From contig JAQVHL010000007.1 of the NCBI GenBank assembly GCA_028696185.1, positions 1-61,088 of the forward strand: 61,088 bases of DNA, in the 5' to 3' direction. Every line of letters begins with the position of its first letter. Within the stretch, counting starts at the first letter, position 1. The stretch is from Halothiobacillaceae bacterium. GTDB lineage: Bacteria > Pseudomonadota > Gammaproteobacteria > Halothiobacillales > Halothiobacillaceae. The notes beneath the pieces were generated by a model. It saw only the letters and a program-made list of their open reading frames with translations. It was not told the origin of the DNA and did no database searches. The position numbers and the translations under genes were made by a program. This document shows positions 1 to 61,088 of the stretch, one piece after another.

Positions 1-915
1 TGGGCAGCGCGTGAGGGCGTCTTCTGTTACCGCTTGTACGATGCGGACATGCCCGAGTACGCGGTGGCGGTGGATTTGTACCGTGATGACGCGCCCGGGG
101 CGCCGCTTTGGGTGAACGTGCAGGAGTATGCGCCACCGCCGAGCATCGATCCGGAGGCAGCGCGACAGCGTCTGCTCGAAGCCCTGGCCGCCATCCAGAG
201 TGTACTTGAGGTGCCGGATGCGCAGATTTTCCTGCGCGTGCGTGCCCGTCAGAAGGGACAGAGCCAGTACAACCGACTGGGGGAGGCCGCGGACTTCCAC
301 GTGGTGCGTGAGGGGGCCGGTCGCCTGTGGGTGAATTTCACGGATTACCTCGATACGGGCTTGTTCCTGGATCATCGCTTGACCCGCGCCCGGGTCGGCG
401 AGCTCTCTGCCGGGAAGGATATGCTCAATCTGTTCTGCTATACCGGCAGCGCTACCGTGCAGGCCGCGCTTTGCGGCGCGCGTTCCACGACCTCGGTGGA
501 TATGTCGCGTACCTACCTGGACTGGGCGGCGCGCAATCTGCAGCTCAATGGTCTGCGTGTGGGGCGCGAACACCGGTTGATCCAGGCCGACTGTCTGAGC
601 TGGCTCGATGAGCAGGCGGGTGGGAAGGGGGAGCGCTTTGATGTGATTTTCCTCGACCCGCCGACCTTCTCCACGTCCAAGCGTATGCAGGGCACACTGG
701 ATGTGCAGCGCGATCATGTCCACCTGATCCGTCAGTGCCTGCGCCTGCTGCGTCCGTCCGGGGTGCTGATCTTTTCCACCAATCACCATCGCTTCCGTCT
801 GGAGGCTGACGCACTGGCGGATTTGTCCATTGAGGATCTGACCCGCGCCACGCTGCCCAAGGACTTTGAACGGCATCCGCGCATGCATCAGACATTTCGT
901 ATTGCATTGACCTGA
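1..915 (+). CDS. rlmL: 23S rRNA methyltransferase RlmL/RlmKL, C-terminal part (cut by window start)
   Basis: The reading frame is open from base 1, so the gene begins upstream and only about 304 C-terminal residues are present. They match the RlmK half of the bifunctional enzyme that methylates 23S rRNA at G2445 (m2G) and G2069 (m7G). A Rossmann SAM-binding stretch (NLFCYTGSATVQAALCGA) is followed by the substrate-site motif FLDPPTFSTSKRM and a typical end with THHxF-like residues (FSTNHHRFRL). The next gene starts immediately after the stop codon. A separate RlmK or RlmI-type enzyme is possible, but the opening residues (YDADMPEYAVAVD) are characteristic of the RlmKL linker region. Confidence 0.85.
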   Translation, partial: WAAREGVFCYRLYDADMPEYAVAVDLYRDDAPGAPLWVNVQEYAPPPSIDPEAARQRLLEALAAIQSVLEVPDAQIFLRVRARQKGQSQYNRLGEAADFHVVREGAGRLWVNFTDYLDTGLFLDHRLTRARVGELSAGKDMLNLFCYTGSATVQAALCGARSTTSVDMSRTYLDWAARNLQLNGLRVGREHRLIQADCLSWLDEQAGGKGERFDVIFLDPPTFSTSKRMQGTLDVQRDHVHLIRQCLRLLRPSGVLIFSTNHHRFRLEADALADLSIEDLTRATLPKDFERHPRMHQTFRIALT

Positions 916-936
916 GTGCTGTGCATAATCGGCCGG

Positions 937-1509
937 ATGAGCCGCGAAACGATTCTCACGCCCTGTCGCGAAACCGCTTTCCGTCTCCCGGCACGGACGC
1001 TGGTCCTGCTGGGATTCTGTGCTTTGCTTCTTGGCGGCTGCTCCAGCCTTGGAGAGCGCGGCCCGTCAACGTCCTCATCGGCAACCGTGTTGCCACAGAC
1101 GGCCGACCCCTCCCTGCGCAAGGCGCTGGATCTTGCACTGGCGCAGCGCGGTCGTCCGTATCGCAATGGCGGGGATACGCCTGCGGGTTTTGACTGCAGC
1201 GGCCTGGTCAGCTATGCCTATGGCAATGCGGGCTACACTCTGCCGCGCAGCGCTTCCGATCAGTTCAATGCCACCCGGCGTGTGCCCAAGGGCAAGCTTG
1301 AGGTGGGGGATCTGGTGTTCTTCAAGCTGCGCGGCTCGCGTATTTCTCATGTCGGCATCTTTCTGGGCGGGGACAAGTTCCTGCATGCCCCTTCCTCCGG
1401 CAAGCGCGTGGAAGTGGCGCGCATGAGCGATCCGTACTGGCACAAGCGCTATGTCGGCGCCGGGCGGGTGGACGCCCCGGCCGGCAGCACCTTCGCTTCG
1501 CTCAGATAA
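937..1509 (+). CDS. NlpC/P60 family lipoprotein (cell-wall endopeptidase)
   Basis: A 190-residue predicted lipoprotein. The signal peptide has a hydrophobic core and a lipobox ending LLGGC, so lipidation is expected about 35 residues in. The C-terminal 120 residues form an NlpC/P60 peptidase domain: catalytic Cys in FDCSGLVSYAYG, His in SHVGIFLGG, and the third polar position further on. Such enzymes cleave gamma-D-Glu-mDAP or related bonds in peptidoglycan stem peptides. I chose the ATG at 937; a GTG at 916, directly abutting the rlmL stop, is also in frame and would add seven residues. The 3' end overlaps the convergent xseA end by 8 bp. It belongs to the Spr (MepS)/NlpC group; the exact bond cut cannot be read from the sequence. 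Confidence 0.85.
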   Translation: MSRETILTPCRETAFRLPARTLVLLGFCALLLGGCSSLGERGPSTSSSATVLPQTADPSLRKALDLALAQRGRPYRNGGDTPAGFDCSGLVSYAYGNAGYTLPRSASDQFNATRRVPKGKLEVGDLVFFKLRGSRISHVGIFLGGDKFLHAPSSGKRVEVARMSDPYWHKRYVGAGRVDAPAGSTFASLR

Positions 1510-2926
1510 TTTCCCTTTCCCTTGTCTCGCAGAGCCAGCGGCCGTCCTTGAAGCGCAGGCGTATCGCCTGGTTTTCCTGCAAGCCATCCGCCGAACCGAT
1601 GACCGCCCCATCCTGGGTTTCCACCCAGGCATAGCCACGTGTCAGGACGGCATCGGGATTCACGCCCTTGAGGTGCCCGATCAGGCTGTCCAGCCGCTGC
1701 TGGCGTAGCATCAGATACTGCCGCGCGGCGCGCTGCAGGCGGGCAAGGCGCTCATTCAGGCGCGGGCGATCGCGTTGCAGGCCTGCGATGGGGGACAGAC
1801 GCTCCAGACGGTAGTGCTGGCGGGTCAGATGCGCATGGTGCTGGGTTATGCGCTGACGTAGCGCTTCTGCCAAACGGCGTTGCAGCTCGCTCAGATGACG
1901 GCGGTTTTCATCGAGCTGCTGGTTCAGCTGCCGTGGCAGGCGCCCTTCGATCTGGCGCAGCGCGCCCCGTGCGTGCGAGAGGCGTCGTAGTGGATGCGCG
2001 CGGCTCAGGCGTCCCTGCAACTGATCCAGGCGCTGCATGCCGGTGTTGAGGCTTGTCTCCATGCGCCGTGTCAGGCGTCTCAGCCAGTCCTCTATCTGCC
2101 GCTTGAATTCGGCCTGGTCGGGCGTGGCCAGGGCCGCGGCGGCACTGGGGGTGGGTGCGCGCGCATCGGCCACGAAGTCGGCGATGGTGAAGTCGATCTC
2201 GTGGCCGACGCCGGAGATGATGGGCAGCCGGCTGTGGGCGATTTCGCGTGCCAGCGCTTCATCGTTGAAGGGCCAGAGGTCTTCCAGCGAGCCGCCACCG
2301 CGAACCAGCAGCAGCACGTCACACTCGTCACGCTCCTGGGCTAGCGCAAGCGCACGGCATAACTGGGGAGCGGCTTCCGTTCCCTGAACCAGGCTGGGAT
2401 AAAGCAGGACGGGGATCAGCGGAAAACGCCGCGCCAGCACGGTCAGCACATCGTGCAGCGCGGCGCCGCTGGGCGAGGTGATGAGGCCGATACGTCCGGG
2501 CAAGGGGGGCAGGGGCTTCTTGCGCTCGGCATCGAATAAGCCTTCGCGGTTCAGACGGTCGCGCAGGGCAAGGAAGGCTTGTTGCAGAGCACCTTCACCG
2601 GCGAGCTCCAGACTTTCGACCACCAGCTGGAAATCACCCCGGTTTTCGTACAGAGTCGGGCGTGCGCGTGCGCGAACCCTCTGTCCGTCGGCAGGACGCA
2701 GACGCAAGAGCTGGGCACGGTTACGAAACAGCGCGCAGCGCACCTGGGCACCGCTGTCCTTGAGGCTGAAATACAGATGACCTGAGGCCGGACGGGCAAG
2801 GTTGGAGATTTCGCCTTCGACCGTGATCATCGGCAGGCCGGTTTCGATCAGGTGGCGGACGAGCAGGTTGAGTTCGCTGACGGTAAGAATGCTGTCGGGG
2901 GAAAGCGGCGTGTTCATGCCCGGCAT
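1502..2926 (-). CDS. xseA: Exodeoxyribonuclease VII large subunit
   Basis: A 474-residue protein of full family length. It starts with the N-terminal OB-fold nucleic-acid-binding domain (VSELNLLVRHLIE..., about residues 12-110). The catalytic domain follows (IGLITSPSGAALHDVL, then LLVRGGGSLEDLWPFNDE and GVGHEIDFTIADFVAD), and then a long Arg- and Gln-rich coiled-coil region that in this family holds the small subunits. With XseB it degrades single-stranded DNA in both directions. No xseB is nearby. Two ATGs are possible, at 2926 and 2917. It is transcribed away from guaB, with a small lipoprotein gene between, as in many gammaproteobacteria. Confidence 0.96.
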   Translation of the reverse strand: MPGMNTPLSPDSILTVSELNLLVRHLIETGLPMITVEGEISNLARPASGHLYFSLKDSGAQVRCALFRNRAQLLRLRPADGQRVRARARPTLYENRGDFQLVVESLELAGEGALQQAFLALRDRLNREGLFDAERKKPLPPLPGRIGLITSPSGAALHDVLTVLARRFPLIPVLLYPSLVQGTEAAPQLCRALALAQERDECDVLLLVRGGGSLEDLWPFNDEALAREIAHSRLPIISGVGHEIDFTIADFVADARAPTPSAAAALATPDQAEFKRQIEDWLRRLTRRMETSLNTGMQRLDQLQGRLSRAHPLRRLSHARGALRQIEGRLPRQLNQQLDENRRHLSELQRRLAEALRQRITQHHAHLTRQHYRLERLSPIAGLQRDRPRLNERLARLQRAARQYLMLRQQRLDSLIGHLKGVNPDAVLTRGYAWVETQDGAVIGSADGLQENQAIRLRFKDGRWLCETREREII

Positions 2927-2971
2927 GATTCACGGAATTGGCGTGCGGGGCAAGGGGGGAAGGGGAAAGAT

Positions 2972-2996
2972 GAAACAGGCGCCGAAGCGCCTGTCC
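2972..2996 (-). terminator. Hairpin terminator of the small lipoprotein gene
   Basis: A perfect 8-bp stem (ACAGGCGC / GCGCCTGT) reads on the minus strand with a TTCG tetraloop, followed by TTTCA. It lies 26 bp past the stop of the lipoprotein gene and 46 bp before the xseA start, so it probably separates the two transcripts. The T-run is short. Confidence 0.65.
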
Positions 2997-3020
2997 GGTT
3001 CGGGGTAACAGCTGAACGGC

Positions 3021-3344
3021 TTACTTGTAGGGGCCGGGGTTCGGCTGGGCCTCGATTTGCTTGACGGCCATCTCGCTCTGGAACTTGGCCTTCTCGGCGA
3101 GCTTGGTGGCTTTGTCGTAGTCGCCCTTCTTGGCTTCTTCCTCGGCTTGCTTGAGGAATTTCTCGTTGTCGCGCCAGACGTTGTTCTTGGATTTGGCGAG
3201 CTTCAACGCGGCCTGGGCTTCGGCCATCGTTTTCTCATACTTGTCCTGGGAGCCGGAGGCGGTGGTTTGGTCCGTCGCGCAGCCTGCGGCTACGGCGAGG
3301 AAGCAGGCCAGGCCTACGGTCTTGAACAGCGCGTTCACTTTCAT
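3021..3344 (-). CDS. Small lipoprotein, resembling SoxXA-binding protein (SoxK-like)
   Basis: A 107-residue protein with a short signal peptide and lipobox (VAAGC, Cys about residue 22). The rest is very Lys-, Ala- and Glu-rich and predicted helical. It contains a WRDNEKFLKQAEEEAKKGDY segment followed by KATKLAEKAKFQSEMA. That pattern, a helical repeat with WRD and a GDYDKA turn, resembles the small SoxXA-binding proteins of sulfur oxidisers and related DUF4398-type lipoproteins. This is a resemblance, not a firm assignment, because no sox genes lie nearby. It is transcribed alone and divergently from guaB. Confidence 0.6.
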   Translation of the reverse strand: MKVNALFKTVGLACFLAVAAGCATDQTTASGSQDKYEKTMAEAQAALKLAKSKNNVWRDNEKFLKQAEEEAKKGDYDKATKLAEKAKFQSEMAVKQIEAQPNPGPYK

Positions 3345-3421
3345 GCTATCTCCCGGTGGTTTGATCGTTTCTTGTCGGATCCGTGGGCTATCCTGGATGG
3401 TAAGCTTCCACTGCGAGCGAG

Positions 3422-4943
<1,522 letters not shown>

Positions 4944-4975
4944 CGGCCCAGGCCGGGTCGGTACGTTCATTCTCG

Positions 4976-4994
4976 GGCCCGCCTCGCGCGGGCC
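4976..4994 (+). other. Hairpin in the guaB-guaA spacer
   Basis: A perfect 7-bp GC stem, GGCCCGC / GCGGGCC, with loop CTCGC, followed by GCGATTTTT and then the guaA ribosome-binding site. It could be a leaky terminator or an mRNA-stabilising hairpin that sets the guaB:guaA ratio. The T-run starts 3 nt late for a classical terminator. Confidence 0.5.
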
Positions 4995-5013
4995 GCGATT
5001 TTTGGAGTTACCC

Positions 5014-6591
5014 ATGAGCGCGGACATCCACGCCCAACGAATCCTGATTCTCGACTTCGGCTCCCAGTACACCCAGCTCATCGGGCGTCGTGTACGCGAG
5101 GCCGGGGTTTACTGTGAAATCCACGCCTGGGACATGTCGGACGAGGCAATTCGCGCCTTCGCGCCCAAGGGCATCATACTCTCCGGCGGCCCCGAATCCG
5201 TCACCATGGACGAGCCGCCGAAGGCCGATCCGGTGGTGTTTTCCCTGGGTGTGCCGGTGCTGGGCATCTGCTACGGCATGCAGACCATGGCGGCGCAGCT
5301 TGGTGGTCGGGTGGAAAGCTCGGATCATCGCGAATTCGGCTACGCCCAGGCGCGCGCGCGCGGCCATACCTGCCTGCTGCGCGATATCGAGGACCATGTC
5401 ACCGCCGAAGGCTTTGGCATGCTCGATGTCTGGATGAGCCACGGCGACCGCGTCACCGAAATGCCGGCAGGCTTCAAGCTCATGGCCAGCAGCGACAATG
5501 CCCCGATTGCCGGCATGGCCGACGAGTCCCGGCATTTCTATGGCGTGCAGTTCCATCCTGAAGTGACCCATACCGCGCAGGGCGAACGTATCCTCAAGCG
5601 TTTCGTGCTCGACATCTGCGCCTGCGAACCGCTGTGGAATGCCGCCAACATCATCGAAGACAGCCTGCGCAGCGTGCGCGAACAGGTGGGGCAGGACGAA
5701 GTCATTCTCGGCCTGTCCGGCGGGGTGGATTCCTCGGTGGTGGCCGCCCTGCTGCATCGCGCCATCGGCGATCAGCTGACCTGCATCTTCGTGGACAACG
5801 GCCTGCTGCGCCAGGACGAGGGCGACCAGGTCATGGCCACCTTCGCGCGTCACATGGGTATCCGTGTCATCCGTATCGACGCCGAACAGCGTTTTCTCGA
5901 TGCCCTGCACGGGGTGGCCGACCCCGAAGACAAGCGCAAGATCATCGGTCGCGTGTTTGTGGAAATCTTCGAGGAAGAGGCGGACAAACGGGCCAACGCA
6001 CGCTGGCTGGCACAGGGGACCATCTACCCCGATGTGATCGAATCCGCCGCGTCCAAGACCGGCAAGGCGCATGTGATCAAATCCCACCATAATGTGGGAG
6101 GACTGCCCGCGCACATGCGCCTGAAGCTGCTCGAACCGCTGCGCGAATTGTTCAAGGACGAGGTGCGTCGCATCGGCGTCGAACTCGGCCTGCCGCGGGA
6201 AATGGTCTACCGCCACCCCTTCCCCGGTCCGGGCCTGGGCGTGCGCATCCTGGGCGAGGTGCGCAAGGATTTCGCCGACCTGCTGCGTCGGGCGGATGAC
6301 ATCTTCATCCAGGAGCTACGCGCTCATGATCTGTACGACAAGGTTTCCCAGGCTTTCGTCGTGTTCCTGCCGGTCAAGTCGGTTGGCGTGATGGGCGATG
6401 GACGGCGCTACGACTATGTGGTTTCCCTGCGGGCGGTGGAAACCATCGATTTCATGACCGCCCGCTGGGCGCATCTGCCTTACGACTTCCTCGACCACGT
6501 CTCAAGACGGATCGTCAACGAAGTGCCCGGCATTTCCCGCGTGGTCTACGACGTGACCGGCAAGCCGCCCGGAACCATTGAGTGGGAGTGA
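5014..6591 (+). CDS. guaA: GMP synthase (glutamine-hydrolysing)
   Basis: A 525-residue enzyme that converts XMP to GMP with ATP and glutamine. The N-terminal class I glutamine amidotransferase domain (to about residue 205) has the nucleophile elbow GICYGMQT and the His-Glu pair in FHPEVTHT. The ATP-pyrophosphatase domain has the PP-loop [10 protein letters not shown], and the C-terminal dimerisation domain ends in the usual GTIEWE. The ATG at 5014 is preceded by TTGGAG; the in-frame TTG at 5002 overlaps that site. It forms an operon with guaB. Confidence 0.98.
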
Positions 6592-6639
6592 TCCCGCTTC
6601 TGTCTGGCAGGCGCCGAATAGTCACGAGAACACACATAG

Positions 6640-6662
6640 GCCCGCGTAAGTGCGGGCTTTTC
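6640..6662 (+). terminator. Intrinsic terminator between convergent guaA and recN
   Basis: The stem GCCCGC / GCGGGC has a 6-nt loop and is followed by TTTTCT. It lies 48 bp after the guaA stop and just beyond the end of the convergent recN gene. Its T-run favours termination on the plus strand. Confidence 0.7.
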
Positions 6663-6712
6663 TGTGATTTGTTTGGTGTTCTGGTATCGCCAAGCATCGT
6701 TTATTCGTGGCA

Positions 6713-8404
6713 TCAACGCCGGGATTGAGCGCGTTCGCGCGCGGCATCCCGCATTTCACGGGCATGGGCGCGTGTCTGTTCGGTGATGGACAGGCCGCCG
6801 AGCATGCGTCCAAGTTCCTCGATGCGGCCATCTTCGTCCAGGCATTCGACGGCGGTGGTGGTGTTTCGTTCGTCCTGATGCTTGCTGATGCGCCATTGGT
6901 GCTGTGCCTGGGCGGCGACCTGGGGCAGGTGGGTGACGCATAGAACCTGGCGGTGCTGGCCGAGTTCGGCCAGGTGTCGGCCGACCACTTCGGCTACCGC
7001 GCCGCCGATGCCGGTGTCTACTTCGTCGAAGATCAAGGTGCCGACGCTGCCTGCGGCGGCGGACAGGGTACGCAGGGCCAGACTCAGGCGGGAGAGCTCC
7101 CCACCCGAGGCGACCTTGGCGAGCGGCTGCGCGGGTTGGCCGGGGTTGGCTGCGATGAAGAATTCCACGTCTTCGCCGCCGTGTTCGGCATAGCTGCCTT
7201 CAGGCAAGGGCGTGAGGTGGATTTCGAAACGGCCATGCGGCATGCCCAGGCCCTGAATGGCTTCGCTGACACGCCGGGCCAGACGCGAGGCCGCGTCTTC
7301 ACGAGCGGCGCCCAGGCGGCTGGCGCTGTCGCGCCACTGGCGTTCGAGCAGGGCAATGCGCTCCTGCAGCCGTGTGTCGTCTTTTTCGCCTTCGCCGAGT
7401 GCGGCCCGCTCCTGTTCGAGCGCCTGAACATGGGTGCTCAGTTCTTCGGGAGGAACGCGGTGCTTGCGGGCCAGTGCATGGATGAGCGAGAGGCGTTCCT
7501 CGATCTGGCCAAGCTTTTCGGGGTCCAGATCGACGCGATCGGTGTAGTGGCGCAGGTAATCGGCCGCTTCACCGATCTGGATGCGCGCGCCCTGGAGCAG
7601 TTCGGTCACCTCGTTCAAGGTCGGGTCGCGGCGGCTCAGGGCTTGAAGCTGGTTCAGGCACTGCACCAGCTTGTCGTGCAGATTGCCTTCGTCGGCTTCG
7701 TACAGGGCGCTGACGAGCGCGGCACTGCCTTCGCGCAGCTCGCTGGCATGGGTGAGTCGTTTTTGCTCTTCTTCCAGGCGGGAGAGTTCGTCGTCTTCCA
7801 GGGCCAGGGTGTGCAGCTCTTCGAGCTGGAAATCCAGTAGTTGCAGGCGGTCGGCACGTTGCTGTCCGTCGGCGCGCAGACGCTCCAGCGTGTCCAGGGC
7901 ATGCTTGCGTTCACGAGAGAGGCGGGCGACTTCCAGTGCGAGGGGGGAGAGCGCGGCATAGGTGTCCAGCAGCTCGCGTTGTCGCGGTCGTTGCAGGAGC
8001 TGCTGGTGTTCATGCTGGCCGTGGATGTCGACCAGATGTTCACCCAGCTCTCGCAGGGTCTGCACGGCAGCAGGACGTCCGTTGAGGTAGGCGCGGGAGC
8101 GCCCGTCGCGGCCGATCTGCCGGCGTACCAGGCATTCCTCCTCGTTGTCCAGCCCTTGCTCAGTGAGCAGGGTTCGGGCCGGGTGGTCTGCATCGAGGAC
8201 GAAGCTGGCGCTGACTTCGGCCTGCTCGCAACCGGCGCGGATCAGCGCCGGGTTGGCGCGGTCTCCGAGCAAAAGCCCCAGGGCGTCGATGAGGATGGAT
8301 TTGCCGGCGCCGGTTTCCCCGGTCAGTGCGGTCATGCCGTCCTCAAGGATGAGGTCAATTTCCTCGATGACGGCCAGATTGCGGATATACAGGCTGCGCA
8401 GCAT
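6713..8404 (-). CDS. recN: DNA repair protein RecN
   Basis: A 563-residue SMC-like ATPase of double-strand-break repair. The N-terminal half holds Walker A (GETGAGKSILID, about residue 31). Long coiled coils occupy the middle (about 160-370). The C-terminal half has the ABC signature region (VASGGELSRLSLAL) and Walker B (TLIFDEVDTGIGG), as expected for RecN. It starts at MLRSLYIRN, the canonical opening. It is the last gene of a gdx-nadK-recN run, 15 bp after nadK. No obvious SOS box was found in the small nadK-recN gap. Confidence 0.97.
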   Translation of the reverse strand: MLRSLYIRNLAVIEEIDLILEDGMTALTGETGAGKSILIDALGLLLGDRANPALIRAGCEQAEVSASFVLDADHPARTLLTEQGLDNEEECLVRRQIGRDGRSRAYLNGRPAAVQTLRELGEHLVDIHGQHEHQQLLQRPRQRELLDTYAALSPLALEVARLSRERKHALDTLERLRADGQQRADRLQLLDFQLEELHTLALEDDELSRLEEEQKRLTHASELREGSAALVSALYEADEGNLHDKLVQCLNQLQALSRRDPTLNEVTELLQGARIQIGEAADYLRHYTDRVDLDPEKLGQIEERLSLIHALARKHRVPPEELSTHVQALEQERAALGEGEKDDTRLQERIALLERQWRDSASRLGAAREDAASRLARRVSEAIQGLGMPHGRFEIHLTPLPEGSYAEHGGEDVEFFIAANPGQPAQPLAKVASGGELSRLSLALRTLSAAAGSVGTLIFDEVDTGIGGAVAEVVGRHLAELGQHRQVLCVTHLPQVAAQAQHQWRISKHQDERNTTTAVECLDEDGRIEELGRMLGGLSITEQTRAHAREMRDAARERAQSRR

Positions 8405-8419
8405 GACGTCGCATCGCTT

Positions 8420-9310
8420 TTAAATTTGTTCGCCCCACTTTAATTTGGCGCGCAGGATATGGAAATAGTCGTGGTCGGCCGGATGCAGCAGTCGTGCATC
8501 GTGCAGGCCACGGCGGATGATGAGGGTGTCGCCGGGTTCCAGTTCGCGGTTTACCTGCCCGTCGAAGCTGACCAGTCCTAGGTTGCGGGTTTGCGGCGTC
8601 GGGCGGATTTCGATCACGCTGTCGGCATTGACCACAATGGGGCGCTGGCTCAGGGTGTGGGGACAGATGGGGGCGAGCACCATCGCGTGCAGATCCGGCG
8701 CCAGCAGCGGGCCTCCGGCGGAAAGGGCATAGGCTGTGGAACCGGCCGGTGTGGACACCACCAGGCCGTCGGAACGCTGGGTATTGACGTGCCGCCCATC
8801 GATGCGGATCGAGAATTCGACCATGCGCACCACGTCGCGGACTTTGAACACCACGTCGTTGAATGCCACCGCGCGGGTCAGCACTGCGCCGTCGCGCATG
8901 ATGGCGCCGTCGAGCATGAAGCGACGTTCTTCGAGATAATGTCCGGCAAGCAGTTGATCCAGGCAGCCGGGCATTTCATCCGGTGAAATATCTACCAGAA
9001 AACCCAGGCGGCCGAGGTTGACGCCCACCACCGGCACTCCCCAGCGGGCGGCGGCACGGGCGGCATTGAGCAGGGTGCCGTCGCCACCCACCGCAATGGC
9101 AAGATCCAGCACCGGCTGATCGGCCAGGGTGAAGCTGGGCAGGGGGTGCGGCAGCAGGGGGAGGGTGCCGGCTTCCGCCATCAGGTAACGTTGCCGGCTT
9201 TCGAGGTGCGCAACCAGTGCGGCCAGCGTCTGACGCAGGCGCGGGTCGTCAATCGGCTTGGCGAACAGGCCGATGCGGTTGAATTCGTGGGCCGCGGGGC
9301 GCGGGGGCAT
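8420..9310 (-). CDS. nadK: NAD kinase
   Basis: A 296-residue enzyme that phosphorylates NAD+ to NADP+ using ATP. It shows the family's GGDGTLLNAAR motif, NDVVFK (the NE/D motif region) and the Gly-rich STPAGSTAYALSAGGPLL motif. The ATG at 9310 has a good ribosome-binding site (GAGGTG) six bases upstream. A longer frame from 9346 would overlap the end of the upstream gdx gene and is less likely. nadK next to recN is a conserved gammaproteobacterial arrangement. Confidence 0.96.
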   Translation of the reverse strand: MPPRPAAHEFNRIGLFAKPIDDPRLRQTLAALVAHLESRQRYLMAEAGTLPLLPHPLPSFTLADQPVLDLAIAVGGDGTLLNAARAAARWGVPVVGVNLGRLGFLVDISPDEMPGCLDQLLAGHYLEERRFMLDGAIMRDGAVLTRAVAFNDVVFKVRDVVRMVEFSIRIDGRHVNTQRSDGLVVSTPAGSTAYALSAGGPLLAPDLHAMVLAPICPHTLSQRPIVVNADSVIEIRPTPQTRNLGLVSFDGQVNRELEPGDTLIIRRGLHDARLLHPADHDYFHILRAKLKWGEQI

Positions 9311-9321
9311 GTTCACCTCGG

Positions 9322-9648
9322 TCAGTGGCTGGCAGGGGAGACCCATTTCAGGCCGATGATACCGATTACGATCAGCGCGATGAAGAACAGGCGCGATGCA
9401 TGGGCCGGTTCACTGAACAGCACGATGCCGAGCAGGGCGACGCCGACCGAGCCGATGCCGGTCCACACCGCATAGGCGGTGCCTACCGGAATCTCGCGCA
9501 TGGCCAGCGAAAGCAGGTAAAAACTCAACCAGGCGAGCACGATGACCCCCACGCTGGGCCAGAGACGGGTAAAGCCTTCCGTGTATTTGAGGCCGATGGC
9601 CCAGGCGATTTCCAGCCCGCCGGCAATCAGTAACCACAACCAGCTCAT
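9322..9648 (-). CDS. gdx: SMR-family exporter, guanidinium exporter Gdx (SugE) type
   Basis: A 108-residue inner-membrane protein with four predicted transmembrane helices. It carries the essential Glu in helix 1 ([18 protein letters not shown]) and the signature [24 protein letters not shown], as in SugE, rather than the EmrE pattern places it in the Gdx branch, members of which export guanidinium in exchange for protons. I found no mini-ykkC (guanidine-II) ACGR tetraloop hairpins upstream, so the usual guanidine riboswitch seems absent. It is divergent from hrcA and lies 11 bp ahead of nadK. Quaternary-ammonium export is the alternative function. Confidence 0.88.
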
Positions 9649-9714
9649 CGGGGTTTCCCTTGTTGTCTAGACGCGCTGAAGCACCATAGCACGGAAAAGT
9701 GCGCGCTAGGCGTC

Positions 9715-9743
9715 TTGACAGGGGGCGGGGGCGTCGATAGGTT
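9715..9743 (+). promoter_or_regulatory. Sigma70-like promoter of hrcA
   Basis: TTGACA (9715-9720), then 17 bp, then TAGGTT (9738-9743), a weak -10 box. The CIRCE operator starts at the last -10 base, so bound HrcA would cover the start site. Confidence 0.55.
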
Positions 9744-9769
9744 TGGCACTCCTTGTCGGAGAGTGCCAA
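9743..9769 (+). promoter_or_regulatory. CIRCE operator (HrcA-binding site) upstream of hrcA
   Basis: TTGGCACTC-N9-GAGTGCCAA is a perfect 9-bp inverted repeat with the canonical 9-nt spacer. It differs from the CIRCE consensus (TTAGCACTC...GAGTGCTAA) only at the third base pair of the arms. It ends 13 bp before the hrcA ATG, which implies autoregulation of hrcA and anything co-transcribed with it. Confidence 0.95.
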
Positions 9770-9782
9770 ACGGGGAGATGTC

Positions 9783-10826
9783 ATGCCCTGGCCGAGCCTG
9801 AATGAACGGGCGCAACAATTGCTCAAGGTGTTGGTCGAGCGTTACATCAACGACGGCGTGCCCGTGGGCTCGCGTACCCTGTCGCGCGCGCTGACGACAC
9901 CCTTGAGTCCGGCGACCATCCGTAATGTGATGGCAGACCTGGAAGAACTGGGGCTGATCTGCGCGCCTCACACCTCGGCCGGTCGGGTGCCGACTGAGCT
10001 GGGTTACCGCTTTTTCGTCGATCAATTGCTGGTCCATCGCGATCAGGGGCCGGATGGACGGGAAATCGGATGGCGGCTGCGTCAGGAAGCGGAAGTCGGT
10101 GGCGCGCAGGCGGTGGCGGAAACCGCGTCCAATCTGCTCTCCGGGCTCACCCGTTATGCCGGTGTGGTATCCGTCACCCGTCAGGTGCGCCACAACTTGC
10201 GCCAGATCGATTTCATCCCCCTGTCCGGGCGTCGTGTGCTGGCCATCCTGGTCACGCAGGATGGTCAGGTACTCAACCGTGTGCTTGAGGTGGGGCGCGA
10301 TTATGGCGCCGATGAATTGACGCGCCATGCCAACTACCTCAACGAACGCTTGCGTGGCATTGACCTGCGTCGCCTGCGCGAGCATCTGTTTGTCGAGCTC
10401 AAATCCGCCCGTGAAACCCTGGCCCAGGGCCTGGAAGAGGCCATCTCGCTGGCCGATCAGGCCCTGCGTGAGGGAGAAGACGCGCCTGCCCTGATTGTCG
10501 CCGGGCAGAGCAACCTGCTCGGGCTCGACGACTTGCCGAGCATGGAAGGGCTCAAGCGTTTGTTCGAGGCATTCAACGAAAAACGCGAGTTGTTGAGCCT
10601 GCTCGATCACTGCGAGCGCGGGCAGGGCGTACAGATTTTCATCGGCCGCGAATCCGGCAGCCCGACTTTCGAAGAATGCAGCGTGATTGGCGCGCCGTAT
10701 ACGGTGGATGGCGAGGTGGTGGGCGTGCTGGGCGTCATCGGCCCCAAGCGCATGGCCTACGACCGGGTCATCCAGATTGTGGACATCACCGCGCGGCTGA
10801 TGGGGTCGGCCTTGAATTCCCGCTGA
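9783..10826 (+). CDS. hrcA: Heat-inducible transcription repressor HrcA
   Basis: A 347-residue repressor with an N-terminal winged helix (LNERAQQLLKVLVERYINDG, then TIRNVMADLEELGLI) and the central and C-terminal GAF-like region that senses GroE availability. In this family GroEL keeps HrcA active, and loss of free GroEL under stress derepresses CIRCE genes. The ATG at 9783 has GGGGAG upstream; the in-frame TTG at 9753 lies inside the operator and is rejected. The gene is followed by grpE after 54 bp. Confidence 0.97.
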   Translation: MPWPSLNERAQQLLKVLVERYINDGVPVGSRTLSRALTTPLSPATIRNVMADLEELGLICAPHTSAGRVPTELGYRFFVDQLLVHRDQGPDGREIGWRLRQEAEVGGAQAVAETASNLLSGLTRYAGVVSVTRQVRHNLRQIDFIPLSGRRVLAILVTQDGQVLNRVLEVGRDYGADELTRHANYLNERLRGIDLRRLREHLFVELKSARETLAQGLEEAISLADQALREGEDAPALIVAGQSNLLGLDDLPSMEGLKRLFEAFNEKRELLSLLDHCERGQGVQIFIGRESGSPTFEECSVIGAPYTVDGEVVGVLGVIGPKRMAYDRVIQIVDITARLMGSALNSR

Positions 10827-10880
10827 TATGCCCGCATCGTGCGCCGATGAGCGTTTTTTCATCTTGATGGAGGTTTTCAC

Positions 10881-11417
10881 ATGAGCGAACAGGAACAGGT
10901 CAGTAACGCCACAATTCCGGATGCGGAAGCCGCCACGGTCATGCCGAGCCACGAAGAGGCCCTGCTCCTGCTGGAGGATGCCCGTTCCAAGGCGGACGAA
11001 CACTGGAACGCCCTGCTGCGCGTGCAGGCGGAAATGGACAATCTGCGCAAGCGCACCGAGCGCGATATCGAAAACGCGCACAAATACGCGCTGGAAAAAT
11101 TCGTCGATGCCCTGATCCCGGTCATGGACTCGCTGGACATGGGCCTGGAGGCCACCCGGCAGGAAAACGCCGATCTTGAGGCGATCCTGCGCGGCACCGA
11201 AATGACCCAGCGCCAGTTCATCCAGGCCATGGAAAAGTTCGGCGTGCAGGCCATCGATCCCTTGGGAGAGAAGTTCAACCCCGATCTGCATCAGGCCATG
11301 GCCATGCAGCCAGCGGAAGGCGAGCCCAATCGTGTGCTGGCCGTAATGCAGAAAGGGTATACCCTCAATGGGCGTCTGGTGCGCCCGGCATTGGTGGTGG
11401 TGTCCAAGGCCGCGTAA
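10881..11417 (+). CDS. grpE: Nucleotide exchange factor GrpE
   Basis: A 178-residue co-chaperone that releases ADP from DnaK. The N-terminal acidic tail and long coiled coil (about 30-95, with AEMDNLRKRTERD) lead to the compact beta domain with the conserved MQKGYTLNGRLVRPALVVVS. A strong ribosome-binding site, GGAGG, lies 8-9 bp upstream. It sits between hrcA and dnaK. Confidence 0.97.
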   Translation: MSEQEQVSNATIPDAEAATVMPSHEEALLLLEDARSKADEHWNALLRVQAEMDNLRKRTERDIENAHKYALEKFVDALIPVMDSLDMGLEATRQENADLEAILRGTEMTQRQFIQAMEKFGVQAIDPLGEKFNPDLHQAMAMQPAEGEPNRVLAVMQKGYTLNGRLVRPALVVVSKAA

Positions 11418-11432
11418 AAAAACAGGGCGGCC

Positions 11433-11460
11433 CTTGAAAGCACGGCCGCGTACCCACATA
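11433..11460 (+). promoter_or_regulatory. Sigma32-like heat-shock promoter of dnaK
   Basis: CTTGAAA at 11433-11439, an exact match to the sigma32 -35 box, is followed after 13 bp by CCCACATA, close to the CCCCATnT -10 box. The predicted start is near 11467, giving a leader of about 55 nt. No CIRCE element lies in this gap, so dnaK would be heat-induced independently of HrcA. Confidence 0.6.
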
Positions 11461-11521
11461 ACCACGCCAGCGGCCGATACACGGCAGACACCTTTACAGA
11501 ATTCGTCTTTGGAGAACATAC

Positions 11522-13453
11522 ATGGGCAAGATCATCGGCATCGACCTTGGAACCACCAACTCCTGCGTCGCCATCATGGAGGGCGGTACGCCCAAGGTCA
11601 TCGAAAACAGCGAGGGCGCGCGCACCACGCCGTCCGTGGTGGCTTTCACCAATGACGGCGAAGTGGTTGTCGGCCAGCCGGCCAAGCGCCAGGCGGTTAC
11701 CAACCCGCAGAACACCCTGTTCGCGGTCAAGCGCCTGATCGGCCGTCGCTTCGAGGAGCAGGCGGTGCAGAAGGACATCAAGCTGATGCCCTACAAGATC
11801 GTCAAGGCCGACAACGGTGATGCCTGGGTCGAGGCCAACGGCAAGAAAATGGCCGCGCCGGAAGTCTCCGCGCGCGTCTTGATGAAGATCAAGAAAGACG
11901 TCGAAGCGTATCTTGGCGAGGAAGTGACCGAGGCGGTCATCACCGTCCCGGCCTACTTCAACGACAGCCAGCGCCAGGCGACCAAGGACGCCGGCCGTAT
12001 CGCCGGTCTGGACGTCAAACGCATCATCAACGAGCCGACGGCGGCCGCGCTGGCTTACGGCATGGACAAGGAACCGGGCAAGGACCGCAAGATCGCCGTG
12101 TATGACCTCGGTGGCGGTACCTTCGATATTTCCATCATCGAGATCGCCGACATCGACGGCGAGAAGCAGTTCGAAGTGCTGTCCACCAACGGCGACACCT
12201 TCCTCGGGGGGGAGGATTTCGACAACCGCCTGATCGACTTCCTGGTGGACGAGTTCCGCAAGGATCAGGGCGTGGATCTGCGCAATGATCCTTTGGCCAT
12301 GCAGCGCCTGAAGGAAGCCGCGGAAAAGGCCAAGATCGAGCTTTCCTCCACCGAGCAGACCGATGTCAACCTGCCGTACATCACCGCTGACGCGAGCGGT
12401 CCGAAGCACCTGAACGTCAAGATTACCCGCGCCAAGCTCGAATCGCTGGTCGATGACCTCATCACCCGCACCATCGAGCCCTGCAAGACCGCGCTCAAGG
12501 ACGCCGGCTTGTCCACCGCCCAGATCGACGAAGTCATCCTCGTTGGCGGTCAGACCCGCATGCCCAAGGTGCGCGAAGCGGTGAAGAGTTTCTTCGGCAA
12601 GGAGCCGCGCAAGGACGTCAACCCGGATGAGGCCGTCGCCGTGGGCGCTGCGATCCAGGGCGGCGTGCTGGGCGGTCACGTCAAGGACGTGCTGCTGCTC
12701 GATGTCACCCCGCTGTCGCTGGGCATCGAGACCCTGGGCGGAGTGATGACCAAGCTGATCGAGAAGAACACCACCATCCCGACCAAGGCGGGCCAGGTGT
12801 TCTCCACGGCCGATGACAACCAGACGGCGGTGACCATCCACGTCCTGCAGGGCGAGCGCGAAATGGCGCGTGACAACAAGTCGCTGGGCCGCTTCGATCT
12901 CGCGGACATCCCGCCGGCGCCGCGCGGCATGCCGCAGATCGAAGTCAGCTTCGACATCGACGCCAACGGCATCATGCATGTCTCCGCCAAGGACAAGGCC
13001 ACCGGCAAGCAGCAGTCCATCCAGATCAAGGCCAGCTCCGGTCTGAGCGAGGACGAGATCAAGCGCATGGTCAAGGACGCGGAAATGCACGCGGCCGAGG
13101 ACAAGAAGATGCGCGAGCTGGTCGATGCCCGCAACCAGGCGGACAGCCTGATCCATGCTGTGGAAAAGACGCTCAAGGAACTGGGCGAGAAAGCGTCCGC
13201 CGAGGAAAAACAGGGCGCGGAATCCGCCATCGCGGCACTGAAAGAAGCGGTGAAGGGCGACGACAAGGCCGACATCGAGGCCAAGACCCAGGCCCTGACG
13301 GCCGCGTCCGCCAAGCTGGCTGAAAAAGCCTATGCGCAGGCCGATGCGGGGACGCAGGGCGCGCCCGGTGCGGATGCGGCAGCTTCTGGCAAGAAGTCCG
13401 GCGATGACGATGTGTTCGACGCCGAGTTCGAGGAAGTGAAGGACAACAAATAA
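11522..13453 (+). CDS. dnaK: Chaperone DnaK (Hsp70)
   Basis: A 643-residue ATP-dependent chaperone. The nucleotide-binding domain (1-385) has the phosphate loop [17 protein letters not shown], the [16 protein letters not shown] signature and [13 protein letters not shown]. The interdomain linker is [15 protein letters not shown]. The substrate-binding domain and helical lid end in a flexible acidic tail with [15 protein letters not shown], the EEV-like motif of the C-terminus. The start at [10 protein letters not shown] is canonical. Confidence 0.99.
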
Positions 13454-13474
13454 GGGATCGCTCCCTCCCTTTTG

Positions 13475-13542
13475 AGCCACAGCAGGCACGGCGGATTCGA
13501 TCAGGCAAGCGCCTTTCCGGGTCCGTCGTGAGCGCTGTGGCT
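13475..13542 (+). other. Long imperfect hairpin in the dnaK-dnaJ spacer
   Basis: The outer arms AGCCACAGC (13475-13483) and GCTGTGGCT (13534-13542) are perfectly complementary. Inner arms CACGGCGGA (13487-13495) and TCCGTCGTG (13522-13530) pair with one wobble, and a small AGGC/GCCT hairpin caps the structure. The dnaJ ribosome-binding region follows. It may be a processing or stabilising element that lowers dnaJ expression relative to dnaK. The sRNA tpke11 occupies the same gap in E. coli, so a small RNA is an alternative. Confidence 0.7.
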
Positions 13543-13563
13543 TCTTGATTTTCAGGAAAAATC

Positions 13564-14727
13564 ATGACCAAGAAAGACCTTTACGAAATCCTCGGTGTGG
13601 CCAAGAACGCCAGTGAGGACGAGCTCAAGAAGGCCTACCGCCGGCTCGCGATGAAGTATCATCCCGACCGCAATCCGGACGACAAGGATGCCGAGCTCAA
13701 GTTCAAGGAAGCCAAGGAAGCCTACGAAATCCTCTCCGACGCGCAGAAACGCGCGGCTTACGACCAGTTTGGTCATGCCGGCATCGATCCGTCGATGGGC
13801 GGTGGGGCCGGTGGCTATGGCGGGGGTTTTGGTGGCGGTGGAGCGAGCTTTTCGGACATCTTCGGCGATGTGTTCGGGGACATCTTCGGCGGCGCGGCCG
13901 GCGCGCGTGGGCGCGGCGGTAGCCGGGCCTGGCGCGGCGCGGACCTGCAGTACAACCTGGAGCTGACGCTGGAAGAAGCGGTCGCCGGCACGACCGTGAA
14001 GATTCGCGTACCCACGCATGTCGAATGTGCGGTCTGTCATGGCAGTGGCGCGCGCCCCGGCAGCTCGCCGAAGGTCTGTCCGACCTGTGGCGGGCGCGGG
14101 CAGGTCCGTATCCAGCAGGGTATCTTTGCCGTACAGCAGACCTGCCCGCATTGCCATGGGCGCGGCGAGATTATCGAAGAACCCTGTGACGCCTGTCATG
14201 GCGCCGGACGGGTCATCGAGCACAAGACACTTTCGGTCAAGGTGCCGCCCGGTGTGGACACCGGCGACCGCATCCGTCTGGCCGGTGAAGGCGAGGCAGG
14301 CGAGAACGGCGGCCCGGCAGGTGATCTGTATGTGCTGATCGACGTCAAGCCGCACCCGATTTTCCGCCGTCAGGATGCCGATCTGTACTGTGAGGTGCCG
14401 ATTGCCTTCGTGGTGGCCGCGTTAGGTGGTGAGATCGAGGTGCCGACGCTGGATGGTCGCGTCATGCTCAAGATACCCGAGGGCACGCAGACAGGCCGGC
14501 AGTTCCGTCTGCGCGGCAAGGGCGTCGCTCCGGTGCGAGGTGGCCCTCCGGGGGATTTGCTGTGCCGGGTCGTCGTGGAAACACCCGTCAACCTGACCGA
14601 CGAACAGAAAGCCATTTTGCGTCAGTTCGAGCAGGCCTTGGGCCACGAAAACGGCGATCAGCATCGGCCGCAGGAAAAATCCTGGCTGGATGGCGTGAAG
14701 AAATTTTTCGACGATCTGCGTTATTGA
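13564..14727 (+). CDS. dnaJ: Chaperone DnaJ (Hsp40)
   Basis: A 387-residue type I J-protein that stimulates DnaK ATP hydrolysis and delivers substrates. The J domain has the HPDRN motif (residues about 33-37). A Gly/Phe-rich segment (about 75-115) leads to a zinc-finger region with four CxxCxGxG repeats ([32 protein letters not shown]). Two C-terminal beta-sandwich domains follow. It lies 110 bp after dnaK across a strong hairpin and is probably co-transcribed with it. Confidence 0.98.
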
Positions 14728-14874
14728 GGGTCGTGCGACGCATCTGCCGATGCGGAGCCTTATGGGTTCCGCCCCGTGCATGCCGTTGGACAGGGCGTCT
14801 TGCATACGCTTGAATAACAGTGGGTCCGAAGATTGGGCTCCTCGACGATGACGGACAAAGGATAAGGGACAGGT

Positions 14875-17259
14875 ATGCGTTTCAGGGATTCTCTGCAAAC
14901 CAAGTTCCTGTTTGTGGTGGGCTTGGGCATCGTCCCGGCCCTGTTTGTCCTTGTATTGTTCGGCCAGGGGTTTGAGTCCAGGAGCATGGACATGGCCCGT
15001 GAGCTCTTGATCATCAAGGCCGAGCGCTTCAGCAAATTCCAGCAAACGCGCATCGACGAAACCCGCCTGCTGCTGACCACACTGGCCCAGGACCCTATCC
15101 TTCAGGCGCATGAAAATCCGCATTGCGAAACGCATCTGGCGGAAATTCTGCGCAATTTGCCCAATCCCGTGGCCAACCTGCTGGTCATGGATCCAGAAGG
15201 CAAGGTGCTTTGCAATGCGGTTTCGCCGGGCAAGCATCACTCCCTGGCCGACCGGCTTTATTACCAAAAAGCGATGCGCACCGGTGTGTTTGCCGTGGGC
15301 GAGTTCGCTGTCGGGCGCACGACACAGACCCAGATCATCGGCATGGCCTATCCGCTGGTTCGCGACGGGAAGGTAGTGATGCTCACCGCTACCTCGCTGA
15401 ACCTCGACTCCATGACGGATCTGCCGCGTACCGAGCTGCTCGGTCATAGGGTGGAACGGTTGATCGTGGATCATCATGGGCATGTGCTGCTGCATCAGGA
15501 TGACAATGGTTTTTCGGTAACGCCGGGGGAGGACGTGTCCAAGACACCGCTGGGGCAGTCCGTGTTGTCCCGTGCTGCAGGGGACGTCATCGAGGTGCCC
15601 GACCTGTCCGGTCGCCCCAGCCTGTTTGCCTTCGCACCCTTGGGACCGGCAGCGGCTCCGTATGCGCATGTGGCTATTGGTGTTGATATGCACGCCCTGG
15701 CCAATGAGCAGGAACGGCTGCTTTACATGCAGGTGGGGGCTTCTTTTGTTGCCTTGTTGCTTGGGCTGTGGCTGGCATCGCATAGCTATACCCGTCTGCT
15801 CAAACGCCGGCTCGATCCGCTCATCGAGGCGGTTCGTCATATCGAACAGGGTGAGCAACACCCGGACATACCTTCCGATGCCACAGGCGATGAGCTTGGC
15901 CGCCTGTCGCGCGCCTTGTCGGGTATGAACCAGGAACTGCATGAGCGCCATCAGGCGTTGTTTTACCAGGCTCGTCACGATCAGCTGACAGGCCTGCCCA
16001 ATCGGGCGGATCTCGACGAACGCCTGGGACAGGCCATCGACCACGCACGCGAGGAAGGAACGCTGTTGGCGGTGATGTTTCTGGATATCGACCATTTCAA
16101 GACGATCAACAACAGCCTGGGGCATGCGTTTGGCGATCAGCTGCTGTGCATCATCGCTCAGCGCATATTGCGGCTTTTGGGACGGGAAGGCAGCCTTGCC
16201 CGCATGGGCGGGGACGAGTTCGCCATCCTGCTTGAAAGGGTGGAGGGCGAAACAGCGGTTGGCGTATTTGCCGAGCGTCTGCAAAAGACGCTGGGAGAAC
16301 CTTTCGAGCTCGACGGACATACCCTGTTTCTTACCGCCAGCATGGGGATCGCCATTTATCCACGCGATGCCGATGACGTCGTCACCTTCCTGCAAAATGC
16401 CGACGCCGCGCTGTTCCAGAGCAAGAAGGCCGGGCGAAACACCTATCGCTTCTTCACTCCAGTGCTGGTCGAGGAGGCCCGCGAGCGGCTGACCCTGGTC
16501 AACGCGCTGCGCCATGCTCTGGACCTGAGCGAGACAGGCGAAGCGGCCCTTCAGCAGCTCAGCCTGCATTACCAGCCCCAGTTCCAGCTCAATGACGGTC
16601 GACTCGTCAGTGCCGAGGCCCTGGCGCGCTGGCATCATCCCGAACTCGGGCCGATCTCGCCCGCGCGTTTCATCCCGGTCGCTGAACAGGGTGGGCTTAT
16701 TATCCGCCTCGGGCAATGGGCTCTGCGCAGCGCCTTGCAGCAGATGCGCCAGTGGCTGGACGAGGGGCGCGACATCGCGTATGTGGCGGTCAATGTTTCC
16801 GCCCTGCAGCTACGTGGCGGCAAGCTGCCCGAAGAAGTGGCCGTGCTGTTACAGCATACCGGGCTTGAAGCGCATCACCTGGAGCTGGAAATCACTGAAA
16901 GTGCGATTCTCGACGATCCCGATCTCATGATCGGGCAACTCCAGGATCTGCATGCCCTGGGGGTTCGTCTGGCACTGGATGATTTCGGTACCGGGTACTC
17001 TTCGCTTACCTATCTCAAGCGCCTTCCCTTGCACCGGGTCAAGATCGACCAGAGTTTTGTGCGCGATATGCTGGTGGATGCACACGATGAGGCCATCACC
17101 CGTGCCATTCTCGTGCTTGGGCACAGCCTGGGGCTGGAAGTCGTGGCGGAAGGGGTCGAATGCGCCGAGCAGGCGAACCACCTGCTCAGATTGGGGTGCA
17201 ACAGTGCCCAGGGATACCATCTGGGACGGCCGGTTCCCGCGCCGCAGTTGTTTGGGTGA
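14875..17259 (+). CDS. Membrane sensor with HAMP-GGDEF-EAL (c-di-GMP cyclase/phosphodiesterase)
   Basis: A 794-residue inner-membrane protein. TM1 (about 10-30) and TM2 (about 282-302) flank a periplasmic Cache-type sensor that has the typical DRLYYQKAM and VGRTTQTQIIGMAYPL features. A HAMP segment follows, then GGDEF (intact MGGDEFAIL, about 440-450) and EAL (intact AEALARWHHPE, DDFGTGYSSLTYLKRLPL and the LEVVAEGVE region). Both catalytic motifs look complete, so it could make or hydrolyse c-di-GMP. The 147-bp gap after dnaJ holds a small CGCATC/GATGCG hairpin at 14739-14754 and no other clear signal. Ligand and net activity cannot be read from the sequence. Confidence 0.92.
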   Translation: MRFRDSLQTKFLFVVGLGIVPALFVLVLFGQGFESRSMDMARELLIIKAERFSKFQQTRIDETRLLLTTLAQDPILQAHENPHCETHLAEILRNLPNPVANLLVMDPEGKVLCNAVSPGKHHSLADRLYYQKAMRTGVFAVGEFAVGRTTQTQIIGMAYPLVRDGKVVMLTATSLNLDSMTDLPRTELLGHRVERLIVDHHGHVLLHQDDNGFSVTPGEDVSKTPLGQSVLSRAAGDVIEVPDLSGRPSLFAFAPLGPAAAPYAHVAIGVDMHALANEQERLLYMQVGASFVALLLGLWLASHSYTRLLKRRLDPLIEAVRHIEQGEQHPDIPSDATGDELGRLSRALSGMNQELHERHQALFYQARHDQLTGLPNRADLDERLGQAIDHAREEGTLLAVMFLDIDHFKTINNSLGHAFGDQLLCIIAQRILRLLGREGSLARMGGDEFAILLERVEGETAVGVFAERLQKTLGEPFELDGHTLFLTASMGIAIYPRDADDVVTFLQNADAALFQSKKAGRNTYRFFTPVLVEEARERLTLVNALRHALDLSETGEAALQQLSLHYQPQFQLNDGRLVSAEALARWHHPELGPISPARFIPVAEQGGLIIRLGQWALRSALQQMRQWLDEGRDIAYVAVNVSALQLRGGKLPEEVAVLLQHTGLEAHHLELEITESAILDDPDLMIGQLQDLHALGVRLALDDFGTGYSSLTYLKRLPLHRVKIDQSFVRDMLVDAHDEAITRAILVLGHSLGLEVVAEGVECAEQANHLLRLGCNSAQGYHLGRPVPAPQLFG

Positions 17260-17300
17260 TGAAGGCGGACAGCTCGTTTTTCAGGCCTTGATTCGCCTTT

Positions 17301-17771
17301 TCAGTGGCCCGGCGATTCCAGACTCAGAATATGGTGCCACTGCGCTTCGCTGACCGGCATGACCGAAAGACGATTGCCGCGCCGGACCAGCGGCATGTCG
17401 GCCAGGGCGGGATCTTCGCGCATTTCCTGCAGTGTGATGGTGCGCGCAAGATGCCGCACATGACGGACATCGACCCGCAGCCAGCGGGGGGCTTCCGGCG
17501 GGCTTTTGGGGTCGAAATACTTGCTTTGCGGGTCCCAGGATGTGGCGTCAGGATAGGCCTCGCGCACGATTTCCATGATGCCGACAATGCCGGGCACCTT
17601 GGTGTTCGAGTGGTAGAAGAACGCCAGATCGCCCTGTTTCATGCCATCGCGCATCATATTGCGCGCTTGATAGTTGCGCACGCCGTCCCAGGGTTCGGTT
17701 TTGTCCGGGCGCGTGGCCAGATCGTCGATGCCGAACACATCCGGTTCGGATTTCATCAGCCAGTAGTTCAT
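17301..17771 (-). CDS. EVE domain protein
   Basis: A 156-residue protein made of a single EVE (PUA-like) domain. It opens with MNYWLMKSEPDVFGIDDL and contains WDGVRNYQARNMMRDGMKQGD and FYHSNTKVPGIVGI, which are hallmarks of the family (human THYN1 homologues). EVE domains bind modified bases such as 5-methylcytosine or its oxidised forms in nucleic acids; the bacterial role is not established. Its ATG overlaps the fau stop (ATGA), so the two are translationally coupled and expressed after 6S RNA. EVE domains beside restriction genes are known, but none are here. Confidence 0.92.
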   Translation of the reverse strand: MNYWLMKSEPDVFGIDDLATRPDKTEPWDGVRNYQARNMMRDGMKQGDLAFFYHSNTKVPGIVGIMEIVREAYPDATSWDPQSKYFDPKSPPEAPRWLRVDVRHVRHLARTITLQEMREDPALADMPLVRRGNRLSVMPVSEAQWHHILSLESPGH

Positions 17772-18379
17772 GCGTGTGTTCTCCAGGAGCGGGCAAAGGC
17801 TTGCAGTCGGTTTTCCGTCAGTACGGCGCGCAGTGGAACATCCCAGGGGGCATGGGGCAGGGCAGGCAGGCGCTGGCGCTCGAAGGCCACGCCTACCAGG
17901 CGCGGATGCGGACGGCGGGCTTCACCGTGCATGAAGGCCAGACTGCGGTCATAGAACCCGCCCCCCATGCCCAAGCGGTTGCCCTTCTCGTCAAAGCCGA
18001 CCAGAGGCATCAGGATGAGATCCAGCCTTCGGGCATCGCGCAGCTGTGAAGGCGGCAGGGCCGGTTCCGGGATGCCAAAGCGGTTGAGGCGCAGGCGTGT
18101 GCGCGGCGTCACCGGGGCAAAACGCAGTGAGTGTCCGCGCAGTACAGGCAGGTAAAGCGTTTTTTGTTCGCCACATGCACGATCAATCAGCGCGGAGAGG
18201 TCCACTTCGCCGTCGTTGGGCAGGTACAGGGCAATATGACGGGCTTCGCGCCAGAAACGATGACGCAGCAGATGGCCCAGAAGGCGGTGTTCAAGACGAT
18301 GTCGGGCCTGACCGGCAAGGGCGCGGCGTTGCTCGCGGAGCGCTTTGCGAAGATCGGTGCGGCTGGGATGGGTAGACAT
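17768..18379 (-). CDS. fau: 5-formyltetrahydrofolate cyclo-ligase
   Basis: A 203-residue enzyme (YgfA family) that converts 5-formyl-THF to 5,10-methenyl-THF with ATP and so recycles the storage folate. It has the N-terminal basic helix LRKALREQRRAL, a central ALYLPNDGEVD segment, and the conserved Gly-rich ATP and folate site MPLVGFDEKGNRLGMGGGFYDR. It starts only about 17 nt after the 3' end of 6S RNA, the same linkage as ssrS-ygfA in E. coli, so it is probably read through from the 6S promoter. Confidence 0.95.
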   Translation of the reverse strand: MSTHPSRTDLRKALREQRRALAGQARHRLEHRLLGHLLRHRFWREARHIALYLPNDGEVDLSALIDRACGEQKTLYLPVLRGHSLRFAPVTPRTRLRLNRFGIPEPALPPSQLRDARRLDLILMPLVGFDEKGNRLGMGGGFYDRSLAFMHGEARRPHPRLVGVAFERQRLPALPHAPWDVPLRAVLTENRLQAFARSWRTHA

Positions 18380-18396
18380 GGCAGTGCAGGTGAAGG

Positions 18397-18580
18397 GGTC
18401 TTCCGGGGCGCCGGTGTCGTTCTCGACCTTGAACCGGAAGGTTCAAGCTGGAGGTTGCCAGAACGCTTCAGGCTTCCCGCACGGAGCGGACATGCACAAC
18501 AGCGTTCGGAAGGCTCCCCCCGGGGTCGCGCATTAAGGCTCAAGGGGCATGGAACTAACTGCCGGGCGCCTCAGAAGACT
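18397..18580 (-). ncRNA. ssrS: 6S RNA
   Basis: On the minus strand the segment shows the 6S fold. The ends pair (GTCTTC at 18579-18574 with GAAGAC at 18403-18398, then GGCGCC-type arms). A GTGCATGTCCGCTCCG stretch followed by GGGAAGCC corresponds to the E. coli GAGCATGCTCGGTCCGTCC/AGAAGCC region. The apical hairpin CTTGAACC-TTCC-GGTTCAAG matches the E. coli CTTGAACC...GGTTCAAG hairpin. The length is about 184 nt, and it sits between zapA and fau. 6S RNA binds the sigma70 RNA polymerase holoenzyme in stationary phase. End positions are estimated from the terminal stem to within a few bases. Confidence 0.93.
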
Positions 18581-18646
18581 TGGCTTCAAGATATACCAGA
18601 CGCTTGGTCATGGCAAACGAATTGTCAGTTTTACTGCAGGCGCGGC

Positions 18647-18958
18647 TCACGGCAGGCGGCAGGTTTCCAGCGCTTCGTTGATATGCGTTTCCAGAAGGCC
18701 GAGACGGGTAGTGACCTGCTCGGAAGGCTGGCTCGCGCCTTCGCGCTGATTGAGCATTTCGTGGGCGATATTCAGCGCGGCCATGACCGCGACGCGGTCA
18801 TTCCCGATGACCTTGCCGCTGTTGCGTATCTCGCGCATGCGTGCGTCAAGATATCGGGAGGCGCGCAGCAAGGCGTCGCGCTCTCCCTCCGGGCAGGCAA
18901 TGCGGTATTCCTTGTCCAGAATATGGATGTCGACGGCATGATGGGCGTCATGGCTCAT
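18647..18958 (-). CDS. zapA: Cell division protein ZapA
   Basis: A 103-residue FtsZ-ring stabiliser. The N-terminal beta part (VDIHILDKEYRIACPEGERDALLRA) and the MAALNIAHEML helix match ZapA, with a C-terminal coiled coil. I chose the ATG at 18958, which overlaps the stop of the upstream ZapB-like gene (ATGA); a longer frame to 19108 is an artefact of overlap with that gene. It lies about 66 bp ahead of 6S RNA on the same strand. Confidence 0.95.
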   Translation of the reverse strand: MSHDAHHAVDIHILDKEYRIACPEGERDALLRASRYLDARMREIRNSGKVIGNDRVAVMAALNIAHEMLNQREGASQPSEQVTTRLGLLETHINEALETCRLP

Positions 18959-19158
18959 GATTGCGCTTCGATGTCCTTGATGCGGTTGAGGATGGCCTGG
19001 ACCCGGTTTTCCGTGCCCATGAGTTTCTCGACGAGCTGTGCGTTGTCCGTGCGCAGGGCTTCGATTTCGCGGTGCAGGGACTGGTTGGACAGCTTGAGTG
19101 TCTGACACAGCGCGATAAGCTGGTGCACACGGTCTTCGAAGCGGCTCAGATCATCCAT
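18955..19158 (-). CDS. Small coiled-coil protein, TIGR02449/ZapB-like
   Basis: A 67-residue protein that is essentially one coiled coil (FEDRVHQLIALCQTLKLSNQ, then heptads through ENRVQAILNRIKDIEAQ). Proteins of this kind lie directly upstream of zapA in many gammaproteobacteria and are described as a TIGR02449 family with ZapB-like character. Overlap with zapA (ATGA) suggests a shared division role. It is divergent from ygfB. Confidence 0.85.
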   Translation of the reverse strand: MDDLSRFEDRVHQLIALCQTLKLSNQSLHREIEALRTDNAQLVEKLMGTENRVQAILNRIKDIEAQS

Positions 19159-19319
19159 TGGGGCAGCGTATCGCGGGATGGGCAGGACTAGGAATACTAG
19201 GGTGTGGCGCGTCGGGAATCAACCCGGAAAGCAGAACCGGTCTTGCGTCCGGCGGTGGCGTTTTCCGTAGCCTGCTGGCGGTGCTAGGATGCGCTTTCAA
19301 GAAGTTTACGGGAAAACCC

Positions 19320-19880
19320 ATGCAGGATTGCGATTACACCGTGCTGGAAACCGAGTTGCATCGTCTGGCGCAGCCTTTGGGCGCCGCCGAGGTGCAGGGT
19401 GTGCTGATGGGCATGATGTGTGCGGCCGGCACGGTGGAGCTGGCGCGCTGGCTCGACGAAGTGCTGGAGGCCCCCGAGGGGAGCGCGCCGGGGGCGCTCA
19501 ACACCCTTGCCGCCCCCTTGACGCGTCTGCACGAGCGCACGGTGGCGGCTTTCGGTGACCGTGAAAACATGGCGCTCGATCTGTGCCTGCCGCAGGATGG
19601 TGCGCCTTTGGTGGAGCGCGTCAACGCGCTGGCCCACTGGTGCGAGGGCTTCATGTATGGCTATGGCGTGGGAGGTGGGCGTGACCTGCGGCATCTGCCT
19701 GAGGATGCAGCGGAAATCCTGCGTGACATTGCCGAGCTTTCCCGTGTGGAGCCGGATACGGACGAAAACGAGGCCAACGAAGTGGCCCTGTCCGAACTTA
19801 TCGAGTACCTGCGTGTCGGTGTGCTGGTGATGAGTCTGGCCCTGCATCCGCCCGCACCGACAACCCAACGCCTTCAGTAA
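19320..19880 (+). CDS. ygfB: UPF0149 family protein YgfB
   Basis: A 186-residue acidic helical protein. It has the family's early EVQGVLMGMMCA, the CEGFMYGYGVG segment (HWCEGF is typical), and the acidic DTDENEANEVALSELIEYLRVGVL end. In Pseudomonas aeruginosa YgfB influences AmpC expression through AmpDh3; no such link can be read here. The ATG at 19320 is taken because the family starts near it; the frame upstream to 19158 overlaps the divergent gene and lacks family similarity. The neighbouring pepP-ubiH-ubiI order is conserved. Confidence 0.92.
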   Translation: MQDCDYTVLETELHRLAQPLGAAEVQGVLMGMMCAAGTVELARWLDEVLEAPEGSAPGALNTLAAPLTRLHERTVAAFGDRENMALDLCLPQDGAPLVERVNALAHWCEGFMYGYGVGGGRDLRHLPEDAAEILRDIAELSRVEPDTDENEANEVALSELIEYLRVGVLVMSLALHPPAPTTQRLQ

Positions 19881-19889
19881 GAGTCGAGC

Positions 19890-21215
19890 ATGACTGGAAT
19901 CGCCACGCCCCTGAAAATCCTCGTGCGCCGCCGCAAGCGTCTGCTCGCCCAGCTGGGTGAGGGGGCGGTGGCCGTGCTGCCTGCCGCACACGAAGTGCCG
20001 CGCAATCGTGACACCCATTACCCTTTCCGACAGGACAGCGATTTCCTCTACCTGACCGGGTTCAACGAACCCGATGCGGTTCTGGTCCTGGTACCGGGGC
20101 GAGAGGAGGGCGAGTGCCTTCTGTTCGTACGCCCGCACGATCCGGAAAAAGAACGCTGGGATGGACGCCGCGCCGGCCTTGCGGGGGCGTTGCGCGATTT
20201 CGGAGCCGATGAGGCGCATGCGATTGAGGCGCTGGATGGCATACTTCCGGCGCTTCTGGAGAACCGCGAGCGGGTCTACCTGCCGCTGGGGCGCGATTTG
20301 AGCTTCGATGCGCGGATGATGAGCTGCGTCAACGGTATCCGTGCCCGCGTTCGGGCCGGTATCCGCGCGCCGCGCGAGTTTCATGACATCGCACCGCTGG
20401 TGCATGAGATGCGCCTGTTCAAGGACGCGCATGAAATCGAGCTGATGCGTGAGGCGGCGCGCGTTTCGGCGCTGGCCCACCGGCGCGTGATGCAACAGTG
20501 CCGGCCAGGGATGTTTGAATACCAGCTGGAAGCCGAACTGCTGCATGCGTTCCGGCATGAAGGCGCAGAGGCGTCTTTTCCGCCGATAGTGGCCGCAGGT
20601 GCGCATGCCACCATTCTGCATTACCGCGAAAATCAGGCGGTACTGCGCAAGGGCGAGCTGCTCCTGGTGGACGCGGGGGCGGAAATGCACGGTTACGCGG
20701 GCGACATCACCCGTGTCATGCCGGTTTCCGGGAAGTTTTCCAAGGGGCAGCGCGAGTTGACCGAGCTGGTGATTTCCGCCCAGATGGCCGCCATTGCCGC
20801 CGTGCGTCCCGGCGCGGACTGGGATGCTCCGCACCGTGCGGCGGTGGAAACCCTGACCCAGGGGCTGGTCGAGATCGGCTTGCTCAAGGGACGGGTGGGC
20901 AAGCTGATTGAAAAAGAAGCCTACCGGCGCTTTTACATGCACCGCACCGGCCATTGGCTGGGGCTTGATGTGCATGACGTGGGCGAATACAAGATCGACG
21001 GTCGCTGGCGGCCGCTGGAACCGGGCATGGTGCTCACGGTCGAGCCGGGCCTGTACGTGGGCGATGAGGAGGATATTCCCAAGCGTTACCGCAATATCGG
21101 TATCCGTATCGAGGACGATGTGCGTGTCACGCGCGAGGGCCATGAGGTGCTGACCGACAGCGTGCCCAAGGCCCCGGACGAGATCGAGGCCCTGATGGCG
21201 GGCGCCGAGGTTTAA
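19890..21215 (+). CDS. pepP: Xaa-Pro aminopeptidase
   Basis: A 441-residue metallopeptidase of the M24 family that removes N-terminal residues before proline. The N-terminal creatinase-like domain has the family's RNRDTHYPFRQDSDFLYLTGF-type motif, visible as HYPFRQDSDFLYLTGF. The catalytic pita-bread domain carries the five metal ligands: Asp in LLVDAGAEMHGYAGDITR (two Asp), His in MHRTGHWLGLDVHD, and Glu in TVEPGLYV and IGIRIEDDV. Only 9 bp separate it from ygfB, and 4 bp from ubiH. Confidence 0.97.
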   Translation: MTGIATPLKILVRRRKRLLAQLGEGAVAVLPAAHEVPRNRDTHYPFRQDSDFLYLTGFNEPDAVLVLVPGREEGECLLFVRPHDPEKERWDGRRAGLAGALRDFGADEAHAIEALDGILPALLENRERVYLPLGRDLSFDARMMSCVNGIRARVRAGIRAPREFHDIAPLVHEMRLFKDAHEIELMREAARVSALAHRRVMQQCRPGMFEYQLEAELLHAFRHEGAEASFPPIVAAGAHATILHYRENQAVLRKGELLLVDAGAEMHGYAGDITRVMPVSGKFSKGQRELTELVISAQMAAIAAVRPGADWDAPHRAAVETLTQGLVEIGLLKGRVGKLIEKEAYRRFYMHRTGHWLGLDVHDVGEYKIDGRWRPLEPGMVLTVEPGLYVGDEEDIPKRYRNIGIRIEDDVRVTREGHEVLTDSVPKAPDEIEALMAGAEV

Positions 21216-21219
21216 TACG

Positions 21220-22434
21220 ATGGACGCACGGCGCTACGACATCGTGATTGTGGGCGGCGGTCTGGTCGGGGCGAGTCTGGCCCTGTCGCTCAGTGGTCAG
21301 GGGTGGCGAATCGCGCTCGTGGAGGCCGTTTCTGCCGAAGGGACGCAACCGAGTTTCGATGGACGTTTGAGCGCCCTGGCCGCTGCCGCCGTGAGTCAGC
21401 TCGACGCCCTGGGGGTCTGGGCGCCGGTGGCGGCACAGGCCGCGCCGATACGCCGTATCCATGTCAGTGAACGGGGACGCTATGGCTGTACCCGTCTCGA
21501 TGCAGGGGAAGAAAACGTGCCGGCCCTGGGCTGGGTGATCGCCAATCGTGTGCTGGGTGAGGCGCTGATGGCGCGTCTTACGGCCTGCGCGGATGTGGAG
21601 CGCTGGTGCCCCTATCGTTTTGATGCCTTTGAAGCGGATCAGGACGGGTGCCGGGTGCTGCGCCTGCAGCCGCTGGAGGCGGGCGGTGAGGCGGTTCGTC
21701 TTGAGGCGGCGCTGGTCGTCGGAGCGGATGGCGCGCATTCGGCGGTGCGTGACGCGCTGGGCATTGCGGCAGAGCGTCACGACTACGGGCAAACGGCTTT
21801 CATGCTGCGGGTGCGTTGTGAACATCCAGCGCAGGGCGTGGCCTGGGAGCGTTTTACCGACAGCGGACCACTGGCCTTCCTGCCGATGGCCGATGGCCGT
21901 TACGCCGTGGTCTGGACCGTGCGCGAAGCGCAGGTGGAGGCGTTGCGCGGACTTGACGATGCCGCTCTGCTTGCGCGACTGCAGGATCGCTTCGGCTGGC
22001 GGGTTGGACGTCTTCTGGCGGTGGAGGGGCGGGAAAGCTATCCGCTGATACGTGTATTCAGCGCACAACCGACCGCCGGGCGTGCCCTTGTGCTGGGCAA
22101 TGCGGCACATACGCTGCATCCGGTTGCCGGACAGGGTTTCAATTTGTGTCTGCGTGACATTCGCGTGCTGACCGATCTATTGCGCCGGGCGCATGAGCGT
22201 GGAGCCGATCCGGGTGAGGCATCCCTGCTGGCAAGCTATGTGGAGGCGCGCTGCGCGGATTACCGGCGCAGCCTCAGTGCGACGGATACGCTCGCGCGCC
22301 TGTTCCTGCCCGATCTGCCGGGTCTGGGCGCGCTGCGCGGGGTGGCGCTGGCCTTGCTGGACAGCTGCCCGCCGGCCCGGCATCGGCTGGCGCAGGTGGC
22401 GATGGGGTGGGTGGATGTGTCCACGCCGGTCTGA
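21220..22434 (+). CDS. ubiH: 2-octaprenyl-6-methoxyphenol hydroxylase (ubiquinone synthesis)
   Basis: A 404-residue FAD monooxygenase of the UbiH/COQ6 family. It has the dinucleotide motif VGGGLVGASLALSL, the DG-motif region VVGADGAHSAVRD, and GNAAHTLHPVAGQGFNL, whose Asn (GNAA rather than GDAA) is typical of UbiH. It hydroxylates ring C1 in aerobic ubiquinone synthesis. It follows pepP by 4 bp and precedes ubiI, the usual gammaproteobacterial order. Confidence 0.95.
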   Translation: MDARRYDIVIVGGGLVGASLALSLSGQGWRIALVEAVSAEGTQPSFDGRLSALAAAAVSQLDALGVWAPVAAQAAPIRRIHVSERGRYGCTRLDAGEENVPALGWVIANRVLGEALMARLTACADVERWCPYRFDAFEADQDGCRVLRLQPLEAGGEAVRLEAALVVGADGAHSAVRDALGIAAERHDYGQTAFMLRVRCEHPAQGVAWERFTDSGPLAFLPMADGRYAVVWTVREAQVEALRGLDDAALLARLQDRFGWRVGRLLAVEGRESYPLIRVFSAQPTAGRALVLGNAAHTLHPVAGQGFNLCLRDIRVLTDLLRRAHERGADPGEASLLASYVEARCADYRRSLSATDTLARLFLPDLPGLGALRGVALALLDSCPPARHRLAQVAMGWVDVSTPV

Positions 22435-22491
22435 GAACGGGAATGTCCTGCTCGCGAGTGCATCCTCGGGCGGGCGGTATGAGGAGTGCCT

Positions 22492-23748
22492 ATGGAAAGC
22501 ATGAGCTGCGATGTGCTGGTGGTCGGTGGCGGCATGGTCGGTGCGGCGATTGCCGCCGTGCTGGGACAAACCGGGTTCGAGGTGATCGTTCTGGAAAAGC
22601 ACTTGCCCGCCCCTTTTGACGCACAGTCCGCGCACGATCTGCGCGTGTCGGCCTTGAGCCTGTCCTCCCAGGGCGTACTGGAGGCCGTCGGCGCCTGGCC
22701 ACGACTAGCCGCCATGCGAATCTGCCCTTTCCGGCGCATGCGCGTCTGGGACCAGGGCGGGCGCGGGGAGACGAATTTCGATGCGGCGCTGCTGGGCGAG
22801 CCGGTACTCGGGCACATCGTGGAAAACCGCCTGGTTCAACAGGCGTTGCTCGATGTGCTGCGTGAACTGGATACCGTGCGGGTGATCGAGGGCGCTGTGC
22901 CGGAGCGGCTGGAGGTGGGGGCTGAGCAGGCTATCGTGCATCTGACGGACGGCCGTCGCTTGCGTGCCCGCCTCGTGGTGGGGGCGGACGGCGCCGGTTC
23001 GCGTCTGCGCGAGCTTGCTGGATTGGGCATGAGCGCCCGCGACTACGACATGCATGCCTTCGTCGCCAGTGTGCGCACCGCGCAAGGCCAGCAGGACATC
23101 ACCTGGCAGCGTTTCACGCCCCAGGGACCGCAGGCCCTGTTGCCGCTGGGTGGTCCGCATGCCTCGCTCGTGTGGTACGACACACCGGCGACGGTGGCGC
23201 GGCTGGAGCAGCTCGACGATGAGGCCCTGATCGATACCTTCGAGCGCCATTTTCCCTCTGAACTGGGGCGTATCGAAGCCATCGAGCGGCGCGGACATTT
23301 CGCCCTGCGTCGCATGCATGTCCATGATTACGTCGCCCCGCGCGTGGCGTTGGCGGGCGACGCGGCCCACACCATCCATCCGCTGGCCGGTCAGGGCGTG
23401 AACCTGGGCTTTCTCGATGCGGCCGCTCTGGCCGAGGTGATCCACACGGCACGGACGGAAGGACGCGACATCGGCAGTATGCGCGTGCTGCGCCGCTATG
23501 AGCGCTGGCGCAAGGCGGACAATCATCTGATGCAGACGGGCATGGACGTGTTTCATCATGTGTTCCGCCCGCAGAATCTGCCGCTGCGTCTGGTGCGCAA
23601 TCTGGGACTGACGCTGGCGGAGCGCTTGAAACCGATCAAGGCGCTCAGCCTGCGTCATGCCACCGGGCGGCGGCCCTTCCTGCCCCGTCTGGCTTACGGG
23701 CTGGCTCTGGAGAGCCTGGAGGGGCGAGGGGCACCCTGCCTTGAGTGA
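22492..23748 (+). CDS. ubiI: Ubiquinone-synthesis FAD hydroxylase UbiI-type
   Basis: A 418-residue FAD monooxygenase, paralogous to ubiH. It has VGGGMVGAAIAAVL, VGADGAGSRLREL and GDAAHTIHPLAGQGVNLGFL, as in UbiI (VisC). UbiI introduces the C5 hydroxyl. The ATG at 22492 has GAGGAG upstream; a GTG at 22486 overlaps that site. UbiF, for C6, has a similar sequence and cannot be fully excluded. Its 3' end overlaps the next gene's TTG start. Confidence 0.9.
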   Translation: MESMSCDVLVVGGGMVGAAIAAVLGQTGFEVIVLEKHLPAPFDAQSAHDLRVSALSLSSQGVLEAVGAWPRLAAMRICPFRRMRVWDQGGRGETNFDAALLGEPVLGHIVENRLVQQALLDVLRELDTVRVIEGAVPERLEVGAEQAIVHLTDGRRLRARLVVGADGAGSRLRELAGLGMSARDYDMHAFVASVRTAQGQQDITWQRFTPQGPQALLPLGGPHASLVWYDTPATVARLEQLDDEALIDTFERHFPSELGRIEAIERRGHFALRRMHVHDYVAPRVALAGDAAHTIHPLAGQGVNLGFLDAAALAEVIHTARTEGRDIGSMRVLRRYERWRKADNHLMQTGMDVFHHVFRPQNLPLRLVRNLGLTLAERLKPIKALSLRHATGRRPFLPRLAYGLALESLEGRGAPCLE

Positions 23749-24187
23749 CCTGAGCGCGCTCTGGGCCTGGATTGAAGCTCATGGTGCGTTATTGACCGCG
23801 GTGAGTCTGCTGTCCTTCGGGCTGGGCGTGATCACCCTGTTATCCCTGCCTGCCCTGGTGGCACGGCTCCCGGCGGATTATTTCTGCCATGCGCTCCGCG
23901 AGCCGCCGCCGGTCCGGCACCCACTGCTGAGGCTGGGCTGGCTGGTCGGCAAGAATCTGGCGGGAAGTGTCCTGATCCTTGCCGGTCTGCTCATGCTCAT
24001 TCTGCCAGGGCAGGGGGTGTTGACCCTGCTGATTGGATTGATTTTGCTGGACTTTCCAGGCAAGTACCGGCTTGAGCGCGCCCTGGCTGCGCGTCGCCCG
24101 GTACTGGCCTTGCTCAACGGACTGCGCCGCCGTGCGGGGAAGCCGCCGTTGCACCCACCGCCACTCCAGGAGGAGGCAAAACCATGA
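23741..24187 (+). CDS. PGPGW-type transmembrane protein
   Basis: A 148-residue inner-membrane protein with two or three hydrophobic segments. It carries the PGPGW-family signature ILPGQGVLTLLIGLILLDFP followed by a basic tail (GKYRLERALAARRP). Function unknown. Start chosen at TTG 23741, which has GAGGGG-type sequence upstream and overlaps the ubiI stop; an in-frame start further upstream lies deep in ubiI and is unlikely. Its stop overlaps the ovoA ATG, so it is translationally coupled on both sides. Expression with ubiquinone and ovothiol genes hints at a shared oxidative context, which is only an inference. Confidence 0.75.
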   Translation: MSDLSALWAWIEAHGALLTAVSLLSFGLGVITLLSLPALVARLPADYFCHALREPPPVRHPLLRLGWLVGKNLAGSVLILAGLLMLILPGQGVLTLLIGLILLDFPGKYRLERALAARRPVLALLNGLRRRAGKPPLHPPPLQEEAKP

Positions 24188-26292
24188 CCACTACCCTGTT
24201 CCCTCGTAGTCCGCGTCTGGATAACCCGGATGTCGAGGCCCTGCGCGCGCAGATCCGCCAGTATTTTCATGCCACCTGCGACCGTTACGAGCAGTTGTTC
24301 GAGGTGCTGACCAGCGACGCGGCGTACTACGAGAAGCCGATCGCGCTGCGCCACCCGCTGATTTTCTATTTTGGTCATACCGCCACCTTCTTCACGAACA
24401 AGCTGGTATTGGCCGGGCTGTTCGAGTCCCGCATCGACCCGCGTCTGGAGTCCCTGTTCGCGGTGGGCGTGGACGAAATGAGCTGGGACGATCTGAACGA
24501 AGCGAATTACGACTGGCCGACAGTCGAGGCCGTACGTGCCTATCGCCGGGAGCTGCGTGCACGGGTTGACCGACTGATTCTTGAATCGCCCCTGACCTCA
24601 CCGATCACCTGGAGTCATCCCTGGTGGGCAATCCTGATGGGGATCGAGCATGAGCGCATCCATCTGGAAACCTCCTCGGTGCTGATCCGCCAGCATCGCC
24701 TGCACCATGTGCGCCCGCATCCAGCCTGGGAGCCCTGTCGTGAGAGTGGGCCCGCACCAAAGAATGACTGGGTGAGCGTGCCAGGCGGTGCGGTGCATCT
24801 GGGGCGCGAGCGCTTCGACCCCTATTACGGCTGGGACAACGAATACGGTCGCCACGAGGTCGAGGTGGCGGACTTCGAGGCGGGCCGTTACCTGGTAAGC
24901 AATGCCGAGTTCCTGGCTTTTGTGGAAGCCGGCGGTTACGCCGATGGGCATTTCTGGGACGAGGAAGGCGCCCGTTGGCGCGATTATACCCGCGCCACGC
25001 ATCCGAGCTTCTGGAGCCGTGGCATGGAAGGCTGGAGCCTGCGCCTGATGTGCGAGGAAGTGCCCATGCCGTGGAACTGGCCAGTGGAGGTCAACGCCCA
25101 CGAAGCGCGGGCCTTCTGCCGCTGGATGTCTTCGCGCACCGGCAAGCCCGTTCGCCTGCCGACCGAGGATGAGTGGTACCGCATGGTGGCCGTGGCCGGC
25201 TTGCAGGAGCTGCCGGATGCGGCCCCTGCATCGGCCTGGATTCATCTGGATCACGGTGCGTCCAGCGGGCCGGTGGATCGCTACGCGCACGGGCCGTTCT
25301 TCGATCTGGTCGGCAATGTCTGGCAGTGGACGGAAACGCCGATCTATCCCCTCGAAGGGTTCGAGGTACACCCGCTGTACGACGACTTCACCACGCCCAC
25401 TTTCGATGAGCGGCATAACCTGATCAAGGGCGGTTCGTGGATCTCCTGCGGCAACGAGGCGCGGCTGGGCTCGCGCTACGCTTTTCGCCGGCATTTCTTT
25501 CAGCACGCCGGCTTTCGCTATGTCAGCGGCGAGCCGCCGGTTTCTCCGCCGCCCTCGCGCTACGAAACCGATGCTCTCCTCTCACAGTATGCGGAATTTC
25601 ACTACGGCGACCGGCATTTCGGCGTCGACAACTTTCCCGCCGCGCTCGCCGCGCTCGCGCTTGAAGCCTACGGCGACGGCCCGCGTCAGCGGGCACTGGA
25701 CATCGGCTGCGCGGCGGGACGGGCGAGTTTCGAGCTGGCGCGGCATTTCGAACAGGTCACCGGCATTGATTTTTCCGCCCGCCTGATCGGCCTGGGCGTG
25801 CAGATGGCCGAACAGGGCCGCATCCGTTACACCCTGCCCGACGAAGGCGAGCTGGTCAGTTACCATGAGCGCGCCCTCGCGGACTTCGATCTGGACACGA
25901 CGCGCGCCCGTGTGAGCTTCGCGCAGGGCGATGCCTGCAATCTCAAACAGATACACAGCGGCTATGACCTGGTTCTGGCCGCCAACCTCATCGACCGCCT
26001 GTACGCGCCGGAACGCTTCCTGCGCGCCATCGGCTCGCGCATGCATAGCGGTGGCCTGCTGGTCATTGCCACGCCCTGCACCTGGCAGACCGAGCACACG
26101 CCGCGTGAGGCCTGGATCGGCGGTTTCAAGCGCGATGGCGAGAATTTCACCACCTTCGACGGCCTGCGTGAGTTGCTTGACGCCGAGTTCGAGCTGATCC
26201 GCGTGCCTTTTGAGCTGCCCTTCGTCCTGCGCGAAACACGGCGCAAGTTCCAGCATACGCTCTCCGAAGTCACCCTGTGGCGACGCCGATGA
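24184..26292 (+). CDS. ovoA: 5-histidylcysteine sulfoxide synthase / ovothiol biosynthesis protein OvoA
   Basis: A 702-residue, three-domain enzyme. A DinB-like N-terminal domain supplies iron ligands (HPLIFYFGHT and GIEHERIHLETSS, an H-x3-H pair). A formylglycine-generating-enzyme-like domain (about 195-445) has WQWTETP and the RYAFRRHFFQHAGFRYV end. The C-terminal class I methyltransferase (about 470-700) has ALDIGCAAGRASFELARHF. OvoA couples cysteine to the C5 of histidine as the sulfoxide; the C-terminal domain is expected to add the N-methyl group. Family length is full. Its stop overlaps ovoB (ATGA). EgtB is the related alternative, but it lacks this C-terminal domain and targets hercynine. 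Confidence 0.93.
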   Translation: MTTTLFPRSPRLDNPDVEALRAQIRQYFHATCDRYEQLFEVLTSDAAYYEKPIALRHPLIFYFGHTATFFTNKLVLAGLFESRIDPRLESLFAVGVDEMSWDDLNEANYDWPTVEAVRAYRRELRARVDRLILESPLTSPITWSHPWWAILMGIEHERIHLETSSVLIRQHRLHHVRPHPAWEPCRESGPAPKNDWVSVPGGAVHLGRERFDPYYGWDNEYGRHEVEVADFEAGRYLVSNAEFLAFVEAGGYADGHFWDEEGARWRDYTRATHPSFWSRGMEGWSLRLMCEEVPMPWNWPVEVNAHEARAFCRWMSSRTGKPVRLPTEDEWYRMVAVAGLQELPDAAPASAWIHLDHGASSGPVDRYAHGPFFDLVGNVWQWTETPIYPLEGFEVHPLYDDFTTPTFDERHNLIKGGSWISCGNEARLGSRYAFRRHFFQHAGFRYVSGEPPVSPPPSRYETDALLSQYAEFHYGDRHFGVDNFPAALAALALEAYGDGPRQRALDIGCAAGRASFELARHFEQVTGIDFSARLIGLGVQMAEQGRIRYTLPDEGELVSYHERALADFDLDTTRARVSFAQGDACNLKQIHSGYDLVLAANLIDRLYAPERFLRAIGSRMHSGGLLVIATPCTWQTEHTPREAWIGGFKRDGENFTTFDGLRELLDAEFELIRVPFELPFVLRETRRKFQHTLSEVTLWRRR

Positions 26293-27458
26293 CGGTGGAC
26301 TTCGACACGCCCATCGAACGTACCGGCACCGCCTGCCTGAAAGTGGACGGCGCCGCCGCGCGCTTTGGACAGTCCGATCTCCTGCCCCTGTGGGTGGCGG
26401 ACATGGATTTTCCCGCGCCCGCCGCCGTTACCCAGGCGCTGATCGAACGCGCCCGGCATCCGGTCTATGGTTACACCCTGTACCCGGACAGCTTGTACGA
26501 GGCCCTGCTCGACTGGCTGGAAACCCGGCACCACTGGGCCGTGCCACGTGAATGGCTGCTGCTCGCGCCCGGTGTGGTGCCCTCCCTGCACGCCGCCGCA
26601 CTGGCCCTGACCGAACCGGGGGAGGGCATCGTCATCCAGCCCCCGGTTTACGGCCCCTTTCGCGGCGCCGTCACCGAGACCGGCCGTCGCCTGATGGAAA
26701 ACCCCCTGCGTTTCGATGGGCAGCGCTACCGCATCGATTACGAACACCTGGAGCATTGCGCACGACAAGGGGCGCGTCTGCTCTTTTTATGCAGCCCGCA
26801 CAACCCGGTCGGACGCGTGTGGCAAGCCGATGAGCTGACCGAGCTGATGCGCATCGTCGAACGCTACGACATGCGCGTGCTTTCGGACGAAATTCATCAT
26901 GACCTCATCTATCCCGGCCACCGCCATATCCCACTGGGCGCACAGGCCGAAGCCCCCACCCGCGTCATTACCGCACTGGCGCCCAGCAAGAGCTTCAACG
27001 TACCCGGACTGGGCCTGTCTGCCCTGATCGTTCCTGAGGCACGTCAGCGCGACGCCCTGCAACGGGTGTTCCGCCAGATGGCGCTGGGGCAGGCGAACCC
27101 CTTCAGTGTGGTGGCCTTCGAAGCCGCCTACCGTAATGGAGCCGACTGGCTGGACGCCCTGTGCAACTACCTGGCCGGCAACCGCGACCGGGTGCGTGCC
27201 ATGCTCGCGGGGCAGGGCGGCGCGCTGCGCCTGATCGAGCCCGAAGGAACATATCTGCTCTGGCTTGACGCTCGTGCGCTGGCAATGGACGATGCGGCAC
27301 TGGCTGGATTCTTCACGCACAAGGCGCGCGTCGGGTTGAACGCCGGCATCGAGTACGGGCAAGGTGGTCAGGGCTTCATGCGGCTGAATATCGCCACACC
27401 GCGAGCGCGGCTTGAACAGGCGCTGGGGCGCATCCTCACGGCGCTGCATACGCTGTGA
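26289..27458 (+). CDS. ovoB: PLP-dependent C-S lyase (OvoB / PatB-MalY family)
   Basis: A 389-residue fold-type I PLP enzyme of the MalY/PatB group. It has LPLWVADMDFPAP near the start, YGYTLYPDSLYEALLDWL, the substrate-site LLFLCSPHNPVGRVW, LSDEIHHDLIYPGH and the PLP Lys in APSKSFNVPGLG. Coupled by ATGA overlap to ovoA, it is the likely lyase that splits the C-S bond of the OvoA product to release the 5-thiohistidine thiol (OvoB role). By sequence alone it is only a MalY/PatB-type beta-lyase; the assignment rests on context. GTG at 26277 is an alternative start. Confidence 0.82.
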   Translation: MTVDFDTPIERTGTACLKVDGAAARFGQSDLLPLWVADMDFPAPAAVTQALIERARHPVYGYTLYPDSLYEALLDWLETRHHWAVPREWLLLAPGVVPSLHAAALALTEPGEGIVIQPPVYGPFRGAVTETGRRLMENPLRFDGQRYRIDYEHLEHCARQGARLLFLCSPHNPVGRVWQADELTELMRIVERYDMRVLSDEIHHDLIYPGHRHIPLGAQAEAPTRVITALAPSKSFNVPGLGLSALIVPEARQRDALQRVFRQMALGQANPFSVVAFEAAYRNGADWLDALCNYLAGNRDRVRAMLAGQGGALRLIEPEGTYLLWLDARALAMDDAALAGFFTHKARVGLNAGIEYGQGGQGFMRLNIATPRARLEQALGRILTALHTL

Positions 27459-27506
27459 TTTGATTGGCCTTGTTTTCATTGATTTTTATTGATCGAGTAG
27501 TCCTTC

Positions 27507-28049
27507 ATGTCCAATCCCTTTCAGGAGCAGTTGCTCAAGGCCGGTCTGGTCGATGCCAAGCGTGTACAGAAAGCGCGCAGCGAAAAGCACAAGGAACACA
27601 AACAGCAGAACCAGAATCGTGGCAAGAACGCGCCACCCGCCGAAGATGCCGCCGCCCGGCGCGCGGCAGAGCAGGCCGAGCGTGATCGTCAGCTGAATCT
27701 GCAGCGCAAGCGCGAGGCCGAGGAAAAGGAAAAGCAGGCCCAGGTAAAGCAGATGATCGAAGCGCACCGCGTGGCGCATGGCCGAGGCGAGCGCTACTAC
27801 AACTTTACCGAGGGCAGCACGGTACGCCGCCTGGAAGTCACCCCTGCACAGCACAGCCAGTTGGCACGCGGCCAGTTGGGGATTGTGGCGCACGAAGGCG
27901 GCCATGCCCTGATCCCACGCGACACCGCGCTGAAAATCCGCGAACGCCTGCCCGAGGTCATCATCGTCCTGCATGAGCCCGACACCCCGACAGAAGACGA
28001 AAACGATCCCTACGCCGCATACAAGGTGCCGGATGACTTGATGTGGTGA
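27507..28049 (+). CDS. yaiL: DUF2058 family protein YaiL
   Basis: A 180-residue basic, highly charged protein. It opens with MSNPFQEQLLKAGLVDAKRV, has a long Lys/Gln/Arg helix (about 20-90), then a small C-terminal domain (YYNFTEGSTVRRLEVTP and LVPRDTALKI-like features). It matches the gammaproteobacterial DUF2058/YaiL family, which has been loosely annotated as nucleoprotein or polynucleotide-binding; the function is unknown. It is separated by 48 bp from ovoB. Confidence 0.85.
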   Translation: MSNPFQEQLLKAGLVDAKRVQKARSEKHKEHKQQNQNRGKNAPPAEDAAARRAAEQAERDRQLNLQRKREAEEKEKQAQVKQMIEAHRVAHGRGERYYNFTEGSTVRRLEVTPAQHSQLARGQLGIVAHEGGHALIPRDTALKIRERLPEVIIVLHEPDTPTEDENDPYAAYKVPDDLMW

Positions 28050-28160
28050 TCTCCCTGTTGCGGAGGCCAACCGATACGCTATGAGCAATCCAGATCGTAT
28101 ATTTGCCATCCGTGATGATCTGGCTTGCGAACGGACGGACATCCAATACACAACGGTTGA

Positions 28161-28183
28161 GCCGGCCCCGGGCGGTTTTTTTT
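28161..28183 (+). terminator. Possible terminator after yaiL
   Basis: A short, GC-rich, imperfect stem (GCC...GGC with a bulged G) is followed by eight Ts (28176-28183), one base before the end of the convergent GIY-YIG gene. The stem is weak, so the call rests mainly on the T-run. The rest of the 135-bp gap after yaiL shows nothing recognisable. Confidence 0.4.
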
Positions 28184-28184
28184 G

Positions 28185-28538
28185 TTATGCGGGTGCCCTG
28201 GAATCGGAATCCTCGATGAGCCATTTTTGATCCGCCTCAGCAATCAGGGCCAGTTTGTCCCGGCGGGAGAGTTGCTTGAGCGCGGCTTCGCGGCGCTGGG
28301 CGGCGCTTTTATCGGGGGCAGGTTCCTGATGGACGAGTTCTACCGGGCGGCGGCTTCGGGTGTAGCGGGCGCCACCGGGGAGATCGCCGTTGTGCTGGCG
28401 CAGCCGGCGTTCGAGTCCGGTGGTGATGCCGGTGTAAAGACTGCCGTCGGCGCAGCGCAGCAGGTAGACGAACCAGCAGGGCGGGGGCGTGCTGCCTTGT
28501 GCCTCGCTGTAGGGCTCAGGCGGGGCGCTGGCCTTCAA
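28185..28538 (-). CDS. GIY-YIG domain protein (UPF0213-like)
   Basis: A protein of about 117 residues with a single GIY-YIG nuclease-like domain. It has [17 protein letters not shown] (YxL...YTGIT corresponding to GIY-YIG), [20 protein letters not shown] with the catalytic-site Arg region, and a Glu-bearing [11 protein letters not shown] segment. No ATG opens the domain; TTG at 28538 is my choice, which overlaps the prmA 3' end. GTG at 28556 is an alternative. Small stand-alone GIY-YIG proteins of the YhbQ/UPF0213 group are widespread; reported members act as nucleases, but this one is uncharacterised. Confidence 0.8.
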
Positions 28539-29406
28539 GGCGTACCCAGTCGTCACGGACCACGGGCGGGGCCATGTCGATGCCCTGGTCGAGGTAAGCC
28601 TGACGTACGGCGTCGGCTTGTTCGATGAGGATGCCGGATAGCGCAATGCGTCCACCGGGTGCGACATGAAGCGCGAGTTGTCCGGCCAGTTCGATCAGCG
28701 GATTGGCGAGGATATTGGCGATGACGACATCGGCGCGTAGCTCCGGGGGCAGGAGGGACGGCAGGCCGATGTGCAGGCGTCCGGGGTCGATGCCGTTACG
28801 CTGGGCGTTGTCGGCGGTGGCCGTGACGGCTTGCGGGTCGATGTCTACCGCCCAGGCTTCCCGGGCGCCCAGCTTGAGTGCGGCGATGGCGAGGATGCCG
28901 CTGCCGCAGCCGAAATCGAGAACGGTCTTTCCAGCCAGAGGTTCGCCGTCCAGCCAGGACAGGCAGAGGGCGGTCGTGGCATGGTTGCCGGTGCCGAAGG
29001 CCAGCCCCGGATCGAGCAGCAGATTGACGTGTTCCGGTTCCGGCGGCTCGTGCCAGCTGGGGACGATCCACAGGCGTTCGCCGAAACGCATGGGCTGGAA
29101 GCTGTCCATCCAGGCGCGTTCCCAGTCCTGATCGGCGACGATTTCGTCGCGCAGGCTGGTAAGCAGGGACGTACTCAGGCGGGTGGCGAGCAGGGCGCGC
29201 ACGGCATCGGGGTCGGTATCGGCCTCGAACAGTCCGGTAATGCGCGCATCCGGCCACAAGGGGGTTTCACCGGGCAGGGGCTCCAGTACGGGAACGTCGT
29301 GGGCATCGGCCAGCGTGACGGACACCGCGCCGGCTTCGAGCAGGGCATCTTCCACCTGCTCGACCGCCTCACGCGGCGCTTCGAGGGTTAGTTGCAGCCA
29401 GGCCAT
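28516..29406 (-). CDS. prmA: Ribosomal protein L11 methyltransferase
   Basis: A 296-residue SAM enzyme that trimethylates ribosomal protein L11. The N-terminal L11-recognition domain ([20 protein letters not shown]) and the methyltransferase core ([28 protein letters not shown], then [11 protein letters not shown]) are clear. I chose the ATG at 29406, overlapping the accC stop; a longer frame to 29742 is antisense-like and unsupported. prmA after accC is a typical gammaproteobacterial arrangement. Confidence 0.96.
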
Positions 29407-30749
29407 CAGGACAGGCCCAGCTTTTTCTGCAGGTAGTGGATGTCGGTGCCGCCGGCCTGGAAGGCGGCGTCGGCCATGAGCTCCGCGTGCAGAGGGGCGT
29501 TTGTTTTGATGCCTTCGACGACCAGTTCCTGGAGCGCGCCGGCCATGCGGGCAAGGGCGGTGGCCCGGTCGTCGCCGTGGCAGATGAGCTTGGCGATCAT
29601 CGAGTCGTAGTACGGCGGGACACTGTAGCCGGAGTAAATATGCGAATCGACACGCACGCCGGGGCCGCCAGGCGCGTGCCAGGCGGTGATTTTGCCGGGA
29701 CTGGGCACGAAGCTGCGCGGATCTTCGGCATTGATGCGACATTCAACGGCATGGCCACGCAGGCGTACGTCCTCCTGGGTGACGGACAGGGGTAAACCGG
29801 CGGCGATGCGCAGTTGTTCCTTGACGATGTCGAGGCCGGTGACCATTTCGGTGACCGGGTGTTCGACCTGGACGCGGGTGTTCATTTCGATGAAGTAGAA
29901 GCGGCCGTCTTCGTAGAGGAACTCAAAGGTGCCGGCACCGCGATAGCGCATGTCCTGGCAGGCCTTGACGCACAGGGCGCCGATTTCGTCGCGCTGAGCC
30001 TGGGTGATGCCGGGGGCGGGCGCTTCCTCGATGACTTTCTGGTGGCGGCGTTGCATGGAGCAGTCGCGTTCGCCCAGATGGATGGCGTTGCCATGTTCGT
30101 CGGCGAGGACTTGAATCTCGATGTGACGCGGGTGTTCGAGGAATTTCTCCATGTACACCTGGTCGTTGTTGAACGCGGCCTTGGCTTCGGCACGGGTCAT
30201 TTCAATGGCATTGAGCAGATGGGCTTCGGTATGTACCACGCGCATGCCGCGTCCGCCGCCGCCGCCGGCCGCCTTGATGATGACCGGGTAGCCGATCTCG
30301 CGTCCCAGTCGCAGATTGGTTTCGCCATCATCGCCCAGGGCCCCGTCGGAGCCGGGTACGCAGGGTACGCCGGCTTTTTTCATGGTGTCCTTGGCGGTGA
30401 CCTTGTCGCCCATCATGCGGATGTTGTCCGGGCGCGGGCCGATGAAGACGAAGCCGTTTTGTTCGACGATTTCCGCGAAATTGGCATTCTCGGACAGAAA
30501 ACCGTAGCCGGGATGGATGCCCACGGCATCGGTGACTTCGGCGGCGGCGATCAGGGCTGGAATGTTCAGATAGCTGTCGGTGGATTTCGGCGGGCCGATG
30601 CACACGGATTCGTCAGCCAGACGCACATGCTTGAGGTCGCGGTCGGCGGAGGAGTGGACGGCGACGGTCTTGATGCCCAGTTCGCGGCAGGCGCGCAGGA
30701 TGCGCAGCGCGATCTCGCCCCGATTGGCGATGAGTACCTTGTTCAGCAT
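29406..30749 (-). CDS. accC: Acetyl-CoA carboxylase, biotin carboxylase subunit
   Basis: A 447-residue ATP-grasp enzyme that carboxylates biotin on AccB at the expense of ATP and bicarbonate, the first step of fatty acid synthesis. It has the opening [20 protein letters not shown], the ATP-binding loop [12 protein letters not shown], and catalytic-site motifs [18 protein letters not shown] and [14 protein letters not shown]. It starts 9 bp after accB ends. Confidence 0.98.
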
Positions 30750-30758
30750 GGGATGCCC

Positions 30759-31235
30759 TTACTCGATGATGAACAGCGGCTGATCGTATTCAACCGGCTG
30801 GCCGTTCTCGCAGAGGATGGCTTTGATGACGCCGCTTTTGTCCGCTTCGATCTGGTTGAACATTTTCATCGCCTCGATGATGCACAGGGTCTCGCCTTCC
30901 TTGACCGTCTGGCCGACTTCGGCAAAGGCTTTGGCGTCCGGGGAGGCCGCACGGTAGAAGGTGCCAACCATCGGGGACTTGAGGACATGGCCGCTCATGG
31001 GGGCGTCTTCCGTGCGGGCCGTGGCGGGCGCGCCGGTTTGAGCGCTGGCCGCGATGGGGGCAGCCGCGCTTGGGGCGACGTTGTAGAACTGCGGTGCCGG
31101 GGCGGCGAACGCGGCCAGATTGCCGGTCGGCAGGCGCGAAATACGCACGGATTCCTCGCCTTCCTTGATCTCGATTTCCGCCACGCCGGATTCTTCGAGC
31201 AGTTCGATCAGTTTCTTGATTTTGCGGATGTCCAT
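30759..31235 (-). CDS. accB: Acetyl-CoA carboxylase, biotin carboxyl carrier protein
   Basis: A 158-residue carrier. It has the N-terminal [20 protein letters not shown] helix, a Pro/Ala-rich flexible linker (about 35-80), and a C-terminal biotinyl domain with the EAMKM motif (Lys about residue 124) that is biotinylated. The ATG at 31235 is the canonical start; the in-frame upstream extension to 31283 overlaps aroQ. The aroQ-accB-accC order is conserved. Confidence 0.97.
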
Positions 31236-31272
31236 CGAAGGCACCTTCTTGATTTCGGCTGTTTGAGTGAGG

Positions 31273-31713
31273 TCAGGCGGCAAGGCGGCTCAGCGCAGCG
31301 TGCAGGGCCAGTTCATAGCCCTGTGCGCCCAGGCCGACAATCGTGCCCTGCGCGATGTCGGAAAAATACGAGTGATGCCGGAACGGTTCACGGGCATGCA
31401 CATTGGAAAGATGAATCTCGATGAAGGGGATCGCCACGCCCAAAAGCGCATCACGCAGGGCGATGCTGGTATGGGTAAAGGCGGCCGGATTGATGAGGAT
31501 GAAGTCCACTTCCTCGTCACGGGCGGCGTGGATGCGGTCGATCAGCGCGGATTCGGCGTTGCTCTGGAAATGCGAAAAGCGGTGTCCGGCGTTTTCGGTT
31601 CGTTCGCGTAAGAGGGCGACAATATCGGCCAGGGTTCGATGGCCGTATTTGTCGGGTTCGCGGGTGCCGAGCAGGTTCAGATTGGGGCCGTTGAGGACCA
31701 GGATATGCGCCAT
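31273..31713 (-). CDS. aroQ: 3-dehydroquinate dehydratase, type II
   Basis: A 146-residue type II dehydroquinase of the shikimate pathway (3-dehydroquinate to 3-dehydroshikimate). It has the conserved [17 protein letters not shown] opening with the active-site Arg and Tyr, [16 protein letters not shown], and [18 protein letters not shown] with the catalytic His. It begins the aroQ-accB-accC-prmA run. The 215-bp gap toward dsbD contains the dsbD terminator and nothing else recognised. Confidence 0.97.
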
Positions 31714-31888
31714 GGGTTTCCGCGTGCCGCGCCATTACGGAATAATCCCGGCATTGTGCCGAAAGCCCGTCGGCTTGTCCACCGAGTGCGCCGGTCCGGG
31801 GGGTGTTTTGCCGCAAATCGCGCCCGTTGGGCGCAAATCCCTCGCGTTCCTCGAAGGGCTGAGAGGGCTTGGCGAGTCTTTTCCCGGG

Positions 31889-31911
31889 AAAGGGCGCTTT
31901 TTAAGGCGCCC
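31889..31911 (-). terminator. Terminator after dsbD
   Basis: On the minus strand GGGCGC and GCGCCC pair across an 8-nt A-rich loop and are followed by TTTCCC, 17 bp past the dsbD stop. The short T-run makes it a moderate call. Confidence 0.5.
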
Positions 31912-31928
31912 CCAGAGGAGGGATGAAC

Positions 31929-34238
31929 TCAGGAACGTCCGAAAGCCCGCTCGATGCTGGCGCGGAAGCTTTCTGCGGGCATGAAGCCGACGACGCGAGC
32001 GGCCTGCTGCTCCTCGCCCGCCGCATTCCAGAACAGGATGGCCGGCGGACCGAACAGGCCGTAGCGCTTGAGCAGGGCCTTGTGTTCGGCGCTGTTGGCC
32101 GTGATGTCCACCTTGAGCAGGCGTACGCCGCTCAGTGCCTGCTGTACGGACGGGTCACTGAAGGTGAACTTCTCGAACTCCTTACAGGCCACGCACCAGT
32201 CGGCATAGAAATCGAGCATCGCGGGCTGACCGGCGGCCTTGGCCTGTGCCAGCGCGTCGTCGAGCTCTGCCATGCTGTTGACCTTCTGGAAGTGCAGCTC
32301 AGCCTTTTGCGCGCCTGCGCTGCCGCCACCACCGAGGCTCAAGCCCTGCAGGGGCTGCAGGACACTGCCGCCTCCGGCGGCAACACCGATCAGGATCAGG
32401 GCGCCCCAGAGCAGCAGAACCACGCCCAGGCCTTTCCACAGGCGCATCCAGCCGCTGGCTCTATCGCGCAGCGGTTCCAGTGCGCCCATGTAGATGGCGG
32501 AGACGATGATGAGCAACGCCCACATCAGCAAGGCGACGTTTTCCGGTACGACACGTTCGAGCATCCAGATGGCGACACCCAGCATGAGCACACCGAACAC
32601 CGCCTTGACGGTATCCATCCATCCTCCGGCGCGCGGCATGAATTTTCCGCCCAGGGTGCCCACGGCAATCAGCGGCAAGCCCATGCCCATCGACAGGGCG
32701 AACAGCGCGCTGCCGCCCAGCCAGGCGTCTCCGGTCTGGCCGATGTATATGAGCGCACCCGCCAGCGGCGGCGCCACGCAGGGCCCGACGATCAAGGCCG
32801 ACAACAGGCCCATCACCGCGACGCCCGTCAGTGTGCCGCCTTGCTGGCGGTTGCTGATTTCCATCATGCGGCTTTGCAGGGAGGAGGGCAGTTGCAGTTC
32901 GAAAAAGCCGAACATCGAGAAGGCCAGCGCCACGAAGATCAGCGCAAATCCACTGAGGATCCACGGATTCTGGAAGGCGGCCTGGATATTGCTGCCGAAC
33001 AGGCCGGCGAGTACGCCCGCCACGGTGTAGGTGATGGCCATGGCCAGCACGTAGACCGTGGACAGCACGAAGGCACGGCGCGTGGTCAGTCCCTCGCCCT
33101 GCCCGGCGATGATGCCCGCCAGGATGGGGATCATCGGGAACACGCAGGGGGTGAAGGCGAGCGCGAGGCCAATGACGAAGAACCAGAACAGCGTCAGCAG
33201 GGTATTGCCGGAGGCCAGACGGCTGGCCACGGCGTCCTGCTCACTCTGTGGGGCCGTGCTGGCCGCACCGGGTTTTGCATCGGCCGATGCCTCAGCCCCC
33301 ATGTCGATGACGGCGCGCAGTTCGGGGAGGCTTTCCGGCAGCTCGACTTCCTCGACCATGCCCTTGGTCGGGTCGAGGCGGAAGGCTGTTTCCATCGGTG
33401 GGTAGCACAGCCCGGCTTCGGAGCAGCCCTGGTAACCGACAATCACCAGCCCGTGGGCTCCGGTCACCTTGGCACTGACATCCAGCCCCTTGTGGAATAC
33501 ACGCATCAGGCCGAAATTCGGGTCGTTCTTTTCCTCGCCGGCCGGAATGAGGGCTTGGCTGAGGCTTAACCCGCTGGCGCCCAGCTTGACGCGGTCACGG
33601 TACAGATAATGTCCGGGAGCAATCGTCCAGCGCAGGTTGAGGGTGCCGTTCTCGTACACCGCCCCCAGGCGGAACGCCTGCTCGGGCTCCAGGAAGCCGC
33701 CGTCGCCCTGTGCGCCATCGATCTGCTCGCCCAGCGCCTTGAGTTGCGCCAGCGGGTTGGCGCTTGCCTCACCCGGCAGGGTCAGGGCGCTTTCCAGTAC
33801 CAGCGGTGGGTAGCAGACCCCGACTTCGGCGCAACCCTGGACATGGGCGATGAGCGTCACGGCCTGCCCCGGGGCGGGCGCGGTCAGGGGCAGTTCCAGG
33901 CTCAGGGAGGCAGGGTAGATCTGCACATCACCAAAGGTCGGGTCTTTTTTTGCCTTGCCGGCCGGCAGGGCATACTCGCCCAGGCGGGTGTCATCGGCTT
34001 TGAGCTCGAAGCGGATGCGGTCACGATAAAGATAGTAGCCGGGCGCCACACCGAGGTCGGCTCGCAGGGTTTTGTCATTCAGCGCCGTGGCGCTGAAGGT
34101 GAAGGCCTGTTCCGGTTCCAGCAGCTCGTCCTGCGCGGCGCGCGCAGGCGTGACGGCCAAAAGCGTGAACAGCAGCCCCAGCAGGAGCAGGGAGGACAGT
34201 CCGCGCGGGACGCGGGCAGGGACGTTCGGGAAGTTCAT
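31929..34238 (-). CDS. dsbD: Thiol:disulfide interchange protein DsbD with doubled N-terminal domain
   Basis: A 769-residue inner-membrane reductant pump that passes electrons from cytoplasmic thioredoxin to periplasmic proteins. After a signal peptide (cleavage near ARA) there are two DsbD-alpha-like domains. Each begins LEPEQAF and contains YYLYRDR or HYLYRDR, and each has a Cys pair (GCAEVGVCYPP and GCSEAGLCYPP). About eight transmembrane helices (about 350-600) with CVFPM and GPCVAPPLAGAL follow, then the C-terminal thioredoxin domain with WCVACKEFEKF. The ATG at 34238 overlaps the cutA stop (ATGA). The extra alpha domain makes it longer than E. coli DsbD (about 565 residues). Confidence 0.93.
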   Translation of the reverse strand: MNFPNVPARVPRGLSSLLLLGLLFTLLAVTPARAAQDELLEPEQAFTFSATALNDKTLRADLGVAPGYYLYRDRIRFELKADDTRLGEYALPAGKAKKDPTFGDVQIYPASLSLELPLTAPAPGQAVTLIAHVQGCAEVGVCYPPLVLESALTLPGEASANPLAQLKALGEQIDGAQGDGGFLEPEQAFRLGAVYENGTLNLRWTIAPGHYLYRDRVKLGASGLSLSQALIPAGEEKNDPNFGLMRVFHKGLDVSAKVTGAHGLVIVGYQGCSEAGLCYPPMETAFRLDPTKGMVEEVELPESLPELRAVIDMGAEASADAKPGAASTAPQSEQDAVASRLASGNTLLTLFWFFVIGLALAFTPCVFPMIPILAGIIAGQGEGLTTRRAFVLSTVYVLAMAITYTVAGVLAGLFGSNIQAAFQNPWILSGFALIFVALAFSMFGFFELQLPSSLQSRMMEISNRQQGGTLTGVAVMGLLSALIVGPCVAPPLAGALIYIGQTGDAWLGGSALFALSMGMGLPLIAVGTLGGKFMPRAGGWMDTVKAVFGVLMLGVAIWMLERVVPENVALLMWALLIIVSAIYMGALEPLRDRASGWMRLWKGLGVVLLLWGALILIGVAAGGGSVLQPLQGLSLGGGGSAGAQKAELHFQKVNSMAELDDALAQAKAAGQPAMLDFYADWCVACKEFEKFTFSDPSVQQALSGVRLLKVDITANSAEHKALLKRYGLFGPPAILFWNAAGEEQQAARVVGFMPAESFRASIERAFGRS

Positions 34239-34552
34239 TCGACGCATGAGTCTATCCATTGCAGATATTCTTCGGAACCGGATACCGGCAGGACGAGGAT
34301 TTCCGGCAACTCGTACGGGTGCGCCTCACGCAGGGCGTGGGCCAGGGCATCCCGCCGGTCGGCACGGGTCTTGATCGTCAGCTGCACTTCGTCATCCTCG
34401 CGCAGCTCGCCTTTCCAGCGATACAGGGAGGTGAAGGGGCCGGTGAGGTTGATGCACGCGCACAGCCGCGCATCGAGCAGGCGACGGGCGGCTACCTTGG
34501 CGGTTTCCCGGTCGGGGTAGGTGCACAGCACTAGGATGTGTTCCGATTCCAT
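34235..34552 (-). CDS. cutA: Divalent-cation tolerance protein CutA
   Basis: A 105-residue CutA1-family protein. It has VLCTYPDRETAKVAARRLLDARLCACINL and the SLYRWKGELREDDEVQLTIKT segment, then HPYELPEILVLPVSGSEEYLQWI, a full match to the family. It forms stable trimers; the link to copper tolerance is from E. coli genetics. The ATG at 34552 has GGGAG six bases upstream; another ATG at 34567 lacks one. Coupled to dsbD, as in E. coli, where cutA precedes dsbD. Confidence 0.95.
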   Translation of the reverse strand: MESEHILVLCTYPDRETAKVAARRLLDARLCACINLTGPFTSLYRWKGELREDDEVQLTIKTRADRRDALAHALREAHPYELPEILVLPVSGSEEYLQWIDSCVE

Positions 34553-34638
34553 CGGCTTCTCCCGCATTTTGTTGTTCTATCGCCGGTCGCTCTGTCAGAA
34601 TCCGGCTAATCTTAGCAAGATCGTCGGGAAAGTGAACG

Positions 34639-35061
34639 ATGCGTGTTGGAGTGATACTTGCGCTGTTGGTTCTGCCGCTGGCCGAGCTGTATGTATTGAT
34701 CGCGCTGGGTGCGCGTATCGGCGCGCTGTGGATGATCCTCTGGGTCGTGGCTTCGGCTGTGCTGGGGGTGATCGTCTGGCGTCGGCAGGGAGCGCAGATC
34801 ATGCTTTCGGCCATGCGCGAGGCGAGCCGGGGGCGAGCCCCCACGACCTCGCCGTTTGAAACGCTGCTGGTGGGGTTCGCGGGCATCCTGCTCATCTTCC
34901 CCGGTGTCATCACGGATGTCCTGGCTTTACCCTTGCTGATTCCGCCCCTGCGTCGTGCGCTGCTGCGTTCCTGGCTCGCGCGGCTGATGCGCGCGATGCC
35001 CACCTCTGCGGCCGGTGGACGGGTTATCGAGGGGGAAAGCCAGCGCCTCGACGACCGATAG
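34639..35061 (+). CDS. fxsA: Membrane protein FxsA
   Basis: A 140-residue inner-membrane protein with an opening MRVGVILALLVLPLAELYVL, two to three further hydrophobic segments, and FETLLVGFAGILLIFPGVITDVL with the family's PG motif. E. coli FxsA affects exclusion of T7 by the F plasmid; its normal function is unknown. It lies just upstream of groES, the same neighbourhood as in E. coli. Confidence 0.92.
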   Translation: MRVGVILALLVLPLAELYVLIALGARIGALWMILWVVASAVLGVIVWRRQGAQIMLSAMREASRGRAPTTSPFETLLVGFAGILLIFPGVITDVLALPLLIPPLRRALLRSWLARLMRAMPTSAAGGRVIEGESQRLDDR

Positions 35062-35087
35062 CCCATCGATTTTTTTCATCCCCACCC

Positions 35088-35116
35088 CTTGACGAGTCCG
35101 TAGGCGTCCCTATTAT
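35088..35116 (+). promoter_or_regulatory. Heat-shock promoter of groESL (overlapping sigma70/sigma32)
   Basis: CTTGACG at 35088-35094 followed after 13 bp by CCCTATTA (35108-35115) fits the sigma32 consensus (7 of 8 in the -10 box, if CCCCATTA is taken). TTGACG with TATTAT (35111-35116) at 16-bp spacing also fits sigma70. CIRCE begins at the last base, so HrcA would block either polymerase. The two sigma readings cannot be separated by sequence alone. Confidence 0.7.
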
Positions 35117-35142
35117 TGGCACTCGCCGGGGTTGAGTGCTAA
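35116..35142 (+). promoter_or_regulatory. CIRCE operator upstream of groES
   Basis: TTGGCACTC-N9-GAGTGCTAA is a 9-bp inverted repeat with one mismatch pair, and the right arm is identical to the consensus. It lies 48 bp ahead of the groES ATG at the promoter start site. Confidence 0.95.
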
Positions 35143-35190
35143 CACCCGACCCCTTACCTCAACGTTGTAACTTGTAACGGAGTGGAGTCC

Positions 35191-35481
35191 ATGAAAATCC
35201 GTCCTTTGCATGATCGTGTATTGATCAAGCGTGTCGAAGAAGAACGTACCACCGCCAGTGGCATCGTTCTGCCTGATTCCGCCGCCGAAAAGCCCAACCG
35301 TGGTGAAGTGATCGCGGCCGGTCCCGGCAAGTCCAACGAAAAAGGCGAAATTCGTCCGATGGGTGTTTCTGTCGGTGACCTCGTGCTGTTTGGCCAGTAT
35401 GCCGGCACGAAGGTCAAGGTCGATGGCGAAGATCTGCTGATGATGGGCGAAGACGACATCCTCGCCGTCATCGAGAAGTGA
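35191..35481 (+). CDS. groES: Co-chaperonin GroES
   Basis: A 96-residue lid of the chaperonin. It has [20 protein letters not shown], the mobile-loop segment [15 protein letters not shown] and the closing [10 protein letters not shown]. The ATG at 35191 has a GGAG 5-8 bases upstream. It is under the CIRCE operator, with groEL 47 bp after it. Confidence 0.99.
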
Positions 35482-35525
35482 TCCCGACCGCATTCCACAC
35501 AACACACATTCAAGACTGGAGTTAG

Positions 35526-37160
<1,635 letters not shown>

Positions 37161-37190
37161 TCCATCCCCAAGCCCTGCGCTTTGCAATCA

Positions 37191-37216
37191 AACCCCGCCT
37201 CGTGCGGGGTTTTTTT
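37191..37216 (+). terminator. Terminator of groESL
   Basis: The stem AACCCCGC / GCGGGGTT has a 5-nt loop (CTCGT) and continues directly into seven Ts. It is a classical Rho-independent terminator, 30 bp past groEL. The core is nearly identical to the hairpin after petC. The 240 bp to the next gene show no other clear element. Confidence 0.85.
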
Positions 37217-37455
37217 GTGGGCAATTGTCCAGGCGCGTGAACTCACCCCACCGTCTACACTCGAAAAGGGTGGCAGCGGCGATTCCTGAGGGAGGGGGCG
37301 CTGCCTCTCACGGGGCGCAAGCCCGTCCAAGGCCGGCATGGCTTTTCCGTAAATAACGGAAAGCACCGGACATTCCATGGGGCGTGTCGTGTTGCGCGTA
37401 TGGTCAATCGGCCTGCGTGACACCACAACGCCCTTCGACAGGAGGACCATTGGAT

Positions 37456-37947
37456 ATGAAGAACACCTGGGTCATCGTGGCAGATGCCGCCCGCGCCCGC
37501 TTCTTTCGGGTCGAGGATAACGCAGGCGCCTATGCCGGCTCGCAAGCCGCGCCGGGTGAAGCGTCGGTTCCGCGCGGGATGCTGGTCGAGTTCAGCGAGC
37601 TGGTCAATCTGGCGGCGCGCGCACCGGAAACGTCGCTTGCCAGCGATCAGCCGGGGCAGGGGCATGACCGCTTCGGCCAGGCGACTCACGGCATGACTGA
37701 GCCGACCACGCCAAAGGAAGCCGAAATGCAGCGTTTCGCCAAGGATGTGGTGGAGGCCCTCACCCGTGCCCTGCATGGGGGCGAGATGGCGCGTTTCTAT
37801 CTGGTGGCCGCACCACGTTTTCTGGGTTTGCTGCGCGATAAAATCGGCAACAACGGACTGAAAAAGGCGCTGGTCGACGATCTGGCCAAGGATCTTTCCC
37901 TGCGTCGTCCCGATGAAATACGCCGGGCCCTGCCCGAGCGTTTGTAA
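37456..37947 (+). CDS. Protein required for attachment to host cells-like (PF10116 family)
   Basis: A 163-residue soluble protein. It opens MKNTWVIVADAARARFFRV, the usual start of this family, has a GQGHDRFGQATHGM segment rich in His and Gly, and ends with a FYLVAAPRFLGLLRDKI-type motif. The family name comes from Agrobacterium, but members occur widely in non-pathogens and the molecular function is unknown. It has AGGAGG 10 bp upstream and seems to be its own transcript after groESL. Confidence 0.75.
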   Translation: MKNTWVIVADAARARFFRVEDNAGAYAGSQAAPGEASVPRGMLVEFSELVNLAARAPETSLASDQPGQGHDRFGQATHGMTEPTTPKEAEMQRFAKDVVEALTRALHGGEMARFYLVAAPRFLGLLRDKIGNNGLKKALVDDLAKDLSLRRPDEIRRALPERL

Positions 37948-37984
37948 GAGCAAGTCATCTTTAGCCACAGAAAGCGCAGGGGGG

Positions 37985-38150
37985 CGCGGTCAAACCGCGT
38001 CCCGCCTGATACGACACCGCTTGCGCAGGGGGTGGCTTCAGCCGTGAAGCGAGCTGAAACGCCGGAAGAGTGCAAGGCGCAACCCGCAGGTTTCGTGATC
38101 CCATCGGGGTTGAAGCCCCTCCTGAAAAAGCACAGAGACACCGCTTCGGT
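37985..38150. repeat. REP-like palindromic sequences between the attachment-family gene and the next operon
   Basis: Several short hairpins cluster here: CGCGGT-CAA-ACCGCG (37985-37999), a GGCTTCAGCC unit near 38034 with AAGCGAGCTGAAACGCC after it, and GGGGTTGAAGCCCC near 38107. The GGCTTCAGCC and GGGTTGAAGCCCC words resemble the interspersed palindromic repeats common in gammaproteobacteria. No second copy of the whole unit is in this window, so repeat status is not proven. Confidence 0.35.
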
Positions 38151-38179
38151 GAGGCTCTGATTCGGTCGAGTGTACGCCG

Positions 38180-40285
38180 CTATTCCAGCACCGATCCGCG
38201 AAACTCGCGGGCGAAGCGTTCGAGTTCTTCCGCGCGCATGGGTTTGCCGAGCAGATAGCCCTGGATTTCGGTCACGCCCAGTGCATCGACAAAATCACGC
38301 TGACGCAGGGTTTCCACGCCTTCAGCAATGGTCGTCAAGCCCAGGCTCTGGGCAATGGCGGTAATGGCGCGCACGATGGCGCGGTCGCGTGGGGTGTCGG
38401 TGATATGCATCACGAAGGCGCGATCGATCTTGATGGTGTCGATGGGAAAGCGCAGCAGGTATTCGAGTGAGGAGTAGCCGATACCAAAATCGTCGATAGC
38501 GATCTTGAAGCCCTTCTGCCGCAGCGCTGCGAGCAGGGTCAGGGTGGTATCCGGATCGTGCATGGCCAGGCTTTCGGTGATTTCCAGCTCGATCAGGCCA
38601 GGGTCTACACCGATGCGCTGTGCGGTGTCGTGTATTTGCGTGGCAAGCTGGCCGTCAACAAACTGTCGAGGTGACAGGTTGACGCCGACGCGCAGGCGCA
38701 GTTTTCGTTCGCTCCATTCCCGTGCCTGTCGGCAGGCTTCTTCGAGTATCCATTGTCCCAGGGCACCGATCAGGCCGATTTCCTCAAGGATGGGGATGAA
38801 TACCGGGGGCGGGATCAGGCCCTGTTCGGGGTGTTGCCAGCGGATCAGGGCTTCGACACCGACGATGCGGTCGGTGCGCAGGTCAAGCTGTGGCTGGTAG
38901 ACCAGGTGGAATTGTTCGTGGTGGCGGTCCATGGCCAGACGCAGGGCATGTTCGAGGGCAAGGGCTTCTTCGGCGGCACGCCCCAGGCGAGCGGATTGGA
39001 CGGCGATGCCGTGGTTGCCCAGCTCGCGGGCATGATGCTGGGCCTCCTGAGCCGATTGCAGCAGGCTTTCGCCGTCCAGGGCATGTTCGGGGAAACCGGC
39101 AATGCCGACGCTGATGTTGACGAAGACTTCGCGATCCTCGATGCGTACGGGTTGATTGAAATTTTCCAGCAGGTGGCGGGCTTGATGGGTGGCCTGCTCC
39201 GGTGACTGATCGGTCAGTAGCACGGCAAATTCATCACCACCGATGCGCGCCACATTGGCATCTGCCGGCAGCTTTTCCTTGAGGCGTTGGGCTATAAGGC
39301 CAATGAGCAAATCGCCAGCGGCGGTGCCCAGTGCGTCGTTGATGCGTGCCAGACGCGCGATGTCGAGCAGCGCGACACTGAGCTGGCCGCCCTTGTTCTT
39401 GGCCGTGTCGATGGCCGTATCGAGCTGGCGCAGGAAGAAGCGCCGGTTGGGCAGGCCGGTAAGGTTGTCGTGCAGGGAGAGATAATCAACAAGCATCTCC
39501 GTGCGTCGGATACCGGTGACATCCTGATAGGCGCCCAGGAGGATGAGGTTTTCGTGGGGGCGCTCGTCCGGTTCGGGGGGTTCACAGGCCAGGCGCAGGA
39601 TGCGTTCTTCGCCGTGATCGTCACGCAGGCGGAATTCCACGTCCAGGGGAGCATTAGCGCGGCGGGCGACATTGAGCGCCTGACGCAGGCGCAGCCGGTC
39701 GTCTACATGCACCCGCTCAAGCAGGGCATCGAGGTGGGCCATGCTTTGCGGGCTCAGGTGAAGTTGCTCGTGCATGTCTTCCGACCACTCCAGGCGGTCG
39801 GAGGCGGTGTGCCACTGCCAGTAACCCACACGGGTGAGATGGCGGGCGCTTTTCTGGCGCATGCGGTTATGGCGCAGCTCGCGGGTCATGTCACTGGCGC
39901 GCAGGGCGTAGCGTACACGCTGGGTCAGGAGTGGCCAGTTGATGGGCTTGGTGATGAAGTCCGTGGCGCCGGAGTCGAAAGCCTGTTCGATGGCGCTCAT
40001 GTCGTCGGCGCCGGTGAGCATGAGGATGGGGACGCCGCTTTCCGGGTCGAGCTGGCGCATTTCACGGCAGGCCGTATAGCCGTCCATGACCGGCATCATG
40101 ACATCGAGCAGAACCAGGGCCGGACGACGGTTGCGAAACGCGTCCAGTGCGGCGGCGCCATCGCCGGCTTCGACGACGCGATATCCCTGCTTGCCGAGCA
40201 CGCTGTGCAGCAACATGCGGGTGGAGAGATCATCATCGACAATCAGGAGTTCGCATTCGGCGCGGGGGGGATCGTTGAGGCTCAT
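38180..40285 (-). CDS. Response regulator with REC-PAS-GGDEF-EAL (c-di-GMP turnover)
   Basis: A 701-residue cytoplasmic protein. The N-terminal receiver domain has IVDDDLSTRML, the phospho-acceptor Asp about residue 61 (LVLLDVMMPVMDGY) and ITKPI. A PAS/PAC segment (about 150-260) follows. GGDEF (about 270-425) has an intact RIGGDEFAVL and EAL (about 440-690) has VEALIRWQHPE, DDFGIGYSSLEYLLRF and a TTIAEGVET end. Both catalytic motifs look intact. It overlaps the upstream kinase stop (ATGA), so its phosphorylation by that kinase is likely. The net c-di-GMP effect is unknown. Confidence 0.94.
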   Translation of the reverse strand: MSLNDPPRAECELLIVDDDLSTRMLLHSVLGKQGYRVVEAGDGAAALDAFRNRRPALVLLDVMMPVMDGYTACREMRQLDPESGVPILMLTGADDMSAIEQAFDSGATDFITKPINWPLLTQRVRYALRASDMTRELRHNRMRQKSARHLTRVGYWQWHTASDRLEWSEDMHEQLHLSPQSMAHLDALLERVHVDDRLRLRQALNVARRANAPLDVEFRLRDDHGEERILRLACEPPEPDERPHENLILLGAYQDVTGIRRTEMLVDYLSLHDNLTGLPNRRFFLRQLDTAIDTAKNKGGQLSVALLDIARLARINDALGTAAGDLLIGLIAQRLKEKLPADANVARIGGDEFAVLLTDQSPEQATHQARHLLENFNQPVRIEDREVFVNISVGIAGFPEHALDGESLLQSAQEAQHHARELGNHGIAVQSARLGRAAEEALALEHALRLAMDRHHEQFHLVYQPQLDLRTDRIVGVEALIRWQHPEQGLIPPPVFIPILEEIGLIGALGQWILEEACRQAREWSERKLRLRVGVNLSPRQFVDGQLATQIHDTAQRIGVDPGLIELEITESLAMHDPDTTLTLLAALRQKGFKIAIDDFGIGYSSLEYLLRFPIDTIKIDRAFVMHITDTPRDRAIVRAITAIAQSLGLTTIAEGVETLRQRDFVDALGVTEIQGYLLGKPMRAEELERFAREFRGSVLE

Positions 40286-43200
40286 GCGGCGGTTCCGTCG
40301 AGATAGGCTTGCAGGGCCGCACGGGTGCGGGTTGCCAGCGGGGTGAGTGCCTCAATGAGCTCATCGGAGATGGGCTCGGGACGAGCGCACAGACGTTCAA
40401 TGTCCCGCGCCAGATGCGAGAGCGGCAGGGCGCCCAGATTGCCTGCGCTGCCCTTGAGCGCATGGGCGCGGGCACGCAAGGTATCCCGGTCGTCGTCGCG
40501 GTGCGCGGCACGCAGGCCATTGAGCTGTTCATCCAGCTGGCTCAGGAAATAACGCACGATCTCCAGGAGTTCGTCGCCAATGGCCTCGCGCAGCTCGTCG
40601 AGCAAGGGCCTGTTGATGGGTTCGGCTTGCGCCGTTTCGTCGTGGGTCGGGGCAGGGAGTGTCGGTTCCCCGTTCAGGTTTGAATCGACGTGCCCTTGCG
40701 CCCTTTCGGTATCGGGGCGGGCATCGGAATCAGGCAGCAGGGCCAGCAGGTGTTCCAGCAGGGCCTGGCTGGTGTAGGGCTTGCTCAGAACGGCGTTCAT
40801 GCCGGCCTCGATGCAGCGGTCAACTTCATCGGTGCCGGCGTGTGCGGTGAGGGCCAGGATGGGCACCGGTGTTTTCCCTTGGCTGGCTTCGCGTTCGCGT
40901 AGCCGGTGTGTGGCGGTCGGTCCGTCCATGACCGGCATCTGGCAGTCCATCAAAATCAGGTCGAAGTGTTGCTCTTCGAGGCGTTGCAGCGCTTCGACGC
41001 CCTGTGTGGCTTCGACGGTTTCCACCCCGTGGCGGGCGAGGATGCGGCAGGCCAGCAGGCGATTGACCTCCTGGTCTTCCACCACCAGAACGCGGCGGCC
41101 ACTCAGGGTTTTTGCCAGGGGGGCGGCGGCGGGCTGCGCTGTCGAGGGCATTGTCGTGGCAGGATTGCGCAGACGCAGGAGGATGCCGCGCAGATGATCC
41201 TGGGTGACGGGTTTGGCAACGAAGGCGTCGATGATGCCGGCATCGAGGGCGGCGGACTCCCGTTGGTCGGATACCGAGGAAACCAGCACGATGCGCATGT
41301 CCGGACGCAGGCTCTTGAGCGTGGCGGCCAGTTGAAGCCCGTCCATGTCGGGCATCATCATGTCGAGCAGGGCCATGTCCGGGGGGCTTCCGCCGGGAAT
41401 CTGGCCGCTGGCCCAGGCGAGGGCCTGACGTGGGGTATCGAAGCTGTGCGGGCTCATGCCCCAATTGGCGGTAAAGCGTTCCAGAATCAGACGATTGGTG
41501 AGTATGTCATCGACGATCAGCACGCTTACCCCATCCAGCCATGTACTTTCCTGCGTTTCCGAGGGCAGTTGCGGCGCCGGAGGCAGGGTCACGTCGAACC
41601 AGAAGGTACTGCCCTGACCGGGTTGGGAGTTGACGGCCAGGCGTCCGCCCATCAGTTCGACCAGCTTGCGGCTCAGGGTCAGGCCCAGTCCCGTGCCGCC
41701 GTAACGGCGGGTGGTGGAGCCATCGGCTTGGGTGAAGGCTTCGAAGATGTGTTCCTGGGCTTCGGGAGCAATGCCGATGCCGGTGTCCACAACCGCCATA
41801 CGCACGCTGTCGCAGCCCTCGCCACTGGGCAGGGCGCGTACGACGACTTCGCCTTCTTCGGTGAACTTGATGGCATTGCCCAGCAGGTTGATGATGATCT
41901 GCCGCAGACGCAAGGGGTCGCCATAGACGCGACGCGGCAGATCGGGATCGACGAAGACGGAGAGCTCCAGGCCCTTGGTGTGGGCCTGGGCGGAGAGCAG
42001 CTTGCCGGCGTGCTCGATCAAGGCGGTGAGATCGAACTCGATGTGCTCCAGCTCGATGCGTCCGGCTTCGACCTTGGAGACGTCCAGGATGTCGTTGAGC
42101 AGTCCGAGCAGCATTTCTCCGGAGCGATGGGCAATTTCGATATATTCGCGCTGTTCGGGTGTGAGAGGGGTTTCCAGAACCAGGCCAAGCATCCCGAGTA
42201 CACCGTTGAGCGGTGTGCGGATTTCATGGCTCATGTTGGCGAGGAATTCGGATTTGGCGCGCATGGAGCGTTCGGCGGTGAGACGGGCTTCCTCTCTCGC
42301 CGCTTCCATTTCCCGGCGCGCGCTGATGTCGCGGAATACCGTGACCGAGCCCACGATGCGTCCGTCGCGCACGATGGGGGCGCTGGTGACTTGAACTGGG
42401 ATGGCACCGTGATCCTGCGTGTGGAAATATTCCTCCTCGCTGCTGTAAATCTCGCCACGCAAGGTTCGCGTGCGGATCGGGCAGGCGTCGATGGGAAGTG
42501 GCGCTTCATGTTCGCCGTGGGCATGGATCAGGTCGTGAGCGATGGCGCCCTGCAAGCGTGAGGCGTTAAAACCGAGCAGGCGGGTGAGGGCGGGGTTCCA
42601 GAAGTCGATCCGGCCTTGGGCGTCCTGTACGAACAGCCCGTCGGCCATGTTGTCGGTGATCGCCCGCAGGGTGCGACGTTCGTTGTCCAGAGCCTGACGA
42701 TTGCGATACTGGGCGCGGGCGAAGAGCATCAGGCCGAGCAGCATCAGGCCCCCGAGGGCGCCAAGTACGGCAAAATTTGTTGTCGTGTGTGCCAGCGCCT
42801 GGGCCGGGGCATAGGCTACAAGGTAGCCCGAGAGCTGACCGTTCAGGTCGCGCACCGGCAAAAAATGCATGGCCTGGAAAGCGTCCTGGAGCCCGAAGCT
42901 GGGTACGGCGAAGCGTTCGCCGGCCCGTAAGCGTTCGGCAATGGTAGCTCGCGAGGTGAGAAGTGTGGACTCCATACGCTCGATGCGCTCGCTGCGCGCA
43001 CGAGGCGCGCGATGCTCGATGCGTGCCTGAATGTCTTCAATAACGTAATCCGGTGTCAAGGGGACGGAAAAAAGCATCTCCTCGTCCAGCCCGCCCATGC
43101 GCCCGGTCAGGCTGCTCTTGCGTATCCAGAAGGCAAATTCATTGCCGGGCAGCACATCGCCCAAACCGCGCGAGATGGCGTCGAAGGAAATGCTGGCCTC

Positions 43201-43731
43201 CACCGAGCCCAGCAGGCGCTCGCCATCCAGGATGGGGAAGACATAACGGTAGCCGTGGAAGAGCTTGCCGCTTTCGAAGCCCTCGGTCGGTTCACGGGTC
43301 ATCAGGGTGCGACGTATGCTGGGGCGGGCTTCGAGCAGGTCGTCACCCGAGACTTCAGGCTTGTGGAAGCGCAGATAGCTGCGCCCGTCCGCCGTGTGGA
43401 AATGCAGTTGCACGAGATCGTAGCCCAGCATGCGCCGGTATTCCGGCCACAGGGCGCGCAACAGGCGCCCGCGCAGTACGGCTTGTTCATCGCCTGTGGC
43501 ATTCACGCCGTCTTCGAACAGGTGCAGCACCCCCGGCCGGTTGATGACCGTGTCGTACATCAGCTGGCTGGTGCGCCCGTAGGCATGCACCAGTGCCTCG
43601 TAGGCGCTGTGAATCTCGTGGGTGTGCTGTTCAAGCTGGGTGTGCATGCTGTCGCGCCATAACAGGTAGACCAGCCCCAGCAGTGCGCCTTCCAGCGCCA
43701 GAACCAGCAGCAGAAAGCGCAGATGTCTCAT
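40282..43731 (-). CDS. Hybrid sensor histidine kinase (dCache-PAS-HisKA-HATPase-REC-REC-Hpt)
   Basis: An 1149-residue inner-membrane kinase. TM1 (about 6-24) and TM2 (about 310-330) bracket a large periplasmic sensor resembling dCache_3 (LHFHTADGRSYLRFHKPE). Then come PAS (about 345-465), HisKA with the phospho-His in MSHEIRTPLNG (about residue 502), HATPase (DTGIGIAPEAQEHIFEAF, GGTGLGLTLS), two receiver domains (LLDMMMPDMDG and LMDCQMPVMDG), and a C-terminal Hpt (HALKGSAGNLGALP). The full phosphorelay is present in one chain. The start at 43731 overlaps the PhnD-like gene (ATGA). REC1 has VLIVDDILTN, where the second acidic residue is normal, so it may also be active. Confidence 0.94.
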   Translation of the reverse strand: MRHLRFLLLVLALEGALLGLVYLLWRDSMHTQLEQHTHEIHSAYEALVHAYGRTSQLMYDTVINRPGVLHLFEDGVNATGDEQAVLRGRLLRALWPEYRRMLGYDLVQLHFHTADGRSYLRFHKPEVSGDDLLEARPSIRRTLMTREPTEGFESGKLFHGYRYVFPILDGERLLGSVEASISFDAISRGLGDVLPGNEFAFWIRKSSLTGRMGGLDEEMLFSVPLTPDYVIEDIQARIEHRAPRARSERIERMESTLLTSRATIAERLRAGERFAVPSFGLQDAFQAMHFLPVRDLNGQLSGYLVAYAPAQALAHTTTNFAVLGALGGLMLLGLMLFARAQYRNRQALDNERRTLRAITDNMADGLFVQDAQGRIDFWNPALTRLLGFNASRLQGAIAHDLIHAHGEHEAPLPIDACPIRTRTLRGEIYSSEEEYFHTQDHGAIPVQVTSAPIVRDGRIVGSVTVFRDISARREMEAAREEARLTAERSMRAKSEFLANMSHEIRTPLNGVLGMLGLVLETPLTPEQREYIEIAHRSGEMLLGLLNDILDVSKVEAGRIELEHIEFDLTALIEHAGKLLSAQAHTKGLELSVFVDPDLPRRVYGDPLRLRQIIINLLGNAIKFTEEGEVVVRALPSGEGCDSVRMAVVDTGIGIAPEAQEHIFEAFTQADGSTTRRYGGTGLGLTLSRKLVELMGGRLAVNSQPGQGSTFWFDVTLPPAPQLPSETQESTWLDGVSVLIVDDILTNRLILERFTANWGMSPHSFDTPRQALAWASGQIPGGSPPDMALLDMMMPDMDGLQLAATLKSLRPDMRIVLVSSVSDQRESAALDAGIIDAFVAKPVTQDHLRGILLRLRNPATTMPSTAQPAAAPLAKTLSGRRVLVVEDQEVNRLLACRILARHGVETVEATQGVEALQRLEEQHFDLILMDCQMPVMDGPTATHRLREREASQGKTPVPILALTAHAGTDEVDRCIEAGMNAVLSKPYTSQALLEHLLALLPDSDARPDTERAQGHVDSNLNGEPTLPAPTHDETAQAEPINRPLLDELREAIGDELLEIVRYFLSQLDEQLNGLRAAHRDDDRDTLRARAHALKGSAGNLGALPLSHLARDIERLCARPEPISDELIEALTPLATRTRAALQAYLDGTAA

Positions 43732-44648
43732 CGGGAGTCTCCCGTGCCGTTCAAGACGGAGGAGGGCAACCAACCGATTTGTGCGATCTTGGCACGCAGG
43801 GCGTCGTAATCGGCATCCTGCGCGGCGATGGCGCCATGGCGTATCAGTGTGTTCCAGTGGGCTGTCGCGGCCGCATCTTCCGCCCTCTGGCGGGGAGCAA
43901 GGCGGGTGAACGCTTCGGTCAGACGGGCGATTTCCTCATCGCTCAGGGAGGCACGGTTGACCACCAGCGCAAATCCGGGCACGGGTTCCGTCCGCGCGAT
44001 CACGCGCACGCCCAGCGAGGCAAAGCGATGGGCCACGTTTTCGCGCACGCTGCCAAGCGCGTAATCCCCGGTCACTACGGCGGTGGCGACCTTGTCGTGT
44101 CGGCCAAGATACTCATGCGCGGTCTGTTCGATGTCCAGGCCGGCGCCCTTGAGCAGCCAGGCAGCAGAAACATAGCCGCAGGTGGACAGCGGCTGGGTGA
44201 GGGCCAGGCGTGCGCCCGCGTAGTCGCCCAGCGGACGGACATCGTCGGCAAAGGCGATCAGGGCGCATGAATAGCTGGGGCGGCCGTCCTGCTCAAGAAA
44301 GCGCACGATGGGCAGCGCTTCGGCCGACTGCCCGCGCAGGGCAATATAGGGCAAAGGGCCGAGAACGGCGATGTCGATCTGCCCCTCCCGGAAGCGGTTC
44401 AACAGCGTTTCGTAGCGGTCGATGCCCTCGATGAGCACGGACCGCCCAAGCTGGTTTTCGATGAGCTCGGCCGGCCCCAGGTAGCCTTTGATCTCGTCCG
44501 GGTGGCTCTCCAGGAGCAGGGGCGCGAAAACCAGCGCGCGCGGTGTTTCTGCCCACGCCCCTGACGCGCCGATAAAGCCGGACAGCCCGAGAGCGAGCAC
44601 CGCCGCGCGGCAAGGAAAAGCCCTGTTGATCAGATGATGCGGATTCAT
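43728..44648 (-). CDS. Periplasmic PhnD-like substrate-binding protein
   Basis: A 306-residue protein with a signal peptide ending AWA (about residue 33). It has a type 2 periplasmic binding fold of the phosphate/phosphite/phosphonate group: FAPLLLESHPDEIKGYL, then EGQIDIAVLGPLPYI, STCGYVSAAWLL and ATAVVTGDYALGSVREN. No permease or ATPase genes flank it. Instead it begins a coupled operon with a sensor kinase, so it probably binds a ligand and presents it to the kinase rather than feeding a transporter. Ligand unknown. The ATG at 44648 is chosen; a frame from 44687 has a poorer signal start. Confidence 0.85.
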   Translation of the reverse strand: MNPHHLINRAFPCRAAVLALGLSGFIGASGAWAETPRALVFAPLLLESHPDEIKGYLGPAELIENQLGRSVLIEGIDRYETLLNRFREGQIDIAVLGPLPYIALRGQSAEALPIVRFLEQDGRPSYSCALIAFADDVRPLGDYAGARLALTQPLSTCGYVSAAWLLKGAGLDIEQTAHEYLGRHDKVATAVVTGDYALGSVRENVAHRFASLGVRVIARTEPVPGFALVVNRASLSDEEIARLTEAFTRLAPRQRAEDAAATAHWNTLIRHGAIAAQDADYDALRAKIAQIGWLPSSVLNGTGDSR

Positions 44649-44701
44649 GCGCTCATGATGCCAGATACACGCCCGGGCCGGAATCAAGGGTGGGTTTGAG
44701 T

Positions 44702-45847
44702 CTATCGAATGTCCCGTGCTGCACGCTCCAGCAGAACCAGTACTTCACAGTGCCCGGTGTGCGGAAACAAATCGAACAGACGCGCCTTGCGCGGTGTGAA
44801 GACCCGCATTCGTCGGATATCGCGGGCCAGGGTTTCGGGGTTGCAACTGGAATACAGAACCCAGCGGGCCGGGGATGCGGCGAGAAAATCGCATAGCGCA
44901 TCGCCAATGCCCCGGCGGGGCGGGTTGACCAGCACCAGCTCGGGAACATCGGCGCCGCCTCGCGCGAAGTCGGTCGCATCCAGTGCGCGAAAATGCAGCC
45001 CGCTCAGCCCCCCTTCCGTGGCACTGCGCTGCGCACTGGCGATGGCCTCTGCACTGATCTCGATGCCGGTGACCGGGCCTTGTACCTCGCGGGCGCAGTG
45101 CAGGGCAAAGCCACCCACACCACAAAACAGATCCCATAACCCACGTGGCGCCAATTCGCCAACCCAGGCGCGGGCGGTGAGGTACAACTCGCGGGCCAGT
45201 GTCGAGTGGGTCTGGAAAAAGCTCTTGGGCCGCAAATGCAGGGTGATCTCCCCCAGCTGCATGGGGAGGCTTTCTTCGCCGTACAGGTGGATTTCCTGCT
45301 CGCCTTCGAGAACAGCCTTGTGTTCCGGTTGCAGATTGGCCGAGACGAGCGTCAATTCCGGAATGGCGCACAGCAACTGCGGCAGGTGCTTGCGCAGGCG
45401 GGGCAGGGCCTCGGTCGAGCGCAGGACGAAACGCAGCATCAGCCGACCGCTTTGCTCGCAGAGCGTCAGCAGCAGATATTTGAGTTCCCCGCGCCGGGTG
45501 GACAGATCGTAAGGCGTCAGTCGTGCCAGAGTGATGAATTCACGCAGGGCAGGGAAGTGTCGGGCAAGCGCTTCGGGATAGAGCGGACAATCGCTCAAAT
45601 CATGCGCCGGCCCCTGGGGGCTGAGAACCCCCAGCACGGGGGCATCCACGCTGCCAGCGACGCCCATCTTTGCCTTGTTGCGAAAGCCCTGGGGGGCACT
45701 TTGCGCAGGCGGCAGCCAGGGAAAATCGCCAAACGGAGCCAGCAGGGCCGCGCAATGGGCCTGTTTGTCGGCCAGTTGCCGCTCGTAGGGCTGTTCGATG
45801 AGAGTGCAGGAGCGGCAACGCCCCTGGGCATGGGCAGGACAATACAT
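44702..45847 (-). CDS. rlmC: 23S rRNA (uracil-747-C5)-methyltransferase RlmC
   Basis: A 381-residue SAM-dependent m5U methyltransferase (RumB). The four Fe-S cluster cysteines lie early (C3, C11, C14 in MYCPAHAQGRCRSC, and a fourth in LSDCPLYPEAL). The catalytic domain has LWDLFCGVGGFAL, VLVNPPRRGIGD and the nucleophilic Cys in YSSCNPETLARDI. Length matches E. coli RlmC (375), and it lacks the TRAM domain of RlmD. Confidence 0.95.
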   Translation of the reverse strand: MYCPAHAQGRCRSCTLIEQPYERQLADKQAHCAALLAPFGDFPWLPPAQSAPQGFRNKAKMGVAGSVDAPVLGVLSPQGPAHDLSDCPLYPEALARHFPALREFITLARLTPYDLSTRRGELKYLLLTLCEQSGRLMLRFVLRSTEALPRLRKHLPQLLCAIPELTLVSANLQPEHKAVLEGEQEIHLYGEESLPMQLGEITLHLRPKSFFQTHSTLARELYLTARAWVGELAPRGLWDLFCGVGGFALHCAREVQGPVTGIEISAEAIASAQRSATEGGLSGLHFRALDATDFARGGADVPELVLVNPPRRGIGDALCDFLAASPARWVLYSSCNPETLARDIRRMRVFTPRKARLFDLFPHTGHCEVLVLLERAARDIR

Positions 45848-45863
45848 CGTTCAGATCGGGTAT

Positions 45864-46325
45864 TCAGGTCGGGTCGGGTTGGCCGATGTCTTCATTCCAC
45901 AGCGAAGGGGAGCGCTGCATGAATTCGTGCATCAGCGCGATGCAGCGCGGATCGTCCAGCACGATCACGTTCACGCCGCGCGAGCGCAGCAGCGCTTCTT
46001 CCCCCATGAAACTGCGGTTCTCCCCGATGACCACGGTGGGAATGCCATAGAGCAGGATGGCCCCGCTGCACATCGGACAGGGCGAGAGTGTGGTGTAAAG
46101 CACGCTTTGCCGGTAGACCGAGGCGGGTTGTCGTCCGGCGTTTTCCAGTGCGTCCATTTCCCCGTGCAGGATCGCGCTGCACTTTTGCACGCGCCGGTTG
46201 TGCCCCCGCCCGATGATGCGTCCTTCGTGCACCAGCACTGAACCGATAGGGATGCCGCCTTCCGCGAAGCCCTGCTGGGCTTCGTCGCAAGCCGCCTGCA
46301 TGAAAGGCGCGTGCCCGGTGTTCAC
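45864..46325 (-). CDS. Cytosine deaminase of the yeast FCY1 type
   Basis: A 153-residue member of the cytidine deaminase-like fold. Zinc ligands are in LHGEMDALEN (His and catalytic Glu) and TLSPCPMCSGAI (two Cys). It aligns along its length with yeast cytosine deaminase rather than TadA: GGIPIGSVLVHEG, GRGHNRRVQKCSAILHGE, LENAGR, YTTLSPCPMCSGAILLYGIP and the C-terminal WNEDIG. It should convert cytosine to uracil, although guanine or other pyrimidine substrates are not excluded. No codB permease is nearby. It is coupled to the SYLF gene (ATGA). Confidence 0.85.
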   Translation of the reverse strand: MNTGHAPFMQAACDEAQQGFAEGGIPIGSVLVHEGRIIGRGHNRRVQKCSAILHGEMDALENAGRQPASVYRQSVLYTTLSPCPMCSGAILLYGIPTVVIGENRSFMGEEALLRSRGVNVIVLDDPRCIALMHEFMQRSPSLWNEDIGQPDPT

Positions 46326-47002
46326 TTCGTGGCCTTGCGCAGCGCAGCGCGCAGGGCATCTGCCCCGGCATTGGCTGCCTTGCCGTCACGGACGATTTCG
46401 ATGGGCGTGAGCGGCTTGCCGTAATAAGCGCTGTTCAGGCTGTCGCGCACGTCCAGCACCGAGCCTTCCAGACTCATGCCCACGAACGCGCCCTTGGATT
46501 TGGCGTAGGAGACAAAATCGGCAGTGATACTACCCTTGCCGCCGGCGCCCACCGGTCCGGCCGCCACCGAGGCATCGCCGCCCAGTTTGAGCGAAGAAGC
46601 GTACAGTGAATCCACCGCTTTCGAGCTGTTGGCCAGCATGACCACTTCTGCCGCTTCGCCGCCGAACTGCAAGCCGAAGCTGACCGAGCCCATGGTGTAG
46701 AACGCCGGCAGACTCCAGTCACCCTTGGCGTTTTTGACGAGAAGCACACCCGAGCCCCCCGAGCCACCCAGAAAGAAGCCGCCCTTGATGACCTGCGGGA
46801 AAATCAGCACCCCATGCGCGTTACGGATGCCTTTCTTCAGCGCGCTGTAGTCCGGGTGGGCGAGCATTTCTTCCAGCGAAATGCGTGCGCGGTCAACCAG
46901 CGCCTGCGGGGTTTCGGCGCTTTCCGCCCAGGCGCGCATCGGCAGGGTGGCTGCAAGGCCCAAGCCCAACGCTGTCTTGATGAACCTGCGTCGTGTCGTC
47001 AT
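46322..47002 (-). CDS. SYLF/YSC84-domain protein with Tat signal
   Basis: A 226-residue exported protein. The N-terminus has a twin-arginine motif (TRRRFIK) before a hydrophobic core and AWA cleavage site, which suggests export of a folded protein by Tat. The mature part is a SYLF (YSC84) domain: GVLIFPQVIKGGFFLGGSGGSGVLL and SVSFGLQFGGEAAEVVML are characteristic. SYLF domains bind phosphoinositides in eukaryotes; the bacterial role is unknown. It starts at 47002 with GGAG upstream. Its stop overlaps the deaminase start, so both are on one message. Confidence 0.85.
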   Translation of the reverse strand: MTTRRRFIKTALGLGLAATLPMRAWAESAETPQALVDRARISLEEMLAHPDYSALKKGIRNAHGVLIFPQVIKGGFFLGGSGGSGVLLVKNAKGDWSLPAFYTMGSVSFGLQFGGEAAEVVMLANSSKAVDSLYASSLKLGGDASVAAGPVGAGGKGSITADFVSYAKSKGAFVGMSLEGSVLDVRDSLNSAYYGKPLTPIEIVRDGKAANAGADALRAALRKATK

Positions 47003-47327
47003 TGTCGTCGCTCCTGTGCTTGGATGTCTGTTACACCAGGGCATTTAGGCCCTGAAAGAGAGGCAAGGCTGTGCCGTGGCGCTGCTTCGAAGCGTAGCAC
47101 TTCCTCCGTCACAGCGCGCGTCGGGCGCCTGAAACATCCGGGGGCGGATGCCCCACCTTGCGCCCGAACCGCGCCAGTGTTACCATCTTGTGGCGATATT
47201 TGATTGCAACTTGTTGTTTTTCAAGGGTTGTGCATGGGTTTTTTCCGCGTGGAGGATCCGGTGTGACCAGAAAATGACGTTTGCTTTCCGGCAGGGCCGC
47301 GCTCCGGTGCTGTCGTATCGTGTCCAT

Positions 47328-47440
<113 letters not shown>

Positions 47441-47516
47441 CCCAAATTCCTGGATTCGGTCCGTCAAGGACCGCTTCCGCTTTCCCATCGTCCGAACTGC
47501 CCGATCTGGCTGCCGC

Positions 47517-49268
47517 ATGAGTTATCAGGTTCTCGCCCGCAAATGGCGCCCACGCACCTTCGGCGAGGTCGTCGGCCAGGAACACGTACTGCGTGCGCTG
47601 GTGAATGCGCTCGACGAAGGGCGCTTGCATCACGCCTATCTGTTCACCGGCACGCGCGGGGTGGGCAAGACCACCCTGGCACGCATCTTCGCCAAATCCC
47701 TCAACTGCGAGCGCGGGCTTGGGTCCTCGCCCTGCGGGGAGTGCTCCACCTGCCGCGAAATCGACGCGGGGCGTTATGTCGACCTGATCGAGGTCGATGC
47801 GGCTTCGCGCACGGGGGTGGACGACACACGCGAACTGCTCGACAACGTGCAGTACCTGCCTTCGCGGGGGCGTTACAAGGTGTACCTCATCGACGAGGTG
47901 CACATGTTCTCGCGCAGCAGTTTCAACGCGCTGCTCAAGACCCTCGAAGAGCCCCCGCCGCATATCAAGTTCCTGCTCGCCACCACCGATCCGCAGAAGC
48001 TGCCGGTGACGGTCTTGTCACGTTGCCTGCAATTCAATCTCAAGGCCCTGGATCGCCCACGCATCGAAGCGCATCTGGCCACTATCCTCGAACGCGAAGG
48101 GGTCGGCTGCGAACCGCGTGCGCTGGCGCACCTGGCGCGCGCGGCGGAAGGCAGCCTGCGCGATGCGCTGAGTCTGCTCGATCAGGCCATCGCCTTTGGC
48201 GAAGGCTTCGTGGCCGAAGCCGGTGTGATCGACATGCTGGGCCTGTCCTCCGACGAAGGGCTTTTCGCCCTGCTGGAAGCGCTGGCGGGGCAGGACGGTA
48301 CGGCGTTGTTCGCTGCCATCGAGCGACTGGGCGAGACCGCGCCGGATTTCTCGGGCGTACTGGCGGAATTGATCGCTCTCCTGCACGCCATGGCCCTGTG
48401 TCGCCAGTTGCCGGAAGCGCCAGTGGAGGTGACCGCCCAGGTCGAGCGCCTTCGCGCTCTGGCCGAGCGTCTGCCGGCGGAAAGCCTGCAGCTGTATTAC
48501 CAGATTGCCCTGCTTGGGCGTCGCGATCTGCCGCTGGCGCCCACCCCACGCATGGGGTTCGAGATGACCCTGCTGCGCATGCTGGCGTTTGCGCCAGAGT
48601 CGCAGGCGCAGGTTTCCGGTGTGGCTACCGCGCGTGGCCCCGCCGTCCCCCGCCCGGACTCTCCCGCCCCAAGTGCGCCGCTCGCGTCCGGCGCTTCCGT
48701 TCCGGCGGCGATGCCGGTCGAGAGGCTCTCGTCTTCGAATGCCCCTTCTACGGCGCTTCGTGCTGCGGCTTCAGCCCCGGTAATCGAGCCAGTGCCTGCC
48801 GTCCCGTCAGTTGTCGCTCCTCCGGGCGAAATACGCGTACCGGTCGCATCCACTTCCCTTGCCGCGGGGGGGACGTCGAACGACTGGCCCGGCCTGATCC
48901 GCGCCATGGGCCTGAAGGCCATGGTGTTGATGCTGGCGGAAAACTGCCTGCTGGAGCGTATCGAGGACGACGCGGTGCATCTGGTTCTACCGCCGAGTCA
49001 CTCGGGGATGAACTCCCAGGCAGCGCGCGACGGGCTCACTCGCGCACTGGAAAAGCACTTTGGACGGCCGATGCGCCTGAATCTGCGCCTTGCCGCCGCC
49101 GTGGCGGAAACCCCGGCGGTGAGCCGCGAGCGCGAGCGGGCCGCGCGTCAGCAGCAGGCGGCCCAGGTCATCGACGAAGACCCTCTGGTGCGGCATTTCA
49201 TCGCCCGTACCGGTGCGGCCGTCATTCCCGAATCCATTCAACCCATCGAGACAGGTGACAGGTCATGA
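47517..49268 (+). CDS. dnaX: DNA polymerase III subunit tau (DnaX)
   Basis: A 583-residue clamp-loader ATPase. It starts [20 protein letters not shown], has Walker A ([16 protein letters not shown]), four zinc Cys ([16 protein letters not shown]), the Walker B region and sensor motifs, then a Pro/Ala-rich linker (about 365-450) and a C-terminal tau domain. The frameshift signal A-AAA-AAG used for the gamma product in E. coli is absent in the linker, so only full-length tau is predicted. The ATG at 47517 is canonical; frames upstream run through 4.5S RNA. Confidence 0.96.
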
Positions 49269-49591
49269 TGAAAGGCGGTATCGGCAATCTGATGCGTCAG
49301 GCGCAACAGATGCAGGAAAACTTGCAAAAGGCTCAGAAAGAGCTTGAAAACATGGAGGTTACCGGTCAGGCTGGTGGCGGCATGGTCAGCGTCATCATGA
49401 CGGGGCGTCACGAAGTGCGCCGCGTGCAGATCGACAGCAGTCTGGTCGGTGATGACAAGGAAATGCTGGAGGATCTGGTGGCCGCCGCCGTGAACGACGC
49501 CGTGCGCCGCATTGCCGATGAGACCCAGTCGCGGATGTCCGGCCTGACAGCTGGCATGCCTCTTCCGCCGGGTTTCAAGATGCCGTTCTAA
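49265..49591 (+). CDS. ybaB: Nucleoid-associated protein YbaB/EbfC
   Basis: A 108-residue DNA-binding protein. It has the N-terminal helix MGGxxx-like [20 protein letters not shown], the [20 protein letters not shown] beta core, and a Gly-Met-Pro-rich C-terminus (LPPGFKMPF). It overlaps the dnaX stop (ATGA) and precedes recR, as in most gammaproteobacteria. Confidence 0.97.
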
Positions 49592-49612
49592 GGCCCTGTG
49601 GTCGCTTGAGAC

Positions 49613-50206
49613 ATGCTTTCCCCGCTGGTTCAGGAGCTTGTGCAGGCCCTGCGTCGCCTGCCCGGTGTGGGCGCCAAAACGGCCCAGCGCATGGCGCTGC
49701 ATCTGCTGGAGCGTGACCGCGCGGCCGCTTTGCGTCTCTCGGATGCGCTGCGTGAGGCCGCAGAAAAGGTCGGGCGTTGCCGTTTGTGCCGCAATCTGAC
49801 GGAAGAACCCGTCTGCGGTATCTGCCGTGCGCCGGGGCGCGATACGCGTCTGCTGTGCGTGGTGGAAACCCCCGCCGACATGGCCGCGATCGAACAGAGT
49901 GCGGCCTATGCCGGACGCTACTTCATCCTGCTGGGGCGCCTGTCGCCGCTGGACGGCATCGGCCCTGCCGAACTGGGGCTGGATCGTCTGGCGGAGCGCC
50001 TGGATGAAGGCGGTATCGAGGAGCTGATTCTGGCCACCAGTGCGACGGTTGAAGGGGAGGCGACGGCCGATTACCTTGCCGAAAGCGCGCGGGTGCGGGG
50101 TATCCGTGTCTCGCGCATCGCACAGGGGGTGCCGGTGGGGGGCGAGCTGGAGTATGTGGATGGCGGTACGCTCGGGCTGGCGATCAGCGGGCGCAAGGAA
50201 ATATGA
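49613..50206 (+). CDS. recR: Recombination protein RecR
   Basis: A 197-residue RecFOR-pathway protein. It has a helix-hairpin-helix start (LRRLPGVGAKTAQRMALHLL), four zinc Cys (CRLCRNLTEEPVCGIC), and a Toprim domain (VVETPADMAAIEQ ... ILATSATVEGEATADYL). It is the third gene of dnaX-ybaB-recR. Confidence 0.98.
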   Translation: MLSPLVQELVQALRRLPGVGAKTAQRMALHLLERDRAAALRLSDALREAAEKVGRCRLCRNLTEEPVCGICRAPGRDTRLLCVVETPADMAAIEQSAAYAGRYFILLGRLSPLDGIGPAELGLDRLAERLDEGGIEELILATSATVEGEATADYLAESARVRGIRVSRIAQGVPVGGELEYVDGGTLGLAISGRKEI

Positions 50207-50218
50207 GGTAAAACAATC

Positions 50219-50563
50219 ATGTCAGAAACGATTTTCATGAAGATCATCCGCAGGGAGATCCCTGCGCGCATCGTCTACGAAGACGATGACGTCCTGGCGT
50301 TTCATGACATCGCGCCTCAGGCGCCGGTGCATGTGCTCATCATCCCCAAAACGCCGATCGCCACGCTCAACGAGCTGGCGGATGCGCAGGCGGCGTTGGT
50401 GGGTAAGCTGGTGCTCACGGCCGCGCGTCTGGCCCGTGAACTGGGCATCGATGAGTCCGGCTACCGTCTGGTGACCAATTGCAATGCCGATGGCGGGCAG
50501 ACGGTTTTCCATATCCATCTGCACCTTCTGGGTGGCCGTCCGCTGGACTGGCCCCCGGGTTGA
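50219..50563 (+). CDS. hinT: HIT-family purine nucleoside phosphoramidase
   Basis: A 114-residue HinT-type protein. It has IFMKIIRREIPARIVYEDDD and the HIT motif HIHLHLLGG, whose His attacks the phosphoramidate bond. It lies 12 bp after recR and 10 bp ahead of the Nif3-family gene. Confidence 0.95.
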   Translation: MSETIFMKIIRREIPARIVYEDDDVLAFHDIAPQAPVHVLIIPKTPIATLNELADAQAALVGKLVLTAARLARELGIDESGYRLVTNCNADGGQTVFHIHLHLLGGRPLDWPPG

Positions 50564-50573
50564 GGACGCACGC

Positions 50574-51338
50574 ATGAGCGGTGTGGATAGGCAGACCCTG
50601 ATCGCGCATTGCGATGAATTACTGAACGTTGCCGCGTTTTCCGATTACGCCCCCAACGGTCTGCAGGTCGAAGGCACGGAGCGTATCCAGCGGCTGGTGA
50701 GTGGTGTGACGGCCTGTCAGGCCCTGCTGGACGCCGCCGTGGATTTTGGCGCGGATGCGGTGCTCGTCCATCATGGCTATTTCTGGAAAAATGAGGACGC
50801 GCGCATCTTGGGTATGAAACGTCGGCGCCTGGGTACCCTGATGCGTCATGACATCAACCTGATTGCCTACCATCTGCCACTGGACGCGCATCCGGGCCTG
50901 GGCAACAACGCCTTGTGGGCCGAGGCCCTGGGGTTGCGCGATATCCAGCGGTTCATCGGTCGTCCTGGGAGCGAACTGGGCGTCTGGGGTGAATTGCCGG
51001 AACCCATGAGCCGCACGGAGCTGATCGCGCGACTGGAGGCGGTGCTGGGGCGGCCTGTACTGGCATTGGTTGGGCATGAGGGGCCCTTGCAACGTATCGG
51101 CCTGTGCAGCGGGGCGGCCCAGGGGTATATCACCGAGGCGGCTGAACTTGGCCTGGATGCCTATCTGAGCGGCGAAGTCTCCGAGCACACGCTGCACTGC
51201 GCACGCGAGTGCGCAATCGATTATTTTGTCTGCGGACACCATGCCACAGAGCGTTTCGGGGTGCGGGCGCTGGGCGAGCATCTGGCGCGCGTCTTCAAGC
51301 TGGAACACCGCTTTGTCGATATCGACAACCCGGTTTAA
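50574..51338 (+). CDS. Nif3-like dinuclear metal centre protein (YbgI)
   Basis: A 254-residue protein of the Nif3/YbgI family. Metal ligands lie in VLVHHGYFW (two His), the YHLPLDAHPGLGNN segment, and the late DYFVCGHHATERFG, with E and H in the pocket. It has NGLQVEG near the start. YbgI homologues are also called GTP cyclohydrolase I type 2-like, but the activity is unproven. The ATG at 50574 is chosen over a longer frame inside hinT. Confidence 0.92.
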   Translation: MSGVDRQTLIAHCDELLNVAAFSDYAPNGLQVEGTERIQRLVSGVTACQALLDAAVDFGADAVLVHHGYFWKNEDARILGMKRRRLGTLMRHDINLIAYHLPLDAHPGLGNNALWAEALGLRDIQRFIGRPGSELGVWGELPEPMSRTELIARLEAVLGRPVLALVGHEGPLQRIGLCSGAAQGYITEAAELGLDAYLSGEVSEHTLHCARECAIDYFVCGHHATERFGVRALGEHLARVFKLEHRFVDIDNPV

Positions 51339-51399
51339 GTGCATGCACCGTCGTGTACTGTCTTAAAAAAAACCTGACAATTTCGTGTGATATGTTTGA

Positions 51400-51628
51400 G
51401 CGAAGCCCCTCCAGTCCGCCCGATATAAGCAAGGCGCGGGGGGGTATCAAGGCGCTTTTCTTGACCTTGATGCAGGGTTTAAGGAATCCTTCGGCTCCCC
51501 GAGGGCTTGATTGGAGTTCATCGGGGGGATCCGGCGGATGGACGTGCCATGCGCTGCAAAGCGCGAAATGGCCCGTGGATTCTTGTGCCATTACCATTGG
51601 GATGGGGCGGAAGACGCCCCGTTTTTTT
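51400..51628 (+). ncRNA. Structured leader or small-RNA candidate upstream of petABC
   Basis: The 313-bp gap between the Nif3-family gene and petA has no convincing CDS but is strongly structured. CCTTCGG-CTCC-CCGAGGG forms a 7-bp hairpin at 51488-51505. GCCATGCGCT-GCAA-AGCGC, a bulge, then ATGGC forms a 10-bp stem with a GNRA loop at 51546-51572. An intrinsic terminator follows at 51604-51628. At least eight GGA words lie between 51480 and 51612. It could be an attenuated petABC leader or a separate sRNA. The transcript start is not defined; I estimate it near 51400. Confidence 0.5.
51604..51628 (+). terminator. Intrinsic terminator 24 bp before petA
   Basis: GGGGCG-GAAGA-CGCCCC is a perfect 6-bp GC stem followed by G and seven Ts (51622-51628). 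It ends the Nif3-family transcript, or the structured leader, just ahead of the petA ribosome-binding site (GGAGGAGA). A terminator so close to petA leaves no room for a separate promoter between them. Confidence 0.75.
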
Positions 51629-51651
51629 GTCAGCCTTCCGTGGAGGAGACC

Positions 51652-52248
51652 ATGCCGGACAATGGCGTTAACACTTCCCGGCGCCGCTTCCTGACCGGTG
51701 CAGCCACCGTGATTGGTGGCGTGGGCGCCGGTTTCGTCGCGGTGCCCTTCCTGTCCTCGTTCCAGCCCAGCGCCAGGGCGCAGGCCGCTGGCGCACCGGT
51801 CGAGGTGGATGTGAGCAAGCTCGCCCCCGGCCAGATGGTCACGGTGGAATGGCGCGGCAAGCCGGTGTACGTCGTGCATCGCACCCCCGCCATGCTGGAG
51901 AGCCTGCCCGGTCAGGATGGCCATCTGCGCGACCCCCAGTCCAAAGAGTCTATCCAGCCGGAGGATGCCCGCAACGAAGCGCGTGCGGTCAAGCCCGAGT
52001 ACCTCATCGTGGTGGGTATCTGCACGCATCTGGGTTGCGCGCCGACCTACCGTCCGGATGTGGCCCCCGCCGATCTGGGTGCGGAATGGAAAGGGGGGTT
52101 TTTCTGCCCCTGCCACGGTTCACGCTTCGACATGGCCGGTCGTGTGTACAAATCGGTTCCGGCCCCGACCAACCTTGAAGTGCCGCCGTACACCTATCTG
52201 AGCGACACCGTCGTGCTGATCGGCGCCGAGGAAGGAGCTGCTTCATGA
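51652..52248 (+). CDS. petA: Ubiquinol-cytochrome c reductase, Rieske iron-sulfur subunit
   Basis: A 198-residue bc1-complex subunit. It has a Tat-type start (SRRRFLTG) with one membrane anchor (about 15-35), and cluster-binding loops CTHLGC and CPCHGS that hold the [2Fe-2S] centre with two Cys and two His. The ATG at 51652 follows GGAGGAG. It passes electrons from ubiquinol to cytochrome c1. First of petABC; its stop overlaps petB. Confidence 0.97.
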   Translation: MPDNGVNTSRRRFLTGAATVIGGVGAGFVAVPFLSSFQPSARAQAAGAPVEVDVSKLAPGQMVTVEWRGKPVYVVHRTPAMLESLPGQDGHLRDPQSKESIQPEDARNEARAVKPEYLIVVGICTHLGCAPTYRPDVAPADLGAEWKGGFFCPCHGSRFDMAGRVYKSVPAPTNLEVPPYTYLSDTVVLIGAEEGAAS

Positions 52249-53459
52249 TTGCCAAGCTCTACCGCTGGGTGGATGACCGTCTGCCCGTGTCGCATTTCTG
52301 GAACGCGCATCTGGCGCAGTACTACGTTCCGAAGAACTTCAACCTCTGGTATTTTTTCGGCTCGCTGGCGCTTCTGGTCTTCGCCGTACAGATCCTTTCA
52401 GGCATCTGGCTGACCATGAACTACAAGCCTTCGGCCACCGAGGCCTTTGCCTCCGTCGAGTACATCATGCGCGATGTGGAGTGGGGCTGGCTGATCCGCT
52501 ACATGCACTCCACCGGCGCCTCGATGTTCTTCGTGGTGGTTTACCTGCACATGCTGCGCGGAATGATGTACGGCTCGTACAAGAACCCCCGCGAGCTGGT
52601 GTGGATCTTCGGCATGCTGATCTATCTCGTGCTGATGGCCGAAGCCTTCATGGGCTACCTGCTGCCCTGGGGCCAGATGTCTTACTGGGGTGCACAGGTC
52701 ATCATTTCCCTGTTCGGCTCGATTCCGTTCATTGGGGAGGAACTGGCACTGTGGATCCGCGGTGACTATGTGGTTTCCGATGTCACGCTCAACCGTTTCT
52801 TCGCCCTGCATGTCATCGCCCTGCCGCTGGTGCTGATCTTCCTGGTGGGGGGGCACATCATGGCCCTGCATGAAGTCGGCTCGAACAACCCCGAAGGCGT
52901 GGACATCAAGAAGCACAAGGACGCCGAAGGCCGTCCTCTGGATGGAGTGCCGTTTCATCCGTACTACACGGTGAAGGATCTGTTCGGTGTGGGCGTGTTC
53001 CTGTTCGTGTTTGCCCTCATCCTGTTCTACCTGCCGGAGATGGGAGGCTACTTCCTGGAGAAGCCCAACTTCGAGCCGGCCAACCCGATGAAAACCCCCG
53101 AACACATCGCACCTGTGTGGTACTTCACCCCGTTCTACGCCATCCTGCGCGCTGTGCCGGACAAGTTCCTCGGTGTCGTGGCGATGGGGGGAGCGATTTT
53201 CGTGCTGTTCCTGCTGCCCTGGCTCGATCGCAATCCGGTTCGTTCCATTCGCTACCGCTCCACGGCGTTCAAGGCCCTGCTGGCCATGTTTGTCGTGAGT
53301 TTCGTGGTACTGGGCTGGCTTGGCACCCAACCGGCCACCGGCCTGCTGACGCTGCTGGCGCAGTTCTTCACCCTGCTGTACTTCGGTTATTTTGCCGCCC
53401 TTTGGTATGTCAGCGGACGCGAGAAAACCAAGCCCGTGCCGGAGAGAATCACCCGATGA
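52245..53459 (+). CDS. petB: Ubiquinol-cytochrome c reductase, cytochrome b subunit
   Basis: A 404-residue integral membrane protein with about eight to nine helices. It has the heme-binding His residues (YMHSTGASMFF and HVIALPLVL), the GYLLPWGQMSYWGAQVI segment and the Qo-site PEWY-equivalent region (PVWYFTPFYAILR). It carries the Qo and Qi ubiquinone sites and two b hemes. Overlaps petA and petC by ATGA. Confidence 0.98.
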   Translation: MIAKLYRWVDDRLPVSHFWNAHLAQYYVPKNFNLWYFFGSLALLVFAVQILSGIWLTMNYKPSATEAFASVEYIMRDVEWGWLIRYMHSTGASMFFVVVYLHMLRGMMYGSYKNPRELVWIFGMLIYLVLMAEAFMGYLLPWGQMSYWGAQVIISLFGSIPFIGEELALWIRGDYVVSDVTLNRFFALHVIALPLVLIFLVGGHIMALHEVGSNNPEGVDIKKHKDAEGRPLDGVPFHPYYTVKDLFGVGVFLFVFALILFYLPEMGGYFLEKPNFEPANPMKTPEHIAPVWYFTPFYAILRAVPDKFLGVVAMGGAIFVLFLLPWLDRNPVRSIRYRSTAFKALLAMFVVSFVVLGWLGTQPATGLLTLLAQFFTLLYFGYFAALWYVSGREKTKPVPERITR

Positions 53460-54196
53460 AGCCCGTTATCGCACTGTTTTTCCTCTGCCTGCTGCCCTGG
53501 ACCGCGCACGCCGCAGGCGGGCATGGCGTGACGCTGGACAAGGCCGGGATCGACCTCCAGGACACCGAATCGCTCAAGCGCGGAGCGGAAATCTTCGTAC
53601 AGCGCTGCCTGAGCTGCCATTCGGCGCATTTCATGCGCTACAACCGCGTGGGGACCGACCTGGGCCTGTCCGTGGAGGAGGTCAAGGCACGTCTGATTGC
53701 CGGGGCTGCCAAGCCTGGCGATACGATGCAGTCAGGCATGCCCGCCGCCTACGCAAATCAGGCGTTTGGCGTCACGCCCCCGGACCTGACGCTCTCTGCC
53801 CGCCTGCGTGGCGCGGATTGGCTCTACACCTATCTGCGCAGCTTCTATTCCGACGAGGCGCGTCCCTTCGGTGTCAATAACGTCGTATTCAAGGACGTAG
53901 GCATGCCCAATGTTTTCTGGCGCGAGCAGGGCCAGCAGCAGGGGCAATTCGTCACCGTCAAGAACGGCGAAAATGAATCGAAAGCGCTTGAAGGATTGAA
54001 GCTTGTGCAGCCCGGCACGCTCACCCCCGAGCAGTTCGACGCCATGATTCGCGATCTGGTCGGTTTCATGGTTTACATGGCTGAACCGGCCCAACTGGAG
54101 CGTAAATCACTGGGTATCTGGGTGCTGGCCTTCATCGCCCTGTTCACCTTCGTGATGTTCCTTCTCAAGCGCGAATACTGGCGTGATGTGAAGTAA
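53456..54196 (+). CDS. petC: Ubiquinol-cytochrome c reductase, cytochrome c1 subunit
   Basis: A 246-residue periplasmic heme protein anchored by a C-terminal helix (about 220-240). A signal peptide (cleavage near AHA), the heme c motif CLSCH and the axial Met in the GMPNVFW-type region fit cytochrome c1. The ATG at 53456 overlaps the petB stop. Confidence 0.97.
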   Translation: MKPVIALFFLCLLPWTAHAAGGHGVTLDKAGIDLQDTESLKRGAEIFVQRCLSCHSAHFMRYNRVGTDLGLSVEEVKARLIAGAAKPGDTMQSGMPAAYANQAFGVTPPDLTLSARLRGADWLYTYLRSFYSDEARPFGVNNVVFKDVGMPNVFWREQGQQQGQFVTVKNGENESKALEGLKLVQPGTLTPEQFDAMIRDLVGFMVYMAEPAQLERKSLGIWVLAFIALFTFVMFLLKREYWRDVK

Positions 54197-54216
54197 CGCC
54201 GCCCGGTCCGCTTATT

Positions 54217-54245
54217 GCGAAACCCCGCCTGGTGCGGGGTTTCGC
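54217..54245 (+). terminator. Hairpin after petC
   Basis: A 12-bp perfect stem GCGAAACCCCGC / GCGGGGTTTCGC with loop CTGGT. It lacks a long T-run beyond the TTT in the stem, so it may work in both directions or as an mRNA 3' end barrier. The core matches the groESL terminator with one base changed. Confidence 0.65.
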
Positions 54246-54276
54246 GCGTTCTACGGGTGCCCGCTCTGACATGACG

Positions 54277-54285
54277 TGGTACAAT
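54277..54285 (+). promoter_or_regulatory. Extended -10 promoter of sspAB
   Basis: TGGTACAAT (TGn plus TACAAT) lies at 54277-54285, giving a start near 54292 and a 37-nt leader with AAGGAG before the sspA ATG. No good -35 box was seen at the usual spacing, which fits an extended -10 promoter. Confidence 0.5.
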
Positions 54286-54328
54286 CGCCGGCCCGTTACC
54301 CGTCGCCACTGCCAAGGAGACCCGGACA

Positions 54329-54952
54329 ATGGCCAGCGTCAGCCGCCGTTCCGTCATGACCCTTTTTTCCTGCCCGGATTGCCCGGAAAGCCACCGCACA
54401 CGTATTGTTCTGGCAGAGAAGGAGCTGACGGCGGATGTCGTGGATGTTATCCCGGGCGGTTCGGCGCCCGAAGATTTCATGGATCTGAGCCCCAATGGCG
54501 ATCTGCCCACCCTGGCGGATCGCGATCTGGTACTGACCCATGCGCGGGTCATCATGGAATATCTGGATGAACGCTTCCCGCATCCGCCCCTGATGCCCGT
54601 CGATCCAGTCAGCCGTGCGCGGGTACGCACCGCCTTGTTCCGCATGGAAAACGACTGGTACCCTCTGTTGCCGGAGTTGGCCAGGGGAGAGAAGACAGCC
54701 GCAAAGGCGCGTAAGTCCTTGCGTGAAAGTCTGATGACCATCATGCCTGTATTTGGGGCCATGCCGTATTTCATGAGCGAGGAGTTCAGCCTGGCCGATG
54801 TGACACTCGCGCCCATCCTGTGGCGCCTTCCCGTGCTGGGCATCGAACTGCCCGGCAACGCGAAGCCCCTGCAGGATTACATGGAGCGCATCTTTGCCCG
54901 ACCGACCTTCCAGCAGAGCCTCACCGAGCTCGAACGCGAAATGCGGGACTGA
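54329..54952 (+). CDS. sspA: Stringent starvation protein A
   Basis: A 207-residue glutathione-transferase-fold protein that binds RNA polymerase. The N-terminal thioredoxin-like part has MTLFSCPDCPESHRTRIVLA and LPTLADRDLVLTHARVIMEYLDERFPHPPL, matching SspA. Stress and stationary-phase roles come from E. coli. It precedes sspB by 6 bp. petABC-sspAB is a conserved order. Confidence 0.95.
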   Translation: MASVSRRSVMTLFSCPDCPESHRTRIVLAEKELTADVVDVIPGGSAPEDFMDLSPNGDLPTLADRDLVLTHARVIMEYLDERFPHPPLMPVDPVSRARVRTALFRMENDWYPLLPELARGEKTAAKARKSLRESLMTIMPVFGAMPYFMSEEFSLADVTLAPILWRLPVLGIELPGNAKPLQDYMERIFARPTFQQSLTELEREMRD

Positions 54953-54958
54953 TACCTC

Positions 54959-55402
54959 ATGACCTCCAGCCGCCCTTATCTGATCCGCGCGATCTGGCAA
55001 TGGATTGTCGATAACGGTCATGTGCCACATATGATCGTCGATGCCGAATTCAAGGGTGTCGTCGTTCCCCGTGCCTATGTGCATGAGGGGCAGATCGTGC
55101 TCAATATCGGCGTTGAAGCCACCCGTCGTTTGGAACTGGGCGACGATGCTGTGACTTTCCAGGCGCGTTTCGGTGGTGCGCCGATGAATGTCATGGTTCC
55201 GGTCGGGGCCGTGCTTGGCATTGTCGACCGGGACACGGGGCAGGGCATGGTATTTCCCGATCAGGGCTTGCCGGGAGAGGTGCCGGGCGCCCAGACGCCG
55301 GACAAAACCGCACCTACCGAAACACCTGCCGACGAATCCGACGACGAAGATCCGCCGCGTCCGCCGCGTGGCGGGCGTGGTGGCCTGCGGGTTGTCAAAT
55401 AA
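54959..55402 (+). CDS. sspB: ClpXP adaptor protein SspB
   Basis: A 147-residue adaptor that brings ssrA-tagged proteins to ClpXP. It has PYLIRAIWQWIVDNGHVPHM, the substrate-binding core with FQARFGG, an acidic linker (DESDDED), and the ClpX-docking tail GGLRVVK, which is the family's conserved XB motif. Partner of sspA. The 88-bp gap after it holds no clear terminator. Confidence 0.96.
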   Translation: MTSSRPYLIRAIWQWIVDNGHVPHMIVDAEFKGVVVPRAYVHEGQIVLNIGVEATRRLELGDDAVTFQARFGGAPMNVMVPVGAVLGIVDRDTGQGMVFPDQGLPGEVPGAQTPDKTAPTETPADESDDEDPPRPPRGGRGGLRVVK

Positions 55403-55490
55403 GCAGGGTTCCCCCGGTCGAGAGTGCTCGCCACGATGTTGAGCCCTTCCTCCGACAGGGGGGTAACTCGCGAGGCGGAAAACACAAAAA

Positions 55491-56114
55491 TCAAATCGAG
55501 CCCGAGGCGCGTGCCAACAGCCACATCCCTGCACCCAGGAGCAGCAGTGCCGCCAGTGTCTTCAGCTGCGTACCTCCTCGCTCCCCGATTTGCCGGCCCA
55601 GGCGGCAGGCGAGCCAGGCATACCCGAGCTTCACCCCGCCCACTGCAATCAGCACAATCGCGATGACAAGGCCCATGTCCTGCGTGGAAATACCGCCAGG
55701 ATCGATAAAAGCCGGGAGAAATCCCAGATAGAACAGCAGGGCTTTCTGATCCCCCAGTGTAATGAAGAGACCACTGGCGAAGCCGCCGAGATGCCCGGTG
55801 CCCGTTGATTTTGATGTACTGGCTCCTCCCTTACGTCCGCGCCACATCAGCAAGCCCAGCACGATGAGATAAGCCCCGCCCAGGTAGAGTAGTCCATCGA
55901 GCGGCCAATCCAGCCACTGGCCAATAAGCGCCAGCCCGCCCAGGGCAAGTGCCACCAGTATCAGATCGCCGGCCACGACCCCCAATGCCACCACCGCGCC
56001 CTGCGTAAATCCCGCTGACGCCGAACGGGCCGTCACTACCAGAACACTCACGCTGGGTACGGCCGCGAGCACACACATGGCAATGAACAGTGTAAGGACT
56101 TCGGTGATGCTCAT
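55491..56114 (-). CDS. LysE/RhtB family exporter
   Basis: A 207-residue inner-membrane protein with about six hydrophobic segments. It matches the LysE/RhtB translocators: PSVSVLVVTARSASAGFTQGAVVALGVVAGDL-type N-terminal motif (seen as SVLVVTARSASAGFTQGA), and FASGLFITLGDQKALLFYLGFLPAF, where the NPK motif is replaced by GDQK. Such proteins export amino acids or related solutes; the substrate is unknown. I chose the ATG at 56114; a TTG two codons earlier is possible. Confidence 0.85.
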   Translation of the reverse strand: MSITEVLTLFIAMCVLAAVPSVSVLVVTARSASAGFTQGAVVALGVVAGDLILVALALGGLALIGQWLDWPLDGLLYLGGAYLIVLGLLMWRGRKGGASTSKSTGTGHLGGFASGLFITLGDQKALLFYLGFLPAFIDPGGISTQDMGLVIAIVLIAVGGVKLGYAWLACRLGRQIGERGGTQLKTLAALLLLGAGMWLLARASGSI

Positions 56115-56307
56115 CGACAACTTGCTTGCTTGTGCGTGCTTCGCTTCAGGTGTGGCGCCCCGATCATGGATACTCGTTCTTCGACGCTGTCTTCGTCAAG
56201 GTGCGACGAGAACGCGAACATCCTACCCGCGGAAGGATGCTTGTCCTGCGGGGCAAAAAATGATGGCGGAAATGTAATCAGGGTTTGTCAGAGCTTATTT
56301 TGCTATC

Positions 56308-56330
56308 CGGGGGAAAATCGACTTCCCCCG
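56308..56330 (-). terminator. Hairpin after rhodanese paralogue 1
   Basis: A perfect 8-bp stem CGGGGGAA / TTCCCCCG with a 7-nt loop lies 20 bp past the rhodanese stop on the minus strand. No T-run follows, so Rho-independent termination is uncertain. The 235-bp gap towards the LysE-type gene holds nothing else recognised. Confidence 0.5.
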
Positions 56331-56349
56331 TTATAAGGCAGCGATGAGA

Positions 56350-57168
56350 TCAGGGGCGCCTGACGGTACGCAGCAGACCGGCGAAGTAGGCCTGGGTACC
56401 GCCCTTGATGGTGTAGTACTCCGGCACGCCAGCTTCTTCGAGGACATAGTAAAGCCACACAGCCTGTCCTCCGGAGTCGTCCACGATGTATAGCGGACGA
56501 CCGCTGCTCTTGGCCTGCTCCATATAGGGCTTGATGGCATCGAGGTCGAAATGGACAAAGCGGTCGCGTCCGGCGAACAGGGAAATGCCCTTGTGCTGCA
56601 GATGATGGCGGATGTCGATCACCAGCGCGTCCATGCCGCTGGCGCGCTTCATGAATTCTTCCGGCGGCAGCTCGTGACGGGCCAGGAGCTCGAAAGAAAG
56701 CAGCTTGTCCGTCTGGAAGGGCTGGCCTCCACGAAACACCATGCGCTCAGGCAGACGCATCGCCAATGCGCGCACGCCGCCATCGAAGACCAGGGTATCG
56801 CTGATGCCAGCCTCACTGGCCAGCCGCGCGGCTTCATAGGACTGGATGCACAGGTGTCCATTGCAATAGAACATAACCGTCTTGCCGGGCTTTTCGGCCA
56901 TGGCCTGCTTCAGGCGCGCAACGAAATCGGCTTCATCCACCGGGATATTGCGGGCGCCATTGAGATGCAGGATGCCGTATTCATAGCCGGAGCGGACATC
57001 GATGACCAGCAGGGAGTCCAGGCGGTCTTGTACTTCGTCGAGGCCCACGAAGTGTTGCCCCTGATAGGCATGAATGCCGCGATGAGGAAACTCGGGAGGG
57101 CTGGCCCACGCGGCCTGGGCCAGGCTCAGCGCGCTGTAAACAAAAAGGGAGGTGAGGAATCTTCGCAT
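56350..57168 (-). CDS. Exported tandem rhodanese-domain protein, paralogue 1
   Basis: A 272-residue protein with a signal peptide ending AWA. The first rhodanese domain (about 35-140) has DVRSGYEYGILHLNGARNIP and an active-site loop FYCNGHLCIQSYEA with two Cys. The second domain (about 160-265) keeps the fold (IVDDSGGQAVWLYY, then GVPEYYTIKGGTQAY), but the loop has Asp and Ser where the catalytic Cys should be. Sulfurtransferase activity would therefore rest on domain 1. It is a near-twin of the next gene upstream. The ATG at 57168 has GGAG upstream. Confidence 0.85.
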   Translation of the reverse strand: MRRFLTSLFVYSALSLAQAAWASPPEFPHRGIHAYQGQHFVGLDEVQDRLDSLLVIDVRSGYEYGILHLNGARNIPVDEADFVARLKQAMAEKPGKTVMFYCNGHLCIQSYEAARLASEAGISDTLVFDGGVRALAMRLPERMVFRGGQPFQTDKLLSFELLARHELPPEEFMKRASGMDALVIDIRHHLQHKGISLFAGRDRFVHFDLDAIKPYMEQAKSSGRPLYIVDDSGGQAVWLYYVLEEAGVPEYYTIKGGTQAYFAGLLRTVRRP

Positions 57169-57483
57169 GGCGTGCTCCAAAGAAGGAGGTGAGCTAGGGG
57201 GCTTTTCTTGTTCTTGGCGAGAGTAATAATGTGCTTGTAACCACGTCTCTACTCTTGTCATACGTCTGAAAAATCTTCCGGATTCCTGCCCATCTCATGG
57301 TTTGGGATATCTCCAGGATATTTCAAGCGAAACATGACAGGCTGATTCTATGGCAAGGTTTAATCTCAATACCCTTTGGAGTTGCTGGGGTATATGAGTG
57401 CCGGATTACCTTTGATGCAGGGGGACGGGAAAAAATTTACATGCTGCAATGCAGCGTCTGCACTGCAGAGAATTGGCGAACTG

Positions 57484-57506
57484 AAAAAGGGCATCCTGCC
57501 CTTTTT
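57484..57506 (-). terminator. Terminator after rhodanese paralogue 2
   Basis: AAAAAGGGCA-GGA-TGCCCTTTTT is a perfect 10-bp stem on the minus strand ending in a T-run, 15 bp past the stop of paralogue 2. It is symmetric and might act on both strands. Confidence 0.8.
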
Positions 57507-57521
57507 CATGCCCAGGTGTAC

Positions 57522-58340
57522 TCAGGAACGAATGACGCCGCGCAGCAGGGCAGAGAAGTAGGCCTGGGTACCGCCCTTGATGGTGTAGTACTCCGGCACG
57601 CCGGCTTCTTCGAGGGCATAGTAGAGCCACACGGCCTGTCCGCCGGAGTCGTCCACGATGTATAGCGGGCGGCCACTGCTCTTGGCTTGCTCCATATAGG
57701 GCTTGATGGCATCGAGGTCGAAGTGGACGAAGCGGTCGCGCCCGGCGAACAGGGAGATACCCTTGTGTTGCAGATGATGGCGTATGTCGATCACCAGCGC
57801 GTCCTTGCCGCTGGCGCGCTTCATGAACTCTTCCGGTGGCAACTCGTGACGGGCCAGGAGTTCGGAAGAAAGCAGCTTGTCCGTCTGGAAGGGCTGGCCG
57901 CCACGGAACACCATACGTTCGGGGACACGCATGGCCATCTCGCGAACACCGCCATCGAAAACCAGGGTATCGCTGATGCCGGCCTCGCTGGCCAGCCGCG
58001 CCGCCTCATAGGCTTGGATGCACAGGTGGCCATTGCAGTAGAACATCACCGTCTTGCCGGGCTTTTCGGCCATGGCCTGCTTCAGGTGTTTGATGAAATC
58101 CGGTTCATCAACCGGGATGTTGCGAGCGCCCCCGATATGCAGGATGTTGTATTCGTAAGCAGAACGGACATCCACGATCTGCAGCGAATCCAGACGATCA
58201 CGAACTTCATCCAGTTTGACGAAGTGTTGGCTCTGATAGGCATGGATGCCGCGATGGGGGAACTCTGGGGGGCTGGCCGTGGCGGTCTGGGTCAGACATA
58301 GCGCGCTGCCCACAAGGAGTGATGTGATGAGCTTTCGCAT
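57522..58340 (-). CDS. Exported tandem rhodanese-domain protein, paralogue 2
   Basis: A 272-residue protein, the same length and layout as paralogue 1: signal peptide (cleavage near TATA), rhodanese domain 1 with FYCNGHLCIQAYEA, and a Cys-less domain 2 with IVDDSGGQAVWLYYALEEAG. The last ~130 residues differ from paralogue 1 at only about 8 positions, while the signal peptide and domain 1 differ at roughly two dozen. Upstream leaders also resemble each other, so the duplication included the promoter. The function may be periplasmic sulfur transfer or redox signalling; this is unknown. Confidence 0.85.
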   Translation of the reverse strand: MRKLITSLLVGSALCLTQTATASPPEFPHRGIHAYQSQHFVKLDEVRDRLDSLQIVDVRSAYEYNILHIGGARNIPVDEPDFIKHLKQAMAEKPGKTVMFYCNGHLCIQAYEAARLASEAGISDTLVFDGGVREMAMRVPERMVFRGGQPFQTDKLLSSELLARHELPPEEFMKRASGKDALVIDIRHHLQHKGISLFAGRDRFVHFDLDAIKPYMEQAKSSGRPLYIVDDSGGQAVWLYYALEEAGVPEYYTIKGGTQAYFSALLRGVIRS

Positions 58341-58635
58341 GGTGTGCTCCAAAAAATCGAGGTGAAGTAGGGTGCTTCTCTCGTCCTTGGCGAGAAAATG
58401 CATTTATGGTTACGGTTCTCCCCCTTGCCATGCGGTCGAAAAAGCCTGACCCTGCTTGCGTTCTGCCAGGTGCACGACGTCTGGCTGCAAGCCGGGTTTT
58501 TCAACGCATGGACAACGTCTGATATTTTAAGCAAACAACAGGCCATTGATAAATATTTTTTCTTGGCGAGAGGGAAAAGCTTATGGACGGTGGGACATCC
58601 ATCACCTGCAAGCGGGTACGCCTGAGGAGGGTTGA

Positions 58636-60558
<1,923 letters not shown>

Positions 60559-60560
60559 CT

Positions 60561-61088
60561 ATGGCGGGCGTCTGCTGGCCCTGTGCTTATGCGGTGCAGG
60601 CGCTCTGACGACTTCGAGCGCGCATGGCGGGGAGAGCGATGTACCGGCCCCCACTTCCGCGCAAATAGCGCACATGGCGCTGAGCGTGGAGGGCCTGAGC
60701 GATCCCGCCTTGCGGCAGAACGTACAGGCGCACCTGCCCCCGCCGCCGCCCTGTGGCGCGGGAGAGGCGCGAATCGAAGCCTGGAAGCGCCACGCGCGCA
60801 AGGCGGCGACCGACGGGCTGCGCGCGCTGGGGTACTTTCAGGCCCGGCAGCATTGGGAAACGCAGACGCCCGCCGCGGTTGCCGACGCGGCCTGCGGTGG
60901 CCTGCGCCTGCATATCGATCCCGGTCCGCCGGTGCATCTGGCGCGGGTGGCGATAGAGGTGCAGGGCGAAGCGGCGGACGATCCGTTGTTCATGGAAGCC
61001 CGTGAGAATCAGGCGCCGCGTGTCGGCGAGATACTCGATCAGGGCGCGTATACGGCCTTCAAGGGGCGCCTGCTCGATCTGAGTCAGC
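60561..61088 (+). CDS. tamA: TamA-like outer-membrane assembly factor, N-terminal part, start apparently disrupted (cut by window end)
   Basis: From about 60572 one frame is open to the window end. It encodes a hydrophobic signal-like stretch (GGRLLALCLCGAGALTTSSA), then ALSVEGLSDPALRQNVQAHL and VHLARVAIEVQGEA, typical of TamA POTRA domains. That frame has no ATG, GTG or TTG ahead of the signal peptide. The ATG at 60561 is in a different frame, which stops at 60606. One extra base just after that ATG would restore the frame, so either the gene uses a rare start such as CTG 60572, or there is a single-base deletion. It follows parE directly. Confidence 0.6.

Follow-up and report, generated by a model that had tools for sequence, protein, structure and literature searches.

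A predicted petABC leader bearing an intrinsic terminator in a Halothiobacillaceae bacterium, with counterparts in part of the family

The nif3-petA Gap and Its Features

The window, that is, the whole stretch of DNA analysed here (61,088 nt from a Halothiobacillaceae bacterium, assembly GCA_028696185.1, contig JAQVHL010000007.1, positions 1-61,088, forward strand), contains the genes nif3, petA, petB and petC in this order, all four confirmed by Pfam (Table 1); petABC encodes the respiratory cytochrome bc1 complex. The space between the nif3 stop at 51338 and the petA ATG, given as 313 bp in a preliminary description made from the sequence, is indeed 313 nt long, and the adjacency of nif3 and petA is retained in 62 of 106 petA loci. 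A petA start further upstream, which would turn the terminator described below into coding sequence, was considered and rejected: the frame is open back to a TTG at 51511, but homologues, a TAT signal beginning at residue 2 and a good Shine-Dalgarno sequence favour 51652. Elsewhere in the window, Rfam searches identified two ordinary RNA genes, a 6S RNA (18396-18580, minus strand, 87.1 bits) and a bacterial small SRP RNA (47337-47433, plus strand, 63 bits).

Table 1. Coordinates of genes and predicted features around the nif3-petA gap
Feature	Position	Strand	Basis
nif3 (DUF34/NIF3), gene upstream of the gap	50577..51338 (start approximate)	+	Pfam PF01784, E 1.2e-64
GC-rich inverted repeat 5' of the likely promoter, probably outside the leader RNA	51405..51447	+	Folds; 51339-51460 z -0.57
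Likely petABC promoter: -35 CTTGACC (51460-51466), 17-nt spacer, weak -10 GAATCC (51484-51489)	51460..51489	+	Conservation and profile rank
Predicted petABC 5' leader, start inferred	51496..51651	+	Distance from promoter; z -3.09 for 51496-51630
Leader hairpin 1	51497..51526	+	MFE and centroid; stable in stepwise folding
Leader hairpin 2, GCAA-capped arm 51546-51572	51527..51582	+	MFE; stepwise folding
Weak alternative hairpin competing with the terminator 5' arm, possible antiterminator	51583..51610	+	Stepwise folding, prior to synthesis of the 3' arm
Intrinsic terminator with U7 tract	51600..51628	+	-16.6 kcal/mol (our own finder); missed by simple scan
Shine-Dalgarno sequence GGAGGAG of petA	51642..51648	+	Sequence
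petA, Rieske iron-sulfur subunit	51652..52248	+	Pfam PF10399, PF00355
petB, cytochrome b	52245..53459	+	Pfam PF00033, PF00032
petC, cytochrome c1	53474..54196 (start approximate)	+	Pfam PF02167

The textbook terminator that had been claimed just ahead of petA is real. Its stem pairs 51604-51609 with 51615-51620 (GGGGCG and CGCCCC, around a GAAGA loop), is lengthened by U.G and A-U pairs, and is followed by seven U (51622-51628), the last of them 23 nt ahead of the petA ATG. A simple consensus scan missed it (0 terminators found, with 1.4 expected from shuffled sequence); the probable cause is that the stem continues into the U-tract. Our own finder reported no other terminator in the gap. As had been proposed, the remaining 23 nt leave no room for a promoter, and no promoter-like site was found at 51629-51651.

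A Conserved Putative Promoter Site Upstream of the Terminator

Where petABC transcription starts was approached through the nif3-petA gaps of other genomes. In gaps from outside the family (28, after dropping eight loci resembling duplicates of family genomes), the heptamer CTTGACC was present in 22 (100 shuffles gave 0.29 on average and never more than 2), and a GANAAT-like hexamer was common 17 nt downstream of it. Among the 25 family gaps other than that of the window, none carries CTTGACC, which the window itself has, and 21 carry TTGAC[CG] (shuffle mean 4.8, maximum 10). When a profile was built from the 22 outside sites, the window being excluded, and run along both strands of the window (122,112 positions), the site at 51460 ranked first, with a score of 21.2 versus 12.9 for the runner-up (training range 16.2-35.2); the second-best site within the gap scored below 0. 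The -35 box dominates this profile because the training sites were picked by CTTGACC. The -10 element of the window is poor, though another petA leader (L058) has GGAATCCTT at almost the same position.

Given the conserved site and its profile rank, the petABC transcript was placed as starting near 51496, within about 3 nt either way, a position inferred from that of the promoter. The terminator is thus most likely preceded by the promoter, and transcription of petABC has to pass through it, in support of the proposal that transcription either reads through or starts upstream. The terminator, some 105 nt downstream of the predicted start, likely sits inside the petABC leader, and it stands between the first gene and a promoter predicted by conservation, as in an attenuator. 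The preliminary description had let the leader RNA interval begin at 51400; both the promoter site and the distribution of structure indicate that the RNA probably begins near 51496 instead.

Other sequence elements were encountered in these gaps. A box ATATTCTNATG, 3' of the -10 element, is common to 7 of the 28 outside-family gaps (L104, L105, L110, L121, L122, L128 and L130) and occurs in 0 of 26 family gaps. Conversely, a box CTTGTTTGAC stands upstream of petA in two genera of the family, denoted here g3 and g4, letter-identical in 20 of the 26 family gaps and absent from all 28 outside gaps. This box exceeds the length needed for a -35 hexamer, and in 10 of the 26 family gaps it lies within GATTAA[TC]GACACTTGTTTGACG; it may be a regulator site.

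Folding of the Predicted Leader

The plus strand of 51400-51632 folds with -106 kcal/mol (z -3.09), a level that 1 of 200 shuffles reached; on the minus strand, folding of the gap is ordinary (z +0.20). The excess of structure is confined to the predicted transcript, with z -3.09 for 51496-51630 versus -0.57 for 51339-51460. The inverted repeat at 51405-51447 was consequently rejected as part of the leader RNA, since it lies upstream of the likely promoter in a stretch of ordinary folding. The two hairpins proposed ahead of the terminator are present, although the GCAA-capped stem consists of 5 + 5 pairs separated by a 3-nt bulge and not of the unbroken 10 bp that had been described.

Folded without the terminator, the leader loses 9.4 kcal/mol of stability. 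Before the 3' arm of the terminator is made, its 5' arm can pair at 51583-51610, and stepwise folding of the window leader gave only this weak alternative and no strong antiterminator fold. Considering that no strong competitor to the terminator was found, termination should be the default.

Terminators and Structure ahead of petA in Relatives

Relatives were sampled at 26 petA loci, from 26 of the 27 genomes of the family, and at 80 loci of named genomes; the window is the sole representative of its genus in the family comparison. Our terminator finder was run on 98 petA upstream regions, of up to 200 nt each, and gave a hit for half of the family members (13 of 26) versus 6 of 72 others. In seven family members, namely the window and 6 of the 10 members of g3, the terminator lies 27-29 nt before the petA ATG. 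A second genus of the family thus shares the placement seen in the window, though not the hairpin sequence; the g3 terminators comprise three different hairpin sequences at one position, which speaks for selection on the presence of a terminator and not on its sequence. In g4, 6 of 10 members carry a terminator 115-116 nt before the ATG, downstream of the g4 promoter box. None of the five members of a further genus, g2, has a terminator, and a promoter-like site stands at the corresponding place before petA; by PetA identity, g2 is nearest to the window for two of its members. The absence of the terminator, as judged by our finder, in 13 of the 26 family members, including all five of g2, indicates that it is dispensable.

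As a background, 79 co-directional gaps of at least 100 nt were taken from 409,595 bases of three genomes with a crude gene caller. Eight of these control gaps had terminators, in three cases at a distance of 8-50 nt from the following start and in five further up; the window petA is missing from these hits, probably because the gene caller took an earlier start. One-sided Fisher tests of the family against this background gave p values of 0.002 and 5e-5, which ignore relatedness, the family members not being independent.

Searches with the gap DNA in 57 genomes and with the leader in 274 genomes returned, besides the window, only short, chance-like matches, among them one of 20 nt in G043; a 25-nt match in G226 has no petA nearby. 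No hairpin sequences common to different genera were found among the family petA loci. Non-conservation of the hairpins in relatives, which the preliminary description had named as counting against its proposal, was thus observed for hairpin sequence between genera and not for the position of the terminator. Neither is strong folding of the leader supported as a family trait, given that z was -2.5 or lower in just 4 of 48 leaders (L031, L043, L058 and L125); two g2 upstream stretches (L047 and L051) fold equally strikingly.

Within g4, a covariation test on 8 of the 10 sequences covered a hairpin near the leader start and another downstream of the terminator, with 95.5% of the cells paired. 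The downstream helix has four pairs with changes on both sides, and the two helices jointly scored 0.367, compared with 0.197 for shuffles, none of which (0 of 500) scored as high; the signal was lost when the partners were slid. Covariation of the downstream hairpin suggests that in g4 the folded part of the leader RNA also extends past the terminator. One g4 leader (L036) holds, between its leader hairpin and its terminator, some 270 bp of strongly self-complementary DNA resembling a small mobile element.

A Model of Premature Termination and Its Alternatives

These observations can be integrated in a model in which transcription would start near 51496 from the promoter at 51460-51489, and RNA polymerase would first make the two strong hairpins and then reach the terminator. 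By default, some polymerases would stop there, releasing an RNA of about 130 nt, and petABC would be transcribed solely by those reading through. The output of petABC would thereby be set, and possibly regulated, after initiation, in an attenuator-type control. We hold this reading, a petABC leader with premature termination and expression by read-through, to be the probable one, with reasonable if not high confidence. Many petABC transcripts would then probably be abandoned early and some let through. By layout the leader would be attenuator-like, strict membership of that class being defined by read-through that depends on a signal; that such a signal operates here, as part of the premature-termination reading, is a tentative suggestion. 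The terminator, the conservation of the promoter, the layout and its recurrence are computed features, and the start site, the efficiency of termination and any regulation of read-through are what we infer.

The same RNA could be read as the product of a stand-alone sRNA gene, the 51496-51628 transcript acting in trans on other mRNAs while petABC lives on read-through. Its own predicted promoter, its length of about 130 nt, its strong fold and its U7-tailed terminator would fit such a gene, and so would the short promoter-to-terminator stretch of g4 with its conserved hairpin. Nevertheless, the sequence is not conserved outside the window genome, the arrangement always stands in front of petA, and g2 has the corresponding promoter-like site before petA without any terminator; this explanation is consequently considered unlikely, with a modest chance of being right. 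More improbable still is that the terminator just ends run-on transcripts from nif3, with a petABC promoter elsewhere or with enough leak to make it inconsequential for regulation. It is true that no second terminator was reported in the gap to do this work, and that terminators before co-directional genes do occur, near the next start or further up, as the control gaps illustrate. However, with a conserved promoter upstream of the terminator, petABC transcripts meet it too, only 23 nt are left after it, and 7 of the 26 family members share the 27-29 nt placement.

Two further mechanisms appear very unlikely. Ribosomes translating a frame across the terminator might prevent its formation, and several frames of the window leader are open across it, one of them in the petA frame. 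Against such translation-coupled control, relatives retain neither the frame nor its length nor any peptide, no conserved leader peptide or short frame ahead of the terminator was found in the 23 leaders examined, and the evidence cited above puts the start of petA at 51652. A so far undescribed class of ligand-binding riboswitch, to which the compact fold ahead of the terminator might lend itself, is given an equally slim chance: the leader has no Rfam match at the gathering threshold and its best permissive matches are to unrelated families (E 2.5-2.7), in agreement with the earlier failure to recognise a known motif by eye; no aptamer-like core is common to the family, and the only alternative fold is weak. 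Hence, from the original proposal of an attenuator or riboswitch leader, or of an sRNA with read-through, the layout of an attenuator or a 5' UTR-derived sRNA is retained, with the promoter upstream of the terminator, and the riboswitch is not, for want of an Rfam family, conserved hairpins and a strong antiterminator.

If petABC is gated by premature termination at the leader terminator, read-through would determine, in this family, the capacity of a complex central to respiration. Some family genomes have a terminator behind the corresponding promoter-like site and some do not, which offers a natural comparison. A more far-reaching version, which we regard as a long shot, is that in members of the family, whose named close relatives are Halothiobacillus and Guyparkeria, the bc1 operon would be under regulated premature termination, with terminators that change in sequence but hold their position, and with the released RNA itself acting as a regulator, linking bc1 synthesis to the state of electron transport or to iron-sulfur supply.

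Comparison with Known Systems

The window contains a real terminator-bearing petABC leader whose layout recurs in part of the family, and by that layout it is of a kind already established for other genes. No report of petABC attenuation or of a petABC leader terminator was found in the open-licence PMC literature. Control of the bc1 complex after initiation is little described, and the one case found, according to the available part of the report, is that of Neisseria meningitidis, in which the trans-acting sRNA NrrF pairs with the petABC leader (-43 to -30) and represses petABC (PMC5586341). In both instances petABC would be under RNA control through its 5' UTR, but in Neisseria the regulator acts in trans, and the available part of that report describes no leader terminator (PMC5586341).

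The layout proposed here finds closer counterparts at other genes. In E. coli, mapping of RNA 3' ends has revealed premature termination in 5' UTRs (PMC7815308, as far as its available text goes), with 3' ends inside the 5' UTR as inferred for petABC; those ends were measured and concern other genes, whereas the present one is predicted. Likewise, the parts available of two other reports describe sRNAs derived from 5' UTRs, the rhlI sRNA of Pseudomonas aeruginosa (PMC6786874) and Rli51 of Listeria (PMC11394854), the latter reported both to attenuate its own gene and to act in trans (PMC11394854). The short RNA predicted for petABC would resemble them in arising from the 5' UTR of a gene, a likeness of layout between unrelated genes and organisms.
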